A stretch of 64,000 nucleotides of DNA, taken from Vibrio sp. AND4 (GTDB lineage: Bacteria; Pseudomonadota; Gammaproteobacteria; Enterobacterales; Vibrionaceae). The stretch's first letter is position 1. Every line of letters starts with the position of its first letter. The stretch lies in assembly GCF_000171815.1 (NCBI RefSeq), contig NZ_ABGR01000001.1, positions 186,001 to 250,000 of the forward strand, given 5' to 3'. The position numbers were made by a program, and so were the translations under genes. Below the pieces are notes generated by a model that was not told where the DNA came from, ran no database searches, and saw only the letters and a program-made list of their open reading frames with translations. Below, in pieces: positions 1-64,000 of this stretch.

Positions 1-429
1 ACGCATGTAGGCTAAAGCGAATCTGAAGATGATTCTCCAAGAAGCTAATAAAATGGGGGTTAAAATTAACCACATTACTAAAATGTTCTTATCAAACATC
101 TGATGGACATGAGACAAATACAAAATTAGAAATAGGAATGTACAGGTAACCAGCCAAGATAAGCTCGTAATGAAGATTTGTTCCTTGAAAGAACTGGTAC
201 GCCAAGAACGATATAGATCGCCACTTTCTGCCATGACCAAAAATGAGAGGCTAGCTACGAACGATAAAATCACATAGTCTTTCTCAATCGAAGTGATTAG
301 TTCATTCGAAGTACTTATCCCATTCATTGCGAGTAGCAACATCAATGACACAATGACAACAAGATCAATTAGGCGGTACAAAAAAGCAAATTCCACCTCA
401 TGCGAGCGAATAAGTCCTTTGTGTTTCAT
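1..429 (-). CDS. Undecaprenyl-phosphate sugar phosphotransferase, N-terminal part (runs off left edge)
   Basis: Only the first 143 codons are in the window; the frame is open to base 1. The visible part begins MKHKGLIRSHEVEF and holds hydrophobic segments near residues 15-35, 45-65 and 80-125, the N-terminal membrane bundle that precedes the catalytic bacterial-sugar-transferase domain in WcaJ/WbaP-type enzymes. These enzymes put the first sugar phosphate onto undecaprenyl phosphate to start capsule or exopolysaccharide units. The catalytic domain lies outside, so the assignment rests on the N-terminal pattern only. In V. parahaemolyticus the cps cluster lies beside mal genes on chromosome 2, so this may be cpsA (inference from memory of gene order). 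Confidence 0.6.
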   Translation of the reverse strand, partial: MKHKGLIRSHEVEFAFLYRLIDLVVIVSLMLLLAMNGISTSNELITSIEKDYVILSFVASLSFLVMAESGDLYRSWRTSSFKEQIFITSLSWLVTCTFLFLILYLSHVHQMFDKNILVMWLILTPILLASWRIIFRFALAYMR

Positions 430-773
430 AACTTAAATTTCCCTGTGGACACGCTACCGCCATTGAGTGTGATACCTCAATGTCCGTGTTATTAACGTTT
501 TGTATTATTAGGCATATGTGTGAAATGGATTGGGTTTGACCCGTCAGATTTCTGCAACAAGTTTAAAAACTTGCCCTGTTTGGGTAAGTGGAAATAAGAA
601 TGAAATTTAGACCAGTGGTGAATAATGCGAGTTTAGGAAAAACTTAGTACTTGCTTAGGAAGTAGGAATAAAAGTATTAGCTGTGTAGGATAGAGAGGAA
701 ACTATTGTTTTAATTTTCTTATGTTCTAGCTAATTATTTCCGAGGATTAGGGGTTAATACATTAGTTTCAGAA
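430..773. promoter_or_regulatory. Intergenic region upstream of the sugar transferase
   Basis: About 345 bases between the start of the sugar transferase and the malK terminator. It is AT-rich and must carry the promoter of the leftward sugar-transferase (probably cps) operon. I see no ORF worth calling. In Vibrio such promoters are bound by VpsT/CpsQ- and CpsR-type regulators, but I could not point to a specific site. Confidence 0.35.
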
Positions 774-801
774 ATAAAAAATCCCTCTTGGAAGAGGGAT
801 T
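774..801 (-). terminator. Rho-independent terminator of malK
   Basis: A perfect inverted repeat (AATCCCTCTT / AAGAGGGATT, 2-base loop) about 27 bases downstream of the malK stop, followed on the minus strand by a run of T. Confidence 0.85.
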
Positions 802-827
802 GATGGTCATCACAAGGGAAACTCGTT

Positions 828-1946
828 TTACTCGAAATCTATGCCGTTTTCTTTGTGTAGTCGTCGGCATGCTCGGCCGTCGCTGTGGAATAGGTGACAA
901 CGATGTGCTGGAATGCCAATCTTCAACTTGTCGCCAGGCTCAACTTGCAATGTATCTGGTTGGCGGTAAATAACGTCAGCATCTGCACCTTCAAGGTTGA
1001 GGTAGACCTGAGTCTCGTTACCCAGTTTCTCAACGATCATCACTTCACCGTCAATTGAAGCATCAGCGTCTGCTGCTTCAATTAGGTGCTCAGGGCGAAC
1101 GCCAAGAGACATGCGATCACCACGGCTCACTGTCGTGCCATCTACTGGGATCCAGAAAGAAACGCCGTTAGAAAGCTGCACTTTTACGCGTTCTGCTTCA
1201 ACTTCATCTATGAACACACTCATGAAGTTCATCTTTGGTGAGCCAATAAAGCCAGCAACAAAGCGGTTTTGTGGATAGTGGTAAAGCTCCAATGGTTTAC
1301 CAACTTGTGAAACATAACCGCCGTCTAGCACCACAATCTTGTCAGCCATTGTCATGGCCTCGACCTGATCGTGAGTGACATAAATCATGGTACAGCCGAG
1401 CTGGCGTTGTAACCTTGTGATTTGCGCTCGCATGTTTACACGCAATGCCGCATCCAAGTTTGATAGTGGTTCATCAAGAAGGAAGACATCTGGTTGAGAC
1501 ACGAGTGTACGACCGATAGCAACACGCTGGCGTTGGCCACCAGAAAGTGCCTTTGGTTGACGCTCCAAAAGGTGGCCTAGCTGTAGGATTTCTGCTGCGT
1601 GTTCAACACGCTTGTCGATTTCTGCTTTGTCCGCTTTCGCCAGCTTGAGACCAAACGACATGTTGTCATAAAGATTTAGATGTGGGTAAAGCGCGTAAGA
1701 CTGGAACACCATACCAACACCACGTTTGGATGGCTCTACGTCATTCATCCGCTGGTTGCCGATATACAAATCACCTGAGGTAATATCCTCAAGGCCAGCA
1801 ATACAACGCAGCAAGGTAGATTTACCACAGCCGGATGGGCCGACGAATACAACGAATTCGCCCTCGTTGATCTCTAGGTCTACGTTCTTAGAAATCAGTA
1901 CGTCGCCATAAGCTTTACAAACATTTTTTAACGTGACACTGGCCAT
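828..1946 (-). CDS. malK: Maltose/maltodextrin ABC transporter ATP-binding protein MalK
   Basis: 372 aa ATPase that powers the MalFG permease at the inner-membrane face. Walker [10 protein letters not shown] lies near residue 36, the signature LSGGQRQR near 135, Walker B FLLDEP near 155 and the switch His in YVTHDQ near 190. The C-terminal ~130 residues form the MalK-type regulatory/OB domain, which in E. coli also holds MalT inactive when no sugar is transported. Length matches E. coli MalK (371 aa). It is divergent from malEFG across a shared control region, as in E. coli malK/malEFG. Start ATG gives MASVTLKNV, typical for the family. Confidence 0.95.
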
Positions 1947-2105
1947 GCAGTTCGTCCTCGATCAATTGTTATTATTCACCGCTCATCATAATATGAATTA
2001 TCTAGCGAGCAGTGACATAAGGATTCGTTAAGTATTTGGTATTGTTGAGAAAATAGGGTAGTGCTGTAAATTTCCTGAACTGAGCACTACCCCCATGGCC
2101 TAATA

Positions 2106-2189
2106 CGAGTCACTCTCCCCCACATGATTGGTGGTGTTTCCCCCGTGAAGAAATTACCACAAACAACACCAATCATATTTTTTGACTCG
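2106..2189. repeat. Nested inverted repeat in the malK leader region
   Basis: Outer arms CGAGTCA (2106-2112) and TGACTCG (2183-2189) enclose inner arms ATGATTGGTG (2124-2133) and CACCAATCAT (2167-2176). The two arm pairs share a centre within a few bases, so an RNA from either strand could fold into a two-tier hairpin. It lies between the malK start and the malK upstream micro-ORF, inside the presumed malK leader. Function not known to me. Confidence 0.6.
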
Positions 2190-2238
2190 CCAGGCAATCA
2201 AAAACCAATAAATATTTTATCGATAGGATAGTTAATGA

Positions 2239-2298
2239 TTAGAAAGGGTTCCTACCATCCATGCTTTGGACGAATGCAGTTTCTAAGATTGTGTTCAT
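2239..2298 (-). CDS. Possible 19-aa leader peptide upstream of malK
   Basis: Minus-strand ATG followed by 19 sense codons and TAA (peptide starts MNTILETAFVQSMDGRNPF). It is preceded by a very strong Shine-Dalgarno GAGGAGG about 8 bases before the ATG, better than that of most genes here. It lies some 290 bases upstream of malK on the same strand and would be the first ORF of a malK transcript; the nested inverted repeat follows it. The purine-rich SD also resembles a MalT box on this strand, so the match may be regulatory rather than translational. No homolog recognised. Confidence 0.35.
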   Translation of the reverse strand: MNTILETAFVQSMDGRNPF

Positions 2299-2306
2299 TG
2301 CTACAT

Positions 2307-2365
2307 CCTCCTCATCGAAATTATTGCAGGGGGAGTAGGTGGGGAGGAGTAGTAAGGGGAGAGGA
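2307..2365. promoter_or_regulatory. Cluster of MalT-box-like sites
   Basis: The MalT box is GGGGA(T/G)GAGG. The plus strand has GGGGAGTAGG at 2330-2339, GGGGAGGAGT at 2341-2350 and GGGGAGAGGA at 2356-2365. The minus strand has GATGAGGAGG at 2307-2316. Further partial matches occur at 2511-2520 (plus). Such arrays, read by the maltotriose/ATP-activated activator MalT together with CRP, control divergent malK and malE promoters in enteric bacteria. The matches are by eye and each has one or two mismatches. Confidence 0.6.
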
Positions 2366-2610
2366 AAGGTGGAGTTGGGCAGAAATCACATAATTTAACG
2401 GCTTAAAGTTGAAACCGATCACAAGAAGTCTTCATTTTGTGATTTTAGTCGCTGACCCTTGGCGATTCAGATCACGAAAATACGCCATACTTGCGAGGGC
2501 GTAGAGAATAGGAGGATGAGAGGCAATCGATAATTTCAGATGATAGCTGTCGAAATACGGCTGAACCTCACTGGACGAGCCCTACATCAAAAATATAAAA
2601 GGATACGAAC
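2366..2610 (+). promoter_or_regulatory. malE promoter region with CRP-like sites
   Basis: Contains half or partial CRP-site matches: TTGTGATTT near 2435, and TGGCG-N6-ATCAC near 2459-2474. These are followed by a purine-rich MalT-like stretch at 2511-2522 and the malE leader. Shine-Dalgarno AAAGGA sits before the malE ATG. Exact -35/-10 elements are not assigned. Confidence 0.4.
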
Positions 2611-3789
2611 ATGAAAAAATTGAGCGCTGTAGCACTTAGTAGCCTTATCGGTTTAGGTTCTTTTGGTGCGAATGCTGCCATCGAAGAAGGACAACTGACC
2701 ATTTGGATCAATGGCGACAAGGGTTACAACGGTCTTGCAGAGGTGGGTAAGAAGTTTGAAGAAGACACTGGTATTAAAGTCACAGTGGCTCACCCAGACG
2801 GCCTTCAAGACAAGTTCCCTCAAACTGCAGCGACAGGTGATGGTCCTGACATCGTATTCTGGGCTCACGACCGTTTTGGTGGCTACGCAGAATCAGGGTT
2901 ACTTGCTGAAGTTAAACCTTCTAAAGAAATCCAAGCAGGTATTGTTGATTTCGCATGGGATGCGGTGCGTTACGATGGCAAACTGATCGGTTACCCTGTA
3001 GCGGTTGAGTCTCTATCTTTAATCTACAACAAAGATCTTGTCCCAACACCACCTAAGACGTGGGAAGAAGTGGCAGCGCTGGATGCAAAACTCAAGCAAG
3101 ATGGCAAGTCTGCGATCATGTGGAATCTAAAAGAACCTTACTTTACTTGGCCGTTAATGGCAGCTGATGGTGGCTACGCGTTTAAATACACAACTCAAGG
3201 TTACGACATCAAGGATGCAGGTGTCGCAAAAGAGGGCGTGAAAGACGCGATGAGCTTCGTGAAAGGACTAGTAGATAAAGGTGTAATCTCAGCAGATATG
3301 GATTACTCGGTCTCTGAGTCTGCGTTTAACCAAGGCACTGCAGCCATGACTATCAACGGTCCATGGTCTTGGGGCAACATCGAAAAATCTGGCATCAACT
3401 ACGGTGTAACAACATTACCTAAGTTCCAAGGCCAGTCTTCTAAACCGTTTGTTGGAGTGCTCACTGCTGGTATCAGTACTGCGTCTCCGAATAAAGACCT
3501 AGCGGTAGAGTTCATTGAAAACTACCTGCTAACTAATGATGGTCTACGCATGGTTAACAACGACAAGCCACTTGGTGCCGTTGCCCTTAACTCGTTCCAA
3601 AAAGAGCTTGATTCAGACACTCGTATTGCCGCGACGATGGACAACGCGATGAACGGCGAAATCATGCCAAACATTCCGCAAATGAATGCATTTTGGGGAG
3701 CGACTAAGAACGCTATCATCAACGTTGTTGACGGTCGTCAAACGGTCGATGCGGCTCTAGCAGACGCTGAAAAACAAATGACTAAATAA
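2611..3789 (+). CDS. malE: Maltose/maltodextrin-binding periplasmic protein MalE
   Basis: 392 aa (E. coli MalE 396). A signal peptide of about 22 residues ends GANA before AIEEGQL. The mature start [20 protein letters not shown] is the classic maltose-binding-protein signature, and [27 protein letters not shown] and the C-terminal [10 protein letters not shown] all fit. It binds maltodextrins in the periplasm and delivers them to MalFG. First gene of malE-malF-malG; 79 bases to malF. Confidence 0.96.
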
Positions 3790-3868
3790 TTCAGTAATAC
3801 CATTCTAAGGAGGGGGAGACTCCTCCTTACTTTTTCATGTTTCCCCTATACTCGCTAGCAGGTTCCCT

Positions 3869-5443
3869 ATGCAGTCAGTTCAAGATACAGATGCTATGAC
3901 AGCACCAGAAGCCAGCCTACCAAGCAGCAAAAAAGTGTTCACAAAATGGGCACTATTGGGCACAGTCGGCATTATTAACGGCTACGCAACGATTTTAATG
4001 TATTCTCGCGGTGAGATTGCGTTTGCATTACTTACTATCATTCTCACTGCTTTGGCGCTATACGTTTTTGGTAGTAAGAAAGCTTATGCTCACCGATATA
4101 TCTACCCTGGTATTGCTGGGATGATTTTATTCATCCTATTTCCTTTGGCGTATACCGTTGGTCTAGCGTTTACTAATTACAGTGCGAAAAACCAGCTTTC
4201 TTTAGATCGTGCACAGACTGTACTGTTAAACAGAACTTATCAAAGTGGTGAAAGCTTCCCGTTCACTTTGTATAAGACAGAACAAGGTCACCAGATTGTC
4301 GTCAAAAAAGGCGACGAACTACTGGCCACACCGGTCTTCCAACTCGATGGCTTCTCGGCAACGGATCTTGATCTCGCGCCTATCACTGAAATTAAAGGTG
4401 AAAAAGAGCCAATCAAAATCATCGTTAAGAATCGTAGTGCCCTGAGTGGTGTTGACCTGCATCTTCCGAGTGGTGATGACATTCGTATGAGCGGTTTACG
4501 AAAGTTCGCAGCAGTGGTTCCACTGTACACGCTTCAAGACGATGGTGAATCAATATTCAATAATCGCACGCAAGAGCTACTGCGTCCAAATATGGACTTA
4601 GGTTATTACCAGCCAGTAGATGAAATCGGTCAGTTTGTTGGTGATACGGTTTCTCCTGGTTTCGTTGTAAACATCGGTACTGGCAACTTTGAGCGCGTTT
4701 GGAAAGATGATGGCATTAAAGAACCTTTCATCAGTATTTTCATTTGGACGGTTGTATTCTCAATTCTGACGGTTATGTTCACGTTAGTGATTGGTTTGGT
4801 TCTTGCGAGTGTGGTTCAGTGGGAGGAGCTTAAGGGCCGCGCAGTTTATCGAGTGCTGCTGATTCTGCCTTATGCGGTTCCGGCATTTATCTCAATCCTG
4901 ATCTTTAAAGGTCTCTTCAACCAAAGTTTTGGCGAAATCAACATGGTATTAAACGCCATCTTTGGCATCAGTCCATCTTGGTTCTCTGACCCATTATTAG
5001 CCAAGACCATGGTGATGATTGTGAACACTTGGCTTGGTTTCCCTTACATGATGATTTTGTGTATGGGCCTTCTAAAAGCGATTCCAGACGACCTTTACGA
5101 AGCCTCCGCCATTGATGGTGCGAATTTTGTTCAGAATTTCACTAAAGTGACTTTACCAATGATGATTAAACCTTTGACTCCACTACTGATTGCGAGCTTT
5201 GCGTTTAACTTTAACAACTTCGTTATGATTCAGCTATTGACTGGCGGTGGTCCAAACATGATTGGTACCTCTGAGCCAGCGGGCTACACTGATCTACTTG
5301 TGAGTTACACGTACCGTATTGCATTTGAAGGGGCAGGTGGTCAGGACTTCGGTCTCGCAAGTGCAATTGCAACGCTTATCTTCCTGTTGGTTGGCGCGCT
5401 AGCACTGCTGAACCTTCGTTTCACCAAGCTATCTCAGGACTAA
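3869..5443 (+). CDS. malF: Maltose ABC transporter permease MalF
   Basis: 524 aa (E. coli 514). N-terminal membrane segments near residues 30-50, 52-70 and 83-105 are followed by a large periplasmic P2 domain (about residues 110-285) and the permease core. The EAA loop reads YEASAIDGANFVQNFTKVTL near residue 412, where MalK docks. The P2 domain contacts MalE. Malto-oligosaccharide uptake with MalG and MalK. The ATG at 3869 fits the family N-terminus; an inner Met a few codons on is possible. Confidence 0.95.
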   Translation: MQSVQDTDAMTAPEASLPSSKKVFTKWALLGTVGIINGYATILMYSRGEIAFALLTIILTALALYVFGSKKAYAHRYIYPGIAGMILFILFPLAYTVGLAFTNYSAKNQLSLDRAQTVLLNRTYQSGESFPFTLYKTEQGHQIVVKKGDELLATPVFQLDGFSATDLDLAPITEIKGEKEPIKIIVKNRSALSGVDLHLPSGDDIRMSGLRKFAAVVPLYTLQDDGESIFNNRTQELLRPNMDLGYYQPVDEIGQFVGDTVSPGFVVNIGTGNFERVWKDDGIKEPFISIFIWTVVFSILTVMFTLVIGLVLASVVQWEELKGRAVYRVLLILPYAVPAFISILIFKGLFNQSFGEINMVLNAIFGISPSWFSDPLLAKTMVMIVNTWLGFPYMMILCMGLLKAIPDDLYEASAIDGANFVQNFTKVTLPMMIKPLTPLLIASFAFNFNNFVMIQLLTGGGPNMIGTSEPAGYTDLLVSYTYRIAFEGAGGQDFGLASAIATLIFLLVGALALLNLRFTKLSQD

Positions 5444-5455
5444 GGAGCAACGACC

Positions 5456-6346
5456 ATGGCTATTGTGCAAGGTAAATCTTTAAAGTACCGAGTCTGGGCG
5501 ACCCATATTGCTCTTTGGGCTTTCCTGTCACTTATCATTTTTCCACTATTGATGATCATTGCGATTTCATTCCGTGAGGGTAACTTTGCGACGGGGAGCT
5601 TGATTCCTGACAACCCATCGCTAGAACACTGGAAGCTTGCATTAGGCTTCTCGGTAACAAATGCAGATGGATCGGTCACCCCTCCTCCATTCCCGGTACT
5701 GACTTGGCTCTGGAATTCGGTAAAAGTTGCTGGAATTACCTCAATTCTTATTGTGGCCTTGTCTACCACATCGGCATACGCGTTTGCTCGTTTGCGTTTC
5801 AAAGGCAAAAATACCATTTTGAAAGCGATGATGATTTTTCAAATGTTCCCAGCAGTGCTCGCTCTGGTGGCTTTGTACGCATTGTTTGACAAGCTAGGGC
5901 AGTACATTCCTTTCCTTGGCTTGAACACCCATGGTGGTCTGATCTTCTCCTACTTGGGGGGTATCGCGTTGCACGTTTGGACGATTAAAGGCTATTTTGA
6001 GACGATTGATAACTCGTTAGAAGAAGCCGCAGCATTGGATGGCGCAACGCCGTGGCAAGCTTTCCGGTTGGTATTACTGCCACTATCCGTGCCGATTCTT
6101 GCCGTAGTGTTTATCCTGTCATTTATCGGCGTTGTTGGTGAGGTACCAGTCGCATCTCTATTACTTTCTGATGTTGACTCTTACACTTTAGCCGTTGGTA
6201 TGCAGCAGTACTTATATCCTCAAAACTATCTATGGGGTGACTTCGCAGCAGCAGCAGTACTATCTGCACTACCAATTACAATCGTATTCTTACTCGCACA
6301 ACGTTGGTTGGTCGGTGGTCTGACGGCTGGTGGGGTGAAAGGGTAA
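5456..6346 (+). CDS. malG: Maltose ABC transporter permease MalG
   Basis: 296 aa, the same length as E. coli MalG. Six membrane segments; the EAA loop [19 protein letters not shown] lies near residue 188. The C-terminus ends [11 protein letters not shown], the short MalG tail that reaches into the MalK interface in E. coli. Follows malF by 12 bases with SD AAGGAG, so translation is probably coupled. Last gene of the operon; a hairpin terminator follows. Confidence 0.96.
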
Positions 6347-6387
6347 TCTCTATTGGTTTTTGAGAGAGAAAGAATAACAACGAGAGG

Positions 6388-6413
6388 GCGACCATATGGT
6401 CGTCTTTGTTTTT
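6388..6413 (+). terminator. Terminator after malG
   Basis: Palindrome CGACCATATGGTCG followed by a T-rich tract ending TTTTT, about 40 bases after the malG stop. Confidence 0.75.
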
Positions 6414-6490
6414 AGCATCGATATTATCACTCTGGTTTGGCTGCCGATCCGTGATATCAGGCTATTTTGGCGTTACGCACAGATCGTCGG

Positions 6491-6760
6491 TCAAAACTCA
6501 CGGCTAGAAGGTGCACAGCCAACATATTGGAGCAGTGTGTACAAACTCTCTTGCTGTAATGCGACGCGTCGGAAAAGATCGGCAAATGTGTTATCACCAC
6601 CAAAACAGGTTTGAATGTAGTGGTTAATTTCGTCCTCTTTATAACCCTCTACATACATGGTGCGTACCCACTGATATTCGACCGCTTTTAAATTAGTCAA
6701 CGTGGGTTCGCTTAATGTGGTCTCTTTTAATTTCAAGATACGAACTCTGTTCAATGCCAA
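6491..6760 (-). CDS. Hypothetical protein, ~89 aa
   Basis: Open frame with Vibrio-like codon use ending in CAPSSREF. Residues 30-89 (VRTMYVEGYKEDEINHYIQ, FGGDNTFADLFRRVALQQ) look like a soluble alpha-helical protein. The longest frame starts at TTG with no good Shine-Dalgarno; an ATG at codon 35 (MYVEGYK) gives a 55-aa alternative. No family recognised. Convergent with malG and separate from the next gene. Confidence 0.5.
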   Translation of the reverse strand: MALNRVRILKLKETTLSEPTLTNLKAVEYQWVRTMYVEGYKEDEINHYIQTCFGGDNTFADLFRRVALQQESLYTLLQYVGCAPSSREF

Positions 6761-6898
6761 AAATTGAAGGAGGATTTAATCAAACCAAAGTGAAATATTT
6801 ATGACAATTAGAGTCGTGTATGAAGTGGATGACAGAATCATGACATTGTGACCACCCATTATCTGTCATTTCTTTCTCCGTTGTTACAGATTTTAGAC

Positions 6899-6930
6899 CG
6901 CTAAACCACAGTGGATGCTGTGGTTTAGCG
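6899..6930 (-). terminator. Strong hairpin downstream of the DMT transporter
   Basis: Thirteen-base perfect stem CGCTAAACCACAG / CTGTGGTTTAGCG with a 6-base loop, just after the stop of the minus-strand transporter. The T-tract on that side is short, so termination efficiency is uncertain. Confidence 0.55.
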
Positions 6931-6936
6931 TTTAAA

Positions 6937-7842
6937 TTACAATGTTGCTGGTGGTAAATCAGGACTTGGTGCTTGAGCTTTTTTGCGAACCTTAATTTGC
7001 GATAAGATAACGCCAGAGATCACCAACATGCCGCCGATGATATGGTAAACATGCACTTCCTCACCGAGCATGGACGAAGCGAGAGCAACAGATACGACCG
7101 GCATCAGGTTCATAAACATCGCGCTTGAATCAGCTCCAATTAAATCAATCGCTTTCACCCACATTAAGGGCGCAAAAATAGACGCAGCAATACCAGCATA
7201 GGCAATCAAAGGTAACGCGCTTTGGCTTGGTAGAAGTTGCTCGCTGCTCAGCCACAAGGGGGTCAGCATGATCAGTGTGAAAAAGCCCTGCATATATACC
7301 AATGTCATGCTGTTGAAAGGCATCTTCCAGCGTTTCAGCAACACACAGTAAATCGCATAACTGAGTGCAGCCAGAAGCATTAGGCTGTCACCTTGCGTTA
7401 TATCTTGATGCAAGAAGTAGGCGATGTCACCGTGACCCAGCATAAACGCCAAACCGCCTAATGAAATTACACCACCTGCCACGCTTAACATGGAAATCGA
7501 CTTACCCAATAAAGGCACACTTAAGAAAACACTGAACAAAGGGACGAGAGAGGTAATCAGCGCCATATTAGAAGCGGTTGTCGTCAAGCCTGCGTAATAC
7601 CCTAGGGATTGGTTTAGTACCATGCCTAACAGCGCCAGGAATGCTAACTTCGCGAGGTATGGGCGAATAACATGACGTTGTTTAATCACTGCGGGCAAGC
7701 AGAATGGCGTCAGAATAACCATAGCGAGAAACCAACGGTAGAAGCTCATGGCACTTGGCTCGATGGCACTTGCAGCCATTTTATTTACGATGGAATTCCC
7801 ACCCCAAATCATGACAGTAAAAAATGGGAGCAAATATACCAT
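6937..7842 (-). CDS. DMT-superfamily (EamA) transporter
   Basis: 301 aa from the ATG at 7842 (MVYLLPFFTVMIWGGNS), chosen because AGAGG precedes it and a membrane segment starts at once; the longer frame adds 32 unlikely residues. Ten hydrophobic segments form two EamA repeats, as in RhaT/YdcZ/PecM-type exporters. The FTVMIWGGNSIVNKMA opening is typical of the family. Inner-membrane metabolite exporter, substrate unknown. Divergent from an AraC-type regulator about 100 bases away, which probably controls it. Confidence 0.88.
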   Translation of the reverse strand: MVYLLPFFTVMIWGGNSIVNKMAASAIEPSAMSFYRWFLAMVILTPFCLPAVIKQRHVIRPYLAKLAFLALLGMVLNQSLGYYAGLTTTASNMALITSLVPLFSVFLSVPLLGKSISMLSVAGGVISLGGLAFMLGHGDIAYFLHQDITQGDSLMLLAALSYAIYCVLLKRWKMPFNSMTLVYMQGFFTLIMLTPLWLSSEQLLPSQSALPLIAYAGIAASIFAPLMWVKAIDLIGADSSAMFMNLMPVVSVALASSMLGEEVHVYHIIGGMLVISGVILSQIKVRKKAQAPSPDLPPATL

Positions 7843-7940
7843 GGAGACCTCTTTGCGGAATAATGAATGGCGCCAGTTTGACAGGTCTTTATAATGGAAT
7901 GTATCTCTTGAAAGACATCGTAAGCGATAGGAAGACAAAT

Positions 7941-8729
7941 TTGCAAAAGAGCAAGAGGATTATTCACCCATCATTATCAATTGACATTGCACCATCAGAT
8001 TTCTTTATGAATTTTGAGGCTTTCCTGTCGAATACGGAAACTCGTGTTCACAGTCATCCATGGGGGCAGGTTCAGTTGATCAGTGGCGGCATTCTGGAAA
8101 TCAATGCGGAAGACACGCGTTTCTTAGCACCACCTCATCTCGCGATATGGGTGCCTGCAGGTATTCGTCATACCAGTTATAACCGTAAACCATTGGAGTA
8201 TTGCTCTTTAAACATCGATCCTAAATTGACTCAGAACTTCCCATCCAAAACCAGTTTGATCAAAGTCACCCCCATTGTTTCGGCCGTTGTGGAAGACTTT
8301 CGTCAGCGTGATATCAATGTCGCTAAAAGCGAAGAGGATACGCGCCTTGTTCAAGTCTTGCTGGATCAATTAGGCAAACAAGAAGTTGAGCATCACTTCT
8401 TACCAACAACGGACAACAAGTATTTAGCGCCTATCTTAAAAGCGGTAGAGCAAGCTCCAACCGATGAAATCAGTTTGGGAGATTGGGCTGAGAGAGTTCA
8501 CACCACAGAGCGCACGTTAGCTCGCCATTGCCAAAGCGAATTGGGGATGAGCTTTACAGAGTGGCGACTCAGAGTACGCTATTTGTATTCGATGGAGTTA
8601 TTAAGAAAAGGGCAGACAGTCAAAGAAGTGGCACTGACGTTGGGTTACAACCAGGCTAGTCCTTTTATTGCCATGTTCAAGAAATACTCCGGCATCACAC
8701 CGGAGCAATACAAGAATCGCCTACTTTAG
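7941..8729 (+). CDS. AraC-family transcriptional regulator with N-terminal cupin
   Basis: 262 aa from TTG at 7941, preferred because AGGAAG lies 6 bases before it and it leaves about 100 bases for divergent promoters. ATG codons at 7899, 7863 and 7824 would lengthen it and crowd or overlap the neighbour. The N-terminal cupin has HSHPWGQVQLISGG and LAIWVPAGIRHTS. The C-terminal AraC domain has two helix-turn-helices (LGDWAERVHTTERTLARHC and VKEVALTLGYNQASPFIAMF). The architecture matches NimR/YdeC-like regulators that control an adjacent exporter. Inducer unknown. Confidence 0.85.
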   Translation: MQKSKRIIHPSLSIDIAPSDFFMNFEAFLSNTETRVHSHPWGQVQLISGGILEINAEDTRFLAPPHLAIWVPAGIRHTSYNRKPLEYCSLNIDPKLTQNFPSKTSLIKVTPIVSAVVEDFRQRDINVAKSEEDTRLVQVLLDQLGKQEVEHHFLPTTDNKYLAPILKAVEQAPTDEISLGDWAERVHTTERTLARHCQSELGMSFTEWRLRVRYLYSMELLRKGQTVKEVALTLGYNQASPFIAMFKKYSGITPEQYKNRLL

Positions 8730-9641
8730 TTGAGTCAGGACGTAGTCTAAACCGCCGATAATAGCAGCCACTTGAGCGTCGTTGCACTCTTCGTCTGTGA
8801 CTTTCGGGCTGTCTGGGTAAACTTCTGTTGTGGTGCCGTAAGTACAGTTGGTGACGCCGCCACATAGGCCTAGTTTCACCATTGGGTAATTAATCACACC
8901 AAACTGTACCACTGGTGAGCCGATGATCTCACCCTGGTCGTCTGCTGGTGCTATGTGAGTCACTTTTGCGACGGATTCAATGACGGCTTTTTGGAAGTCT
9001 GGTTGCGGGTTTTCCGTGTCACCTACTGTGTAGAAACCGTCAGGGATTATGCCTTCGATGTATTCAACACCATCACGCGCGGCAAGTGCAGGGCGGAATT
9101 CGGTCTCATCGCTATCAGTGGTTTCATGTAGGTCGATGTGCATCAGAACATCACCTAATGTTGAAACGAGATTGATTAAGTTGGCTGATTCTTCCGCTGG
9201 GCTGTCTGCATAGAAAGAGCGATTTGGGTCAATTGCATTTGGATTCCAGCGATTAATGACTTCATAGCCCCAAGGGCTTACACAGGGTGCAACCACAATA
9301 TTAAAGTGCTCCGCATAACGCTCTGCTTGTGTTTCAACAAACTTCAACGCACCGTGAACGCCACTTGTCTCGTAGCCATGAACGCCACCTGTAACCAAAA
9401 CAACAGGCTTGGCAGCGTCCCAGTTGCGAGTCTTAATACAAAATAGAGGGAAGCGTGCTTCGTCGTAAGAAAGTACGCCATATTGATCAACATCAAAACG
9501 TGCTTGTAGGGCATCGATTTTAGTGACCACTTCTTGTTGGTAGCTACGTTTTACCTCACGTTGCATGCACCAAGCTTTACGTTCTGCTTCTCCCCATGGC
9601 TGGCCTAGGGTACCGATTGGGTAAGTGTATCTGCTTTTCAT
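8721..9641 (-). CDS. M14-family zinc metallocarboxypeptidase
   Basis: 306 aa. Zinc-ligand motif HGYE in TGGVHGYETSGVHG near residue 88 and the second His in HIDLHETTD near 168 mark the M14 / succinylglutamate-desuccinylase fold. The segment VSPWGYEVINRWNPNAIDPNRSF is the substrate-binding Asn-Arg region. No signal peptide, so cytoplasmic. The substrate is unknown; it may be a peptide or N-acyl amino acid. Its 3' end overlaps the AraC regulator by 9 bases, convergent. Confidence 0.85.
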   Translation of the reverse strand: MKSRYTYPIGTLGQPWGEAERKAWCMQREVKRSYQQEVVTKIDALQARFDVDQYGVLSYDEARFPLFCIKTRNWDAAKPVVLVTGGVHGYETSGVHGALKFVETQAERYAEHFNIVVAPCVSPWGYEVINRWNPNAIDPNRSFYADSPAEESANLINLVSTLGDVLMHIDLHETTDSDETEFRPALAARDGVEYIEGIIPDGFYTVGDTENPQPDFQKAVIESVAKVTHIAPADDQGEIIGSPVVQFGVINYPMVKLGLCGGVTNCTYGTTTEVYPDSPKVTDEECNDAQVAAIIGGLDYVLTQLK

Positions 9642-9814
9642 CTATACTCTTCTTTTGAGTGCTTGAAAGATAAGACAAGACTAGTCTTCTCTAAAAGCGA
9701 CGGCAACAGAAAACACGATTTGTGGTTTTATTCTTTGTTAAATCATAACTTTGCTGAGTGATTTAATAGTGTTACATTCTGTTACTTATTCAATCCCATA
9801 AAAGAGGCAAATAA

Positions 9815-10720
9815 ATGGCTGGAGCAAGTTTACTAACACTGTTGGATGACATTGCTGCTGTATTGGATGATGTTGCTTTGATGTCTAAGGTGGCGGCAAA
9901 AAAAACGGCAGGTGTACTGGGTGACGATTTGGCACTCAATGCGCAACAGGTGTCGGGTGTTGTGGCAGAACGCGAAATTCCAGTGGTGTGGGCGGTAGCC
10001 AAAGGATCGCTCAAGAACAAGCTGATTTTAGTACCTTCAGCGCTGTTAATCAGTGCTTTTATTCCATGGCTGATTATGCCATTGCTCTTAATTGGTGGTT
10101 TGTTTCTCTGCTTTGAAGGAGCGGAGAAGATTTTAGAAAAACTCTTTCCTCATGCGCACCAGCATGAAGAGAAAGAGGAGCAGGTCAACGTCGGTGAATC
10201 GGTAGAAGAATACGAAAAAAGAAAAGTGGCTGGCGCGATTCGTACAGACTTTATCCTCTCTGCAGAAATAATCGTCATTGCCCTGGGGACGGTGACGGGG
10301 TCGAGTATCGTCACTCAAGTCCTAGTGGTGAGTTTTATCGCAGTGCTAATGACAATTGGTGTGTACGGTTTAGTTGCAGGTATCGTTAAGCTTGATGATC
10401 TCGGCTTCTATTTTGAGCGCACATCAAATGGCAAAGGTCTAAAGGCGTGGTTAGGGGGTGTTCTTGTCGCGTTTGCCCCTAAATTAATGAAGACGCTGAC
10501 GGTTGTGGGAACTGCTGCGATGTTCCTAGTGGGGGGCGGTATTATTGTGCATAACGTGCCTGCCATTCATCACTTGATCGAACCCATTATCATGGGCTTC
10601 CATGGTCATACCCTTGCGACGGCGATCGTGCCGATATTGCTCAATGGGGTGATTGGCGTGATTGCTGGCTTGGTTGTGGTCGCTGTTTGGAGTGTGATAG
10701 AGAAGGTTCGTGGTAAATAA
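9815..10720 (+). CDS. DUF808 (YedI-family) inner-membrane protein
   Basis: 301 aa. The start MAGASLLTLLDDIAAVLDDVA and KVAAKKTAGVLGDDLALNAQQV are the DUF808 signature, as in E. coli YedI (305 aa). Several membrane segments follow (about residues 75-100, 150-190, 230-260, 265-295) with a charged loop rich in Glu and His near 108-130. Biochemical function unknown. Monocistronic, convergent with pyrC across a bidirectional terminator. Confidence 0.9.
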   Translation: MAGASLLTLLDDIAAVLDDVALMSKVAAKKTAGVLGDDLALNAQQVSGVVAEREIPVVWAVAKGSLKNKLILVPSALLISAFIPWLIMPLLLIGGLFLCFEGAEKILEKLFPHAHQHEEKEEQVNVGESVEEYEKRKVAGAIRTDFILSAEIIVIALGTVTGSSIVTQVLVVSFIAVLMTIGVYGLVAGIVKLDDLGFYFERTSNGKGLKAWLGGVLVAFAPKLMKTLTVVGTAAMFLVGGGIIVHNVPAIHHLIEPIIMGFHGHTLATAIVPILLNGVIGVIAGLVVVAVWSVIEKVRGK

Positions 10721-10770
10721 CGACTCAACAGACACTAGACTGCACTCTCGAGGTTTATAGAAACCAAAAC

Positions 10771-10815
10771 AAAGGGGCATGCCTTCTTATATCGAATATA
10801 GTGGCATGCCCTTTT
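10771..10815. terminator. Bidirectional terminator between DUF808 gene and pyrC
   Basis: Stem AAAGGGGCATGCC (10771-10783) with GGCATGCCCTTTT (10803-10815). The A-run and T-run flanks suit termination in both directions between convergent genes. Confidence 0.85.
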
Positions 10816-10831
10816 CATTTCGCGAAGGTGA

Positions 10832-11860
10832 TTACTTCACTTCCCACTCAATCTTTTCATTTGCGCGAATAGGTACAACGATGTCGTTACCAAATGGCAT
10901 TGTCTCTGGTACGTCCCAAGATGCTTTTTCTAGGGTTACGCTGTCTGTATTACGAGCTATTCCGTAAAAATCTGGTCCATTTAAGCTTGCAAACGCTTCT
11001 AGATTTTCCAGTTTGCCGGCTTTCTCAAACACTTCTGCGTACAATTCTAATGCAGCGTGTGCTGTATAAGAACCTGCGCAGCCACAAGCCGACTCTTTTG
11101 CGCCTTTTGCGTGTGGTGCTGAATCTGTACCTAAAAAGAACTTGCTGCTGCCGCTCGTTGCTGCCTCAATAAGCGCTTGCTGGTGGGTATTACGCTTAAG
11201 AATCGGTAGACAGTAGAAATGTGGCTTAATACCGCCCACAAGCATGTGGTTACGGTTAAACAGCAGGTGGTGAGCAGTAATGGTTGCTGCAACGTTATCA
11301 GATGCGCTCTTAACGAAATTTGCAGCATCGGTCGTTGTGATGTGTTCTAGAACGATTTTTAGGTTAGGGAAGTCGTTGACGATAGGAGCAAGAACCGTGT
11401 CCAGGAATTCCTTCTCACGGTCGAAGATATCAACATGGTTATGAGTCACTTCACCATGCACCAAAAGCAGCATACCAACTTCTTCCATCGCCTCGAATAC
11501 GTGGTAGATGTTCTTTGCGTCGGTTACGCCAGAATCAGAATTGGTGGTTGCGCCTGCTGGGTAGAGTTTTGCAGCAACGATTTTGCCTGTTGCTTTGGCC
11601 GCACGAATTTCGTCTGGTGTGGTGTTGTCGGTAAGGTATAGCGCCATGAGAGGCTCAAATTGCTCGCCATGTTGCTCAGCAAGGATTCGGTCTCGATAGG
11701 CGAGTGCCATTTCAGTATTGGTCACGGGTGGGACGGTGTTTGGCATGATCAGTGCACGACCGTTGTAACGGCTTATATCGCGAACGGTATCTTTGAGAAC
11801 TTCACCATCGCGTAAGTGAACGTGCCAATCGTCAGGACGAGTTATAGTCAGTGTTGTCAT
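10832..11860 (-). CDS. pyrC: Dihydroorotase PyrC
   Basis: 342 aa (E. coli 348). The metal-site motif HVHLRD is near residues 13-18. [13 protein letters not shown] carries the Lys that is carbamylated between the two zinc ions. Further His ligands are seen in LVHGEVT and LEHITT, and Asp in [10 protein letters not shown]. Catalyses N-carbamoyl-aspartate to dihydroorotate in pyrimidine synthesis, cytoplasmic. Starts at ATG with SD GGGAGC; single gene. Confidence 0.96.
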
Positions 11861-12014
11861 TAATTGCTCCCACCATTAAAAAATTATGCTTGGAGCCTAA
11901 ACGCTGCATTTACCTCAAGAGCAAACGCTTGCGCTTAGGCGACAGGATGATAGTGGAATTGTTGTTCCATTTCACCCCATTTCTCACATTTCTTTACGGT
12001 GGGAGCTCAGTTAG

Positions 12015-12179
12015 TTACTTAACTGTCAACCAAAGCGCGTGAATTGTGCCCGGTAGGAAGAAGAAGAAAGTCAGGATCAGGTTAATGAAGAAGTCTTTTT
12101 CTAGACCTTTTTTCATGTAAACCGCCACTGGTGGAAGGAAGATACAAAGTAGAATGAGGATCAGTTTATCATTATCCAT
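12015..12179 (-). CDS. Pmp3/YqaE-family small membrane protein
   Basis: 54 aa starting MDNDKLILILLCIFLPPVAV with two hydrophobic helices (about residues 5-22 and 31-50) joined by YMKKGLEKDF. The pattern ILLCIFLPPVAVYMKKG...FINLILTFFFFLPGTIHALW is the Pmp3 / UPF0057 fold, linked in other organisms to membrane potential and salt or cold stress. Single gene upstream of pyrC on the same strand, about 150 bases apart. Confidence 0.88.
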   Translation of the reverse strand: MDNDKLILILLCIFLPPVAVYMKKGLEKDFFINLILTFFFFLPGTIHALWLTVK

Positions 12180-12460
12180 GGTCTATGCTCCGGATAGGTT
12201 ATTTATTAGTGCTAAAAACGGGGGCGAATTATGTGCTCTATACCAGGCCGGGGCAATCTTGATTCCGTCAATACTGTGCAAATTTCTAGGCGGTTATTCA
12301 CAAAATGTGATTCACTGACACATATTGTGAGAGACGGGTAATGAAGACTTATCGATGTAACACGTATAAATTTACGCTTTTTACCTACTTGGGTTTGGGT
12401 CACCAAGCTTATGGAGATATGATAGTAGAACCATTAAAAAGTACCTGTAGGAAGTAGGTT

Positions 12461-14278
12461 ATGTCGCAATCAGTGTTGTCCCAAATAAATGTTTTTCCAG
12501 TGAAATCTGTCGGAGGTGTCAGCTTATCTTCGGCTTGGGTAGAAAAACAAGGGCTAAGTTTTGATCGTCGATTTATGATTGCGACGTCAGATGGTTCAAT
12601 GGTGACGGCACGAAAATTCCCGCAAATGGTGACGATTAAATCAGCGTTGTTGCCAGATGGTGTGGTGTTTACCAGCCTTGGGGAAGAGCCATTAACGATC
12701 CGCTATCAAGACTTCAAAATGCAGGAAGCACCCGCAACGGTCTGGAAAGACAGTTTTACGGCCTACACCACCACTGACGAGGCGGATGATTGGTTCAGTA
12801 AAGTATTGGGACTTCGTGTTGAGTTGCTTTTCACGGGCGAGCAATCAAATCGTGTAAGAGACAAGTTGGGTCACAACGTCAGCTTTGCCGATGGTTATCC
12901 AGTACTCGTTATCAGCGAAGCATCACTGGAGGAGCTGAACCGCAGAAGTGCTGAACAGCACTCAATGGACCAATTTCGAACCAACCTAGTCGTTTCTGAT
13001 ACCACGCCATTTGAAGAAGATACATGGAAACGCATTCGTATTGGTGAAGTCGAGTTTGAATCAGTGAAGCCTTGTGAGCGTTGTATTCTCACCACGGTTA
13101 ATACCCAGCGAGGCACTTTTCGAGAAAGTAAAGAACCACTTAAAACACTGCAAGAGTTCCGTGCAAATGAGCGTGGCGGCGTGTTTTTTGGTCAAAATCT
13201 TGTTGCCCTTAACCAAGGTATTATCCGTTCAGGTGACCATGTTGAGGTTTTGGAATACAAGGAACCAGAGTTCTACCCTGACAATTCTCCCAAACGAATG
13301 ACGTTGACCTGCGTTGAACGGGAGGAGATCGCGCGTGACTTTGTTACCTTATGGCTTGAGCCAAGAGAGGGACAATTGCCGACATATCTGCCGGGGCAGC
13401 ATCTTCCTATTGTAGTGGAGGTTGATGGGCAGACCATTGGGCGTCGTTACACGCTCTCTTCAAGTCCATCCCGCCCAGGCCGTTACGCAATTTCCGTCAA
13501 GCGTGTTTCTGGTGGGCGCGTATCCAACGCTTTACTTGATAACCTGCAAATAGGGGATGTTTTAGAAGCCGAAACACCCGATGGTCAATTTCATCTAAAA
13601 GCGCACGCTGTGCAACCTTTGCTCTTGATGTCTGCTGGTAGCGGCGTCACGCCAATGCTATCTATGGTTCGGTACTTAGCGGATCACAATCAACTTGATG
13701 ACGTGGTGTTCTACCATCAATGCAGTAGTGAGATTGATATCCCGTGTAAAGATGAGCTAAATGAATTAAAACGTCAGAATCCGGGCTTAGATGTGAAAAT
13801 ATGTTTAACCCAGCCTTCAATTGATTGGTTTGGCCTGAAAGGGCGTGTCAGTTTATCTCATATCAAGCAAATCAAGGATGTGGAACACCGCCAAGTGTTT
13901 GTCTGTGGTCCTGATGGTTTTATGCAAAAGGCGAAAAACCTACTGCTAAAGAAAGGGCTTCCAGAAGGCAATTACCATCAAGAAGCATTTGGCGTTGCGA
14001 TGGCAGCAGCCAAGCCAGAGAAAAGTGTTGAGATTGAGTTTAACGGCGTTAAGTGGATGGGCAATAACCAACAAACGTTACTTGAGCAAGTTGAAAATGC
14101 AGGTAAGCATATCACTAACAGTTGTCGTGCCGGCTTGTGCGGCGCTTGTGAGGTTCAATTGGAATCAGGGCTGGTTGATCATCCGGACTTGCCGGCGCTA
14201 AGTGCAGAAGAACGAGCGATGGGTAAAGTATTAGCATGTTGCGCTATTCCACAAACAGACGTAACACTCAAAGATTAA
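12461..14278 (+). CDS. MOSC / ferredoxin-reductase / 2Fe-2S ferredoxin fusion protein
   Basis: 605 aa, four modules. Residues 1-265 are a YcbX-like MOSC region (INVFPVKSVGG, RFMIATSDG, cysteine in KPCERCILTT near 208). Residues 280-375 are an FAD-binding barrel with RRYTLSSSPSRPG; 380-505 an NAD(P)-binding lobe with LLMSAGSGVTPMLSM and VFVCGPDGFM. Residues 520-605 are a plant-type 2Fe-2S ferredoxin with CRAGLCGACE and a later CC pair. The whole looks like a self-contained electron-transfer chain onto a MOSC site (molybdenum-cofactor sulfide or N-hydroxylated substrate chemistry). Similar to HCP-reductase (Hcr) in its C-terminal half. Exact substrate unknown. Confidence 0.85.
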   Translation: MSQSVLSQINVFPVKSVGGVSLSSAWVEKQGLSFDRRFMIATSDGSMVTARKFPQMVTIKSALLPDGVVFTSLGEEPLTIRYQDFKMQEAPATVWKDSFTAYTTTDEADDWFSKVLGLRVELLFTGEQSNRVRDKLGHNVSFADGYPVLVISEASLEELNRRSAEQHSMDQFRTNLVVSDTTPFEEDTWKRIRIGEVEFESVKPCERCILTTVNTQRGTFRESKEPLKTLQEFRANERGGVFFGQNLVALNQGIIRSGDHVEVLEYKEPEFYPDNSPKRMTLTCVEREEIARDFVTLWLEPREGQLPTYLPGQHLPIVVEVDGQTIGRRYTLSSSPSRPGRYAISVKRVSGGRVSNALLDNLQIGDVLEAETPDGQFHLKAHAVQPLLLMSAGSGVTPMLSMVRYLADHNQLDDVVFYHQCSSEIDIPCKDELNELKRQNPGLDVKICLTQPSIDWFGLKGRVSLSHIKQIKDVEHRQVFVCGPDGFMQKAKNLLLKKGLPEGNYHQEAFGVAMAAAKPEKSVEIEFNGVKWMGNNQQTLLEQVENAGKHITNSCRAGLCGACEVQLESGLVDHPDLPALSAEERAMGKVLACCAIPQTDVTLKD

Positions 14279-14304
14279 ATCGTCATACCAATCATTACTC
14301 AATG

Positions 14305-14334
14305 AAAACGCCGCGAATTGAGCGGCGTCTTTCT
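14305..14334 (+). terminator. Terminator between MOSC fusion gene and nadE
   Basis: ACGCCGC (14308-14314) pairs with GCGGCGT (14322-14328), followed by CTTTCTT. It lies between convergent genes and may act both ways. Confidence 0.7.
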
Positions 14335-14386
14335 TATCTGGTGCAGAGTGATTTCACAATCGACCCACACTGACTAACAGCGTAAT

Positions 14387-15217
14387 TTAGTCATAGATCG
14401 TTGGGATTGGTTGACGTTTGTGCTGAGTCATTTTGTAGATAGCTACAAGACGGTCGCTTACCTCTTGAGATACAGGTTTGCCCTCTAGGAAGTCATCGAT
14501 CTGATCGTAAGTTAGGCTCAGTGCGTCTTCGTCAGCTTTTTGTGGCGCAAGTTCTTCCAAGTCTGCGGTTGGTACTTTCTTTACAAGCTGCTCAGGCGCA
14601 CCGAGTGTTGCCGCAACTTCACGAACTTGGCGTTTACTTAAGCCAAACAGTGGGGCCATGTCGCATGCACCGTCACCAAACTTGGTGTAAAAACCGGTGA
14701 TGTTTTCTGCTGAGTGGTCAGTACCAAGAACGAGGCCACCGACGTATCCAGCGATTTCATATTGAGCCACCATGCGAGCACGTGCTTTTACGTTGCCTTT
14801 GACGAAATCAACTTTTGCGGCATCAGTTGGCAGAAGCCCAGAGCCTTGCAATGCGACGTGAGAAGCGCCATGAAGACCATCTACACCAGCTTTGATGTTA
14901 ACCGATACTGAATGTGTTGGCTGGATAAAGTCCAGCGCAAGCTGCGCTTCGTCTTCATCCTTTTGCTCACCGTAAGGCAGGCGGACGGCGATAAATTGGT
15001 ACTTAGTGTCGCCAGTTTCTTCATTGAGTTGGTCCACGGCCAGCTGTGCCAAACGACCACACGTTGTTGAGTCAACGCCGCCGCTGATACCAAGAACAAG
15101 AGCCTTGCAGCCAGCATTTTGCAATTTGCGTTTAATAAAAGCGACGCGGCGTTCAATTTCGAAATGTGAGTCGATAGAGGGGAGTACTCGCATTTCATCG
15201 CGGATGGATTGTTCCAT
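14387..15217 (-). CDS. nadE: NH3-dependent NAD+ synthetase NadE
   Basis: 276 aa (E. coli 275). The PP-loop [16 protein letters not shown] lies near residue 45; [25 protein letters not shown] is the strongly conserved ATP/deamido-NAD site. No glutaminase domain, so it uses ammonia. It converts nicotinate adenine dinucleotide to NAD. Starts at ATG with AAAGGAAA upstream. Divergent from a NadD-like gene, which suggests a local NAD-synthesis unit. Confidence 0.95.
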
Positions 15218-15507
15218 TTAGGTTTCCTTTTCCTACAAATAGGTTTGACACAAATAGTATTACACCGAAGCAACTTTAAACCAAGACACCCTCGTCAAAT
15301 CACAAGTCTCAGGCTTATTTGGGTACAGTGATCGCTCAGATATATTAGATTCATACTGCTTGAGAGGTTTATCGTTCACAAATGATGAGAAAATGGTCAT
15401 TTGATATCAATAAACGTCGCATTGGTGTCAAAAAGCGCTAAAGATTAGTAGTATCATACCGAATCCATTGGATTAGAAAACTCTCTTTAACCGGGTAATC
15501 ATTAGAT

Positions 15508-16023
15508 ATGAAAAAACTTGCCGTTTTTGGCAGCGCATTTAACCCTCCAAGCTTGGGCCACAAGAGTGTCATTGAGTCACTGAGTCACTTTGATCTTGTG
15601 CTTCTGGAACCAAGCATTGCACACGCTTGGGGCAAAGATATGTTGGATTATCCAATACGGTGCAAACTGGTTGATGCCTTTATTAGTGACTTGGGGCTTT
15701 CTAATGTTCAACGATCAGACGCTGAGCAAGCTTTACACCAACCGGGACAAAGTGTCACCACTTTTGAACTATTGGAAAAAACTCAAGAAATCTACACGCA
15801 TGCCGACATAACTTTCGTCATTGGCCCTGATAATTTCTTTAAATTTGCTAAATTTTATAGAGCAGATGAGATTATGGAGCGTTGGACTGTAATGGCGTGT
15901 CCCGAGAGGGTCAAAATTAGAAGTACGGACATTCGCGATGCACTGGCAAAAGGAAAAGACGTCAGCTCGTTCACAACATCAGGTGTTGGTGAACTATTGC
16001 GAAGTGAAGGTTTATACAAGTAA
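15508..16023 (+). CDS. Nicotinate-nucleotide adenylyltransferase-like protein (short NadD-type)
   Basis: 171 aa, shorter than the usual 210-aa NadD. The nucleotidyltransferase motif is GSAFNPPSLGHKSVIE near residue 8, equivalent to GxFDPxHxGH. VIGPDNFFKFAKFYRADEI matches the GxDxxxxxxxW region and RSTDIRDALAKG the ISSTxIR motif. It probably adenylates nicotinate mononucleotide, supplying NadE across the divergent region. The shortened centre could mean changed substrate choice. Confidence 0.8.
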   Translation: MKKLAVFGSAFNPPSLGHKSVIESLSHFDLVLLEPSIAHAWGKDMLDYPIRCKLVDAFISDLGLSNVQRSDAEQALHQPGQSVTTFELLEKTQEIYTHADITFVIGPDNFFKFAKFYRADEIMERWTVMACPERVKIRSTDIRDALAKGKDVSSFTTSGVGELLRSEGLYK

Positions 16024-16055
16024 GCATAATTTGAATACGAGAGGTCAGGCTTTTC

Positions 16056-16553
16056 ATGGTTAAAATTGTGGTATCTAGTACATGTGCGCTGCTCGTAGCA
16101 ACACAAGCTCACGCTGCATGTCACTATTTGCCTGATCGGTCCGTCGTATTTGCAGATAACACCATGCAAATCTGCGAGGATACTTTTGATAGCATTAGCA
16201 TTCTTGGTATCGACACTCGCGACTGGTATATCACTGGCAAATCAGTGGAAAGTCCAATAAGCAGTCACTGGGAACATAGTTACTGGGAACAGTGGGCAAT
16301 TCGGTCGGAAGACACGCCCGTTCTCACTCAAAATCTTGAGAACAGCTATTTTGGTTTAGGGCTTTGGATGCCAGAGGAGTTGCGTGAAGAAGAAGAGAAA
16401 ATGAGCGCTGAAGAGTGGCTAAAAAATCATGGTTTGATGTTCAGTGTTGGTTTTGGGGATAAGCAAGATGGTGAACCAAGAATGCGTTTTGATTATCGTT
16501 GGCATGAATACTACGATGCTGATTGGATGATGCAGATTGAAGTTCCGTTTTAA
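16056..16553 (+). CDS. Hypothetical secreted protein
   Basis: 165 aa with a signal peptide (VVSSTCALLVATQAHA before ACHYLPDRS). The mature part is acidic and rich in aromatic residues (HWEHSYWEQW, RFDYRWHEYYDADWMMQIEVPF), with two Cys soon after the cleavage site (C22, C40) that could form a disulfide. Likely periplasmic. I recognise no family. Follows the NadD-like gene by 32 bases and may be co-transcribed with it. Confidence 0.6.
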   Translation: MVKIVVSSTCALLVATQAHAACHYLPDRSVVFADNTMQICEDTFDSISILGIDTRDWYITGKSVESPISSHWEHSYWEQWAIRSEDTPVLTQNLENSYFGLGLWMPEELREEEEKMSAEEWLKNHGLMFSVGFGDKQDGEPRMRFDYRWHEYYDADWMMQIEVPF

Positions 16554-16616
16554 AATGACTCAATGCTAAAAGCACGTAAAGGTGCTCGGTCGTTTTCTTC
16601 CCATTGATTGCACTAC

Positions 16617-17225
16617 TTAAAGTGCTTCTCCGAACACAAGGAAGCATAGCTGCTCGTATTCCCCCAAATTGTTGTCGAATAATTTGGCCACTATTTCTGA
16701 TTGTTTCTTACCAGAAAGCTTCATCTTACGTGCTTCTCTCATTGTCAGAACCAAACAAAGTTCGATAGAAACTCGTGACTCACAACCCGGTGTCCATTGG
16801 TTAATGGAATCGGTTAGAGCTGAGCGAGTCAGTGCGGGTTTTAGCGTCAGTACTTCGTGCCGAACAACCGCTAGTAAATTCAATTGATGTTCACTGCGTG
16901 CTTTGGTCGTTACTAATTTTTCAATAAGCGCTGACAGTAAAGCCGATGGCTCCACGTAGCCTGCTTGTTGAGGAAATACGTCAGTTAAACGCACAGAAAA
17001 AGCACAACGAGTTACTCGTGTGTTGGGTAAAAAGGTGAGTGCGCTCAAACATCCCTGAGGAATCCAGAAGTGCTGCCCCGGTTCAATGGCATACTCATGT
17101 TTACCCAGTTTAATGAGCGCCAAACCTTCTACTACGGATAGTAAGCTATGTTTTAGTGCCTTTTTACGCGCAGCAACATTAAGAAAAGGGTAATTAGCGT
17201 CGTGAAATTCTATTGCGTAGTTCAT
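16617..17225 (-). CDS. AraC-like regulator with cupin and a single degenerate helix-turn-helix
   Basis: 202 aa, about 60-100 shorter than typical AraC proteins. The N-terminal part (LALIKLGKHEYAIEPGQHFWIPQG, residues 35-60) is a cupin. The C-terminal ~45 residues (REARKMKLSGKKQSEIVAKL ... EQLCFLVFG) align with the second HTH of AraC regulators, but the usual Gly-Phe core is replaced by LFDNNLGEYEQ. It may be an effector-binding antagonist or a decayed regulator. Convergent with the secreted protein. Confidence 0.6.
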   Translation of the reverse strand: MNYAIEFHDANYPFLNVAARKKALKHSLLSVVEGLALIKLGKHEYAIEPGQHFWIPQGCLSALTFLPNTRVTRCAFSVRLTDVFPQQAGYVEPSALLSALIEKLVTTKARSEHQLNLLAVVRHEVLTLKPALTRSALTDSINQWTPGCESRVSIELCLVLTMREARKMKLSGKKQSEIVAKLFDNNLGEYEQLCFLVFGEAL

Positions 17226-17417
17226 TGTGGATACCAGAGTTCTTGAGGCGCTAAGGGTAACGCTAAACCTCTAAATTGCCAACCGGGTAACAGAGTTTTT
17301 TACTAATAGGAATGATAATGTTACTGGTATGACCATGTTAAAAGTATGGTCTGAAATGCTGCGGCTTGGCGAAACAATGCGTAAGATGTGCAAGCTTTTT
17401 TTGAAATGAATTAAATA

Positions 17418-18524
17418 ATGACTGCCAATACTGATCCCTATATTGAAATCCGTCCATACAACGACGAAGAAATTCCAGCAGCGCTGGACCGCCTGATCAA
17501 AGACGATGAATTCATCAGTGCGATTTTAGACCATCGCTTTGAAAACAGAGCTGCGTGGTTCAAAACACTTATGAGTCCTATTATCCGTGTCTACTTAAAA
17601 GCGAAGTGGAGTAAACTGGATTCTGTGGAATCGATACAGTTAGAGGTTAAGAAATACCTTCAAGATACGCTAAATCGAACCACCGACGGAGTGACGTTTT
17701 CGGGCTTGGACAAATTGGATAAGAATACGTCTTACTTGTTTGTTTCCAATCACCGTGATATCGCGATGGATCCTGCGCTGGTGAATTTCGGTTTACATCA
17801 AACGGAGCATCGAACCGTAAGAATTGCGATTGGTGATAACTTACTTAAGAAGCCATGTGCCACTGAGTTAATGCGACTCAATAAGAGCTTTATCGTGAAA
17901 CGTTCAGCGAAAGCACCGCGTGAAATGATGAAAGCATTGAGTTTATTGTCTAGTTACATTAAGCACTCTTTAGATACTGGGAACTCCATTTGGATTGCAC
18001 AAAAAGAAGGTCGTGCGAAAGACGGCAATGATTTTACCGATCCTGCAATCCTAAAAATGTTTCATGTAGAAGGGCGTAAACAAAAAATTAGCTTTGGTGA
18101 ATACACGCGTTCACTCAAGATTGTGCCGGTGTCTATCGCTTATCAAAATGATCCTTGTGACATTGCAAAAGCCAAAGAACTGTATGAAAAAGCAGAAAAT
18201 GGCAGCTATAGGAAAGGTGAGTTTGAAGACATTGAAAGCATCATTCAAGGCATTGTAGGCTACAAAGGCAAAGTGCATGTTGCATTTGGTGATGTAATAG
18301 ATCAAGAGTTCGCAACGCCGGATGAGTTAGCGAATGAAATCGATCGCCAAATCCACAATAATTACCGTGTCTTCCCAATCAACTTGCTGGCTGCAGGTCG
18401 CGAAGATCAATCAATTACTGAATCGGTAAAAACTGAGTTGCAACAGAAGCTTGAACAGTTGCCAGTTGGTGCACATAGCTATTTAGTTGCCAGTTATGCA
18501 AACCCAGTAAACAACCAAGAGTAA
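17418..18524 (+). CDS. PlsC-like glycerolipid acyltransferase
   Basis: 368 aa. The acyltransferase motif NHRDIAMD (HX4D) lies near residue 112. Other blocks are LNKSFIVKRSAKAPREMM (block II-like) and WIAQKEGRAKDGND (EGR block III). It should transfer an acyl chain to a glycerophosphate-type acceptor at the membrane, but the protein is longer than PlsC (about 245 aa) and the N-terminal 85 residues are family-specific. Homologs in Vibrio are commonly labelled 1-acyl-glycerol-3-phosphate acyltransferase. Single gene. Confidence 0.82.
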   Translation: MTANTDPYIEIRPYNDEEIPAALDRLIKDDEFISAILDHRFENRAAWFKTLMSPIIRVYLKAKWSKLDSVESIQLEVKKYLQDTLNRTTDGVTFSGLDKLDKNTSYLFVSNHRDIAMDPALVNFGLHQTEHRTVRIAIGDNLLKKPCATELMRLNKSFIVKRSAKAPREMMKALSLLSSYIKHSLDTGNSIWIAQKEGRAKDGNDFTDPAILKMFHVEGRKQKISFGEYTRSLKIVPVSIAYQNDPCDIAKAKELYEKAENGSYRKGEFEDIESIIQGIVGYKGKVHVAFGDVIDQEFATPDELANEIDRQIHNNYRVFPINLLAAGREDQSITESVKTELQQKLEQLPVGAHSYLVASYANPVNNQE

Positions 18525-18687
18525 TCCCGTAGTGTCCATTACGCCAAGGTGGTGGACATTAACAGCGAGGGGCAAGGTTTCATCGGAATTTATCTCAGGC
18601 GTGCATTATTGTTAGATTCTACCTCTGTTCCTCTTGTTATGCTGAGTTCATACCATTAAATTGAGTGTCTTTGGAAATATTCCTATC

Positions 18688-19287
18688 TTAAGGTGCAACC
18701 GCGCCACCCAAGGTTAAGTTTGTTGGCCATTTTGTCACTCTATTCCCTCCCAAGAAAATATTGCCTTTCACTGTCATGGTGTCAGGAAATGCCGTGAGCT
18801 TTGAGCCGCCTATATAAAGGTTACCATCCACCACTAAGCCTTCTGGAAGTTCTTTTAACGGTGTTCGGATGACGCTTAAATCCCCTTTTACTCTCAGTCT
18901 TGCAGGTAAACTTATCAGCTGCGTATCGGTAAGATTTAAATAGCCACCCAGTTTGACACCATTCGGCCAGCGATCAATTTTACTGCCAAGTAAGTTTGCG
19001 TAACCTTTAATTTTAATACCAGGTCTTACCGTCTTGAGGGCACTGTTTGTTGCTTCGAGGCTGCCTCGTATGTCTAGCCCCTTAGGAAGTTTAGTAATTG
19101 GTGTCTGTGAGATATTGAGGTTTCCCTTAACGAGCAAACCGCTAGGGATTGAAGTATAGGGTTTATTACGCAGGTCGATATTGCCGTAGTTGTCGGTATG
19201 TCCGAACTTGGCATAATAATTAAGCTCATAGGCGGCGATAGTGGTAGAGAAAGTCGTCAGAGCGAGAAAGAGGGTGAGAATGCGCAT
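18688..19287 (-). CDS. Secreted protein of eight 20-residue LRR-like repeats
   Basis: 199 aa from the inner ATG at 19287, where a signal peptide MRILTLFLALTTFSTTIAA begins; the longest frame starts 9 codons earlier. From about residue 40 the chain is eight back-to-back 20-residue units of the form (L/I/W)PxGLxVxGxLxxxxTxLxx, with no insertions, to the C-terminus. This periodic pattern predicts a short solenoid exported to periplasm or surface. A binding role is likely but the ligand is unknown. No catalytic residues seen. Confidence 0.7.
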   Translation of the reverse strand: MRILTLFLALTTFSTTIAAYELNYYAKFGHTDNYGNIDLRNKPYTSIPSGLLVKGNLNISQTPITKLPKGLDIRGSLEATNSALKTVRPGIKIKGYANLLGSKIDRWPNGVKLGGYLNLTDTQLISLPARLRVKGDLSVIRTPLKELPEGLVVDGNLYIGGSKLTAFPDTMTVKGNIFLGGNRVTKWPTNLTLGGAVAP

Positions 19288-19436
19288 GACCATCACAACG
19301 GTTGATAAAATCATGCAAAGAATAACGTAAAGCGTCTCTCGTCGCTACATCGACATTCAATAAGAATATGAGATGCAGCCAAGAACTCAATACGCATCTT
19401 TGTTAAGATATTAGGGCTTGATTAAGGAAAATATTC

Positions 19437-19709
19437 ATGAATTTAAAGTCGATTGCATTTTTGGTAGCAAGTACCGCGTTGGCGTTTCCAAGTGTGGTAA
19501 TAGCGAAAATTTACAGCACGCCAGATACCCAAGCATTAGTTATCGCCAACGGAAAACTGGGGCAGCGCATTTGCTACTACGAAGACAAAGCATACACATT
19601 CGGTGCCGTGTTAAATGTCGAGGGTGTGCTACTTATGTGCACTGACGAGAATGACTTTGAAAATAATAGTGCCCTGAAGTGGGTTGTGCTTCAACAAGAT
19701 AAAAAATAG
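19437..19709 (+). CDS. DUF1496 (YnjH-family) periplasmic protein
   Basis: 90 aa with a signal peptide (IAFLVASTALAFPSVVIA before KIYSTPD). LGQRICYYEDKAYTFGAVLNVEGVLLMC is the DUF1496 core, with Cys at 46 and 63 likely to pair. Function unknown. Starts at ATG after AAGGAAA. Confidence 0.85.
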   Translation: MNLKSIAFLVASTALAFPSVVIAKIYSTPDTQALVIANGKLGQRICYYEDKAYTFGAVLNVEGVLLMCTDENDFENNSALKWVVLQQDKK

Positions 19710-19797
19710 CAACGGTGAAAGTTGTTCAAAAAAGCGAGCTATATACTCGCTTTACCTATTTACAATGGAACATTGACCATCGGATGAAATATCCTGA

Positions 19798-20097
19798 TTA
19801 ACGCGCCAGAGAGCGAGTCTTAAGCTCAAATATCAGCTTTTCTGCACTGACTTCAAACTTAAATCGGGCCGTTAGCTCTCTCGATTCCTCTGTTAGCTCT
19901 GAAACATTGTACTCGACGGCAGGACATACTGCCGTTGCCATTTCGATGTATTTCGCCAACTCAGTTTCTAACACTGCTTTAGTTTCTGCGAAAATCGTTA
20001 CATCGGCCACATCATCACCTTCTTTGATGATAAAACCCATTTCACCAGCGCAACCACAAGTTTCACATACTTGGTTTTGTTCTAATTCAGTACTCAT
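19798..20097 (-). CDS. YfcZ/YiiS-family (DUF406) protein
   Basis: 99 aa. N-terminal motif CETCGCAGEMGFIIKEGDD followed by an alternating charged/hydrophobic domain, as in E. coli YfcZ and YiiS (94-99 aa). Three Cys in CETCGC may bind a metal. Cytoplasmic, function unknown. SD GAGGA before the ATG. Confidence 0.88.
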   Translation of the reverse strand: MSTELEQNQVCETCGCAGEMGFIIKEGDDVADVTIFAETKAVLETELAKYIEMATAVCPAVEYNVSELTEESRELTARFKFEVSAEKLIFELKTRSLAR

Positions 20098-20623
20098 AAC
20101 GAATCCTCTTATAAAAACTAAGGGTATTCTATCAGGTATTTGATCTCTATCTACAAAAATGAATGATTTTGGATAAAAAAAGCGCGGTATGTTATGTTGT
20201 TAATGAGGTTTAATTAAATTTATTAGAATTTACTTAATAAAATTAGTGTGATATGTATCAATATTTAATGTCAATTAACCTATATATTTGAGAGAATTTT
20301 GTCAGGTTAGTTGAACTGGTGCTTATTTTATAAGACTATTTCCAGATTAATTATTTTTACATAATTATCATTCTTGGCCAGTAAATATTTGAGACGAATA
20401 GATTGGTGTAAAGTTTTGATGGAGTGGACTTTTCGCCATATTTTGAGTCACATTTACTGATATAAATGTTACTACAATTGCACGTTACGCAGTGCAGTTT
20501 AGTTTTGATTGCTGCCTTAATTTTTATGTCAAGAACATACAGTTCATGACGCTAAGGATGATTTTCATTCTGGTCTCATTTAATAGTGAGTTAGATGGAT
20601 TTACAAAGAGAAGAGCTTAAAAT
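20098..20623. promoter_or_regulatory. AT-rich intergenic region, 526 bases
   Basis: Lies between divergent yfcZ-like and tetR-like genes, so it holds both promoters. It is strongly AT-rich, with long A/T runs around 20160-20350 that suggest H-NS-type silencing or a former insertion. The element ATAATTATCATTC near 20358 resembles a weak Fur half-site. I see no gene in it. Confidence 0.35.
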
Positions 20624-21085
20624 ATGCCAAAGCGTAGTAAAGAAGATACCGAAATCACTATCCAGAAGATAATGGATGCCGTTGTTGATCAGCTTCTGAG
20701 ACTTGGTTATGACAAAATGTCTTACACCACATTAAGTCAACAGACTGGTGTGTCGCGTACAGGTATTAGTCACCATTTTCCTAAGAAAACGGACTTTACC
20801 GCCGCGCTAGACGGTCGCATCTTCAAAATGTTCGTCGAGCATCTAGAATTTGATAAAGGTCTGGAGGCGTTTTCTAATAGTTGGATTAAGGCTATAGAAG
20901 ATACGGAATTCCTAGCGATTTTACGTTTGTTGTTCCACCATATTGTCACTACAGAAAGTGCACATGAGTTTGCGGCAAACGGCATTGATCGTCTGTACAA
21001 AATGGCTGATAGTCAATTTGGAACAGGGAGCGATAAAGAGTTGGAGTGGTTGATTGGCCGTTCGTTAATTCAAATGAGCAAATAA
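20624..21085 (+). CDS. Short TetR-like transcriptional regulator
   Basis: 153 aa, shorter than the usual 190-210. The N-terminal HTH spans about residues 12-60, with YTTLSQQTGVSRTGISHHFPKKTDF matching the TetR recognition helix. The C-terminal ligand domain is only about 85 residues and lacks recognisable motifs. Effector and target unknown. It precedes the haem-uptake genes but is convergent with them, so a link is not shown. Confidence 0.75.
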   Translation: MPKRSKEDTEITIQKIMDAVVDQLLRLGYDKMSYTTLSQQTGVSRTGISHHFPKKTDFTAALDGRIFKMFVEHLEFDKGLEAFSNSWIKAIEDTEFLAILRLLFHHIVTTESAHEFAANGIDRLYKMADSQFGTGSDKELEWLIGRSLIQMSK

Positions 21086-21113
21086 CACGAAAACATTTAA
21101 TGAAAATAATAAG

Positions 21114-21142
21114 AAAGCCCCGCAACCGCTGTGGGGCTTTTT
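21114..21142 (+). terminator. Terminator after tetR-like gene
   Basis: AAAGCCCCGC-N7-GTGGGGCTTTTTG: strong GC stem and T-run, about 30 bases after the stop. Confidence 0.88.
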
Positions 21143-21172
21143 GTTTTCGCGTGATTTGTTTTCGCGTGATTT
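21143..21172. repeat. Tandem 15-bp direct repeat
   Basis: Two identical copies of GTTTTCGCGTGATTT, directly after the terminator, followed by a third partial TGCGTGA. Probably slippage in a short intergenic space; no function seen. Confidence 0.7.
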
Positions 21173-21219
21173 GCTATTTTTGCGTGACGTGATGGATACG
21201 CAAGCCAGAAGCTTTCTCT

Positions 21220-22002
21220 TTATGCTGCCGCGTGGACTTGCGGAAAATCGAGAGTAGGGTGTTTGGTTACGATAGAACGATAGCCATAAACCTGCGCAAT
21301 GCGCTCAGGAGTGAGTACTTTCCATGGCGTATCATCGCAAACGAGCTTACCATCATGCAGTAAAACCAAACGGTCTGAGTATTGCGAAGCTAAGTTTAGA
21401 TCGTGCAGTACGATAATCACCGCAGCATTATTCTTTTTAGCAGCCTCACGAGCGATATTGAGCGTGTTGTGCTGGTGGGCCAAATCTAATGCTGACGTCG
21501 GCTCGTCCAACATTAGGATCTTTCTATCATTTGATTGGTGCAATTGGGTTAGCACACGTGCGAGGTGTAAACGCTGCTTTTCACCGCCAGATAAGGCGGG
21601 GTAGAGTCTATCGGCTAAATGCAGCACATCCGTTTTAGCCATATAGTGAAGCGCTAATTCAGATGTTTCTCTATGAGTAATAGAAAGAGGAATAGCGCCC
21701 AGTTCAACCACTTCTCTCGCTAAGAAAGGAAACGTTAGCGTACTATGCTGAGGTAGCATCGCAACGTGTCTCGCACTCTCTGCTGGCTCCCAGTCGTTTT
21801 TCTGCTTACCAAAGAACTGGATGTCATTGTGAGAGGGAACTTCACCGCACAGCAGCTTCAACAAAGTACTTTTACCTGCGCCATTAGGGCCTAACAAAGC
21901 GGTTACTTCTCCTGCACGAATATCAATGCTGATATCGTCTAGTACGACTTGGTTTCCGTATCTCATTGAAATATTTCTGCCAGACAAAACGATGTCGTTC
22001 AT
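21220..22002 (-). CDS. hutD: Haem ABC transporter ATP-binding protein HutD/HmuV
   Basis: 260 aa. Walker A GPNGAGKSTLLKLL near residue 38, signature ALSGGEKQRLHLARVL near 138, Walker B ILMLDEPTSALD near 163 and switch His in IIVLHDLNLA. It energises haem import through the HutC permease. Its start overlaps the end of hutC by one base. Last gene of tonB-exbB-exbD-hutB-hutC-hutD. Confidence 0.93.
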   Translation of the reverse strand: MNDIVLSGRNISMRYGNQVVLDDISIDIRAGEVTALLGPNGAGKSTLLKLLCGEVPSHNDIQFFGKQKNDWEPAESARHVAMLPQHSTLTFPFLAREVVELGAIPLSITHRETSELALHYMAKTDVLHLADRLYPALSGGEKQRLHLARVLTQLHQSNDRKILMLDEPTSALDLAHQHNTLNIAREAAKKNNAAVIIVLHDLNLASQYSDRLVLLHDGKLVCDDTPWKVLTPERIAQVYGYRSIVTKHPTLDFPQVHAAA

Positions 22003-23039
22003 TAAAGGCTCTTCCCTTTTTGTTGGAACAGTAAGTAGATAAAGAAGGGGGTACCTATCAGGGCAGTGATGATGCCTACAGGGAGCTCTGCAGGAGCAAC
22101 CACAACACGAGCAAACATATCAGCTGCAGTAAGAAGCAAGGCTCCCATCAATGCAGAAATAGGCAGCAGCGTACGATGATCGGGACCAGCAAGCATGCGA
22201 CCTAGGTGAGGGATCACTAGGCCGATAAAGCCAATCGCACCACTTATGCTTACTGTGATACCGACCCCTATCGCCGATAGAAGAATGAGCTGTCGTTTGA
22301 GTTTTTGAACGGGAACACCAAGGTGCCTTGCCTCCGGTTCACCCAACAGCAGTGCATTTAACGACATGGCTTTTTTCTGGAACCAGAACATCAGCAACGC
22401 AAGTGCTGCGGCAGCTAAACCAATTCCTGACCAGTTTGCCCCTGCTAATGAACCCATGGACCAAAGTGTTAAATCACGGAGCATTTGGTCGTCAGCGATA
22501 AAGTTCATAAAATTGATCGCTGCACCAGAAAGGGCGGTGATCGCGACCCCCGCGAGTAACATGATAGTCACAGAGGTACCAAACTTGCTCGTGCCTAACC
22601 AGTAAACCAACAAGGTTGTGATCGCGCCACCCAAGAAGGCGAAAAAAGGCAGCGCTGCTAAGTTTACTAGTGCCGGGTAGTTTTGACTAACGTCAGCAAA
22701 TACGACGATCGCAAATGCACCACCAAGCGCTGCACCAGCAGAGACCCCGATGATGCCCGGCTCGGCAAGTGGATTACGAAATAGCCCCTGCATGACAACG
22801 CCGCAAATAGCGAGAATTGCTCCGATAAACATACATAGAATAGTACGAGGAAGTCGGATTTCGTTGATGACTAACTGAATATGAGGAGCAAGGTCAGAAC
22901 CTGCACCAATTAAGCTACTCAAGCTGTCTGAGAAGCTGATATTCATTGGACCTACGGTTATGGACGCTACTGCGATAAAGACCAAAATGGCAGACAGCGC
23001 AAGTAAGGTAGTCGATAAAGGGATACGTCTTAACAACAT
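22002..23039 (-). CDS. hutC: Haem ABC transporter permease HutC/HmuU
   Basis: 345 aa FecCD-type permease with about ten membrane segments. LPRTILCMFIGAILAICGVVMQGLFRNPLAEPGIIGVSAGAALGG and the GLVIPHLGRMLAGPDHRTLLP coupling region are family hallmarks (pieces shown here joined as in the gene). Forms the inner-membrane channel for haem with HutD; fed by HutB. Translation-coupled to hutD. Confidence 0.93.
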   Translation of the reverse strand: MLLRRIPLSTTLLALSAILVFIAVASITVGPMNISFSDSLSSLIGAGSDLAPHIQLVINEIRLPRTILCMFIGAILAICGVVMQGLFRNPLAEPGIIGVSAGAALGGAFAIVVFADVSQNYPALVNLAALPFFAFLGGAITTLLVYWLGTSKFGTSVTIMLLAGVAITALSGAAINFMNFIADDQMLRDLTLWSMGSLAGANWSGIGLAAAALALLMFWFQKKAMSLNALLLGEPEARHLGVPVQKLKRQLILLSAIGVGITVSISGAIGFIGLVIPHLGRMLAGPDHRTLLPISALMGALLLTAADMFARVVVAPAELPVGIITALIGTPFFIYLLFQQKGKSL

Positions 23040-23048
23040 TAAATTTCT

Positions 23049-23918
23049 CTAAGGGTACAGCAGTTCGTTGAGGCGCTTAGCTTCAGAAAGACTTTGAAGA
23101 CCAAGGCCACCAACAAGGGCATGGCCATCAATAGTGATGATATTTTTCTTTATTCCAGCCGGTGTTGCAGCAAGCAAAGGCATGGCTTTCAAAATAGCAT
23201 CCGCTCCCCCCATAGTTTGGTAACTGCGGCCACTTACAAGGATCATATCTGGTTGCATTTCTACCATGGCTTCTGTAGATAAGGGCTTATAGGAAGAAAT
23301 TTTACCTGCTGCTGGGTTTTTACCTCCGGCTAACTGAATGATTGCGTCTGGTGTCGTTTCAGAGCCGGCGACATTGGCAGCACGACCCTCATGGATCAGC
23401 AGAAAAAGGACTTTCTTCTTGTCGCCTGTCGTTGGTTGGTTGCCCTTCAAGGCTTCTACTTGCTTTTTAACTTGATTTTTTAGTGCGGTTGCGCGTTCTT
23501 TTCGATGCATGATAGTGGCAATTTGGTCGATACGAGTGACCAAACCTTCGACATTTGCTTCCGTGTTTACCACCTCTACGTCAATACCTGCAGACCTTAA
23601 TTGAGCTAACGTTGTGTTTGGCCCCATCTCGTCAGAACCAATTACTTTGGTCGGGCTTAATGCAAGCAAACCTTCTGCTGACAAGCGTCGATGGTAGCCG
23701 ACATCAGGCAGTACCACATCCTCTGGCAGTTGACTGGTTACATCAACGGCAACAAGAGTTTCTATCGCATCAAGAGCGATGATCAGTTCTGTTACCGCAC
23801 TTCCAGCACTAACAACGCGCTCAGGTGATGGCGCTTCACGGGCAAAAAGGTTTGTGCTTGCCAGCATAACGACGGTAAGGGTAAGAGCAGTACGAATAGG
23901 CGAAAATGTTTTGTTCAT
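23049..23918 (-). CDS. hutB: Periplasmic haem-binding protein HutB/HmuT
   Basis: 289 aa from the ATG at 23918, which starts a clear signal peptide (TALTLTVVMLASTNLFA before REAPSPERV) and lies 26 bases after the exbD stop. The longest frame adds 29 basic residues that overlap exbD. Type III substrate-binding fold: PERVVSAGSAVTELI at the N-lobe and VGYHRRLSAEGLLALSP. It carries haem from the outer-membrane receptor to HutCD. Confidence 0.92.
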   Translation of the reverse strand: MNKTFSPIRTALTLTVVMLASTNLFAREAPSPERVVSAGSAVTELIIALDAIETLVAVDVTSQLPEDVVLPDVGYHRRLSAEGLLALSPTKVIGSDEMGPNTTLAQLRSAGIDVEVVNTEANVEGLVTRIDQIATIMHRKERATALKNQVKKQVEALKGNQPTTGDKKKVLFLLIHEGRAANVAGSETTPDAIIQLAGGKNPAAGKISSYKPLSTEAMVEMQPDMILVSGRSYQTMGGADAILKAMPLLAATPAGIKKNIITIDGHALVGGLGLQSLSEAKRLNELLYP

Positions 23919-23943
23919 TAGTCTTTTCTCAATCTTGAGTTTT

Positions 23944-24357
23944 TTACTGCGACTCTTCAGTGAGCAATTGAGTCGCTTGTATTCCATTTTCTTGCAAAAA
24001 GCCAAGAAGCTTTACTAGCGATTGAATATCGGCGGTTTTCTCCGCGCCAATAACAATGGGTTTATCGGTTGATTTACTCTCTTCTATTAGCGCTATCGTG
24101 AAGTTTTCCCAGTCAATGTAGGCCTTACCGTTGATCGCCCAGTGTGGCGCTTCTTCAAGGATGTTTACTGTAATGGATTGCTTGTCTACCTCAGACACTG
24201 CTTGGGAGTCAGTACTCGGTAGGTTGACATCAAGTGAGTCAAGTTTTACTGCGGCGGTCAGCATTAGGAAAACCATCACAATAAAAATGATGTCTAACAA
24301 AGGAGTAAGATCCGGAGTCAAACCTTGGCTATCGCTATTTTTGGGGGCCTGAATCAT
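23944..24357 (-). CDS. exbD: ExbD, TonB-complex energy transducer
   Basis: 137 aa with one N-terminal membrane helix; LTPLLDIIFIVMVFLMLTAA near residue 16 includes the proton-pathway Asp (D22-D25 region) conserved in ExbD/TolR. The rest is periplasmic. With ExbB it drives TonB by proton motive force. Overlaps the exbB stop by 4 bases (ATGA). Confidence 0.93.
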   Translation of the reverse strand: MIQAPKNSDSQGLTPDLTPLLDIIFIVMVFLMLTAAVKLDSLDVNLPSTDSQAVSEVDKQSITVNILEEAPHWAINGKAYIDWENFTIALIEESKSTDKPIVIGAEKTADIQSLVKLLGFLQENGIQATQLLTEESQ

Positions 24358-25052
24358 GACAACTTAACCTTGGATGGACTTGCTATCTTGGTAATAGATG
24401 GGTTTTTCTCTGGAGATACATGCTGTAGAGAGATGCCTTCAAGCCAAAGGTTGACATAATTTAGTGTATGTTCAAGCTTAGCGATGACACGATCAGCCCA
24501 AAGGCCAATCAGCTGCGCCCCAGATATTGCAGGCAGTGCGATGATTAAACCCGCAGCCGTTGTGCGCATTGCAAGGCCTAAACCATCAGCTAGGTCGTTT
24601 GGTGTTATGTTACCGGTAGAAGAAGCAATGCCTTTAAACATGTCTATCAAGCCAAGCACCGTACCTAGAAGACCAATTAGCGGGCTGATCACACCGATTA
24701 ATGTCAGTAAACGAAGACCCGAGTGTAATTGGTGTCGTTTCTCTTGTAGCCAAATGCCAGCAGCATCCTCACGTAATGACTTAGAAAAAGAATGGTGAGC
24801 AAGCAACATAGCAACGCCCCGATACAGCAACGGGCGCTTGTCAGAAAGTTCATCGGCAAGGGCCTCGATGTCTTTATTATTGGTTGGATCAAGATTGGTC
24901 AACTTTTGACGAATTGCGTGTTTGCCAACCCCTAAGCTTATGAATACATGAAAAAGTCTCTCCGCAATGATCATAACGGTCAGTGCTGAGCAAATAATTA
25001 GAGGCCAAGTCATTAGGCCAAACTGGGTTTGTAAATGTTGTAGCTGTTCCAT
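24354..25052 (-). CDS. exbB: ExbB, TonB-complex proton channel
   Basis: 232 aa MotA/TolQ/ExbB family. Membrane segments near residues 15-35, 110-135 and 155-180; LRLLTLIGVISPLIGLLGTVLGLIDMF and GLGLAMRTTAAGLIIALPAI are the conserved channel helices. Starts at the last base of the tonB stop, so coupled. Confidence 0.93.
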   Translation of the reverse strand: MEQLQHLQTQFGLMTWPLIICSALTVMIIAERLFHVFISLGVGKHAIRQKLTNLDPTNNKDIEALADELSDKRPLLYRGVAMLLAHHSFSKSLREDAAGIWLQEKRHQLHSGLRLLTLIGVISPLIGLLGTVLGLIDMFKGIASSTGNITPNDLADGLGLAMRTTAAGLIIALPAISGAQLIGLWADRVIAKLEHTLNYVNLWLEGISLQHVSPEKNPSITKIASPSKVKLS

Positions 25053-25798
25053 TATCCATCCAATTTAAAGCGAACTGGGATTTGAACCCGATGGGCGACT
25101 TTTTGCCCACCAGAAATATGGGGAGAGAATTGCCATTGTTTGATGGCACGTAGGGCAGAGACGTCGAGCATCTGAGCGCCTGATGATTCGATAAGTACTT
25201 GTTTGATTTGGTTGCCGTTTTCATCCAACCACACTTCATAAAGGGCAACGCCTTCAATACCGCGTTTAAGAGCTGAACGCGGGTAAATAGGCTGAATTGG
25301 TCTAGATACATAGGTTGGTTGATCAATCATGACAGGTTGCGTGCTTGCCCCTTTTGATTGGCTTGCAGTTGCCGTTTGTTGATGTTGAACAGGCTTTTTA
25401 GCGACGTTATCTGCCACTTTTTCTTTTGGCTGCGGCTGTTTTTTTGCGACCGACTTTGGAGTGGGCGTTTTTTTAACGGGCTTTGGCTTCTTTTTCGCTG
25501 TGTTTTTCTTAACCGCTTCTTTTTTCACCACCGGTTTCTTGACCGCTTTTTTGGTTGGCTTAGGTACTGGTTTTGGTTCCAGTTTTTTGTTCGTTTTCGG
25601 CAGTTTCTCGTCTACGACGTCTTGTGGGGTTGGTTGTGTCTGCGGCGGCATTGGCGCTGAAACTAAATTCAAGCTAACTGAGCTGATCGGAACGCCAGCT
25701 GACATCGCGAATACCTTCGTTTCTTGGGAGAAAAAAAGAAGCGCAGCGTGCAGCACGACAGAAGCACTTCCTGCGATGGCATATCTTCTCACGTTCAC
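25052..25798 (-). CDS. tonB: TonB energy-transduction protein
   Basis: 248 aa from GTG at 25798 (MNVRRYAIAGSASVVLHAALLF), chosen because GAGG lies 7 bases upstream; the longest frame adds 23 residues. One N-terminal membrane helix with SxxxH, then a Pro/Lys-rich periplasmic spacer of about 90 residues (many KKP, KPV, PKP). The C-terminal TonB fold follows (YVSRPIQPIYPRSALKRGIEG and VLIESSGAQMLDVSALRAIKQWQFSP). It transmits energy to outer-membrane haem receptors. First gene of the operon, as in Vibrio tonB1 loci. Confidence 0.92.
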   Translation of the reverse strand: MNVRRYAIAGSASVVLHAALLFFSQETKVFAMSAGVPISSVSLNLVSAPMPPQTQPTPQDVVDEKLPKTNKKLEPKPVPKPTKKAVKKPVVKKEAVKKNTAKKKPKPVKKTPTPKSVAKKQPQPKEKVADNVAKKPVQHQQTATASQSKGASTQPVMIDQPTYVSRPIQPIYPRSALKRGIEGVALYEVWLDENGNQIKQVLIESSGAQMLDVSALRAIKQWQFSPHISGGQKVAHRVQIPVRFKLDG

Positions 25799-25804
25799 TG
25801 CTAA

Positions 25805-25912
25805 ACCTCGGAAGTAGGAATCATTATCAACTAGAAAGATTATCACTCGAAAAGAAAATGAGATCAATTATTAATTGCATTATCATTACGGTGAATTTAT
25901 GATCATTATAGC
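25805..25912. promoter_or_regulatory. Fur-box-like sites between tonB and hutX
   Basis: Several matches to parts of GATAATGATAATCATTATC: ATCATTATCAACTAG (25820 area), AGATTATCACT (25838 area), GCATTATCATTACG (25877 area) and TGATCATTATAG (25900 area). Iron-repressed control of both divergent transcripts is expected for this locus. Sites were judged by eye. Confidence 0.6.
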
Positions 25913-26233
25913 TTCTTTGAAATGTGTCTCAAGCCTTGTGTGATGGGCCACGAGCGAGTTTTTGTGAGTTTTGAATTTATAAAATTTAACAGTGCAATGC
26001 TCGGGTGTGATAGCCCCGGTCCGATCAGTTACGTATAGAGTGATGGGATTTGTGTGAACTTCAAAGCTTGGTCTGGTGCTAACCCTTGCAGTTAGCGCGG
26101 GTGCTTTTCTCATGCTCAAGCCTTTAATGAGGCGTTGACTTAAGAGATGAAGGACAAAATGACAAAAGTGTCTAATAGTTAGATAGACAGGTAAATAGCG
26201 TAGATCGACAGTCAAATAGAGTTAATAGATAAG
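25913..26233. other. Non-coding remainder of the tonB-hutX intergenic region
   Basis: About 320 bases where hutW stands in V. cholerae. No plus-strand ORF resembling HutW is seen. A 109-aa minus-strand open frame here looks non-coding (no Shine-Dalgarno, no family pattern, starts amid tandem TAGATAG-like bases). Confidence 0.4.
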
Positions 26234-26740
26234 ATGATGGAATCCATTAAGCAACAGGTTGAAACGTTACTGGAACAAGAGCCTCAACTTCTTTCAGGTG
26301 CTATGGCTAAGCGTCTTGGCGTGTCTGAATTTGAGGTAGTAGCGGCACTACCAAAACAAATGGTCGGAGTGACGTCTGGTGACCAAGCCCAAAGTATCCT
26401 CGAAGGGCTCGTCGGCTTCGGTCCGGTTACAACGATTGTTCAATCTTTTGGTTCTATTTTCGAAGTTATGGCGCCTTTCCCTAAGGGGAAAGTCGCACAT
26501 GGTTACTACAACCTGATGGGCAAAAATGGTGAGCTTCATGGTCACCTCAATCTGGAAAATGTAAAAAACGTCGCGTTAGTAAGCCGTATTTCTAAGGGGC
26601 GTGAGAGTCACTACTTCGGCTTCTTCTCTGAATGTGGTAGCAATATCTTCAAGATTTACCTTGGTCGCGATAAAAAACGCGAACTTATTGAAGAGCAAGT
26701 TACCGCATTTCGCGCCATGCAAGCGAAGTTGAATAAATAG
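26234..26740 (+). CDS. hutX: Haem utilisation protein HutX (intracellular haem carrier)
   Basis: 168 aa. The core FGSIFEVMAPFPKGKVAHGYYNLMGKNGELHGHLN belongs to the HutX/ChuX/HuvX family, which binds haem in the cytoplasm and hands it to HutZ. The N-terminal 50 residues form a small helical domain. The start is ATG at 26234 or the next codon. Followed by hutZ after 134 bases. Confidence 0.92.
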   Translation: MMESIKQQVETLLEQEPQLLSGAMAKRLGVSEFEVVAALPKQMVGVTSGDQAQSILEGLVGFGPVTTIVQSFGSIFEVMAPFPKGKVAHGYYNLMGKNGELHGHLNLENVKNVALVSRISKGRESHYFGFFSECGSNIFKIYLGRDKKRELIEEQVTAFRAMQAKLNK

Positions 26741-26874
26741 ATTCTAATCTGAGTAGTCACCGATACATAGTGTATGAAGCGATACCTATCAACCGACAGG
26801 GTAGATAACGCGGACTTATCGAGAATACTCGATTTCAAATTTGGAAAATAAAGTAATTAAAGTTAGGTATCAAA

Positions 26875-27405
26875 ATGGATCAGCAAGTGAAACAAGAACG
26901 TTTACAAAGTCGACTAGGGCCAGAGATTAAGGAATTTCGTCAAGAGCGTCGCACGATTCAACTCGCAACTGTTGATGTGCAAGGCCGCCCAAACGTAAGT
27001 TACGCACCGTACGTACAAAATCAAGAAGGTTATTTCGTTCTTATTTCCCAGATAGCTCGTCACGCACGCAATCTACTCGATAATCCAAACGTATCTTTGA
27101 TGATGATTGAAGATGAAGACGTTTCAAAACAGCTGTTTGCTCGTAAACGTCTGACGTTTGATGCGGTTGCGGAAGTCGTTGAGCGCGATACTGAAATGTG
27201 GCAACAAGTTGTTGGCCAGATGAAAGAGCGCTTTGGTGAAGTTATCGACGGCCTGAGTCAATTAGAAGACTTTGTCTTGTTCAACTTGAAGGTAGAGCAA
27301 GGACTATTTGTCAAAGGTTTTGGTCAGGCTTACCAGGTCTCGCGCGATGATTTGGTTGACTTTGTGCACCTTAAAGTCGGTCATAAGAAAATCAATAAAG
27401 ATTAA
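26875..27405 (+). CDS. hutZ: Haem-degrading protein HutZ
   Basis: 176 aa split-barrel protein of the pyridoxamine-oxidase-like fold. RRTIQLATVDVQGRPNVSYAPYV and ISQIARHARNLLDNPNVSLMMIEDE are typical. The C-terminal FGQAYQVS and HLKVGHKKI carry the His residues that ligate haem in HutZ/HugZ. It opens haem to release iron. A terminator follows directly. Confidence 0.92.
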   Translation: MDQQVKQERLQSRLGPEIKEFRQERRTIQLATVDVQGRPNVSYAPYVQNQEGYFVLISQIARHARNLLDNPNVSLMMIEDEDVSKQLFARKRLTFDAVAEVVERDTEMWQQVVGQMKERFGEVIDGLSQLEDFVLFNLKVEQGLFVKGFGQAYQVSRDDLVDFVHLKVGHKKINKD

Positions 27406-27432
27406 AAGCGGTTTTCTAATAAATGATTGCCC

Positions 27433-27464
27433 AAAGGGAGTTAGGTTATACTGGCTCCCTTTTT
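27433..27464 (+). terminator. Terminator after hutZ
   Basis: AAAGGGAG (27433-27440) pairs with CTCCCTTT, followed by T-run to 27464. It lies before the true start of the next gene and argues against the longer frame there. Confidence 0.88.
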
Positions 27465-27491
27465 ATTTCACCAAAAGCACAGAGAAAGAGC

Positions 27492-28025
27492 ATGAAGCCC
27501 GTAAGCAAGAAACTTGACGAGATTTGTTATCCATTTATCTATGAAGACAGCCCGGTCTGTGATTTTGAGATTACTGCAGATGAGCTATGTAGCCGAATTG
27601 GATTTGTGTTGTCGATGGAGTTAGATGACTTTAGCCGAGATATTCTGACTCGGATGCAGCCAAACATATATCATGTTAATGGTTCTATTCGTGGCAAGCT
27701 AGCGATCACGGAAACAGAGGTCGATGAGCTTAAAGCAGACTATGACTTGATCAAGGCAAAGATTGGTGGTGGCTTCAAAGGGTTTGTGCTTCCGGGTGGT
27801 CATCCAACGTCAAGCCAGTTGCACCTGTGTCGCTGTCAAGCGAAGAAGGTGGTTCGTGCCTTGGTTGCCGTTGAACACTCTGGTGAGAAGCAACCGGCCC
27901 CAATACTATTTCGCTACTCAAACCTGCTTGCCAACGTCCTCTACAGTTTGGCTTCCTATATCAATCACATGTATCAAGTCGAAGAAAGCGAGTTTGTGTC
28001 TCGCAGCTACACAATGCCAAAATAG
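27492..28025 (+). CDS. PduO-type ATP:cob(I)alamin adenosyltransferase-like protein
   Basis: 177 aa from ATG at 27492; the longer frame would begin inside the hutZ terminator hairpin. FKGFVLPGGHPTSSQLHLCR with CQAKKVVRALVAVE resembles the PduO active site (FILPGGSxxAALLHxARxxCRRAER). The basic ATP-binding residues are less regular than usual and the N-terminal P-loop-like TGDxGxT is not present. It may be a divergent or partial-activity member. Expected reaction: cobalamin to adenosylcobalamin. Confidence 0.72.
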   Translation: MKPVSKKLDEICYPFIYEDSPVCDFEITADELCSRIGFVLSMELDDFSRDILTRMQPNIYHVNGSIRGKLAITETEVDELKADYDLIKAKIGGGFKGFVLPGGHPTSSQLHLCRCQAKKVVRALVAVEHSGEKQPAPILFRYSNLLANVLYSLASYINHMYQVEESEFVSRSYTMPK

Positions 28026-28097
28026 CCAGTCTCTAACAATTGAGTCACTGTCTGTGCGAAATGTAGTAACTATCGGCACTTGGCGAAATCATTATCA

Positions 28098-29012
28098 TTA
28101 AGAGGCCATCGCTTTGATTTCTAGGTCTTTTGCGCCGCGCAGCATTGCTTCGATCAAATCGCCTGCGTTGAACTTTTCTAATGCTTCATGTGCGCCAACT
28201 TGATGGGCGCGATCGACACAAATTTCGCTAGATAGAGATGTGTGAAGAATACAATAAGAGTGATTCAGCGTGGGATCGTTTTGAACTTCAAACGCAAGTT
28301 CATAACCATCTAACCCTGGCATTTCAATATCACTCACCAGAAGATCAATTGGGCGGTTGGCTTGAGCATCTCGTTTCATTAAATTGAGTGCATCAGCGCC
28401 GTTTTTGCAAATTTGATAAGGGATGTTGATGCGGTCTAATGCATCACACAACTGCTTACGCGCGATAGAAGAGTCATCCACTAAAAGAATGTTCAGTGTT
28501 TTTAGGCGTTCACGCTCTACGTCAGTCAACATTGGAATCTTGGTATTTTCATATTGAGGGTAGATCTTCGAAAGCAGAAGTTCTACGTCCAACATCTGAA
28601 CGAGCTTTTCTTTGTAATGAGTAATACCCGTAACAAAGATATTGTGACCTGCACTCACAGGCGGTGACTCAATGGCCTTCCAATCACACTCAATGATCTT
28701 CTCGATATTTCTCACCATGAAAGCCACAACGGTTCTCAAGCAATCGGTCACAATCAAGTAGCATTTTTGGTATTCCTCCTCCTGAATAGGGCGAAACCCA
28801 ATCGCGGCAGCCATATCGATAACTGGCACTGTCAAATTACGAATTGTTACCGTTCCAATAACGTGGTGATGTGAGTGGGGAATCTTGGTCGTTGGCATGT
28901 AAGGCACAATCTCACGGACTTTAAGTGTGCCAATTGCGAAGTTCTGTTGTAGGGTGAGCTTAAACACCAACATGCCTTGAGACTGGTTCGCTTTGCTCGC
29001 GACTTTTGCCAT
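28098..29012 (-). CDS. Chemotaxis coupling protein CheV
   Basis: 304 aa: CheW domain (about residues 12-155) plus receiver domain (172-295). Receiver motifs: DD in LLVDDSSIARK, phosphoacceptor Asp in LLVSDIEMPGLDGYEL, Thr/Ser in ILHTSLSSE, Lys in EALEKF. It couples chemoreceptors to CheA with a phosphorylation switch. No other chemotaxis gene is nearby; Vibrio carries several cheV copies. Confidence 0.92.
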   Translation of the reverse strand: MAKVASKANQSQGMLVFKLTLQQNFAIGTLKVREIVPYMPTTKIPHSHHHVIGTVTIRNLTVPVIDMAAAIGFRPIQEEEYQKCYLIVTDCLRTVVAFMVRNIEKIIECDWKAIESPPVSAGHNIFVTGITHYKEKLVQMLDVELLLSKIYPQYENTKIPMLTDVERERLKTLNILLVDDSSIARKQLCDALDRINIPYQICKNGADALNLMKRDAQANRPIDLLVSDIEMPGLDGYELAFEVQNDPTLNHSYCILHTSLSSEICVDRAHQVGAHEALEKFNAGDLIEAMLRGAKDLEIKAMAS

Positions 29013-29280
29013 GAAGATAGCCTTTTCGATACTGCTGACTTATGCATTTAATTTAATCTTATCAGGCGAGAGCTTCAACCGTAGGACGGGGAAAAGTGAG
29101 CTTTTTAGGAAATAGCGCAAAGAAAAGTGACATTAAGGAAGTCCGAGGGTTAATTCTTACCTATCAAGTTATTTTCGCTGGCCCTAAAACTTTGGTGCTA
29201 GATGGTAAAATTTGAGAAATTATTGCGATATTGAAGCGATTAGGTAAACTTGCGCTACCCAAACAGTGAGAGACAGACAC

Positions 29281-29559
29281 ATGGCAAATACAGCAGCTGC
29301 TTTGCACATTCTTGTAAAGCACAAAGAACAAGCTGAAGACATTATCCAGCAACTTAAGAAAGGGGCTAAATTCCAGACATTGGCAAAGAAATATTCGACT
29401 TGCCCATCTGGTAAAAAGGGTGGTGACTTAGGTGAGTTTCGTCGTGGTCAGATGGTGCCACAGTTTGATAAGGTTTGTTTCTCAGGTGAGGTGCTCACTC
29501 CACACCTCGTAAAAACCAAATTCGGTTGGCACGTTGTAAAGGTGCTATACCGAACTTAA
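29281..29559 (+). CDS. ppiC: Parvulin-type peptidyl-prolyl isomerase PpiC
   Basis: 92 aa (E. coli PpiC 93). [36 protein letters not shown] and [11 protein letters not shown] are the parvulin signature blocks. No signal peptide, so cytoplasmic. The ATG at 29281 gives the family N-terminus [11 protein letters not shown]; an upstream ATG five codons earlier is less likely. Confidence 0.94.
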
Positions 29560-29564
29560 AAAAT

Positions 29565-29587
29565 AGCGCGTCTATCGCGCTTTTTTT
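29565..29587 (+). terminator. Terminator after ppiC
   Basis: AGCGCG-N5-CGCGCT followed by TTTTTTT. Confidence 0.88.
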
Positions 29588-29667
29588 ACCCCTATTTTTC
29601 ACTCTCCATTGATATTTCCTTAATCTGCTCCTCGGGGTTTCTGCGTGATGCTACTCATTGATGCAGG

Positions 29668-29961
29668 TTAGCCGTTTTCATTGACGCAGCACTCGTTGCG
29701 TAGGAAGCCAATCACGGTATCTAAGCATTCGTACTCCGCTACACAATACAAAGTGCGACCTTCACGGCGCTGACTGATCAAGCCTGCCGAGGCAAGACTC
29801 GAGATGTGATGGGAAAGCGTAGAAGCAGGAATGCCAAGTTTATCTTGTACGCCACCAACTGCGATACCTTCATAGCCTGCTTTGACCACCTCTTTATAGA
29901 TACATAAACGGGTAGGGTGCCCGAGTTCTTTAAGTGCTTTTGCTATAGCTTCGAGTTCCAT
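29668..29961 (-). CDS. ArsR-family transcriptional regulator
   Basis: 97 aa winged-helix protein: LKELGHPTRLCIYKEVVKAG, then recognition region LGIPASTLSHHISSLASAGLI and wing RREGRTLYCVAE. A C-terminal CC pair (NECCVNENG) is a plausible metalloid or metal sensor site. Divergent from the Cys-rich permease gene about 250 bases away, which it most likely represses until a thiol-reactive metal(loid) binds. Confidence 0.9.
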   Translation of the reverse strand: MELEAIAKALKELGHPTRLCIYKEVVKAGYEGIAVGGVQDKLGIPASTLSHHISSLASAGLISQRREGRTLYCVAEYECLDTVIGFLRNECCVNENG

Positions 29962-30211
29962 ACCGACCTTTGGATTGACAGGAGAGAGTTATGTTTCGAT
30001 GATAGTGAAAGTATGGATGAATAGCAAACCAGAAAAATTACAAATCTAATTCATTGATTAATAGGTTTAAAATTTATATTTCGACTCTTATCGAAATATA
30101 ATGGTTGACGCACTGTTTTTTATTTCTATAATTCTAAGAATACAGAAATGAAGATGTCAACTTCATTTGAGAGTTTAATGTTACTGATATTACTTCAGTA
30201 GGAGAATTAAT
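29962..30211. promoter_or_regulatory. Divergent arsR-permease promoter region
   Basis: AT-rich; holds ATATTTCGA...TCGAAATAT (near 30076-30101), an inverted repeat typical of ArsR-type operators. SD AGGAG precedes the permease ATG. Confidence 0.55.
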
Positions 30212-31345
30212 ATGAATCCAGAGATCATGAATATGTTCAAAGAAGCGCTTGATATGTTTGCGTTTCTCGCTGCCGAACTCATCATCCTATTTTTAGCGAT
30301 CAGCTATATTGTGGGTGTATTACAAGATTTCCTAACGCCAGAGAAAATTCAATCAATCCTGAGCTCAAAAAAGGGCAAAGGTTACTTTATTGCCGCATTA
30401 TTGGGGTCGATCACACCATTTTGTTCTTGCTCAACGATCCCTTTCTTAAAAGGCTTATTGCGGGCAAGAGCGGGTTTTGGACCAATGATGGTATTCCTAT
30501 TTGCCAGTCCACTGCTTAATCCAGTGATCATTGGCTTATTTGTGGTGACCTTTGGTTGGAAAGTGGCAGTATTCTACTTTGCTATCGCAATGACGGTATC
30601 AGTAGTCGCAGGTTACGTTCTTGAAAAGCTTGGTTTTGAGCGTTATGTAAAACCAGAGGCATACGAAGCCGTAGAGAGTACTTCATGCGGCACATCTTGC
30701 GGTGATTCAAGCAAGAAAAAAGAACAAGCGAAACCAGTATCAAGCTGCGGTACCAGCGCTTGTGGTGAACCTGCGCCAGTTGCAGTAAAAACATCATGCT
30801 GTAGTGAGCCAGCACCTGTGGTAACGAAAACATCTTGTTGTGGTGACGCTCCAAAAGCAGAGCTTAAAGTGGAAGTGTCTTGCTGTTCAACTGACGGTAG
30901 TGCAACAGCGACGAGCATGGAAGAAAAAGAGCCTAGCCGCTGGGTACGTATTTGGCACTCAACATGGAAAGACTTTAAACAAGTATTCCCTTACCTAATG
31001 ATGGGCATTGCGATTGGTTCATTCATCTATGGCTTCATCCCTACGGATCTTATTGCGGAATACGCTGGTGAAGCGAAATGGTACGCGATTCCAGTCGCTG
31101 CAATCATTGGTATTCCGTTGTACATCCGTGCAGAGGCCGTTATTCCACTAAGTGCGGCACTAGTACAAAAAGGGATGGCTCTTGGTTCTGTAATGGCACT
31201 GATCATCGGTAGTGCAGGTGCAAGTCTTACAGAGGTGATTTTGCTGAAATCAATCTTTAAGAACCAAATGATTGCCGCCTTCCTATTTGTCATCCTAAGT
31301 ATGGCAATGGGGGCTGGTTACCTCTACACCTTTATCTTCGCTTAA
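30212..31345 (+). CDS. ArsP/DUF318-type permease with a Cys-rich cytosolic loop
   Basis: 377 aa. Two permease halves (residues 10-145 and 245-377) with GSITPFCSCSTIPFLKGLLR, whose Cys motif is shared by ArsP organoarsenical efflux permeases (DUF318/UPF0718). Between them, residues about 150-235 form a soluble loop with some 16 Cys: CGTSCG, CGTSACG, three SCC units spaced by about 15 residues, and a further SCC. The loop units look duplicated (PAPVxxKTSCC). This suggests a metal(loid)-capturing domain feeding the channel. Regulated by the divergent ArsR. Substrate is inferred: thiophilic metalloid. Confidence 0.85.
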   Translation: MNPEIMNMFKEALDMFAFLAAELIILFLAISYIVGVLQDFLTPEKIQSILSSKKGKGYFIAALLGSITPFCSCSTIPFLKGLLRARAGFGPMMVFLFASPLLNPVIIGLFVVTFGWKVAVFYFAIAMTVSVVAGYVLEKLGFERYVKPEAYEAVESTSCGTSCGDSSKKKEQAKPVSSCGTSACGEPAPVAVKTSCCSEPAPVVTKTSCCGDAPKAELKVEVSCCSTDGSATATSMEEKEPSRWVRIWHSTWKDFKQVFPYLMMGIAIGSFIYGFIPTDLIAEYAGEAKWYAIPVAAIIGIPLYIRAEAVIPLSAALVQKGMALGSVMALIIGSAGASLTEVILLKSIFKNQMIAAFLFVILSMAMGAGYLYTFIFA

Positions 31346-31384
31346 TTGAAGTAAAACAGAACGATCATTTCTGCTAAAAACAAA

Positions 31385-31414
31385 AATCCCCAACATGACT
31401 TGGGGATTTTTATT
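31385..31414 (+). terminator. Terminator after the permease
   Basis: AATCCCCA-N9-TGGGGATT followed by TTT; about 40 bases after the stop. Confidence 0.85.
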
Positions 31415-31422
31415 GCTATAGT

Positions 31423-31450
31423 TTAATGCTTAATGCTTAATGCTTAATGC
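31423..31450. repeat. Four tandem copies of a 7-bp unit
   Basis: TTAATGC repeated four times exactly, ending at the base before the stop codon of the minus-strand NTF2-like gene; a fifth copy TTATCGC is altered and contains that stop. A slippage-prone array. Confidence 0.85.
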
Positions 31451-31822
31451 TTATCGCTCGCCAAGCACTTCAAACTCATCGTAAGTAAGGCGAGCTTGGC
31501 CATCTTCTTGAACTTCCCATCGCTCTTTGTGTACCACGCCGAACGCTTTGTTCATTGTCCAATCTGATTTAAGAATGTAACCATTTTCGCTGTCTTTTTC
31601 CCACTTAGTGTTTGTGTAATCGACACTGTTGAAGCCTTGGTCCATGATGTGTTGCCAAAACCCTTGGATCGCTTCACGTCCTTCAAATGTACCAAATGGT
31701 TTCGCTATCATAATGCAGTCTTCAGTGTACTGCGCTGCGCAACCTGCAGCATCTTGATTGTTAAAAGCGATTTGCCACCTTGAGATACCTGCTTGTGCAC
31801 GTTCTAAAGCTGATTGAGCCAC
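31451..31822 (-). CDS. NTF2-like (SnoaL/DUF4440-type) protein
   Basis: 123 aa from GTG at 31822, chosen for the SD AGGAAA 8 bases upstream; longer frames start in poor context and the ATG at 31864 has no SD. ERAQAGISRWQIAFNNQDAAGCAAQYTED (in pieces), GTFEGREAIQGFWQHIMDQG and the terminal strands match the NTF2-like cone fold used as a small-molecule pocket or isomerase. Substrate unknown. Divergent from a LysR regulator that likely controls it. Confidence 0.8.
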   Translation of the reverse strand: MAQSALERAQAGISRWQIAFNNQDAAGCAAQYTEDCIMIAKPFGTFEGREAIQGFWQHIMDQGFNSVDYTNTKWEKDSENGYILKSDWTMNKAFGVVHKERWEVQEDGQARLTYDEFEVLGER

Positions 31823-31938
31823 TGTGAATTTCCTGTGATTGGTGTTTGTTTGTGTCGCTATCATAGGGTTAGAATTAAAGCTTAAAAACAAACAAATCAG
31901 AAATGAGTGTTCTGTTAAATAGAACAATAAGGAAAGCG

Positions 31939-32805
31939 ATGAATAAGCTGCGGTTAATGTCTCTGTTCGTTCATATTGTGGAGTGTGGCTCAATCTCGAA
32001 AGCAGCAGAGAAGTTGGAACTCTCTAAGTCGGTGCTCAGCTCTGCCCTTAAGCAGCTTGAGCAAGAGTTAGATATGTGTTTACTCAAGCGTACAACTAGG
32101 AGACAAACATTGACTTCTGCAGGCGAACGCTTTTATGAGCAATGTGCGCAGATGACAAAACAGGCGGAAGAGGCGTGGTTAGAAGCGGCAGAGTTAAAGC
32201 AAGTCCCGATGGGAACCATTACCGTTACCGCACCAAATGCGTTGATGCGTACTATAATATTACCTGCTTTAACGGATGCTTTTGTACAGTACCCTGATGT
32301 GCATTTAAATTTAGTCAGCGACGATAAGCATGTTGATATTATTCAGCAGGGTATTGATCTTGCGGTGAGAGTCGGGGTGTCTGGTGATTCGAATATTAAA
32401 CAACGAAAAGTAGGGCAGTTTTGCGACGTATTATGTCGAGCCAAAGAGACGTATACGGATATTGAAAGTGCTTCTTATATCGCCCAACACTGGCAGATAG
32501 AACCGATTGCCCATAACTTTGCTCTGAATGGGCAAGATCACCAAGTGCAATACTCAGTAACGCATCGTGCAAATACTGTATTCGATGTGGCGACTCTTCT
32601 AGAAATGGGACTAGGCTTTGGAGTTCTGCCTGATTTTATGCTGAAATCGAACCCGCTTCTCGAACCTGTACCTAATGCGATAGCGTCGGAAGCAAATCCT
32701 ATCTATGTATTGCATCCCTTTCAAGCCCATGTTCCGATGTCGGTGACATTAGCGATACAGGCAATTGAAGCGCGTATCGAAGAAGTGATTTCATGTGGGA
32801 AGTGA
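31939..32805 (+). CDS. LysR-family transcriptional regulator
   Basis: 288 aa from ATG at 31939 (SD AAGGAAAG); the longer frame adds 12 residues. N-terminal winged HTH: LFVHIVECGSISKAAEKLEL and SVLSSALKQLEQELDM, then the effector domain starting GTITVTAPNALMRTIILPAL. Closest in style to the YafC/DsdC-like LysR group lacking a C-terminal tail. Target is probably the divergent NTF2-like gene. Confidence 0.88.
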   Translation: MNKLRLMSLFVHIVECGSISKAAEKLELSKSVLSSALKQLEQELDMCLLKRTTRRQTLTSAGERFYEQCAQMTKQAEEAWLEAAELKQVPMGTITVTAPNALMRTIILPALTDAFVQYPDVHLNLVSDDKHVDIIQQGIDLAVRVGVSGDSNIKQRKVGQFCDVLCRAKETYTDIESASYIAQHWQIEPIAHNFALNGQDHQVQYSVTHRANTVFDVATLLEMGLGFGVLPDFMLKSNPLLEPVPNAIASEANPIYVLHPFQAHVPMSVTLAIQAIEARIEEVISCGK

Positions 32806-32911
32806 TGGAGAGAGCGCTATGACAAAAGAAGAAACTGAGATGAACATTGTTAGTTGTTCATTTAAGTCAAAAAATTAGCATTATTTCACTCCATGCTTGG
32901 CTCTATTTGTC

Positions 32912-32941
32912 ACAAAAAAACCTCCCGATGTGGGAGGTTTT
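32912..32941 (-). terminator. Terminator of the kef operon
   Basis: AACCTCCC-N5-GGGAGGTT with seven A on the plus strand, giving a T-run on the minus strand right after the antiporter stop. Confidence 0.85.
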
Positions 32942-32946
32942 GGCGT

Positions 32947-34905
32947 TTATTGAGGTTGCTCTTTACAAGGGCTCAACTCTTGAACGTTTTCTTCGTTGAA
33001 GTCATCCGCATACCCTTTCGGTGGTGGTGTCCAACCACGTTCTGAGCGAGAGAGTTTGTCATGACGGTCTCTGCGCATCTCTTCCGCCATCCTCTCTTCA
33101 AGGTGAATAAATAGCTGACGGAAGTTGTTATCATAACGTTCTCCCTCAGAGTCATCGGCCCATGCTTCATACAGCATGTCAGACTTATGGCATTCGACGC
33201 GTCGATAGGTTGATTTCTGTTGCTCAGTGTAGAACGGGTGCATGCCAATGGTTTTCATCGCATGCCCACCAATCTCCAGCGCAGAGTGGTAAGTCTCCGA
33301 TTCGATGATGTCTGCACCTGCCTGGCGTAGCAGGTAGCCATGACCACGATCGAATGCACGAGCAATGATGGTCACATTCGGGTAGCTGTGCTTAACGTAC
33401 TTTACTAAGTCAACACTGGCTTCTTGGTTGTCAATCGCCACCACAAGTGCTGAAGCGTGTTCAATACCCGCCGTATGAAGCATATCAGGTCGAGTGGCAT
33501 CGCCGAAGTAAGCTCGTGTACCGATCTGACGCATGTTATCGATTTGACTGGCCTGGTGGTCAAGAACCACTGTATCTACACCATTAGATACGAGTAAGCG
33601 GTTTACTATTTGACCAAAACGACCGATGCCAGCAATGATAACCGTGCCTTGCTCTTCAATCGTATCACTTTCACGATCGTTCGACTCACTCTCAAAGCGA
33701 GGAAGGATGACTTTGTCGAACAGGATGAATAGCCCTGGCGTTAGGAACATTGAGATGGCCACAACCAGTGCTAGAGTTTGTGAAAGCTCAAATGGAATCA
33801 CGTGGTTTTGCGTTGAGAAACTCAGTAAGACAAAGCCAAACTCACCAGCTTGCGCAAGACTTAACGTAAATAGCCAGCGGTTGCTACCTTTTATACGGAA
33901 GATGAGAGCGAGGGTAAACAGAATGGCTGCTTTCAGTGCCATCACGCAGAGCGTTAATCCGATGATCAGCCCAAAGTCACTGAACAGTACAGAGAAGTCA
34001 ATACCCGCACCAACGGTAATAAAGAACAGCCCAAGCAACAAGCCTTTAAATGGCTCAATATTAGATTCCAGCTCGTGGCGGAACTCACTGTTTGCTAACA
34101 CCACGCCAGCTAAGAACGTCCCCAAGGCAGGGGATAGTCCAACTAAGCTCATCAATGCTGCAATACCGATCACCAGCATTAATGCCGTTGCAGTGAAGAT
34201 TTCACGCAGTCCGGAGTTCGCCACGTAGCGGAAGAGTGGACGACTTAAGAAGTGTCCGCCTACAACGACGGTGGCAACAGAGGCAGTAATTACGAGTCCA
34301 TATGCCCAACCAGGGAGGCCAGCGACTAGGCTGAGTTCTTCGTGATGTTCTGCGGCTGATTGAGCCGCAGACTGCGCTTGCTCGACGAGCTCAGGCAGTG
34401 CTAATAGCGGGATAAACGCCAGCATAGGAATAACAGCGATATCTTGGAAAAGCAGTACTGAGAACGCGTTTTGACCACCTTCAGTCTTGGTCAGCCCTTT
34501 TTCACTAAAGGTTTGCAGGACAATTGCGGTAGAAGATAACGCGAAAATTAAGCCGATCGCGAGCGCAATTGTCCATGGTTGATCAAAGTAAAGCGCGATT
34601 GCCATGATCAGTGCCGCTGTACCACCTACTTGAAGGCCTCCGAGCCCCATCAAGCGGTTTCGCATTGCCCACAGCATTTTGGGTTCAAGCTCTAAACCAA
34701 CGAGGAATAACATCATCACCACACCAAACTCGGCAAAGTGTTGGATTGTCGTCGTTTCTTCACCAACTAGGCCAATGATCGGGCCAATAACCACACCGGC
34801 AATCAAATAACCAAGTACTGAGCCTAAGCCCAAGCGTTTTGCTAAAGGAACGGCAATAACAGCGGCAATGAGATAAACAAAGGCTTGAAGAAATATCCCT
34901 GTCAT
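32947..34905 (-). CDS. KefB/KefC-type glutathione-regulated K+/H+ antiporter
   Basis: 652 aa. About twelve membrane segments in residues 1-390 (CPA2 fold; FAEFGVVMMLFLVGLELEP, LSLAQAGEFGFVLLSF). A linker and a TrkA-N/RCK domain follow, with Rossmann motif VIIAGIGRFGQIVNRLL near 412 and DATRPDMLHTAGI. In E. coli the RCK domain binds glutathione adducts and opens K+ efflux for protection against electrophiles. The C-terminal ~90 residues are charged. Overlaps the kefG-like gene by 4 bases. Confidence 0.9.
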   Translation of the reverse strand: MTGIFLQAFVYLIAAVIAVPLAKRLGLGSVLGYLIAGVVIGPIIGLVGEETTTIQHFAEFGVVMMLFLVGLELEPKMLWAMRNRLMGLGGLQVGGTAALIMAIALYFDQPWTIALAIGLIFALSSTAIVLQTFSEKGLTKTEGGQNAFSVLLFQDIAVIPMLAFIPLLALPELVEQAQSAAQSAAEHHEELSLVAGLPGWAYGLVITASVATVVVGGHFLSRPLFRYVANSGLREIFTATALMLVIGIAALMSLVGLSPALGTFLAGVVLANSEFRHELESNIEPFKGLLLGLFFITVGAGIDFSVLFSDFGLIIGLTLCVMALKAAILFTLALIFRIKGSNRWLFTLSLAQAGEFGFVLLSFSTQNHVIPFELSQTLALVVAISMFLTPGLFILFDKVILPRFESESNDRESDTIEEQGTVIIAGIGRFGQIVNRLLVSNGVDTVVLDHQASQIDNMRQIGTRAYFGDATRPDMLHTAGIEHASALVVAIDNQEASVDLVKYVKHSYPNVTIIARAFDRGHGYLLRQAGADIIESETYHSALEIGGHAMKTIGMHPFYTEQQKSTYRRVECHKSDMLYEAWADDSEGERYDNNFRQLFIHLEERMAEEMRRDRHDKLSRSERGWTPPPKGYADDFNEENVQELSPCKEQPQ

Positions 34906-35519
34906 GATGTTTCCTTAACCAGTTGTGGGAGGGCGCTATTGAGTTTGATGAGTGAAGCCGCCGCTTTGAGATCGAGTGCATCACTGACTAACGCATTAAG
35001 CAGCGTTTTGTAACGCTCAAGATGTTGGGCGATGCGGTTTTCTTCTCGTGCGGTTCGAGAGCCAAACATGGCTAATGGCGCAATGTAATGCATACCTGTG
35101 AGTGCCGACATTTGCTCGATAGGTGCAAGCAATTCTCGAATCGTAAAATGGTTATACCCTGCAGCTTTATAGGCTTCTTCTTTACCGCCAGCAGATAGTA
35201 CACAGAGCATTGTTTTTCCTTGCAGTTCTATACCTTCAGAACCGTAAGCAAATCCGTATTCTAATACGAGATCTTGCCACTCTTTTAGAATGGACGGAGT
35301 TGAGTACCAGTACAATGGGAACTGGAAAATGACTACGTCATGCTCGCGTAAACGCTGTTGTTCTCGGTCTATATTGATGTTGAAGTGTGGGTATTCGGCG
35401 TATAGGTCGACACAAGTCACGCCATCTATTTGTTGAGCAGCCTCAAAAAGAGGGGCATTGACTTCGGAGCGATGCGGCGAAGGGTGTGCAAAGAGAACTA
35501 GCACTTTTTTATTGACCAT
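34902..35519 (-). CDS. KefF/KefG-like quinone oxidoreductase, ancillary to the K+ efflux system
   Basis: 205 aa flavodoxin-fold NAD(P)H oxidoreductase: VLVLFAHPSPHRSEVNAPLF (FMN loop), FQFPLYWYSTPSILKEWQDLVL and AGGKEEAYKAAGYNHFTIREL are typical of KefF, KefG and MdaB-like proteins. In E. coli such subunits are needed for full Kef activity. Start overlaps nothing; the stop overlaps the antiporter start (ATGA), so the two are co-translated. Confidence 0.9.
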   Translation of the reverse strand: MVNKKVLVLFAHPSPHRSEVNAPLFEAAQQIDGVTCVDLYAEYPHFNINIDREQQRLREHDVVIFQFPLYWYSTPSILKEWQDLVLEYGFAYGSEGIELQGKTMLCVLSAGGKEEAYKAAGYNHFTIRELLAPIEQMSALTGMHYIAPLAMFGSRTAREENRIAQHLERYKTLLNALVSDALDLKAAASLIKLNSALPQLVKETS

Positions 35520-35827
35520 AGGAATCCTTGTTACACGTCAAAAGCATTTTTGGCATAAGAATGAAAGACCTTGTGTTTGTTGTAACAAACTGTAAATCAA
35601 GCCAGTTTAACTTATCTATTCTGGTGAATTAACATAGAAAAGTGAAGATCGCGTTCAGTAAAAATCAGAAAATGATGACGTTATGTACTCGCAGAACGCA
35701 AAAATCGGCGCCGTGCATTTGGTTCTCGAGTCATTGGTTGTTGATTTAAGCGAGATGGTATAGCGAATTTTCGTTCTCGGACGATTAGAATTTTTTTGGA
35801 AGGTTTAGAGGGACTTTTGAGAGAATT
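35520..35827. promoter_or_regulatory. Intergenic region upstream of the kef operon
   Basis: About 300 bases holding the leftward kef promoter. A 26-codon frame at 35683-35763 has no Shine-Dalgarno and is not called. Nothing else seen. Confidence 0.3.
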
Positions 35828-35860
35828 AACCCCTTGAGGCAGACGCTCAAAGGGTTAAGA
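35828..35860 (-). terminator. Hairpin after yccF
   Basis: TTAACCC-C-TTGAG pairs with CTCAA-A-GGGTTAA around GCAGACG; T-run is weak. It sits 3 bases after the yccF stop. Confidence 0.6.
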
Positions 35861-35862
35861 TA

Positions 35863-36294
35863 TCAGCGGTTACTGTTGTAGCGAGCTAAAGTGGCTTCTT
35901 CCGTCGTTACCACTGTTTTTCCTATCGGAGCAAGAGAGATAACGGCAAGTTTTAAGTGCTGAAGTGCAAACGGAATACCGATAATGGTGACAAAGCAAGC
36001 CACTGCTGAAAGCACATGCCCGATTGCCAACCAGAGACCTGCAAATACAAACCAAAGCACATTACCTATAAAGCCAAGTGGGCTTGTGCCTATGTCTATT
36101 TCATTGGTCAATGCATCTCTCGAAACGGCCTCTTTACCGAATGGGAAGAACGAGAAGTTACCCATTACAAAACAGGCGCGCCCCCATGGGATGCCTATGA
36201 TACTAATGAATGCTAGCAGTCCGAAGAACCACCATAGCAAACCCATGAATACGCCACCGAATACAAACCAGATGATGTTGCCGAGTGTTCTCAT
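35863..36294 (-). CDS. yccF: YccF-domain inner-membrane protein
   Basis: 143 aa (E. coli YccF 148). Two copies of the YccF repeat: GNIIWFVFGGVFMGLLWWFFGLLAFISIIGIPWG near the N-terminus and GNVLWFVFAGLWLAIGHVLSAVACFVTIIGIPF later (pieces). Several membrane helices. Function unknown. Single gene. Confidence 0.9.
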   Translation of the reverse strand: MRTLGNIIWFVFGGVFMGLLWWFFGLLAFISIIGIPWGRACFVMGNFSFFPFGKEAVSRDALTNEIDIGTSPLGFIGNVLWFVFAGLWLAIGHVLSAVACFVTIIGIPFALQHLKLAVISLAPIGKTVVTTEEATLARYNSNR

Positions 36295-36501
36295 TTAAAA
36301 CCCTTTTTGATTTATAACGACCCATTAAGTATGTCACACGAATCTTAACAGAGGATGAATGGAGGCACTTTATCTCAAATAAGCCACCATTGATGAGAAT
36401 GTATGGATGAAAAGCCAATTGCACCAATAAAATTGGCCGCAGTGTGCTTGGTCTGGGAAAGCGTCGTGAAAGCAACGATTTCCTGAAGGAAGAACGATGA
36501 T

Positions 36502-36535
36502 AAAAAAGCCTGACTCACTTCAGCGGTCAGGCTTT
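36502..36535 (-). terminator. Terminator of the dgkA-eptA operon
   Basis: AAAGCCTGAC-N11-GTCAGGCTTT with six A on the plus strand giving a T-run on the minus strand, about 60 bases after the eptA stop. Confidence 0.85.
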
Positions 36536-36551
36536 ATTAGATGTTATCTCT

Positions 36552-36585
36552 TTAGGGTGTCCTACAAATTAGGGTGCCCTACAAA
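36552..36585. repeat. Tandem 17-bp repeat after eptA
   Basis: TTAGGGTGTCCTACAAA followed directly by TTAGGGTGCCCTACAAA (one mismatch), between the eptA stop and its terminator. Confidence 0.8.
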
Positions 36586-36591
36586 CTCCGA

Positions 36592-38244
36592 TTAAGAAGC
36601 TCTGCATGTTTTAAAGATATCCAGTTTTCCGTCGTAAGCATTGGTTTCAATGTCCATTACACCCAGCAACGAGTGGAAAACATTATCGTGCGAATGCGTT
36701 TCCGTTTTCTGGGCTTCTTGCGCTAAGCAATCAGCATTGATGTGTTTGGCTTGTTTGAAGCCCGGTGACATCCAAAGCATCATAGGAACACGTTTTTGAA
36801 AGTCCGGAGCTAAGCCATACGGCATGCCATGTAAGAATAAGCCATTTTCGCCCAGAGATTCGCCGTGATCAGAGACGTAGATCAGAGCGGTATTGTATTT
36901 CTCCTCCAATGCTTTTAATTTCGCAATGGTTTTATCTAAGACAAAGTCTGTGTAGCGAATGGTATTATCGTAGGAGTTAACGATTTGCTCAACGCTGCAG
37001 TTTTCAATGTCTGCACGAGGACAGTCTGGTTGGAAAAACGCTTTGTCTTTTGGGTAGCGTTGGAAATACGTAGGACCATGGCTACCAATTAAATGCAATG
37101 CAACAATGCGGTTGCCTTGCATACTTTCGATTTGATCATCTAAGTTGTTTAACAATGCCATGTCATAACAGGTTCTGCCGTTGCACAATTCGTTTTTCTG
37201 GCTGCGGTCTACTTCGATCTTATGGATCTTATTTGCAACGCCTTTGTCACCACCATCGTTTTCTTTCCACAGTAAATCGATGCCCGCTCGCTGCATGATT
37301 TCCAAGGCATTATCTTGGTTATCCGCTTTACTCCGCTCAAAATCTCGGCGAGGCAGTTGAGAGAACATACAAGGTACAGAGACAGCGGTCGCCGTGCCGC
37401 AAGAAGAGACGTCTTGGAACGAAATTATATCTAATTTACTGGTGTATGGGTTGGTTTCACGTTCATAACCGTTGATTTGGTAATTCTGGGTACGTGCTGT
37501 CTCACCGACCACAAAGACGAGTAGCGTTGGCTTCTCTTTCGCTTGCTCTAGAGCCTGTTGGGATTGTTTGGCATCCGAACCTATTTCACGATATGGCTCT
37601 GGTGTTGTCAGATAGGTCTCTTTGACATAGCTAGAGATCGCATAAACAAACTGAGTGGGGATGATGACTTTTTTCAGGTAGCTATTGTTTCGACCGACAG
37701 ACGCATAATCTTGGTAATACAAGCTTGCAATCATTGCGATAACAGCCAACGACGCCAGCATTGATGCCACCTTAGTCAGGGTAAATCGAAGCCACTTGCC
37801 CTCTAAAGGTTTGAGTTTTATCTTAAAAACAAGAAACGCCGGGATAACACCCATCAATACTGTCCAGATGACCGAATAGGCACTTAAGTATGAGGTGGCT
37901 TCACTGCTGTCCGTCTCGGCAATGTTGGTGATCATGCCAGTATCAAAGAGGATACCGTAGTTGTAGCCAGCGTAACTCACCATGCTTGAGGTGATCAGCA
38001 GCAAGATAAAAAACGGCTTACTTATCCAAGGCCAACTAAATAGGTTGAATAAGAAGTTCAGTGCTGCAAAAAAGAAGATTGGAATCGTAATAATGAAACC
38101 GATCTTCACTTGCTCCAGACTCGAGAAAATGTGTACTAGCTGTTCGTAAATCGGGATGTTTACTACAAGAGCAAAGTACAAAGCGAGTAAAAGTGTAAAG
38201 GTAACGTGTGAGAGACCTTTGGTTGGGAATTCAATTGTCTTCAT
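36592..38244 (-). CDS. eptA: Lipid A phosphoethanolamine transferase EptA-like
   Basis: 550 aa from ATG at 38244 (MKTIEFPTKGLSHVTFTLLL); the longest frame adds 14 residues. Five N-terminal membrane helices (to about residue 185), then a periplasmic sulfatase-fold domain. VVGETARTQNYQINGY contains the catalytic Thr nucleophile, with further metal ligands in YVSDHGESLGENG and LHLIGSHGP. It moves phosphoethanolamine from phosphatidylethanolamine to lipid A, lowering polymyxin binding. The by-product diacylglycerol is the substrate of the dgkA gene 20 bases upstream. Confidence 0.9.
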   Translation of the reverse strand: MKTIEFPTKGLSHVTFTLLLALYFALVVNIPIYEQLVHIFSSLEQVKIGFIITIPIFFFAALNFLFNLFSWPWISKPFFILLLITSSMVSYAGYNYGILFDTGMITNIAETDSSEATSYLSAYSVIWTVLMGVIPAFLVFKIKLKPLEGKWLRFTLTKVASMLASLAVIAMIASLYYQDYASVGRNNSYLKKVIIPTQFVYAISSYVKETYLTTPEPYREIGSDAKQSQQALEQAKEKPTLLVFVVGETARTQNYQINGYERETNPYTSKLDIISFQDVSSCGTATAVSVPCMFSQLPRRDFERSKADNQDNALEIMQRAGIDLLWKENDGGDKGVANKIHKIEVDRSQKNELCNGRTCYDMALLNNLDDQIESMQGNRIVALHLIGSHGPTYFQRYPKDKAFFQPDCPRADIENCSVEQIVNSYDNTIRYTDFVLDKTIAKLKALEEKYNTALIYVSDHGESLGENGLFLHGMPYGLAPDFQKRVPMMLWMSPGFKQAKHINADCLAQEAQKTETHSHDNVFHSLLGVMDIETNAYDGKLDIFKTCRAS

Positions 38245-38264
38245 GATAATTCTGCTCAGGGTGA

Positions 38265-38621
38265 CTAAATTAGAATCGATGCCCAAACAAATAGGGCAAG
38301 AACAAGCGCAACAAATACGGCTGCAGAACCTATGTCTTTGGCCCTTCCACTGAGCTCATGCCAGTCATCGCTGACACGATCGACAACCGCTTCGACGGCG
38401 GAGTTAAGTAATTCAACGATGACAACGAGCAATAGGCTGCTGATCATCAATGTTCGTTCGAGCATGGTCACAGGAAGCAAGAATGCACAGATAGAAAGTA
38501 CGAGTGTAAGTACCAGTTCTTGTCTGAAAGCGGCTTCGTGAATCCATGCTGCTTTCAATCCTTGAAATGAGTAGCCGGTGGCGTCCAATATCCGGCGAAT
38601 GCCTGTTTTACCTGGTTTCAA
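38265..38621 (-). CDS. dgkA: Diacylglycerol kinase DgkA
   Basis: 118 aa (E. coli 121), three membrane helices. EAAFRQELVLTLVLSICAF and the catalytic ELLNSAVEAVVDRVSDDWHEL with KDIGSAAVFVAL are the DgkA signature. It phosphorylates diacylglycerol to phosphatidate at the inner membrane, recycling the by-product of EptA. Co-transcribed with eptA. Confidence 0.94.
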   Translation of the reverse strand: MKPGKTGIRRILDATGYSFQGLKAAWIHEAAFRQELVLTLVLSICAFLLPVTMLERTLMISSLLLVVIVELLNSAVEAVVDRVSDDWHELSGRAKDIGSAAVFVALVLALFVWASILI

Positions 38622-39204
38622 AATATGACCTTTTATACTACTTAGCCTAAAAAAGAGGATGCTCGGTGAGAAAGCTCCTCAGATAACAGAAGAGCATCGA
38701 ATTGAGAAAATATAAAACTACTGCTTCGGACGTGAAATAACTGTGAAAAAGGAGCGTCCGACGCTAGATTTTGTCAATTTGATGCGGATTTATACGCTAG
38801 GACCCTGGGTCGTAGACGGTATCGCTTTATTTGCTGGACGTTTGCGTATAGCAAGCACTTGAGTGATTGGTGCTACCAATAGCATCAGCGCTATTTTTAC
38901 TTCCGTTCTCACTGTTTCTGCCTTAACGACTTTTTTCTAACTAGCCATTGGTATAAGAACAATTCAAGTTCGTGTTCTGCTTGGTCAGCATTGGTCACAT
39001 CAACAATGGGGGTGAAGATACTTATATGCCGTTATTGCGGAAGATAGCGAGGAAAAGCAATGATTTATATCTGCGCTGATCCATTGTTGCAGCAAATTAA
39101 CGAAAGAAATGTACATTGTTTTATTGAGGAGAGATGTCTATCTATTGTATTGAATTGTCGCCCTTTGTAAGGGCGATAATTAAGTTATTGATAAGTCTGT
39201 GAAT
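38622..39204 (-). promoter_or_regulatory. Intergenic region between two-component genes and dgkA-eptA
   Basis: 583 bases. It should carry the dgkA-eptA promoter (minus strand) and the end of the two-component transcript. A possible small ORF at 38790-38912 is listed separately. I could not find clear response-regulator direct repeats by eye. Confidence 0.35.
38790..38912 (-). CDS. Possible 40-aa small protein with signal-like N-terminus
   Basis: GTG start with AAGG nine bases upstream, 40 codons, stop TAA. The peptide opens MRTEVKIALMLLVAPITQVLA, a basic end plus hydrophobic core as in a signal peptide or membrane anchor, then a basic Ser/Thr/Pro tail (IRKRPANKAIPSTTQGPSV). It lies upstream of dgkA on the same strand. 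No homolog recognised; could be chance. Confidence 0.3.
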   Translation of the reverse strand: MRTEVKIALMLLVAPITQVLAIRKRPANKAIPSTTQGPSV

Positions 39205-40491
39205 TTATTTGGGGAAGTTAATGGTAAAGCATGCGCCGCCATATGGACTGTGTGAAACGGACACCTCTCCTTTTTGTAATTCGATGATTTGCTTGACGAT
39301 CGCAAGCCCGAGACCACAGCCACTGATGCTCTTGTTGCGTGATTGGTCGGCACTGTAAAAGGCATCATATAAATGAGGCCAGTGTTTTTCTTCGACGCCA
39401 CAACCGTCGTCATGGATGCAAATGAATAGCTTTTCGGAAGTTTCGACGAGCTCCAATACGATTTGAGTCTTCGCGTAGCGCATCGCATTTCGCATTAAGT
39501 TATCTAGAGCGCGTCTAAGCAATTGTGGATCGACATCAATGGTCGTTTTCGGCGAACTGGTATCAGTAATCTTAATAGAAAGAGGTGTGTCGCGTTGCCA
39601 TCCAGATAAAAGCGATTGAGTAAAGATCGATAATGCAACGGAGGATGTCTCTATTTCGACATTCGGTCGCTCCATTTTGGCGTAATAAAGTAGCTCTTCA
39701 ACCATACTCTCCATTTCATCAATGTCTTCTACAATACCTTTGACATACTTTTGCTGTTGCTCACTAAGTGAATTGCTAGCAAGTAGGTCTGCTTGCCATT
39801 GAAGGCGGAAGATTGGCGTTCGAAGCTCATGTGCGACGGCATTGGTCAGCATTCTATTGGTAGTGATGAGACGCGATACCTTGTCGGCCATATGGTTGAA
39901 GCTTTTATTCAGTGTGCCAACAGATTTGGCACTAGACGTATTTGCTCGAGCGTTAAAATCGCCGGAGGCAAAGGTGAATGTGACCTTCTCTAGTTCCCGA
40001 ACACGACGGCTCAAAAACCAAATGAGTAGGACGCAGTAGAGTGCAAAACCTGCGAGAAAGAAAAGCCAAACAATATTGTCATCAAAGTTGATCGCTTGAA
40101 TGATGGGACTATTGGGATTTTGACTTAACTTGAAGGTAGGTGAAGAGGGATCAAACCGAAACCATAAGTTACGTTCTTCATCGAAGGCTGTGTTGACGAA
40201 TGGATCCTCATCAAACACTTGTTGTATTATTTGGGGTACCTTTTTTATTTCCTCTACGATCAGAAGCATATGACTAGAGGTGGCAAATTTCTCTAGTTGT
40301 TTGATCGTGTACTCTTTGCCTTTTTCCTGATAAATAGGATAGATAAGCTCTTGAAACGCTTGAGCTTCGTGTTCTTCTAACAAATAGTCGTAGTCGGTAT
40401 TTAGTTGATAAACAATCACCTCATATCCAAATAAGCTGGCGGCAAAAAGAATGATTAAACCGAGAAAACTCTCTAGATAAATACGTCTCAC
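39205..40491 (-). CDS. Sensor histidine kinase, RstB/PhoQ-like
   Basis: 428 aa from GTG at 40491, which shares its G with the stop of the response regulator (TAGTG). Membrane helices near residues 5-25 and 140-160 enclose a ~115-residue acidic periplasmic sensor. A HAMP linker follows, then HisKA with AVAHELRTPIFRLQ (catalytic His near 240). The HATPase has N-box NLMRNAMRYAKTQIV, G1 DDGCGVEE and G2 GCGLGLAIVKQI. It probably senses envelope or cation stress and controls the adjacent dgkA-eptA genes (inference). Confidence 0.88.
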   Translation of the reverse strand: MRRIYLESFLGLIILFAASLFGYEVIVYQLNTDYDYLLEEHEAQAFQELIYPIYQEKGKEYTIKQLEKFATSSHMLLIVEEIKKVPQIIQQVFDEDPFVNTAFDEERNLWFRFDPSSPTFKLSQNPNSPIIQAINFDDNIVWLFFLAGFALYCVLLIWFLSRRVRELEKVTFTFASGDFNARANTSSAKSVGTLNKSFNHMADKVSRLITTNRMLTNAVAHELRTPIFRLQWQADLLASNSLSEQQQKYVKGIVEDIDEMESMVEELLYYAKMERPNVEIETSSVALSIFTQSLLSGWQRDTPLSIKITDTSSPKTTIDVDPQLLRRALDNLMRNAMRYAKTQIVLELVETSEKLFICIHDDGCGVEEKHWPHLYDAFYSADQSRNKSISGCGLGLAIVKQIIELQKGEVSVSHSPYGGACFTINFPK

Positions 40492-41207
40492 TATGCATTC
40501 CAAGCATCAGGAATGAACAAGTAACCTTTACCACGCACGGTAATGATTTTCTGAGGCGGTGTCGTCGTGTCTCCTAACTTTTTACGAAGTGTCACCACAC
40601 GATTATCAATGGTGCGGTCGGTGCCGTCGTACTCGATACCACGTAATGTTTTAGTTAGCCACTCGCGAGAAAGAGGCTGTTCAGGATGGCTTGAGAGTAC
40701 CCAAAGTAAGTCAAACTCACCGTCAGTCAGTGCGATCGGTTCATGGTTTAATGTACAAGCCTTTCGCAAGCGATTTAAACATAAAACACCGACTTCTAAA
40801 CAAGTATCAGAGTCTACGTTTGTTGGTTCTTTACGACGTAACAGCATTCGAATTCGCGCGAGTAAGACGCGGGGCTTGATTGGCTTGGTGACAAAATCAT
40901 CGGCACCAATTTCAAGCGCAGCGACATGGTCAAAATCATCACCACTTGCGGTTAGCATCAAGACCTTACCTTTATAGCACTCACGAATTAGACGACATAC
41001 ACTCAGTCCATCTTGGCCTGGCAGCATTAAATCAAGTAATACGAGGTCAGGCTGTGTTTCGATGATTGCATCTGGTGCATCGGTTCCGTTATCGATACAG
41101 CGGACGTTAAATCCTTGCTCAACGAAATATTCACGTAGCATAGTTTGCAGTTTAAGGTCGTCTTCGACGATGAAAATGGATTGCTTGTTATCTTGCGTAT
41201 TCATCAT
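40491..41207 (-). CDS. OmpR-family response regulator, RstA-like
   Basis: 238 aa. Receiver: acidic pair in IFIVEDDLKLQTML, phosphoacceptor Asp in LVLLDLMLPGQDGLSV, Thr in LMLTASGDD, Lys in DFVTKPIKPRVLLARI. C-terminal winged helix: ALTDGEFDLLWVLSSHPEQP, SREWLTKTLRG and RTIDNRVVTLRKKLGD. The TKPIKPRVLLARI stretch resembles RstA. First gene of the pair; autoregulation likely. The adjacent lipid A modification genes are a plausible target. Confidence 0.9.
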   Translation of the reverse strand: MMNTQDNKQSIFIVEDDLKLQTMLREYFVEQGFNVRCIDNGTDAPDAIIETQPDLVLLDLMLPGQDGLSVCRLIRECYKGKVLMLTASGDDFDHVAALEIGADDFVTKPIKPRVLLARIRMLLRRKEPTNVDSDTCLEVGVLCLNRLRKACTLNHEPIALTDGEFDLLWVLSSHPEQPLSREWLTKTLRGIEYDGTDRTIDNRVVTLRKKLGDTTTPPQKIITVRGKGYLFIPDAWNA

Positions 41208-41435
41208 GGTGAGGTGCTTTGTCGGAATGATTCCTGAAACTTAAACAAATTTATCAATGATTTCAATAAAGATGATGAGTTAGAAGAGATTTATAGATTT
41301 TAACGATAAAGTTGTAGAGGCCTTGTGGGGAGTGAAAACAAAATTATTTGACTTGTGCACAAGCATTTTTCTGTGTTAATTCGGAACGTTTATTGACTGA
41401 GATTACTATGATTCAAGAGCATCGCTCAGACAACG

Positions 41436-41462
41436 ACTAAAAAAGCGGCCATCAGCCGCTTT
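41436..41462 (-). terminator. Terminator after the SDR gene
   Basis: AAAGCGGC-N5-GCCGCTTT with A-run on the plus strand (T-run on the minus), 30 bases after the stop. Confidence 0.85.
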
Positions 41463-41491
41463 GTGTGTTGCTTCGTCAAAAATTTGCGATA

Positions 41492-42211
41492 TTACGGTTG
41501 TTGTTTGGTTGGTGCTAGTGCAATTTCACGGATACAAACGTTTTGCGGCTGTTGGTACGCAAATACAACTGCACGAGCAATGTCGTCAGGAGCAAGAACA
41601 CCACCCATGTCTTCTTTCCATGCACCGTAACCGTCTTTGATATCTTGTGATGTGGTGTGAGAAAGCAGCTCTGTTTCTACCGCACCTGGTGCAATTGTGG
41701 TCACACGAACGTTGTATGACGCGACCTCTTCGCGAACGTTTTCGGAAATAGCGTGTACGGCAAATTTAGTCCCACAGTAAGCGGCGTGATCCGGGAAAGT
41801 CTTCTTACCTGCAATTGAGCTTATGTTGATAATAGTGCCACTATTACGGGCTTTCATTGGTGCTAGTACAGACTGCATGCCGTTTAGTAGGCCGAGAACG
41901 TTGACGTCGAACATGCGTTGCCACTCTGATGTGTCTTGTGTATCGATTTGACCAAGCAGCATCACGCCCGCGTTGTTTACAAGTGCGTCAGCTGGACCAA
42001 ATTTTTCTTCTGCTTTCGCAATTGCTGCTTCAAATGAAGACTTGTCTGTTACATCTACCTTTTCACATAACGTGTTTGGAAGATTCAGAGCTTCTAATCG
42101 TTCTGCGCGACGAGCAAGGAGAAGAAGTGGGTGACCTTCATCGCTTAGACGGCGAGCAATCGCTTCACCAATACCAGAACTTGCACCTGTAATTACAATC
42201 AGCTTTTTCAT
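41492..42211 (-). CDS. Short-chain dehydrogenase/reductase
   Basis: 239 aa from ATG at 42211 (SD AAGGAC); the longest frame adds 55 unlikely residues. Cofactor motif TGASSGIGEAIARRL near residue 8, NNAGV near 87 and catalytic Ser...YxxxK in NISSIAGKKTFPDHAAYCGTKFA (in parts). RRAERLEAL after the second strand suits NADPH. Similar to YdfG-type 3-hydroxy acid dehydrogenases; substrate unknown. Confidence 0.9.
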   Translation of the reverse strand: MKKLIVITGASSGIGEAIARRLSDEGHPLLLLARRAERLEALNLPNTLCEKVDVTDKSSFEAAIAKAEEKFGPADALVNNAGVMLLGQIDTQDTSEWQRMFDVNVLGLLNGMQSVLAPMKARNSGTIINISSIAGKKTFPDHAAYCGTKFAVHAISENVREEVASYNVRVTTIAPGAVETELLSHTTSQDIKDGYGAWKEDMGGVLAPDDIARAVVFAYQQPQNVCIREIALAPTKQQP

Positions 42212-42602
42212 CTTTTGTGTCCTTAATATTTTAAATCGTTTGTGTTTGAGTGAGACCTCAAGTTGACAACATATGTCTCGCTGCGATGAATATATATTAA
42301 GGAAATGGCTTTTGTTGATATATAGCACTTTAGGTAAAACACTGTTGTTATTTGGCAACAATAAGTTGTAAGCCAATAAAACTAGGGAGTAAATTACTAG
42401 AAGGTGAGAGCTATCTTTTTATCAGATAACTTTCACATGTTTTAATGTTCTATCGAAGGGCCGCCCGCAGTGCATAGTGGTCGTAAAAATCGCATTTGGG
42501 TAGAACAAGCCAGTGTTCATAACCGCTAAGTTATCTGGTTGAGTTATGGTGATGTTCATGATGAGTTACACATCACAATAAAAACTTTAATTGATATGGG
42601 TT
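42212..42602. promoter_or_regulatory. Intergenic region upstream of the SDR gene
   Basis: 391 bases with the SDR promoter (minus strand). It holds GTGAGAGctatc...gataACTTTCAC, an imperfect inverted repeat at 42403-42435, and TTATTTGGCAACAATAA at 42347-42363. No gene seen. Confidence 0.3.
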
Positions 42603-43085
42603 CTAAAGCTGCGTGATCTGGTCGGTAGAAAGACTAGATTGTGCTACCAAGACCATACCATGCATGAGTACCACACCCACTGTGAGTTTGAGTCGCATCG
42701 TCTGGTAACCTTTGGGTTCTGTTTCTTTCTCTATTTTTCGGATCAGCTTTTCTGCATACCAAACCGCAATGTAGCCAGCAGCGAGTAACAGCGTTGCGAG
42801 GACGTAATGCTTGCTGCCCTGCAGTAGTGCTCCCCAAGCAAGTAATACAAATAGGTTACTTAGTATTAGGGTGTTACGACTTAATCGATGATAAAAATGA
42901 TCAATGGCATTGCCCCAAAGTACGCCGGAGAGAAAGCTTAAAATTACCGCGCTGTAGGCGAGAAAAAACTGTTCCCCTGATAAGTTGAATAGGCTTCGCT
43001 CAGTAGCGATGAGAGTCAAGCTGAGCATAAATGGTAGCAGTCCTAAATAACCCAACTGCAGCATTGTCATTCGAGTGGTAGCCAT
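42603..43085 (-). CDS. DUF3429-family membrane protein
   Basis: 160 aa with five membrane segments. GYLGLLPFMLSL near the start and SFLSGVLWGNAI are the DUF3429 pattern. Function unknown. Lies 11 bases downstream of the glutathione peroxidase gene on the same strand, so probably co-transcribed. Confidence 0.85.
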   Translation of the reverse strand: MATTRMTMLQLGYLGLLPFMLSLTLIATERSLFNLSGEQFFLAYSAVILSFLSGVLWGNAIDHFYHRLSRNTLILSNLFVLLAWGALLQGSKHYVLATLLLAAGYIAVWYAEKLIRKIEKETEPKGYQTMRLKLTVGVVLMHGMVLVAQSSLSTDQITQL

Positions 43086-43096
43086 AGCCGTCCCCG

Positions 43097-43642
43097 TTAT
43101 AGTTGTTTTTCAATCATGTTGGTAAGCGTAGTACTTGTTGGAGAGGTTGAGCTTGGGAAGGTCGCAACGATTTCACCTTGGCTGTTAATTAGGAATTTGT
43201 AAAAGTTCCATTTCGGAATAATACCGGCTTGTTTACTAATCTCTGCAAAGACAGGATTTGCATTCTCACCAATAACAGACGTACGAGCCATCATGGGGAA
43301 GGTGACACCGTAATCGAGGTAGCAAATCTTTGCCGTTTTCTCTTCGCTACCCCTGTCTTGACGAAAGTCATTACTCGGGAAACCCAAAACGGTAAAATTT
43401 TGATTTTTGTACGTTTGATACAGCAGTTCTAATTGATTGAATTGGGGGGTAAATCCACATTGACTAGCGGTGTTTACAACTAACAAAGTTTTGCCTTTGA
43501 AGGCATCGCATAGCGATATTACTTCTGTTGAGTTGAGAAGTCGTTGCTTGCCTTGCAAAATATCTGGGCAGCTCGATGCTAAAGCAAGAGAGTTGATGGA
43601 GAGTAGTGTTGCAAAAAGTGTGCTGCGAGTGATTTCCTTCAT
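43097..43642 (-). CDS. Periplasmic glutathione-peroxidase-family protein
   Basis: 181 aa with a signal peptide (STLFATLLSINSLALAS before SCPDILQ). NTASQCGFTPQFNQLELLY carries the peroxidatic Cys, VLGFPSNDFRQD the GFPxNxF motif and KWNFYKFLIN the catalytic Trp-Asn. Export to the periplasm suggests it is thioredoxin-fold rather than strictly glutathione-using, and reduces peroxides at the envelope. The next gene (DUF3429) follows closely. Confidence 0.88.
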   Translation of the reverse strand: MKEITRSTLFATLLSINSLALASSCPDILQGKQRLLNSTEVISLCDAFKGKTLLVVNTASQCGFTPQFNQLELLYQTYKNQNFTVLGFPSNDFRQDRGSEEKTAKICYLDYGVTFPMMARTSVIGENANPVFAEISKQAGIIPKWNFYKFLINSQGEIVATFPSSTSPTSTTLTNMIEKQL

Positions 43643-43744
43643 GGTGATGATTCCTTTTTTTAAGTATAACTACTAGAAAAGGAATCAAACCGATCAAAAA
43701 ACCGCGGATTTCAGCGGCTTTTAGTCGTAGACGTCGCGTGTTGA

Positions 43745-44401
43745 TTATGCGAGTTTTAAATCAAACTGATTACGGTAGGCAACCATATCTTCGATGGTCA
43801 ATACTGGCATATTGTGCAAGCGGCTAAAAGCTATGATCTCAGGCGATTTTGCCATGGTGCCATCTGGGTTTGTCACTTCACATAGGACGCCAGCAGGCTG
43901 TAGACCGGCCATTTGCATTAGGTCGATAGTGCCTTCTGTGTGGCCACGGCGTGCCATCACACCACCTGGGCGTGCGCGTAATGGGAAGACGTGACCAGGA
44001 CGAGCCAAGTCATCTGGTTTTGCATTTGGGTTTGCTGCTGTTTTGATGGTTGTTACGCGGTCAGCGGCAGAAACGCCAGTCGTTACGCCATGTTTTGCTT
44101 CAATAGAAACCGTGAAAGCAGTTTGGTTTGCGCTGTTGTTGTTCACAACCATTGGTGGCAGTTCCAATTTGTCCGCTTGTACATCGGTCAGACACAGGCA
44201 AACAATGCCGCTGCATTCTCGGATCATCAGAGCCATTTGCTCATTAGTAAGGTGCTCTACGGAATAAATGATGTCGCCTTCGTTTTCACGATCTTCATCA
44301 TCGAGAAGAAGCACGCCACGGCCTTCTTTAAGTGCGATAAGTGCGTTTTCAACGCGAGTAATTGGGTCGCCAAATTCGGCAAGTAGTGATGACTGATTCA
44401 T
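43745..44401 (-). CDS. ribB: 3,4-dihydroxy-2-butanone 4-phosphate synthase RibB
   Basis: 218 aa (E. coli 217). [21 protein letters not shown] is the metal/substrate acidic loop; [20 protein letters not shown] and [18 protein letters not shown] complete the family pattern. It makes the four-carbon precursor of riboflavin from ribulose 5-phosphate. No GTP cyclohydrolase II domain is fused. Preceded by an FMN riboswitch, so repressed when FMN is plentiful. Confidence 0.96.
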
Positions 44402-44582
44402 GGTTAACTCCTAAATATCACCAGAATCAGGGCGGTATGAGGGATCGTCACATTCTGTGCACGTGATAAGCTACCTACCACAAAATGGCACAAGCTCACG
44501 CAATAAAAATGCGATCCAAAAAAGAACTCCACCAGAGCTCATCAACAAAGAATGTTGAGAAAACGGCTGATGTTTTCTTATT

Positions 44583-44716
44583 CTCTTTCATCCGGACTGT
44601 AACCGTCGGCTCTGGCATCTCACCAGATCTGCTGACCTCGATCTAATCGAGCGCTCGCGGGCTTACTCAAAAGAGTATACCGCCGGTGGGGAATTTCGCC
44701 CCGCCCTGAGAACATT
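44583..44716 (-). promoter_or_regulatory. FMN riboswitch (RFN element) upstream of ribB
   Basis: On the minus strand the hallmark parts appear in order: TCAGGGCGGGGCGAAATTCC, CACCGGCGGTATA, a variable arm, AGCCCGCGAGCGC, GGTCAGCAGATCTGGTGAGA, GCCAGAGCCGACGGTTACAG and TCCGGATGAAAGAGAA. This matches the conserved RFN core closely. It lies about 180 bases before the ribB start; hairpins between could sequester the start or terminate. Confidence 0.95.
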
Positions 44717-45001
44717 GAATCCAACCGAAAAGGCCGGAAGTAAAACCCCGATACTCAAATGAGTATTCGGAATCAAGATAGTACTGTGAATTCCGTTCGT
44801 TGGCGAGTGGTTTTAACGATGCCAAAACTAAAGTCGTGAGTTGCATCAGTTTGAATCTTTTTGCTGGTGCGTACTGTTTAATATTGGGCGCTGTTTGATT
44901 TGGGGCGGCTTGTTTTGTGAGAATTAAAAGTGATCAGACAGGCCGCTTGCTTATCAAAAGTTCAGCTTTCTAGTCAGTAACTTCATTTGGGTGAGGAAAA
45001 G
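44717..45001. promoter_or_regulatory. Region upstream of the FMN riboswitch
   Basis: Holds the leftward promoter of the ribB leader (minus strand) close to 44730-44790. No ORF or RNA recognised in the rest. Confidence 0.3.
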
Positions 45002-45031
45002 AAAAGGGTCAGCACTGATACTGACCCTTTT
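45002..45031. terminator. Orphan bidirectional terminator-like hairpin
   Basis: AAAAGGGTCAG (45002-45012) and CTGACCCTTTT (45021-45031), 8-base loop. No called gene ends here; it lies 0.37 kb before the intron-like segment and could end an unseen transcript. Confidence 0.65.
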
Positions 45032-45385
45032 ATTGGTTATATTTTATATTATATGAGTACTAATTTTGACGTTGTTAGCGATGAATCTATATAGGGTTAG
45101 TTTGTAAGTTTTCATTACAAAGCGCAGTGATTTTAATGTTTGTTGGGAGTTAGTGCAAATATATATTATCGAAACTGTCTACATTGTGAGAATTCAACTG
45201 AAAGTATTTGGCTAAACGACGGCTTTTTAAAGTTTGAGTATTGTAATTTGTTTGCTTTTATGTTTGTTAAAATTTAAGTTGATTCGCCATGTTCAAACTA
45301 AGAGGAAAAATAATTCCAGGAAGCCTTTTTATAATAAGAAATGGGCTCAGGGACTCAAATCATCAGTAAGACTAGGTCAATAAAC
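45032..45385. other. AT-rich non-coding stretch
   Basis: About 350 bases, strongly AT-rich, without ORF, hairpin or repeat that I can support. Confidence 0.3.
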
Positions 45386-45392
45386 TAATAGT

Positions 45393-45518
45393 GCAGATAT
45401 CGAACGATCGCTCATACATGAGCGAGGGAGTGTCCATCCAGTGAAAGTCCTATTCACAAAGAACGGTGTGACTACCTACTCAGAAGTAAGAATAGTTACC
45501 GAGGCTGAATGCAGTAGG
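45393..45518 (+). ncRNA. Structured segment resembling a group II intron 5' (domain I) fragment
   Basis: Reading plus strand from GTGCAG (a GUGYG-like 5' end): a perfect hairpin CGCTCAT/ATGAGCG, then CCAGTGAAAGTCC with GTGAA/TTCAC pairing. Next a two-tier stem CGGTGTGACTACC...TAGTTACCG around TACTCAGAAGTA, then GAGGCTGAATGCAGTAGGC. The order GTGAAAGTCC / GGTGTGACTACC / ACCGAGGCTG is reminiscent of bacterial group II intron domain I. No reverse transcriptase and no domain V follow; it stops at the Qrr terminator. It could be a decayed intron or an unrelated RNA. Confidence 0.35.
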
Positions 45519-45520
45519 CA

Positions 45521-45627
45521 AAAAAAAACCAACCGCAAGAGGTGCGACTGGTTTATATATTTGTGAACAAAATTAAGTTCACTAACAACGTCAGTTGGCT
45601 AGGTGACCCTCGGCTTAAGAAGGGTCA
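45521..45627 (-). ncRNA. qrr: Qrr-family quorum-regulatory small RNA
   Basis: About 107 nt on the minus strand. The 5' hairpin uses GACCCTTC and GAGGGTC. Then comes the Qrr core GGGTCACCTAGCCAACTGAC followed by GTTGTTAGTGAAC, which in known Qrrs pairs with luxR/hapR-type and other mRNAs with help of Hfq. An AT-rich linker and a Rho-independent terminator follow (ACCAGTCGCA-N5-TGCGGTTGGT, then nine T). A sigma-54 promoter and two LuxO boxes lie upstream. The copy number (Qrr2-5) cannot be assigned here. Confidence 0.95.
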
Positions 45628-45636
45628 ACATCAATA

Positions 45637-45654
45637 ATGCAGTTAGTATGCCAA
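45637..45654 (-). promoter_or_regulatory. Sigma-54 promoter of qrr
   Basis: TTGGCA-N7-TGCAT on the minus strand with GG and GC at -24/-12 spacing; predicted start at 45627-45626, exactly at the 5' end of the Qrr sequence. Confidence 0.92.
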
Positions 45655-45714
45655 CTTTTAATTTGGGGAAAAACACGGTTTTTGTGATAAAAGTTGCGTA
45701 ATTTTTGCTACTTG

Positions 45715-45740
45715 TTGCAAATTGCAATTGCATAATGCAA
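45715..45740. promoter_or_regulatory. Two tandem LuxO binding sites
   Basis: TTGCAAATTGCAA (45715-45727) directly followed by TTGCATAATGCAA (45728-45740). Both match TTGCA-W3-TGCAA perfectly. They sit about 60-85 bases upstream of the sigma-54 promoter, as at other qrr genes, and 49 bases past the mgtE stop. Phospho-LuxO at low cell density activates transcription from here. Confidence 0.93.
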
Positions 45741-45788
45741 CAATTGGTTATAATGCTAATAACTAATTGATTAATGAGGTCAATTGGT

Positions 45789-47135
45789 TCACAACATGAC
45801 TACGCTCGCCGTGCCCAAGAAGGCAAAGAAGCCAACAACGTCGGTTACCGTGGTTAGGATGACAGAACCTGCAAGCGCGGGATCAAGCTTGAGCTTGCCT
45901 AGAACAATAGGAATAACAACACCGAATAAAGCCGCAGTTACAATATTGACGATGATTGCGAGTGCAATGGTGGCACCCAACACATGAGATTGGAACCAAA
46001 GCCCAGCTAACCCACCGATGATGAGTGCCCAAAGTAAGGCGTTGAGAGTGCCAATACCCAGTTCATTTTTGAGTAGAGCAAAGCGGTTACCGGGCGTGAT
46101 TTGGTTTAATGCCATAGCACGAACCATGAGTGTGAGTGTTTGGCTTCCGGCAATTCCCCCCATTGAAGCCACAATCGGCATCAGAACAGCAAGTGCGACC
46201 ACTTGTGAAATCACATCTTCAAATAAGCCAATAGTCACAGATGCCAAGATCGCTGTGAGTAAGTTGATACCCAACCACACTCCACGTTTTTGTGAGCTTT
46301 TTAGTATTGGCGCGAATAAGTCATCGCCTTCATCCATACCGGTACCAGCCATTAATCGTGCTTCGTATATTTCACGTTGTGTGCTGAGTGCAAATTGCCA
46401 ATCTACTTCACCAATTAAGGTCTGATCGGAATCGATAACGGGTAAAGAGGGAAGTGGACTATGTTCTAATGCTTCAACGGCTTCAGCCAGTTCCATCTTA
46501 CCATCAAGAACGGTAACGGCATGAATGGTTAGTGTGCTTAACCTTATGTCCGATTCGCTGCGCAAAATCTCGTAATAGTTGACCACACCACGAAACTGTT
46601 TTTTACGGTTGATCAAATATACCTGTTGAGGTGTATCGTAACTGTAACGCTCCATCAAACGTCGAGCTTTACCTACGGAAATAGTATAAGGCAGGGTGAT
46701 GACTTTTCGTTCAGCCCAACGGCCCAGTTCTATGTCTTCATATTCGTTTGCTTGGTCATAGAGATCGAGCTCATCTTTCTCAATCAGTTCTAATGCTTCA
46801 TTTATGAAGTCTTCGGGCAGAGAATCCGCCCATTCAATCAGGGATAAATTATCTAGCTTGGCTAAGGTTAGTTTCAGCTCAACCTCGGAAAGCGCTTCAA
46901 TGATAGAAAGACGTACTTCGGCACGCATTTCGGTCAGCACATCGATGTGCAGTTCCATTGGTAATGCGCGCCACAAGCGTACGCGATCATCGATGGGGAA
47001 CGCCTCAAGGATCAGTGCGATGGCACCGGGCTCGAGACCGCATTCGATGGAATCATTCAAAGCGGTAACTTGATCCACTTCGTCTACTTGGACAATTTGT
47101 TCGATTAGAGTGGAGAGGTCTTGAAACTTACTCAC
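45789..47135 (-). CDS. mgtE: Magnesium transporter MgtE
   Basis: 448 aa. N-terminal MgtE helical domain (residues 1-130), two CBS domains (about 135-255, with AVTVLDGKMELAEAVEAL), then five membrane helices with PIVASMGGIAGSQTLTLMVRA and the ion-site VIPIVLGKLKLDPALAGSVI. Imports Mg2+ and is gated by cytosolic Mg2+ through the N and CBS domains. Its stop lies just before the LuxO boxes of qrr. Single gene. Confidence 0.94.
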   Translation of the reverse strand: MSKFQDLSTLIEQIVQVDEVDQVTALNDSIECGLEPGAIALILEAFPIDDRVRLWRALPMELHIDVLTEMRAEVRLSIIEALSEVELKLTLAKLDNLSLIEWADSLPEDFINEALELIEKDELDLYDQANEYEDIELGRWAERKVITLPYTISVGKARRLMERYSYDTPQQVYLINRKKQFRGVVNYYEILRSESDIRLSTLTIHAVTVLDGKMELAEAVEALEHSPLPSLPVIDSDQTLIGEVDWQFALSTQREIYEARLMAGTGMDEGDDLFAPILKSSQKRGVWLGINLLTAILASVTIGLFEDVISQVVALAVLMPIVASMGGIAGSQTLTLMVRAMALNQITPGNRFALLKNELGIGTLNALLWALIIGGLAGLWFQSHVLGATIALAIIVNIVTAALFGVVIPIVLGKLKLDPALAGSVILTTVTDVVGFFAFLGTASVVML

Positions 47136-47208
47136 CGAGCACCCCGACTGTCAGATTATTCTTATAGGACGCGATCAAGGTACTCGAAAGTGACAGAAAA
47201 ACAATAGT

Positions 47209-48531
47209 CTATTCGACAATAATATTTAGGTAAGGTCTGACTAACCTACGAATGTTTACTTTTGCACCAATGCGAGCAGCAAGCAGGTACATTCCACCAA
47301 TTTTTCTGTGTAGGAATAGGGCATCTGCTGGTGGTGTGTGCCAGTAATCTTGTTCCATACTTAAAACCGTGCCAGCCTCGCGGAGTTTCTGAGCTAATCC
47401 ACTGGCTTTGAAGTCGTAAGGCTCATCAACTAACATAGGTTCACATGCCATTTTTACTAGGTTAAGAATCGCTTGGCGCTGCTCTGGCAAAATAGTTTGG
47501 CTGAAGAATCCAATCTGCTCAAGCGCGTCGCTCAATCCTTGCTCGTTGTTGTTTATCACGGATGTAAAAGCTTGACGATATCCAGTGCTAAATCGTTCGC
47601 TGTATGTCCGTGTTGCCCCAAAATCTAATAAGCCGATTTGACGGGTATCCTCGATGTATAAATAGTTAGCGAAGTTGGGATCAGTTTGCACCATTTTGAA
47701 ATCGAACAATTCTTTGAACAGTAATTCAAGTAAATTGTGCATAACGAAGTCTCGTGTACTTTGGTCATAATGTTCGATTTCCTCAATAGGAATACCATCA
47801 ATGAACGTCATGGCGAGCACAGATTCTGAGCAGCTTTCAGTATAAATTATTGGCACGACAAAAACAGGGTGGCCCTTCAAAGCTTCGTTATAATGAATGG
47901 CAAATTGCGCTTCTCGCGCGTAATCGGCCTCATCATGAAGTTGCTTTTTTGCTTCGTCCAACAATCCTTTGTAATCGACAGATTCGGGAATCAATCCAAC
48001 GATTTTTAGCAGTGTCCCCACGTTATCGACATCGCTATCAATGCTTTTCCTTATGCCGGGATACTGCACTTTTACTGCCAGATTCTCGCCTGCATCACTG
48101 TAGGCTTGGTGTACTTGCCCTATTGAAGCACTGGCGATTGGTTTGAAATTAAAAGAGAGAAACTCTGCTTTCCAATTAGCCCCAAGCGAGTTTTCCATTA
48201 CCTGATTTAATTGTTTTGCTGGCATTGGATCTGCGTTGGAACGAAGTCGTGAAAGAACCTCTGCGAGTTCAGGTTCTAACACATCACCAGCATCCATCGA
48301 GAGCATTTGACCAAGCTTCATTGCAGCACCACGCAAGTGTGCGAGTTGGTCGGTTAAACGAGCTACGTTTTGTGGTGTTAGTAACAGATCTTTTGCTTTA
48401 GGTGTATTCCCTTTGGCGATTTGTTTGGTGCCTTCAATAATCACATTACCAGCAACACGGGTTGCAAGAGAAGCGAACTTGCTTAATCTTGAGATGCGAT
48501 GAGTGGGCAGGCTTTTTTCCTTGACTGACAT
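47209..48531 (-). CDS. ABC1/UbiB-family atypical kinase
   Basis: 440 aa. KxGQ motif in LRGAAMKLGQMLSMD near residue 95, Ala-rich loop ASIGQVHQAY near 155, Lys in LAVKVQYPGI and QTDPNFANYLY with LLDFGATR (metal-binding Asp-Phe-Gly). Homologs such as UbiB act in ubiquinone biosynthesis or lipid homeostasis; this is not the ubi operon copy, so the partner is unknown. Confidence 0.88.
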   Translation of the reverse strand: MSVKEKSLPTHRISRLSKFASLATRVAGNVIIEGTKQIAKGNTPKAKDLLLTPQNVARLTDQLAHLRGAAMKLGQMLSMDAGDVLEPELAEVLSRLRSNADPMPAKQLNQVMENSLGANWKAEFLSFNFKPIASASIGQVHQAYSDAGENLAVKVQYPGIRKSIDSDVDNVGTLLKIVGLIPESVDYKGLLDEAKKQLHDEADYAREAQFAIHYNEALKGHPVFVVPIIYTESCSESVLAMTFIDGIPIEEIEHYDQSTRDFVMHNLLELLFKELFDFKMVQTDPNFANYLYIEDTRQIGLLDFGATRTYSERFSTGYRQAFTSVINNNEQGLSDALEQIGFFSQTILPEQRQAILNLVKMACEPMLVDEPYDFKASGLAQKLREAGTVLSMEQDYWHTPPADALFLHRKIGGMYLLAARIGAKVNIRRLVRPYLNIIVE

Positions 48532-48591
48532 GAATTTTCTCCGTTTTACACTAACTAGCTGTTATACGGGAAAACAAGGTGTTCGAATACA

Positions 48592-48626
48592 AACGAAAAG
48601 AAAACCGCCAGTTTAACTGGCGGTTT
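48592..48626 (-). terminator. Terminator of the hlyD-like operon
   Basis: AAACCGCCAG-N5-CTGGCGGTTT with A-rich left flank (T-rich on the minus strand), 6 bases past the stop. Confidence 0.82.
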
Positions 48627-48631
48627 GGGGG

Positions 48632-49855
48632 TTATATCGAGTAGAAGAAATACAATTGAGACTTCATGCGGATGATGATGCCGCGGATCACATCCAAGAA
48701 ATCTAAAAACTCAATGGGCTTGTCACCGCTTACCCACGCTAAGCCAACAGAGCCGACAGGGATATCATAGCCTTCAGGTTCATCAATCTTAAGGCGAACA
48801 AAGTGGTGCTTATTCTTGACGTTCTTGCCAGTGGTGGCACGCACAGAGTCATCGAGACCAAGTAAATTACTTTGTGATTCTCCTGTCGCTTCAACAATAC
48901 CCTCAACAGTAGCAGCGAAAATCTTGCCAGGGTAAACCGAAGAGGAAAACTCTGCGGGTTGGCCCGGCTTGACGTTACGAATGGCTTGGTGATTCACGCG
49001 CATTAAAACGTACTTTTCGTTAGTGTACATGTTGATACGCGGCATCATGGAAACACGTTGACCTTCGCGCAAGATGAAATTTGTCACAAAGCCATCTGCT
49101 GGAGCATAAACTTTTGTACTGTCCAAATCCCATTGTGCCTTTGCAACTTGCTCTTGAGCCTGACGAAGCTCCGCCTGTTTGGTTTCAACCGTGAGTTCCG
49201 CTTTATGAATGGCCAATTTGGCGCGGGAGATATCGACTCGTTTCTTCTTAATCTGAGACTCAAGTGTTAACACCTTCTGGGAAGCCATATCTACAGCACT
49301 AGATTGTTTGTCGATATCGCTTTCCGTAATGGTGTTCTTTACCACTCGGTTTTGCTCTAAATAGCGGTCCAGCATTTTTTTTTGGAGCTTGTAGTCAACT
49401 TTCTCCGTTTCCAGTTGACTCTTTGAGGTTTCAAGATCTTGTATCAGAGCTTGGTGGTTAACCTTTTCGATCTCGATATCCCCTTGTGCTGCTAAGAGCG
49501 CTACTCGAGCAGAATCTTCCGACACATTGGCTTTATTTAATGCGATGTTATATTGCGTCGGGTCGAGTTCGTAAATGAGTTGTCCTTTTTCAACCTGCTG
49601 ATTGGGTTTGATATAAATATGCTCTACCTTACCTTTTACATTGGGTGAATCTGGGCGCATTTGAATATGTGGTGACTGTACGACGGAACCGCCAGATAAA
49701 TCCATCGGTGTGAAGTTAATCAAACCTACCCATATGAACATCAGCCAACCAAAACCACCGAGGTAAGCAAATAATTTAGTCGCATTATTCCAAGGCATAC
49801 CGACTAATCGGAGCAGGTAGATGAAGAGTGTCCAAACGGCTAAACCTTCTAACAT
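48632..49855 (-). CDS. HlyD-family membrane-fusion protein (YiaV-like)
   Basis: 407 aa from ATG at 49855 (SD AAGGAGG). Two N-terminal membrane helices (residues 5-20 and 28-48), then a biotinyl-lipoyl half (VKGKVEHIYIKPNQQVEKGQ), a long coiled coil (about 95-235) and the second half APADGFVTNFILREGQRV. The pattern is as in YiaV/EmrA/AaeA pumps. There is no ABC or MFS partner gene; only the small membrane protein upstream. The stop of that gene overlaps this start (TAATG). Regulated perhaps by the divergent AraC. Confidence 0.88.
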   Translation of the reverse strand: MLEGLAVWTLFIYLLRLVGMPWNNATKLFAYLGGFGWLMFIWVGLINFTPMDLSGGSVVQSPHIQMRPDSPNVKGKVEHIYIKPNQQVEKGQLIYELDPTQYNIALNKANVSEDSARVALLAAQGDIEIEKVNHQALIQDLETSKSQLETEKVDYKLQKKMLDRYLEQNRVVKNTITESDIDKQSSAVDMASQKVLTLESQIKKKRVDISRAKLAIHKAELTVETKQAELRQAQEQVAKAQWDLDSTKVYAPADGFVTNFILREGQRVSMMPRINMYTNEKYVLMRVNHQAIRNVKPGQPAEFSSSVYPGKIFAATVEGIVEATGESQSNLLGLDDSVRATTGKNVKNKHHFVRLKIDEPEGYDIPVGSVGLAWVSGDKPIEFLDFLDVIRGIIIRMKSQLYFFYSI

Positions 49856-50175
49856 TATGCCTCCTTTTGTGTGTCTGTTTGTGGGGTACTTCTCCATGTG
49901 TCGCGCAGATTAATGATGGCTTTTTCCATATCAACGAATGCACAAATTACCGCTAGAACCCATACCCAATGCCAGACAAATCCTATCCAGGTTAGGGCGG
50001 TGATGAGCCCTATCTGATGGTTGCCTTTGCTGTGCGCTTTATTAATTGGCAACTCATGGATTTTCCAAAAGCCGTAACACACGGCGGTGACGCTTGCGAT
50101 TAACACGAAGGCAGCGACAATATGTAGCGCTGTATCTGCACCGGTTTCGACAAATGGGACTTTTACTAAGCTCAT
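49855..50175 (-). CDS. Small inner-membrane protein, YiaW/DUF3302-like position
   Basis: 106 aa from ATG at 50175 (SD GAGGAG); the longest frame adds 25 residues. Two membrane helices (about residues 16-38 and 60-82) with HELPINKAHSKGNHQ between. In E. coli the yiaV (HlyD) gene is paired with yiaW, a small DUF3302 membrane protein; this protein sits in the same place and may be its counterpart. Sequence identity not verified. Confidence 0.68.
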   Translation of the reverse strand: MSLVKVPFVETGADTALHIVAAFVLIASVTAVCYGFWKIHELPINKAHSKGNHQIGLITALTWIGFVWHWVWVLAVICAFVDMEKAIINLRDTWRSTPQTDTQKEA

Positions 50176-50282
50176 TGAACACTCCTCTATCAAACTGGTT
50201 TTGTATTGTGATCGGGAATTGAAATAGATGAAAGTTTGTGACAGATTCAATCATCAGAAGACTAAAATTGATGTGATAAGTT

Positions 50283-51284
50283 ATGAGAGCGGTTCGGTTT
50301 ATTCGTGCTATGGGTATTTTAAATATGCATAACCTCGCGTTATCTAAGTATAATTTGAGCTCCGAAGAGCTTGGCATTCCGGCTTCGGTGTTTCGTAACC
50401 CAATGACGTTGATACCGATGAGCGCGGCTTCAGACTGGTATCGGCGTGTGGAACAGCTGACTGATGACCCAGATTGCGTGTTAAATTTGAGTCGTGGAAT
50501 AGAGCTGCAAAAACTGGGTCCGGTCGGGCGTTGGTTATATTCAGGAAATGATCTCGCCAGTACTATTCGACGTGTGAACTACGGGGTAAGTAACCTTCAG
50601 TCTGGCGCTTTTCTTGCGGGTGAACAGTCAGGAAAAATCATCAAATGGACTTACCACAACCCGTATGTGGAAATTTCAGTTAAAGTACATGACAGTATCC
50701 GCTGCGCGATATTTATGACCAAGATTTTGCGTGAATTTTTGGGGCAAGATTATAAGCCGTTGCGTGTGATGATTTCAGGCGCGAGAAAAAATGGTAAACC
50801 GTACGAAGAATACTTTGGCTGTGAGGTTGAGTGGAGTCAGCCGAAAACCGAAATATGGATTTTGGGAGATGAGCGTCTTGCTTCATCCCAAGTCAGTCAT
50901 CGTGAGCAGAACCGTTTGGCGATGAGGTTCTCTGATCTGGATGATTTACTTAACATGCCCGATCCCGAAGATGAACTGAAAGTGATTTATGAAGTAGTAA
51001 GTTACAGTAGTCATTACGGGTTACCAATGTTGGATCGTGTTTCGTCCTTACTCGGGCTTTCAGAGCAACAGTTTCAGCGCCGCTTGCGCAAGCTAGGTCT
51101 TAATTTTTCGACAGTCTCTGGATATGTATTAAGCAATATAGCATCAAGTTTATTGGGCAAAAACGTCAGTATTGAAGACATAGCCACACGTCTCGGTTAC
51201 ACCAACGTGGCCAGCTTTAATCGTATGTTTAAAAAACATCGCGGCTTAACCCCCAGACAATACGCGGCTCGATTGGAAAAATAG
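50283..51284 (+). CDS. AraC-family regulator with arabinose-binding-like N-domain
   Basis: 333 aa. N-terminal ~200 residues match the PF12625-type ligand domain (IPASVFRNPMTLIPMSAASDWY, LGPVGRWLYSG) seen in OruR/ArgR-like AraC regulators. C-terminal HTH: LPMLDRVSSLLGLSEQQFQRRLRK (in parts) and EDIATRLGYTNVASFNRMFKKHRGLTPRQY. Divergent, about 108 bases from the small membrane protein/HlyD operon, its probable target. Confidence 0.88.
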   Translation: MRAVRFIRAMGILNMHNLALSKYNLSSEELGIPASVFRNPMTLIPMSAASDWYRRVEQLTDDPDCVLNLSRGIELQKLGPVGRWLYSGNDLASTIRRVNYGVSNLQSGAFLAGEQSGKIIKWTYHNPYVEISVKVHDSIRCAIFMTKILREFLGQDYKPLRVMISGARKNGKPYEEYFGCEVEWSQPKTEIWILGDERLASSQVSHREQNRLAMRFSDLDDLLNMPDPEDELKVIYEVVSYSSHYGLPMLDRVSSLLGLSEQQFQRRLRKLGLNFSTVSGYVLSNIASSLLGKNVSIEDIATRLGYTNVASFNRMFKKHRGLTPRQYAARLEK

Positions 51285-51311
51285 CTCAGAGGGTATTGAT
51301 GAACTCACTAA

Positions 51312-51340
51312 GCAGCTATTCAGATGATTTGAATAGCTGC
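51312..51340. terminator. Hairpin between convergent genes
   Basis: GCAGCTATTCA and TGAATAGCTGC, 11-bp perfect stem with a 7-base loop, between the AraC gene and the YjeH-like gene. T-runs are short, so strength is uncertain. Confidence 0.6.
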
Positions 51341-51357
51341 CGTAGTTTGCTGTTTAA

Positions 51358-52611
51358 TTATGCGATTAGGGCTTTTTTACGCCATTGCTTCCATGGTAAG
51401 CACAATACGGTAAAGATGCTAAGTGCGTACAACATTGACCAACCCAAACAGATGAAAACAGCGGTACACAACACAAGTGAAATTGCGGCGAGGATCTTCC
51501 CTTTGCCATGCAATAATTTGTAGGCCGCAAGCATTGCCAGTAGATAAACCAGAACAAAAATACCATTGGCGAGCTTAAGGAAAAATTCTAAATCCAATCC
51601 GGATAGTGAGCCAATAACACAAGAGACAAGTAAGACAGCGCCGACGATTAATGTGGCATTTGCTGGTACGCCTCTCTCCGATACCTGAGCGATTGCACTT
51701 GTTGGTGTGTGCTCCCTAGCTTGCGCCCAAACCATTCTGGACAGACTTTGAGTATACAGGTTCACGCTGGCGAAACAGGCTGAAAAGCCGATGACGCTGA
51801 TAAGCCATTTAGCATGATCACCAAAAAGATGCGCGCTTAACCAAGGAATCGATGCACTGTCGAACTCCGCACTGCCGTAAGCACCGAACTTTAATATCAC
51901 GACAGAGCAAGCCCAATAGGTAATGCCTGCGATAAAGCAGCCGACGATTATTGCTATTGGGAAGTCCCGTTGAGGATTTTTAAACTCTTCTCCCATATGG
52001 GCGAAGGCTTCTATTCCGACGAAGCACCAAAACATGACCCCCAGTGCAGCACCGATTGAGTGGGTTGAATCCATCGTAAGCACAGGCATCACTAAATCAG
52101 TAGATCCCACGTTTCCCCGCCATAGAAAAGCGGCGACCAAAGCAAATATACTCAGCGCAATAAGGGTTTGTAAGCGGCCTGATGATTTAGTGCCAAGAAG
52201 GTTAACGGCGATTAATAAGCTGACAACAATGATTTGAACGAGTAGGAGGTTATTTATCGAGTCCGGTAATAACTGTTGTAAAAAGCTTGAAGCTAAGGTG
52301 ACACCAGCCGGTAAGGCAACCGGGATCACGCTGACAAATAGCCAAGCTACGCTAGTTTCTAGTTTGCGATTGAAGGCTTTGCGTACAAAAAATGCGGTAC
52401 CACCTGCACTTGGGTATCGCTTGCCCAATTGTGCGAAAGTCAAAGCGATAGGACAGATTGCAATGAATAATATGATCCATGCCCAGAGCGAAAAGTTTTC
52501 GCTGATGCCAGCAGCAATTGCTGGGATCATAAAAAGCCCCGTTCCCAAGAGAGTAGTGGAGAGCTGAGCAATGCCTGATAACAGAGTAATGTCTTTCTTC
52601 AGTTGTTCCAT
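51358..52611 (-). CDS. YjeH-like amino-acid exporter (APC superfamily)
   Basis: 417 aa (E. coli YjeH 418). Twelve membrane segments. IAQLSTTLLGTGLFMIPAIAAG, GKRYPSAGGTAFFVRKAF and MFWCFVGIEAFAHMGEEFKNP closely follow YjeH, which exports methionine and branched-chain amino acids. Divergent from an Lrp-type regulator, the usual sensor for such exporters. Confidence 0.88.
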   Translation of the reverse strand: MEQLKKDITLLSGIAQLSTTLLGTGLFMIPAIAAGISENFSLWAWIILFIAICPIALTFAQLGKRYPSAGGTAFFVRKAFNRKLETSVAWLFVSVIPVALPAGVTLASSFLQQLLPDSINNLLLVQIIVVSLLIAVNLLGTKSSGRLQTLIALSIFALVAAFLWRGNVGSTDLVMPVLTMDSTHSIGAALGVMFWCFVGIEAFAHMGEEFKNPQRDFPIAIIVGCFIAGITYWACSVVILKFGAYGSAEFDSASIPWLSAHLFGDHAKWLISVIGFSACFASVNLYTQSLSRMVWAQAREHTPTSAIAQVSERGVPANATLIVGAVLLVSCVIGSLSGLDLEFFLKLANGIFVLVYLLAMLAAYKLLHGKGKILAAISLVLCTAVFICLGWSMLYALSIFTVLCLPWKQWRKKALIA

Positions 52612-52786
52612 GAAGACCTCTAAACGTCGATGTGTTTTGTGCGATAGAATAGCGAAATTCTCGTTTTCAAAATGATGTTGTCGACCGCCAAAATGACGGT
52701 TGTTTTGTGGATAAAGCGCAAATTGTCGGTTTTCAATAAGTTGGAATTGAGTAAAATGGCGAGATTATGGAAAGCGTGGTGGTGTT

Positions 52787-53242
52787 ATGAACAAATTTGA
52801 TCGCCAGATCATAGACCTATTGCGGCAAAATGCTCGCCTCTCTATTACTGAAATCGCAGAGCAAGTCAGTTTGTCACGCTCAGCAGTGACAGCGAGGATC
52901 AAAAAGCTTGAAAATGATCGAGTGATTTTGGGCTATCATGCTGATATTGCGACATCTGAAGAATCGACGATTTGTGCTTATATGGCTCTGAAATTTGATA
53001 TGTCAGATTCGAGCCATCACTGCGATAACTATGCCAATGACCTTTACAAAATCGACGGTGTGAAATGGTGTCATGCTATCAGTGGTGAAACCGATATGAT
53101 GCTGTTTGTTGAAGTACCGAATATCGCCCGTTTGAATGAGATTCGAGACTATATCCAAAGTTATCCAGAGCTTCGAAATGTGATGACACATACGGTGTTA
53201 ACGGAGTTTTTCAATACCACGGGGAGCAAGTTTGTAAAATGA
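52787..53242 (+). CDS. Lrp/AsnC-family regulator
   Basis: 151 aa. Winged HTH: DRQIIDLLRQNARLSITEIAEQVSLSRSAVTARIKKLEND (residues 4-44, in parts), then an AsnC/RAM domain with HAISGETDMMLFVEVPN. Senses amino acids. Divergent from the YjeH-like exporter (175 bases apart) and followed on the same strand by an RhtB exporter; both may be targets. Confidence 0.9.
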   Translation: MNKFDRQIIDLLRQNARLSITEIAEQVSLSRSAVTARIKKLENDRVILGYHADIATSEESTICAYMALKFDMSDSSHHCDNYANDLYKIDGVKWCHAISGETDMMLFVEVPNIARLNEIRDYIQSYPELRNVMTHTVLTEFFNTTGSKFVK

Positions 53243-53346
53243 CTGAGGAAGACTTCTTCATCAACTTCTGGGACGTAAACGCAAACAATGATTTCTAACT
53301 ATACATATATCCTTGATACAGATGGTGTCATTTGGGGGAGATTCTT

Positions 53347-53961
53347 ATGACATTAACCGTTTGGTTATCACTTTTTACCGTGTGTTTATTAGGGGCAATG
53401 TCACCAGGTCCGAGTTTAGCGATTGTCGCTAAGCACTCGTTGGCTGGTGGTCGATTGAATGGTCTCGCTACCGCATGGGCACATGCGTTTGGTATCGGCA
53501 TTTATGCGTTCATCACCTTGATAGGTTTGGCGGTAGTGCTGCAACAAAGTCCATTGCTATTTAAGACGATTAGCTTGGCTGGTGCAGCTTACTTAGCGTA
53601 TCTTGGCTTCAATGCACTGCGCTCAAAAGGTGGGGTTGCGGCGAAGTTAGAATCCGGTGAAGAAATGACGGTTTTACAATCGGCGCGAGAAGGCTTCCTT
53701 ATTTCAATTCTAAGCCCGAAAATTGCGCTGTTCTTCATCGCACTATTCAGTCAATTTGTGGCGCTGGGTAACGATCTAAGTAACCAAATGATCATCGTCG
53801 CGACACCATTTGTTGTTGATGGCTTGTGGTACACCTTCATCACATTGGTATTGTCTAACTCGCGCGTTGTGGACCGTATTCGCTCAAAAGCGGTACTGAT
53901 TGACCGATTATCCGGTATCGTTTTAATGCTACTGGCAGTGCGAGTAGTTGTGACGATTTAA
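53347..53961 (+). CDS. LysE/RhtB-family amino-acid exporter
   Basis: 204 aa from ATG at 53347 (SD GGGGGAG). Six membrane segments; LLGAMSPGPSLAIVAKHSLAGG near residue 14 is the RhtB/LysE signature, and FLISILSPKIALFFIALFSQFV follows. Exports an amino acid or homoserine-like compound; substrate unknown. Downstream of the Lrp regulator. Confidence 0.9.
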   Translation: MTLTVWLSLFTVCLLGAMSPGPSLAIVAKHSLAGGRLNGLATAWAHAFGIGIYAFITLIGLAVVLQQSPLLFKTISLAGAAYLAYLGFNALRSKGGVAAKLESGEEMTVLQSAREGFLISILSPKIALFFIALFSQFVALGNDLSNQMIIVATPFVVDGLWYTFITLVLSNSRVVDRIRSKAVLIDRLSGIVLMLLAVRVVVTI

Positions 53962-53990
53962 CCAAGTCGAACGCATTGTATAAAAAGCAG

Positions 53991-54018
53991 AAAGGCTACC
54001 GAGATGGTAGCCTTTCTT
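53991..54018 (+). terminator. Terminator after the RhtB exporter
   Basis: AAAGGCTACC-N5-GGTAGCCTTT followed by CTTG; 30 bases after the stop. Confidence 0.8.
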
Positions 54019-54031
54019 GTATATGACAGAC

Positions 54032-54066
54032 AAAAAAACATCCTAACTCTTAACGAGGTAGGATGT
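54032..54066 (-). terminator. Terminator of the small membrane-protein gene
   Basis: ACATCCTA-N13-TAGGATGT with seven A on the plus strand, giving T-run on the minus strand. Confidence 0.75.
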
Positions 54067-54119
54067 CAGCAAAGAAGGTTGCTCAGGAACATAGGGGGAG
54101 TGTGGAACCTTCAGAAACG

Positions 54120-54341
54120 TTAGCGACGAACCTCTTCAAACTCGCCTTCAATCGCGTCGGACCTACCTGTATTGAATTTATACTCTTGATGCATTTCTTG
54201 TTGCATTTGTCTTACATGTTTTTCAATACGTTTACCCGTGATTAGGGCTGCGATGGTCAATGGAATCGCCATGATTAGGCTAAATACCAAAGTAAAAAAG
54301 CCAGTAACCAGTGCTAATGCAGTAACAATAATTCGATTCAT
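54120..54341 (-). CDS. Small membrane protein, 73 aa
   Basis: Starts at the second of two nearby ATGs (54341), placed 8 bases after GAGAGG; the first (54347) is too close to the SD. One or two hydrophobic helices (IIVTALALVTGFFTLVFSLIMAIPLTIAALITG, in parts) then a charged tail HVRQMQQEMHQEYKF ... GEFEEVRR. No family recognised. Single gene with its own terminator. Confidence 0.65.
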   Translation of the reverse strand: MNRIIVTALALVTGFFTLVFSLIMAIPLTIAALITGKRIEKHVRQMQQEMHQEYKFNTGRSDAIEGEFEEVRR

Positions 54342-54460
54342 AACCATGACCTCTCTTTCAATCTATAGGTTCATACTACGATTTTGAATATGAACGAAAC
54401 ATGAATATACCGTTCAATTTCGCATCGATTTGTCTGAGGAATGTCAAAGCGTCTTAAAAC

Positions 54461-54488
54461 AAAAAAACGCCTGAGGGTCATCAGGCGT
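54461..54488 (-). terminator. Terminator of the GAPDH gene
   Basis: ACGCCTGA-N6-TCAGGCGT with seven A on the plus strand; on the minus strand this is a stem plus T-run about 110 bases past the stop. Confidence 0.85.
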
Positions 54489-54595
54489 AAAGCGGGGAAG
54501 TATATTAGTAATGCGCAAGGCGCTTATTATTTAGAACAAATGCTGGAGTGTCGCTCGTTACGCATTGTGGTTAACGTTGTGGAGCAAAGTTCGCC

Positions 54596-56029
54596 TTATT
54601 GCGGGAATGTTTGGTAACGAACACCCATCATTTGCTCCATACAGTGTACAACTTGGCAGCTGTAACCAAATTCGTTGTCGTACCAGATGTACAGTACACA
54701 GCGTTTGTCTTGAGCTATCGTTGCTTGACCGTCGACCACACCTGCATGGCGAGAGCCCACTAGGTCGCTTGATACAATTTCTGTCGAATCTGTGTAATCG
54801 ATTTGCGCAGAAAGCTCCGAGTTCAACGCCATTTCGCGTAAGTACTCGTTCAGTGAATCGCGGTCTACATCTTCACTTAAGTTTAGGTTCGCCACCGCCA
54901 TAGATACGTTTGGAGTCGGTACACGAATTGCGTTGCCTGTAAGTTTACCAGCAAGTTCTGGAAGTGCTTTTGCTACCGCTTTTGCTGCGCCAGTTGATGT
55001 CAGAACCATGTTCAATGAAGCGCTGCGACCACGACGATCGCCTGAGTGGAAGTTGTCGATTAGGTTTTGATCGTTCGTGTAAGAGTGCACCGTCTCAATG
55101 TGTCCAGAAAGCACGCCATACTTGTCGTTAAGTGCTTTGAGAACCGGCGTGATGGCGTTAGTCGTGCAGCTTGCGGCAGAGATGATGGTATCATCTTCTC
55201 TGATCACAGATTCATTGACACCAAATACCACGTTCTTGATGTCACCTTTCCCAGGTGCAGTAAGCAGTACTTTCTCTGCACCATTACAGGCTACGTGTTG
55301 GCTAAGACCTTCGGTATCGCGCCAAACACCCGTGTTATCAACAACTAATGCATTGTTGATGCCGTAAATCGAGTAGTCCACATCAGTTGGGCTGTTTGCG
55401 TAAATAATTTGAATGTAGTTACCATTCACGATTAGCGCTTTACGCTCTTCATCAATCACGATACTACCGTTGAACTGTCCATGAACTGAATCACGACGTA
55501 GTAAGCTCGCACGTTTTTCAAGATCGCCTTTTTTGCCACCGCGCACTACGATAGCACGTAAGCGAAGCGGGTAACCCGGACCACTCTTTTCAATCAGTAG
55601 TCGAGTGAGTAGACGACCAATGCGACCGAAACCATAGAGAACCACATCACGGGCCGCTAGAGAAGAATCGGCGTCACGAGCACCTTGGAGTGCAGTGTGT
55701 AAAAAGTCACTGAGTGCGGCCGAGTCCTCATGATTTTTCCAATATATATCAGCAACCTGTCCAACATCAACGCGACAGGATGAAATGCTCATTTCGCAAA
55801 GCGCTTGGATAATTGGCATAGTTTGCTCAAGAGAGAGAGCGTTTCCAGTGTAACGTTTTGCAATTTTGTGAGTTTTAAGAATGTCGATGGTTGTTGCGTT
55901 GATAAGTGTTTTACCAAACAGAACCACTTCGATTCCTTTTTGACGATACAACTTACCAATAAGAGGGGAGATAGATTCAGCAATCGTTTGGCTGGTTTGC
56001 CAGTCTTGAAGATATTTCTCTGGACTCAT
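54596..56029 (-). CDS. Glyceraldehyde-3-phosphate dehydrogenase, long form
   Basis: 477 aa, about 145 longer than GapA. The catalytic core starts near residue 128 (VVLYGFGRIGRLLTRLL, NAD motif). The catalytic Cys is in ISAASCTTNAITPVLKAL near 290, with His in ETVHSYTNDQNLID and GRSASLNMVLTSTGAAKAV. The extra N-terminal ~125 residues are helical and of unknown role. This long form occurs in Vibrio and Shewanella beside a normal gapA. It may be a second, perhaps gluconeogenic or NADP-related, enzyme. Confidence 0.88.
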   Translation of the reverse strand: MSPEKYLQDWQTSQTIAESISPLIGKLYRQKGIEVVLFGKTLINATTIDILKTHKIAKRYTGNALSLEQTMPIIQALCEMSISSCRVDVGQVADIYWKNHEDSAALSDFLHTALQGARDADSSLAARDVVLYGFGRIGRLLTRLLIEKSGPGYPLRLRAIVVRGGKKGDLEKRASLLRRDSVHGQFNGSIVIDEERKALIVNGNYIQIIYANSPTDVDYSIYGINNALVVDNTGVWRDTEGLSQHVACNGAEKVLLTAPGKGDIKNVVFGVNESVIREDDTIISAASCTTNAITPVLKALNDKYGVLSGHIETVHSYTNDQNLIDNFHSGDRRGRSASLNMVLTSTGAAKAVAKALPELAGKLTGNAIRVPTPNVSMAVANLNLSEDVDRDSLNEYLREMALNSELSAQIDYTDSTEIVSSDLVGSRHAGVVDGQATIAQDKRCVLYIWYDNEFGYSCQVVHCMEQMMGVRYQTFPQ

Positions 56030-56639
56030 TGTTGTTTTGGACCTTTCACGTTTTGGGGCGACTGACCTTACTTTTGGCTGGTACCTCAGCGGTAGAGCGT
56101 GAAGCGAGGGTGATTGTAATTACTTTGTAATCGACTTGTGGGCGAATTGTATGGTCAGATACCTTATTCTGCTAGGAAAATAAAATCAGTTAAAACGGTG
56201 GCAAATCGTCACTTTTTTAGCTGAATGGCTTGACTAAATGAGTGTTTTACAGGGGTTGACTTTGTCTATCTGCAAACCTTATTTCGTGACAATAATGGTC
56301 AATGTCAAAATAATATGTGTAAAATGTTTAGATTATCGCTAAGCAATGTGATGCTTATCGAATTTAAAACTTAAAACGTAAGTATATTTCGCCATTTTTT
56401 GATGTATCGATGTTCATCCTTGGCATGAGCTGATTGAACCAAATTTGTTTGAAATAAATACTACAAAACTTTGCGAGTTATCACATTTCTATCGCTATAA
56501 ATCCCTGTTTTAATGGGGGTATTGATATTTACTAACCGAATCTAGAGTTTGAGTTGTTTAATGAACGAAAGCTTGCTTAAATCGTGTCTGCGAGCCGGAC
56601 TCCTTACGGCTTCCAGAACGATAAAGAAAAGGAAGTAAT
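56030..56639. promoter_or_regulatory. Divergent GAPDH / oxidoreductase intergenic region
   Basis: 610 bases with promoters for both genes. It holds a D-arm-like string at 56079-56100 that is not a tRNA, long AT-rich stretches (56280-56480), and a GAGCCG...CGGCTTC hairpin at 56591-56613 in the leader of the oxidoreductase gene. No ORF seen. Confidence 0.35.
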
Positions 56640-57629
56640 ATGTTCAAACTTGCTGTGATCGGGACGAACTGGATCTCTCAACAATTTGTTGAAGCGGCGA
56701 TTCAGACCAAAGAGTTTTGTCTTCATGCCGTCTACTCTCGTGATGTAGAGAACGCACGCGAATTTGGCTTACCTTACAACGCAGAAGCTTATTACGATAA
56801 CCTCGATGCTTTAGGGGCGGATGAAAGCGTTGATGCAGTATACATCGCGAGCCCAAATTCATTTCATGCGCCTCAGGCAGTGCAGATGCTCAAAGCGGGC
56901 AAGCACGTGATCTGTGAAAAGCCGATGGCATCAAATTATTCTCTTGCTCAGGCGATGTTTCAAACGGCTGAAGAAAATAATGTCGTGTTGTTTGAAGGCT
57001 TCATGTCGCCATACACTCCGAATTTCCAAGTATTAAAAGACAGTCTACCGACGATCGCGCCTCTTCGTCATGCTACGATCAGCTACTGTCAGTACTCTTC
57101 TCGCTATCAGAAATATCTAAATGGTGAGAATCCAAACACTTTCAATCCTGAGTTTTCCAATGGCTCCATCATGGACATTGGTTACTACTGCGTTGGTTCT
57201 GCCGTTGAGTTGTTTGGAGAGCCTAATAGCGTACAAGCAAGTGCTCATGTTCTGCCTTCCGGCGTTGATGGTTGTGGCAGCGTGACGCTCGCTTACGATG
57301 GCTTTAACGTGAACCTACTGCACTCGAAAGTGAGCGATTCACTGACCCCAAGTGAATTCCAAGGTGAGCAAGGGAGTGTACTGGTGGATATGATTGCTAC
57401 GGGGCGTGGTGTTGAGCGCATTTTGCGTGGTGAGGACAAAGAAGTACTCACGTTACCTCAAGAAGAGAACCACATGTTCTATGAAGCGCAGGCATTTGCT
57501 AAGCAACTGAAATTGGGTTCGATTGCGCCTCAAATGAAGCAACGTTCATTGACGGTCGCGAAAGTGCTAACTGAGGTAAGAAGACAAACAGGCGTTGTAT
57601 TTCCTGCAGATAAAGTCGCACTAAACTAG
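56640..57629 (+). CDS. Gfo/Idh/MocA-family oxidoreductase
   Basis: 329 aa. Rossmann start FKLAVIGTNWISQQFVEAAI and the EKP motif HVICEKPMASNYSLAQAM near residue 95 are diagnostic. GSIMDIGYYCVGSAVELFG contains the family's DxGxY dimer/active region. NAD(P)-dependent sugar or inositol-type oxidoreductase; substrate unknown. Starts at ATG after AAGGAAG; single gene. Confidence 0.88.
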   Translation: MFKLAVIGTNWISQQFVEAAIQTKEFCLHAVYSRDVENAREFGLPYNAEAYYDNLDALGADESVDAVYIASPNSFHAPQAVQMLKAGKHVICEKPMASNYSLAQAMFQTAEENNVVLFEGFMSPYTPNFQVLKDSLPTIAPLRHATISYCQYSSRYQKYLNGENPNTFNPEFSNGSIMDIGYYCVGSAVELFGEPNSVQASAHVLPSGVDGCGSVTLAYDGFNVNLLHSKVSDSLTPSEFQGEQGSVLVDMIATGRGVERILRGEDKEVLTLPQEENHMFYEAQAFAKQLKLGSIAPQMKQRSLTVAKVLTEVRRQTGVVFPADKVALN

Positions 57630-57681
57630 GCGCTTGCTTTTTTAAAGCTTTAAAAAAGCATCATGCTAGATGCTCTAAAGA

Positions 57682-57711
57682 ACAAAGCCCTCATCGTGAG
57701 GGCTTTGTTTT
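57682..57711. terminator. Bidirectional terminator
   Basis: ACAAAGCCCTC-N5-GAGGGCTTTGT followed by TTT, between convergent oxidoreductase and MATE genes. Confidence 0.88.
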
Positions 57712-57722
57712 ATGTGACTCTC

Positions 57723-59060
57723 TTAAGCCGCAGCTTCAGCAGAAATGAGCTTATGAATGGTTTTACGGTATGTTAAATAAGCAGCGATACCTGCCATGAG
57801 GTTACCTAGGCAAGCGCCAATAAGCAGCCCTTTAATACCTCCCATTTGGGCGCCAATCCAAAGGCACGGAAGGAAGAACAAAAATAGTCGTAGTGCGGAG
57901 ATGGTTAGCGCTGTGTACGACTTACCTAAAGCATTACAGATCGACACCATCAACATACACACGCCCAGCGAGCCTAAGCTGATAGGTACAATCATCAAAT
58001 GCATTTCAAGCACACTGGTCACTTCAGCATCACTGGTCATAAGCAGAGCAAGTGGATCGGAAGCGACAAAGGTGATGATGGCGATGAGAAGCTGGAAGCC
58101 AAGAACAAATTTCACCGCGATAGAAACCAGCGATTGAATGTTAGCGTAGTTTTTCGCACCCAGTAATCGACCCACCATTGGCGGCATAGACATGGTTAAC
58201 GCTAATACCGAAACGATGGCAAAGAATTCGTAGCGAGATCCCAAAGCCCAAGCAGCGACGGCAGCAGTACCAAAGCCCGCAAGTAGCTTGGTTGCCAACA
58301 TCGAAGAAAGTGGTGGCAACAGTTGGCTGATCATCGCTGGCCCCATGATATTGCCGATGGATGTAACGCTCTTAACCACATTCAAATCGTGCCATTCGAA
58401 GCTAGCCCAATGATTCCTCTGAACGCGAGGAGCCACTACTAAAATTCCGAAGCCAAAAGCAATCACTGTCGCAATAGCGGCACCGTTGATACCGAGATCG
58501 AAAGTGAAGATAAACAGTGGGTCGAGCACTAAGTTCACACCACTGGTGACCATCATCATGGTGCCAGGCAGCATGGTGTTGCCATTGGCTCGGCAGATAC
58601 TGTAATAGAAATACAGTACCGCACCTACCCATGAACTCAATAGCCACCAAGGCCAATAGCTATCGATGATGGGCATAACTGAATCTGGTGCGCTTAATAG
58701 AGAGAGGATAGGGTAGCGCAGCAGCCAAATAAGCAGGCCAAAGACCGCAACACCAACAGAGCCAATCATGAGCACTAGGCCTCCTAGCTGCTTAGCATAG
58801 CGAGCGTTGTTTGCGCCGAGTGCTTTTGAGATGACCGCTGTGGTCGCGATGCCTAAGCCAACTTGAATACCAATCACCACCATTTGAAGGGGAAGAGTGA
58901 AACCCTGTGCTGCAAGGGGAAGGACACCAAGTTGGCCAATGAACGCACTATCAACCAATTGGAAGCTCATTAATGACAGAACGCCAAACAGCATTGGCCA
59001 AGTCATTGTAAAGAGTTGTTTCGCTAACGTCGGTTGGGCATTAGAAGAAGTAGAAGACAT
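57723..59060 (-). CDS. MATE-family multidrug/Na+ antiporter
   Basis: 445 aa from ATG at 59060 (MSSTSSNAQPTLAKQLF); the longest frame adds 22 Cys-rich residues and is unlikely. Twelve membrane helices in two halves. MTWPMLFGVLSLMSFQLVDSAFIGQLG, GLGIATTAVISKALGAN and GSRYEFFAIVSVLALTMSMPPMVG fit the DinF/NorM group. Exports cationic drugs or metabolites by cation exchange. No SD is obvious. Confidence 0.88.
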   Translation of the reverse strand: MSSTSSNAQPTLAKQLFTMTWPMLFGVLSLMSFQLVDSAFIGQLGVLPLAAQGFTLPLQMVVIGIQVGLGIATTAVISKALGANNARYAKQLGGLVLMIGSVGVAVFGLLIWLLRYPILSLLSAPDSVMPIIDSYWPWWLLSSWVGAVLYFYYSICRANGNTMLPGTMMMVTSGVNLVLDPLFIFTFDLGINGAAIATVIAFGFGILVVAPRVQRNHWASFEWHDLNVVKSVTSIGNIMGPAMISQLLPPLSSMLATKLLAGFGTAAVAAWALGSRYEFFAIVSVLALTMSMPPMVGRLLGAKNYANIQSLVSIAVKFVLGFQLLIAIITFVASDPLALLMTSDAEVTSVLEMHLMIVPISLGSLGVCMLMVSICNALGKSYTALTISALRLFLFFLPCLWIGAQMGGIKGLLIGACLGNLMAGIAAYLTYRKTIHKLISAEAAA

Positions 59061-59124
59061 ACAAAATATGGGTGTTTTTGGAACGGAAATTTTGTTTATT
59101 GTACACACTGTACAACAAAGAGAC

Positions 59125-59162
59125 AAAAAGAAACCCCGAGCAAGGCGCGCTTGCTCGGGGTT
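59125..59162 (-). terminator. Terminator of the DUF496 gene
   Basis: AACCCCGAGCAAG (59132-59144) with CTTGCTCGGGGTT (59150-59162), 13-bp perfect stem, T-rich on the minus side. Confidence 0.88.
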
Positions 59163-59183
59163 GAATATGGCAACTAAGTCGGC

Positions 59184-59498
59184 TTATTTTTTACCGCTAG
59201 TTTGCTTGTCTTCTTCTGTTAGCTCACGGATACGACGGCTGATGTCACGGCGTGCTTTAGAGATTTCTGCACTCTTGATGATGTGATCGTCAACGCGGTC
59301 TTCGTAGTCAGCTTTCATGTTTTTGATGATTGCAACGATCTCGTCGTGAGTCATTTCAGGTTTTATGTAGTCCATTAGATTTTCTAGCAGATCTACACGC
59401 TTACGGTTGTCACGAACTTTTTTCTCGTTATCAAGCAACTCACGTTTTAGTTTGTTTTTACGACGAGCTTGGTTAACGATTTCAAATACGCTACTCAT
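59184..59498 (-). CDS. DUF496 (YeeX-family) protein
   Basis: 104 aa, highly charged, coiled-coil-like. [42 protein letters not shown] (in parts) and [17 protein letters not shown] match YeeX/UPF0265. Cytoplasmic; function unknown. SD GGAA and own terminator. Confidence 0.92.
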
Positions 59499-59724
59499 GG
59501 TTCCCTTTCCTAATTTGTGAATATCTTAACCGATTAAAGCACAACATCTCATGGCATAACAGTCTTTAGATCAAACGCGTGGCAAGGTTGAACGTTTATC
59601 CACCAATTTTTATCTGTAATTTACAATCGCACATTAAAAGCGTGAATGTTGCTCACTTGAACGCAGGGACTCGTTGTCATGCTGGGGCCTTCGCTATATT
59701 ATCGATAGCATTCAAGATAAAGAT

Positions 59725-59940
59725 ATGAAGCTCGAAATGAACTCTGGAACTATTGCGGAGCGAGTCGAAAACCAAGATGTCGAATCCCATGACGACTCTA
59801 TGGCAACGAAGCTCAAAGCCGCATATGTGGCGGCGAGGACGCAACTCGAAATCACCGAAGTTGAACTGAACCGTTCAAAGATAATGATGATTGATGAGAA
59901 TGGGAAGATGACCAAAGTGTCGATTCTCTCAGAGCATTAA
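59725..59940 (+). CDS. Hypothetical protein, 71 aa
   Basis: From ATG at 59725 (MKLEMNSGTIAERVENQDVE); the longest frame starts 17 codons earlier. Acidic N-terminus, then ATKLKAAYVAARTQLEITEV, a likely helix, and EVELNRSKIMMIDENGKMTKVSIL. No family recognised. Codon use is normal. Divergent from DUF496, upstream of yceH by 94 bases. Confidence 0.55.
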   Translation: MKLEMNSGTIAERVENQDVESHDDSMATKLKAAYVAARTQLEITEVELNRSKIMMIDENGKMTKVSILSEH

Positions 59941-60033
59941 GACCTAACCCGATTCGCAAAGGGTGTCAGGTCCATGCGCTATGCTTTAGGCTGATACCCA
60001 AATTCAAATGCAACAATAATAAGGAAATGCATT

Positions 60034-60687
60034 ATGAAAGTTGAGCTAACGGCAATTGAAGCACGAGTAATTGGCTGCTTAATCGAAAAAGAAGTGACGA
60101 CCCCAGAGCAGTATCCACTTAGCCTTAACGCATTGACCAACGCTTGTAACCAAAAGAGTAATCGAGAACCGGTAATGTCACTAGACGAAGCGGATGTACT
60201 GGATGCGGTTGATGCGTTGATCGAACGCCGTTTAGTGAGCGACGAAAGTAGCTTTAACAGTCGTGTCAGCAAATACCAACATCGATTCTGCAATACTGAG
60301 TTTGGTGACTTAAAGCTAACGGAACAAGAAAAAGGTATCGTGTGCTGCATGTTACTTCGCGGTGCACAAACGCCCGGAGAGATCCGTACTCGTACCAATC
60401 GCCTTGCAACTTTCAATGATGTTAAAGAAGTCGAAAACGTATTAGAGGATCTTGCTAGTGATGGAAAAGGCCCGCTTGTGGTCAAACTGCCTCGTGAAGC
60501 TGGCAAGCGTGAATCTCGATACATGCATTTGTTCTGCGGTGAGGTAGACATAAGTGAACCAGTGGTAACGACTGTTGTGCCATCCTCTGCTGGTTCAGAG
60601 CGTATTACACAGCTTGAGCAAGAAGTCGCTGAGTTACGTGAAGAGCTTGCCGCTTTGAAAGAGCAGGTTGAATCTTTGCTTTCATGA
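60034..60687 (+). CDS. YceH-family (DUF480) protein
   Basis: 217 aa (E. coli YceH 215). [44 protein letters not shown] (in parts) is the DUF480 winged-helix start, and [16 protein letters not shown] the second. A C-terminal coiled coil (residues 188-217). Function unknown. Stop overlaps the next start by 4 bases (ATGA). Confidence 0.94.
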
Positions 60688-60995
60688 GTGATACTGCCGA
60701 GCAACGTTGGAGTGTTTATCTGATTCGTAACAACCGTAATGCCCTATATTGCGGGATAACAAACGACGTTCAGCGGCGCTTCAACCAACACAAAAGTGGT
60801 AAAGGTGCAAAAGCGCTCAAAGGAAAGGGGCCGCTTGTGCTCGAGTGGTCCTGTGCTTTTGAAAGCAAAAGTATAGCAATGCGAGTGGAATATTTTATTA
60901 AGCAGTTAACGAAGGCAAAAAAAGAATTACTTGTGCAAGGGAGCGCGGTAATTCGGGTGGGCGAAGGCCCATCTATCACATATCATTATAAATAA
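60684..60995 (+). CDS. GIY-YIG nuclease-family protein (YhbQ-like)
   Basis: 103 aa. [37 protein letters not shown] (in parts) contains the GIY-YIG core (VYLIR...YCGIT with Arg in VQRRF), and Glu in RVEYFIKQL completes the active site. Family members such as YhbQ act on damaged DNA. Co-translated with yceH. Confidence 0.92.
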
Positions 60996-61087
60996 ATGAG
61001 AGTGTTTATCGTCACTTCGTCTTTTTCAAAGCAGAAGGTGATCATCTTCTCGCCTCTTTTCCCCTTTAAATGAACCGTCAGTCTGGC

Positions 61088-61123
61088 AAAAATAAACCAC
61101 CTTAAAATAGTGGTTTATTTTTT
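61088..61123 (+). terminator. Terminator of the yceH-GIY-YIG operon
   Basis: AATAAACCAC-N9-GTGGTTTATT followed by TTTT. Confidence 0.85.
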
Positions 61124-61334
61124 GTTGCATATGCGTGGATTATTAATGGTTTTGGGTATCATTTAGAACGCTTGTGCCACATAATATGCTGATGCTCGAT
61201 CAGCTTTAAATTAACAATTCACATTTAAGCGGGCAAGTCATGGAGATGAAGGTTAAGTGATTCGGGCAAAGGATGACTCAGCTAAGCAACATGAAGAGCA
61301 GCTCCATGCTCGATAAAAACAAAAAGAGCGATAG
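61124..61334 (+). promoter_or_regulatory. luxPQ promoter region
   Basis: 211 bases with the promoter for luxP. AAAGAGCGATAG precedes the luxP ATG as SD. No clear LuxR- or LuxO-type palindrome seen. Confidence 0.4.
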
Positions 61335-62431
<1,097 letters not shown>

Positions 62432-62432
<1 letters not shown>

Positions 62433-64000
62433 TGACGACAACGCGTTCAAACATAAAAAAGCGTCGCTCACTGGCGACGCTGATAACAAAGATCATCATT
62501 TTAGTTCTTGCCCCAATTATTTTGGGGATTTTCATACAGAGCTATTACTTTTCCAAGCAAATTATTTGGCAAGAGGTCGATAGAACCAAACAGCAAACCT
62601 CTGCGCTGATCTACAATATATTTGATAGCCACTTTGCGGCGATTCAAATCCATCATGACAGTAATTCAAAGAGTCAGGTTGTTCGTGATTTTTACACCGA
62701 TCGTGATACTGACTTGCTCAACTTTTTCTTCCTTAGCATTGACCAAAGCGACCCCTCACATATACCAGAGTTTCGCTTTCTAACTGACCACAACGGCATC
62801 ATTTGGGATGATGGAAATGCGCACTTTTATGGGGTGAATGACCTTATCCTTGATAGCCTTACCAGTCAGGTCAGTTTCAGTAATAACTGGTATTATATCA
62901 ATGTGATGACCACAGTTGGTACTAGGCATATGTTAGTGAGACGTGTACCGATCGTTGTTCCTGAAACTGGCGAGGTGCTCGGTTTCTCATTTAATGCCGT
63001 TGTGCTAGACAACAACTTTGCTTTGATGGAAAAGCTTGAGAGTGAAAGTAATGTCGACAACGTTGTTTTGATTGCCAACGGTGTGCCCCTAGCCAATTCT
63101 TTGATTGGCGATGAACCCTACGATGTTGCGGATATTTTACAGCGAAGAACGTCACATAAAAGACTCGATAACCTCCTTGTGATCGACACGCCAATTGTGG
63201 TGAACGGGGTGACGACCGAACTTTGTTTACTGACAGCACAAGGTAACCAAGGTGTAGTGACATTACAAATCCAACACATTTTGGCTATGCTTGCATCGAT
63301 CATCGGAATGATCATGATTGCTTTAATGAGCAGGGAATGGATTGAGAGCAAAGTTGCGGCGCAGTTAGAATCATTGATGTCTTACACTCGCTCAGCGCGT
63401 GAAGAGAAAGGGTTTGAGCGTTTTTGTGGCTCGGATATCGAAGAGTTCGATCACATTGGCTCTACCCTTGAAAGTACATTTGAAGAATTGGAAGCACAGA
63501 AGAAATCGTTCCGAGACCTATTCAACTTCGCATTATCACCCATCATGGTTTGGTCTGAAGAGAGCGCACTGATTCAGATGAACCCAGCAGCGCGCAAAGA
63601 ACTGGCGATTGATGACGGCCACGAAATCATGCATCCGGTGTTTCAAGATTTCAAAGACAAATTGATCCCACACCTTAAAATGGCGGCTCAAGGCGCTACG
63701 TTGACAGGAGTTAATGTTCCGATTGGTAATAAGATCTACCGTTGGAACTTATCGCCAATCCGAGTTGATGGCGATATCAGTGGAATCATTGTTCAAGGCC
63801 AAGATATTACAACGCTGATAGAAGCCGAGAAGCAGAGTAACGTAGCACGCAGAGAAGCAGAGAAATCGGCGCAAGCACGAGCAGATTTCCTCGCTAAAAT
63901 GAGTCACGAAATTCGTACACCAATCAATGGTATCTTGGGTGTTGCACAATTATTAAAAGACTCTGTCAATACGCAAGAGCAGAAAAATCAAATCGATGTA
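62432..64000 (+). CDS. luxQ: AI-2 sensor kinase/phosphatase LuxQ, N-terminal part (runs off right edge)
   Basis: 523 codons visible. N-terminal membrane helix (about residues 18-38), a ~240-residue periplasmic tandem-PAS domain that holds LuxP, second helix near 280-300, a cytoplasmic PAS (about 350-465) and the HisKA start AKMSHEIRTPINGILG with the phosphoacceptor His at residue 492, the position known for V. harveyi LuxQ. At low AI-2 it phosphorylates LuxU then LuxO, which activates qrr genes such as that at 45521-45627. Coupled to luxP by TAATG. Confidence 0.97.

Follow-up and report, generated by a model that had tools for sequence, protein, structure and literature searches.

Qrr small RNAs are described as pairing, with the help of Hfq, with mRNAs such as luxR, luxO and aphA (PMC3262071, in the sections available), and a role of Hfq with Qrr also appears in the available sections of PMC3323551 and PMC11443567. 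The closest described genes to the locus considered here are the qrr3 genes of V. harveyi ATCC BAA-1116 (V. campbellii) and V. parahaemolyticus RIMD 2210633. Table 2 of PMC3323551 places a LuxR box, AGTTAATTAATTCATCATTA, at −151 to −132 of V. harveyi qrr3 and an OpaR box, TGTTTATTAATCAATCATTA, at −150 to −131 of V. parahaemolyticus qrr3, in the VPA1240–1241 intergenic region. For the latter gene the available text of the same paper reports that the transcription start was mapped by primer extension, that OpaR leaves a footprint from 154 to 125 bp upstream and that it activates the gene. LuxO sites in tandem had already been described for 61 qrr enhancers (available part of PMC4740811), and V. 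fluvialis qrr4 has close LuxO sites that are jointly needed (available part of PMC11443567).

A Qrr gene of the qrr3 type

The window, that is, the whole 64-kb stretch of Vibrio sp. AND4 DNA that was analysed, had been proposed in an earlier note to carry a Qrr gene on its minus strand. A covariance search with the Qrr family model RF00378 bore this out, with a match at 45627–45519 (minus strand) scoring 104.4 bits against a gathering cut-off of 50 (E 4.8e-19) and spanning positions 1–108 of the 108-position model. The predicted RNA of 109 nt (45519–45627) folds at −33.9 kcal/mol (z −4.66), a value equalled by none of 200 shuffles. It contains the conserved core CCUAGCCAACUGACGUUGUUAGUGAA, unchanged, and ends in an intrinsic terminator (45526–45554, minus strand) with a 12-bp stem followed by a T run; nine T stand after the last GG, the number that the earlier note had given. 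Compared with the family as a whole (Qrr1–5), the match is full-length and the differences lie within normal variation, while the RNA is longer than those of the qrr1 type (92–97 nt).

The promoter region is equally well formed. A putative sigma-54 −24/−12 promoter of the GG-N10-GC form, TTGGCATACTAACTGCA, occupies 45638–45654 (minus strand), its GG falling at −25/−24. A pattern search for the perfect LuxO box, TTGCA-N3-TGCAA, found exactly two copies within the 64 kb, box 1 (TTGCATTATGCAA, 45740–45728, start −113) and box 2 (TTGCAATTTGCAA, 45727–45715, start −100), both on the minus strand and abutting with zero spacing. The boxes and the promoter stand at the set Qrr distances. Every element that the earlier note had named is found on this strand, and its view of a Qrr gene of LuxO/sigma-54 architecture is supported.

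Which Qrr gene this is had been left to be assigned, and the genomes of relatives supplied the answer. The published V. harveyi box AGTTAATTAATTCATCATTA is found letter for letter, starting at −150, before the mgtE-adjacent qrr gene of genome G190 (L190), and again before the mgtE-adjacent qrr genes of V. jasicida (L006) and the V. harveyi type strain (L007). The V. parahaemolyticus box TGTTTATTAATCAATCATTA is likewise found letter for letter, starting at −150, before the mgtE-adjacent qrr gene of genome G126 (L202). Published and observed positions agree within 1 bp, and the two-base-changed qrr3 site given in the available part of PMC2680268 differs from the sites of L006, L007 and L190 at exactly two positions. 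Of 19 qrr genes from the genomes G190, G126, G217 and G199, L190 and L202 gave the best alignments to the window gene. On these grounds, and by way of the relatives' genomes, sequence comparison identifies the window gene as the qrr3 orthologue of Harveyi-type vibrios.

With the published qrr3 genes it shares the Qrr core and the sigma-54 promoter. In the window, a candidate LuxR/OpaR box (45757–45777, minus strand) occupies the place of the published one, at about −150 to −131, and is more degenerate, matching the consensus at 14 of 21 positions, a score reached in 5.5% of 200 shuffles that preserved base composition only. The LuxO boxes differ too: both are perfect in the window, whereas in the V. 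harveyi type strain (L007) the pair, which abuts as well, consists of a perfect box and a second one carrying two mismatches.

The assembly of the organism (91% complete) holds four Qrr genes, and no fifth was found in this incomplete assembly. A 92-nt Qrr on contig C131 lies beside the genes for LuxO (NF041946, 871 bits) and LuxU, which is the qrr1 arrangement. Judged from alignment and published boxes, the copy on C141, beside malT, looks like qrr2, and the copy on C105 is most likely qrr4. Elsewhere, in the set of 296 genomes from which the comparison below was drawn, four same-genus genomes (G151, G153, G168 and G208) carry eight Qrr genes each and one (G294) carries nine, more than the one, four or five reported in 2012 for Vibrionaceae species (PMC3262071, in the sections available).

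A qrr3 gene in a genome with several Qrr genes might be a decaying, redundant copy that contributes little, as has been suggested for Qrr5. Decay and loss do occur at this position in relatives. G202 has no Qrr beside mgtE although mgtE, HlyD, AraC and ribB are all present, so the gene was lost and its neighbourhood kept. Vibrio sp. PID17_43 (L008, 11345–11550) retains a Qrr RNA 105 bp behind mgtE, but the gap holds neither GG-N10-GC nor a LuxO box (the best site has four mismatches), and with a changed base in the core this qrr3 body is apparently a decaying copy. In the window gene, by contrast, no part is damaged: both LuxO boxes are perfect, the core is unchanged and the terminator is strong. 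The published record of qrr3 also speaks against decay: the V. parahaemolyticus gene has its mapped start (available part of PMC3323551), and a qrr3–gfp fusion is responsive to LuxR in an E. coli strain with luxO D47E (available part of PMC2680268). We regard a decaying window gene as quite improbable. As a separate observation on G202 (L263, 2375–8916, C2), most of the luxP block is kept there, and an mgtE terminator lies right after the stop codon.

LuxO box spacing across qrr genes

The earlier note had singled out the zero spacing of the two LuxO sites as unusual for a qrr promoter. This was examined in 146 qrr genes from 38 hand-picked genomes, namely the organism's own and 37 same-genus genomes, drawn from 296, that were assembled in 2–5 contigs and gave a Qrr match. 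Each of the 38 has two to five Qrr genes, genomes with one or with six or more having been left out; 112 of the genes are of non-qrr1 types and 34 of the short qrr1 type. The GG-N10-GC element lies at −25 in 144 of the 146; one of the remaining two has it at −26, and in the other it was not found.

Abutting boxes, which start 13 bp apart, proved to be common. Allowing at most one mismatch per box, 60 of the 112 non-qrr1 genes have such a pair, and with at most two mismatches the count rises to 81. The next commonest spacing, 7 bp, accounts for 5 and 37 of the same 112 genes at the two thresholds. Shuffled promoters gave a mean of 0 pairs at 13 bp with at most two mismatches (20 mononucleotide rounds, preserving base composition only). 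Near-identical promoters are not the cause of the excess, because 58 of 110 genes still have the pair after identical stretches from −160 to −80 are collapsed. Zero spacing is thus the commonest LuxO arrangement of the non-qrr1 genes, and the supposed peculiarity disappears. The qrr1-type genes are different, none of the 34 having the 13-bp pair and 32 having a perfect box.

What is rare is perfection of both sites: two perfect abutting boxes occur in 2 of the 146 genes, the window gene (L211) and L194, both at the qrr3 position. Among the 112 non-qrr1 promoters, pairs start mostly at −114/−113 (44) or at −135 (10). These positions differ by about two helical turns, in agreement with the helical spacing of LuxO sites described in the available part of PMC4740811. 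The window promoter resembles the enhancers of PMC4740811 and PMC11443567 in having two neighbouring LuxO sites before one sigma-54 promoter; in their available sections those papers speak of tandem or close sites, and do not state the exact 13-bp register counted here. A different arrangement was seen in G173, where the promoter of one qrr gene (L116, C2 678352) carries three overlapping perfect LuxO boxes in 7-bp steps.

The mgtE neighbour

Immediately upstream of qrr3, on the same strand, lies a gene for an MgtE-type magnesium transporter (45789–47135, minus strand). Its product exceeds the Pfam cut-offs for MgtE and MgtE_N and scores 187.1 bits with TIGR00400, under that model's NCBIfam equivalog cut-off of 232.75. 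The stop codon is 161 bp upstream of the Qrr3 RNA, and the adjacency described in the earlier note is real. An mgtE orthologue (at least 66% identical) is present in 15 of the 38 genomes. In 11 of them a qrr gene follows the end of the protein match at a distance of 153–351 bp, in two it follows at 4.1–4.2 kb, and in two no qrr lies near. The close pair occurs in named species such as V. owensii, V. jasicida, V. harveyi, V. salilacus, V. pacinii and V. atypicus. The mgtE–qrr3 link is old; a search of the open-licence literature found no printed qrr3–mgtE or qrr4–mgtE link.

Other features were noted in the window. An FMN riboswitch (44717–44576, minus strand, 120.3 bits) precedes ribB (44401–43745), and a malK-II RNA motif (59.3 bits) lies at 2025–1976 (minus strand). 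An EptA-type phosphoethanolamine–lipid A transferase is encoded at 36592–38286 (minus strand), near a sensor kinase gene; it scores above the general family cut-off and under every MCR cut-off listed.

The adjacency invites the idea that qrr3 is functionally joined to mgtE, with mgtE transcripts crossing the LuxO enhancer and the Qrr body to end at the Qrr terminator, which would yield some LuxO-independent Qrr3 or interfere with the Qrr promoter. In a terminator scan, the qrr3 terminator is the first terminator-like site downstream of the mgtE stop codon. The comparison was extended to 32 loci, comprising 20 of 80 mgtE loci (L005–L026 minus L014 and L025), the window and 11 further loci from the surveyed genomes, some of them close relatives; 18 have a close qrr gene and 14 do not. 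In none of the 18 close pairs did the scan find an intrinsic terminator between mgtE and the Qrr start (gap 105–166 bp), whereas it found one within 160 nt for 7 of the 14 mgtE genes without a close qrr (Fisher P 0.001, not corrected for relatedness). Moreover, mgtE has its own terminator in G202, where qrr is lost, and in G195 and G199, where the gap is about 350 bp.

Several results weaken this argument. Overall, the scan assigns a terminator within 160 nt to only 59 of 196 gene ends (37 of 126 when an opposite-strand gene comes next; 22 of 70 for tandem genes with a gap of at least 150 bp). It also overlooked the Qrr terminator of L005, and a missing mgtE terminator therefore means little. 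If the 18 pairs represent about eight independent lineages, which is a guess, the chance of finding none is 0.06. Terminators are also lacking in 41 of 67 gaps that separate other qrr genes from a co-directional open frame of at least 100 codons, and the lack is therefore not special to mgtE. Rho-dependent termination of mgtE would, in addition, be invisible to the scan. The scan's low detection rate and the missed L005 terminator were the reasons for giving up any strong claim of a terminator common to mgtE and qrr3.

We consider a functional joining of the two genes doubtful and read-through from mgtE into qrr3 unlikely. The fuller proposal, that qrr3 doubles as the mgtE 3′ end and that read-through over the LuxO enhancer acts as a second, LuxO-independent source of Qrr3 or as promoter interference tied to magnesium transport, is likewise improbable. 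If read-through from mgtE did take place, it would be the only part of the finding that adds an input to the circuit, and the lack of terminators before other qrr genes would make it a general habit of qrr genes.

Distance to luxPQ and the predicted circuit

The earlier note had placed the qrr gene within 17 kb of luxPQ and had seen in this a linkage of input and output of one circuit. The distance holds, for luxP (61335–62432, plus strand), which would encode the AI-2 binding protein, begins 15.7 kb from qrr3. Its product belongs to the periplasmic binding protein family and matched no luxP-specific model; the gene is named luxP because a LuxQ gene (NF041947, 1277 bits against a cut-off of 1200) follows at once. 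In V. parahaemolyticus, we take luxPQ to be VPA1220–1221.

The meaning given to the distance did not survive the comparison. With distances taken linearly along each contig, 22 of the 38 genomes have a qrr gene within 50 kb of luxP, and in the other 16 even the nearest one lies over 100 kb from it. Selection might maintain the closeness, input and output profiting from being neighbours, and the 22 genomes are what can be said for it. All 22 luxP-near genes, however, have neighbours of the window qrr (homology rows below 50% identity were dropped from this comparison): six have mgtE, fifteen have HlyD and AraC but no mgtE, and one (G025) has only the amino-acid transporter. The stretch towards luxP was examined in seven of the 22 (the window, G171, G190, G126, G217, G199 and G195), and the genes held in common there follow a single order, as expected of one ancestral block. 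Selection for proximity is further opposed by the range of the distance itself, 14 to 50 kb, by seven more genomes in which the qrr3 neighbourhood is kept and luxP lies more than 100 kb off, and by the step that joins input to output, luxO–luxU with qrr1, which sits on another contig of the draft assembly. We judge such selection highly improbable. The idea of luxPQ and qrr as a designed cluster was likewise rejected in view of the shared neighbours, the single gene order and the genomes with distant genes. The simplest account is that the closeness of luxPQ and qrr3 goes back to a single ancestral gene order that has been preserved in some clades and broken up in others.

Genes for LuxP, LuxQ, LuxU and LuxO are all present in the genome, and we hold it almost certain that the window gene is a qrr3 orthologue, predicted to act as a circuit RNA driven by LuxO and sigma-54. 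In this reading the RNA family, promoter parts, orthology and conservation are taken from the sequence, and the dependence on LuxO, sigma-54 and Hfq, the looping and the targets are carried over by analogy with the described systems. At low cell density, phosphate would pass from the AI-2 receptor LuxPQ, and from other receptors, via LuxU to LuxO. Phospho-LuxO would then bind the abutting boxes at −113 and −100 and loop to the sigma-54 polymerase at −24/−12, transcription of Qrr3 starting at about 45627. The 109-nt, presumably Hfq-dependent RNA would use its conserved core to pair with mRNAs such as luxR, luxO and aphA. A strict pattern search of the organism's own genome for long complementarity to the core returned nothing but the four qrr genes. 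The degenerate LuxR/OpaR box, which lies just upstream of the LuxO boxes, probably mediates the feedback on qrr3 that has been published for the master regulator.

Taken as a whole, the window locus is a real, well-formed and ordinary gene of a known family and a known subtype. The analysis settles which Qrr it encodes and removes two supposed oddities, the zero spacing of the LuxO sites and the location of the gene. For the family it yields a usable rule, in that the 13-bp, zero-spacing register is found in just over half of the non-qrr1 promoters and in none of the qrr1 type, and this rule could inform mutational work on the assembly of LuxO at its enhancer.
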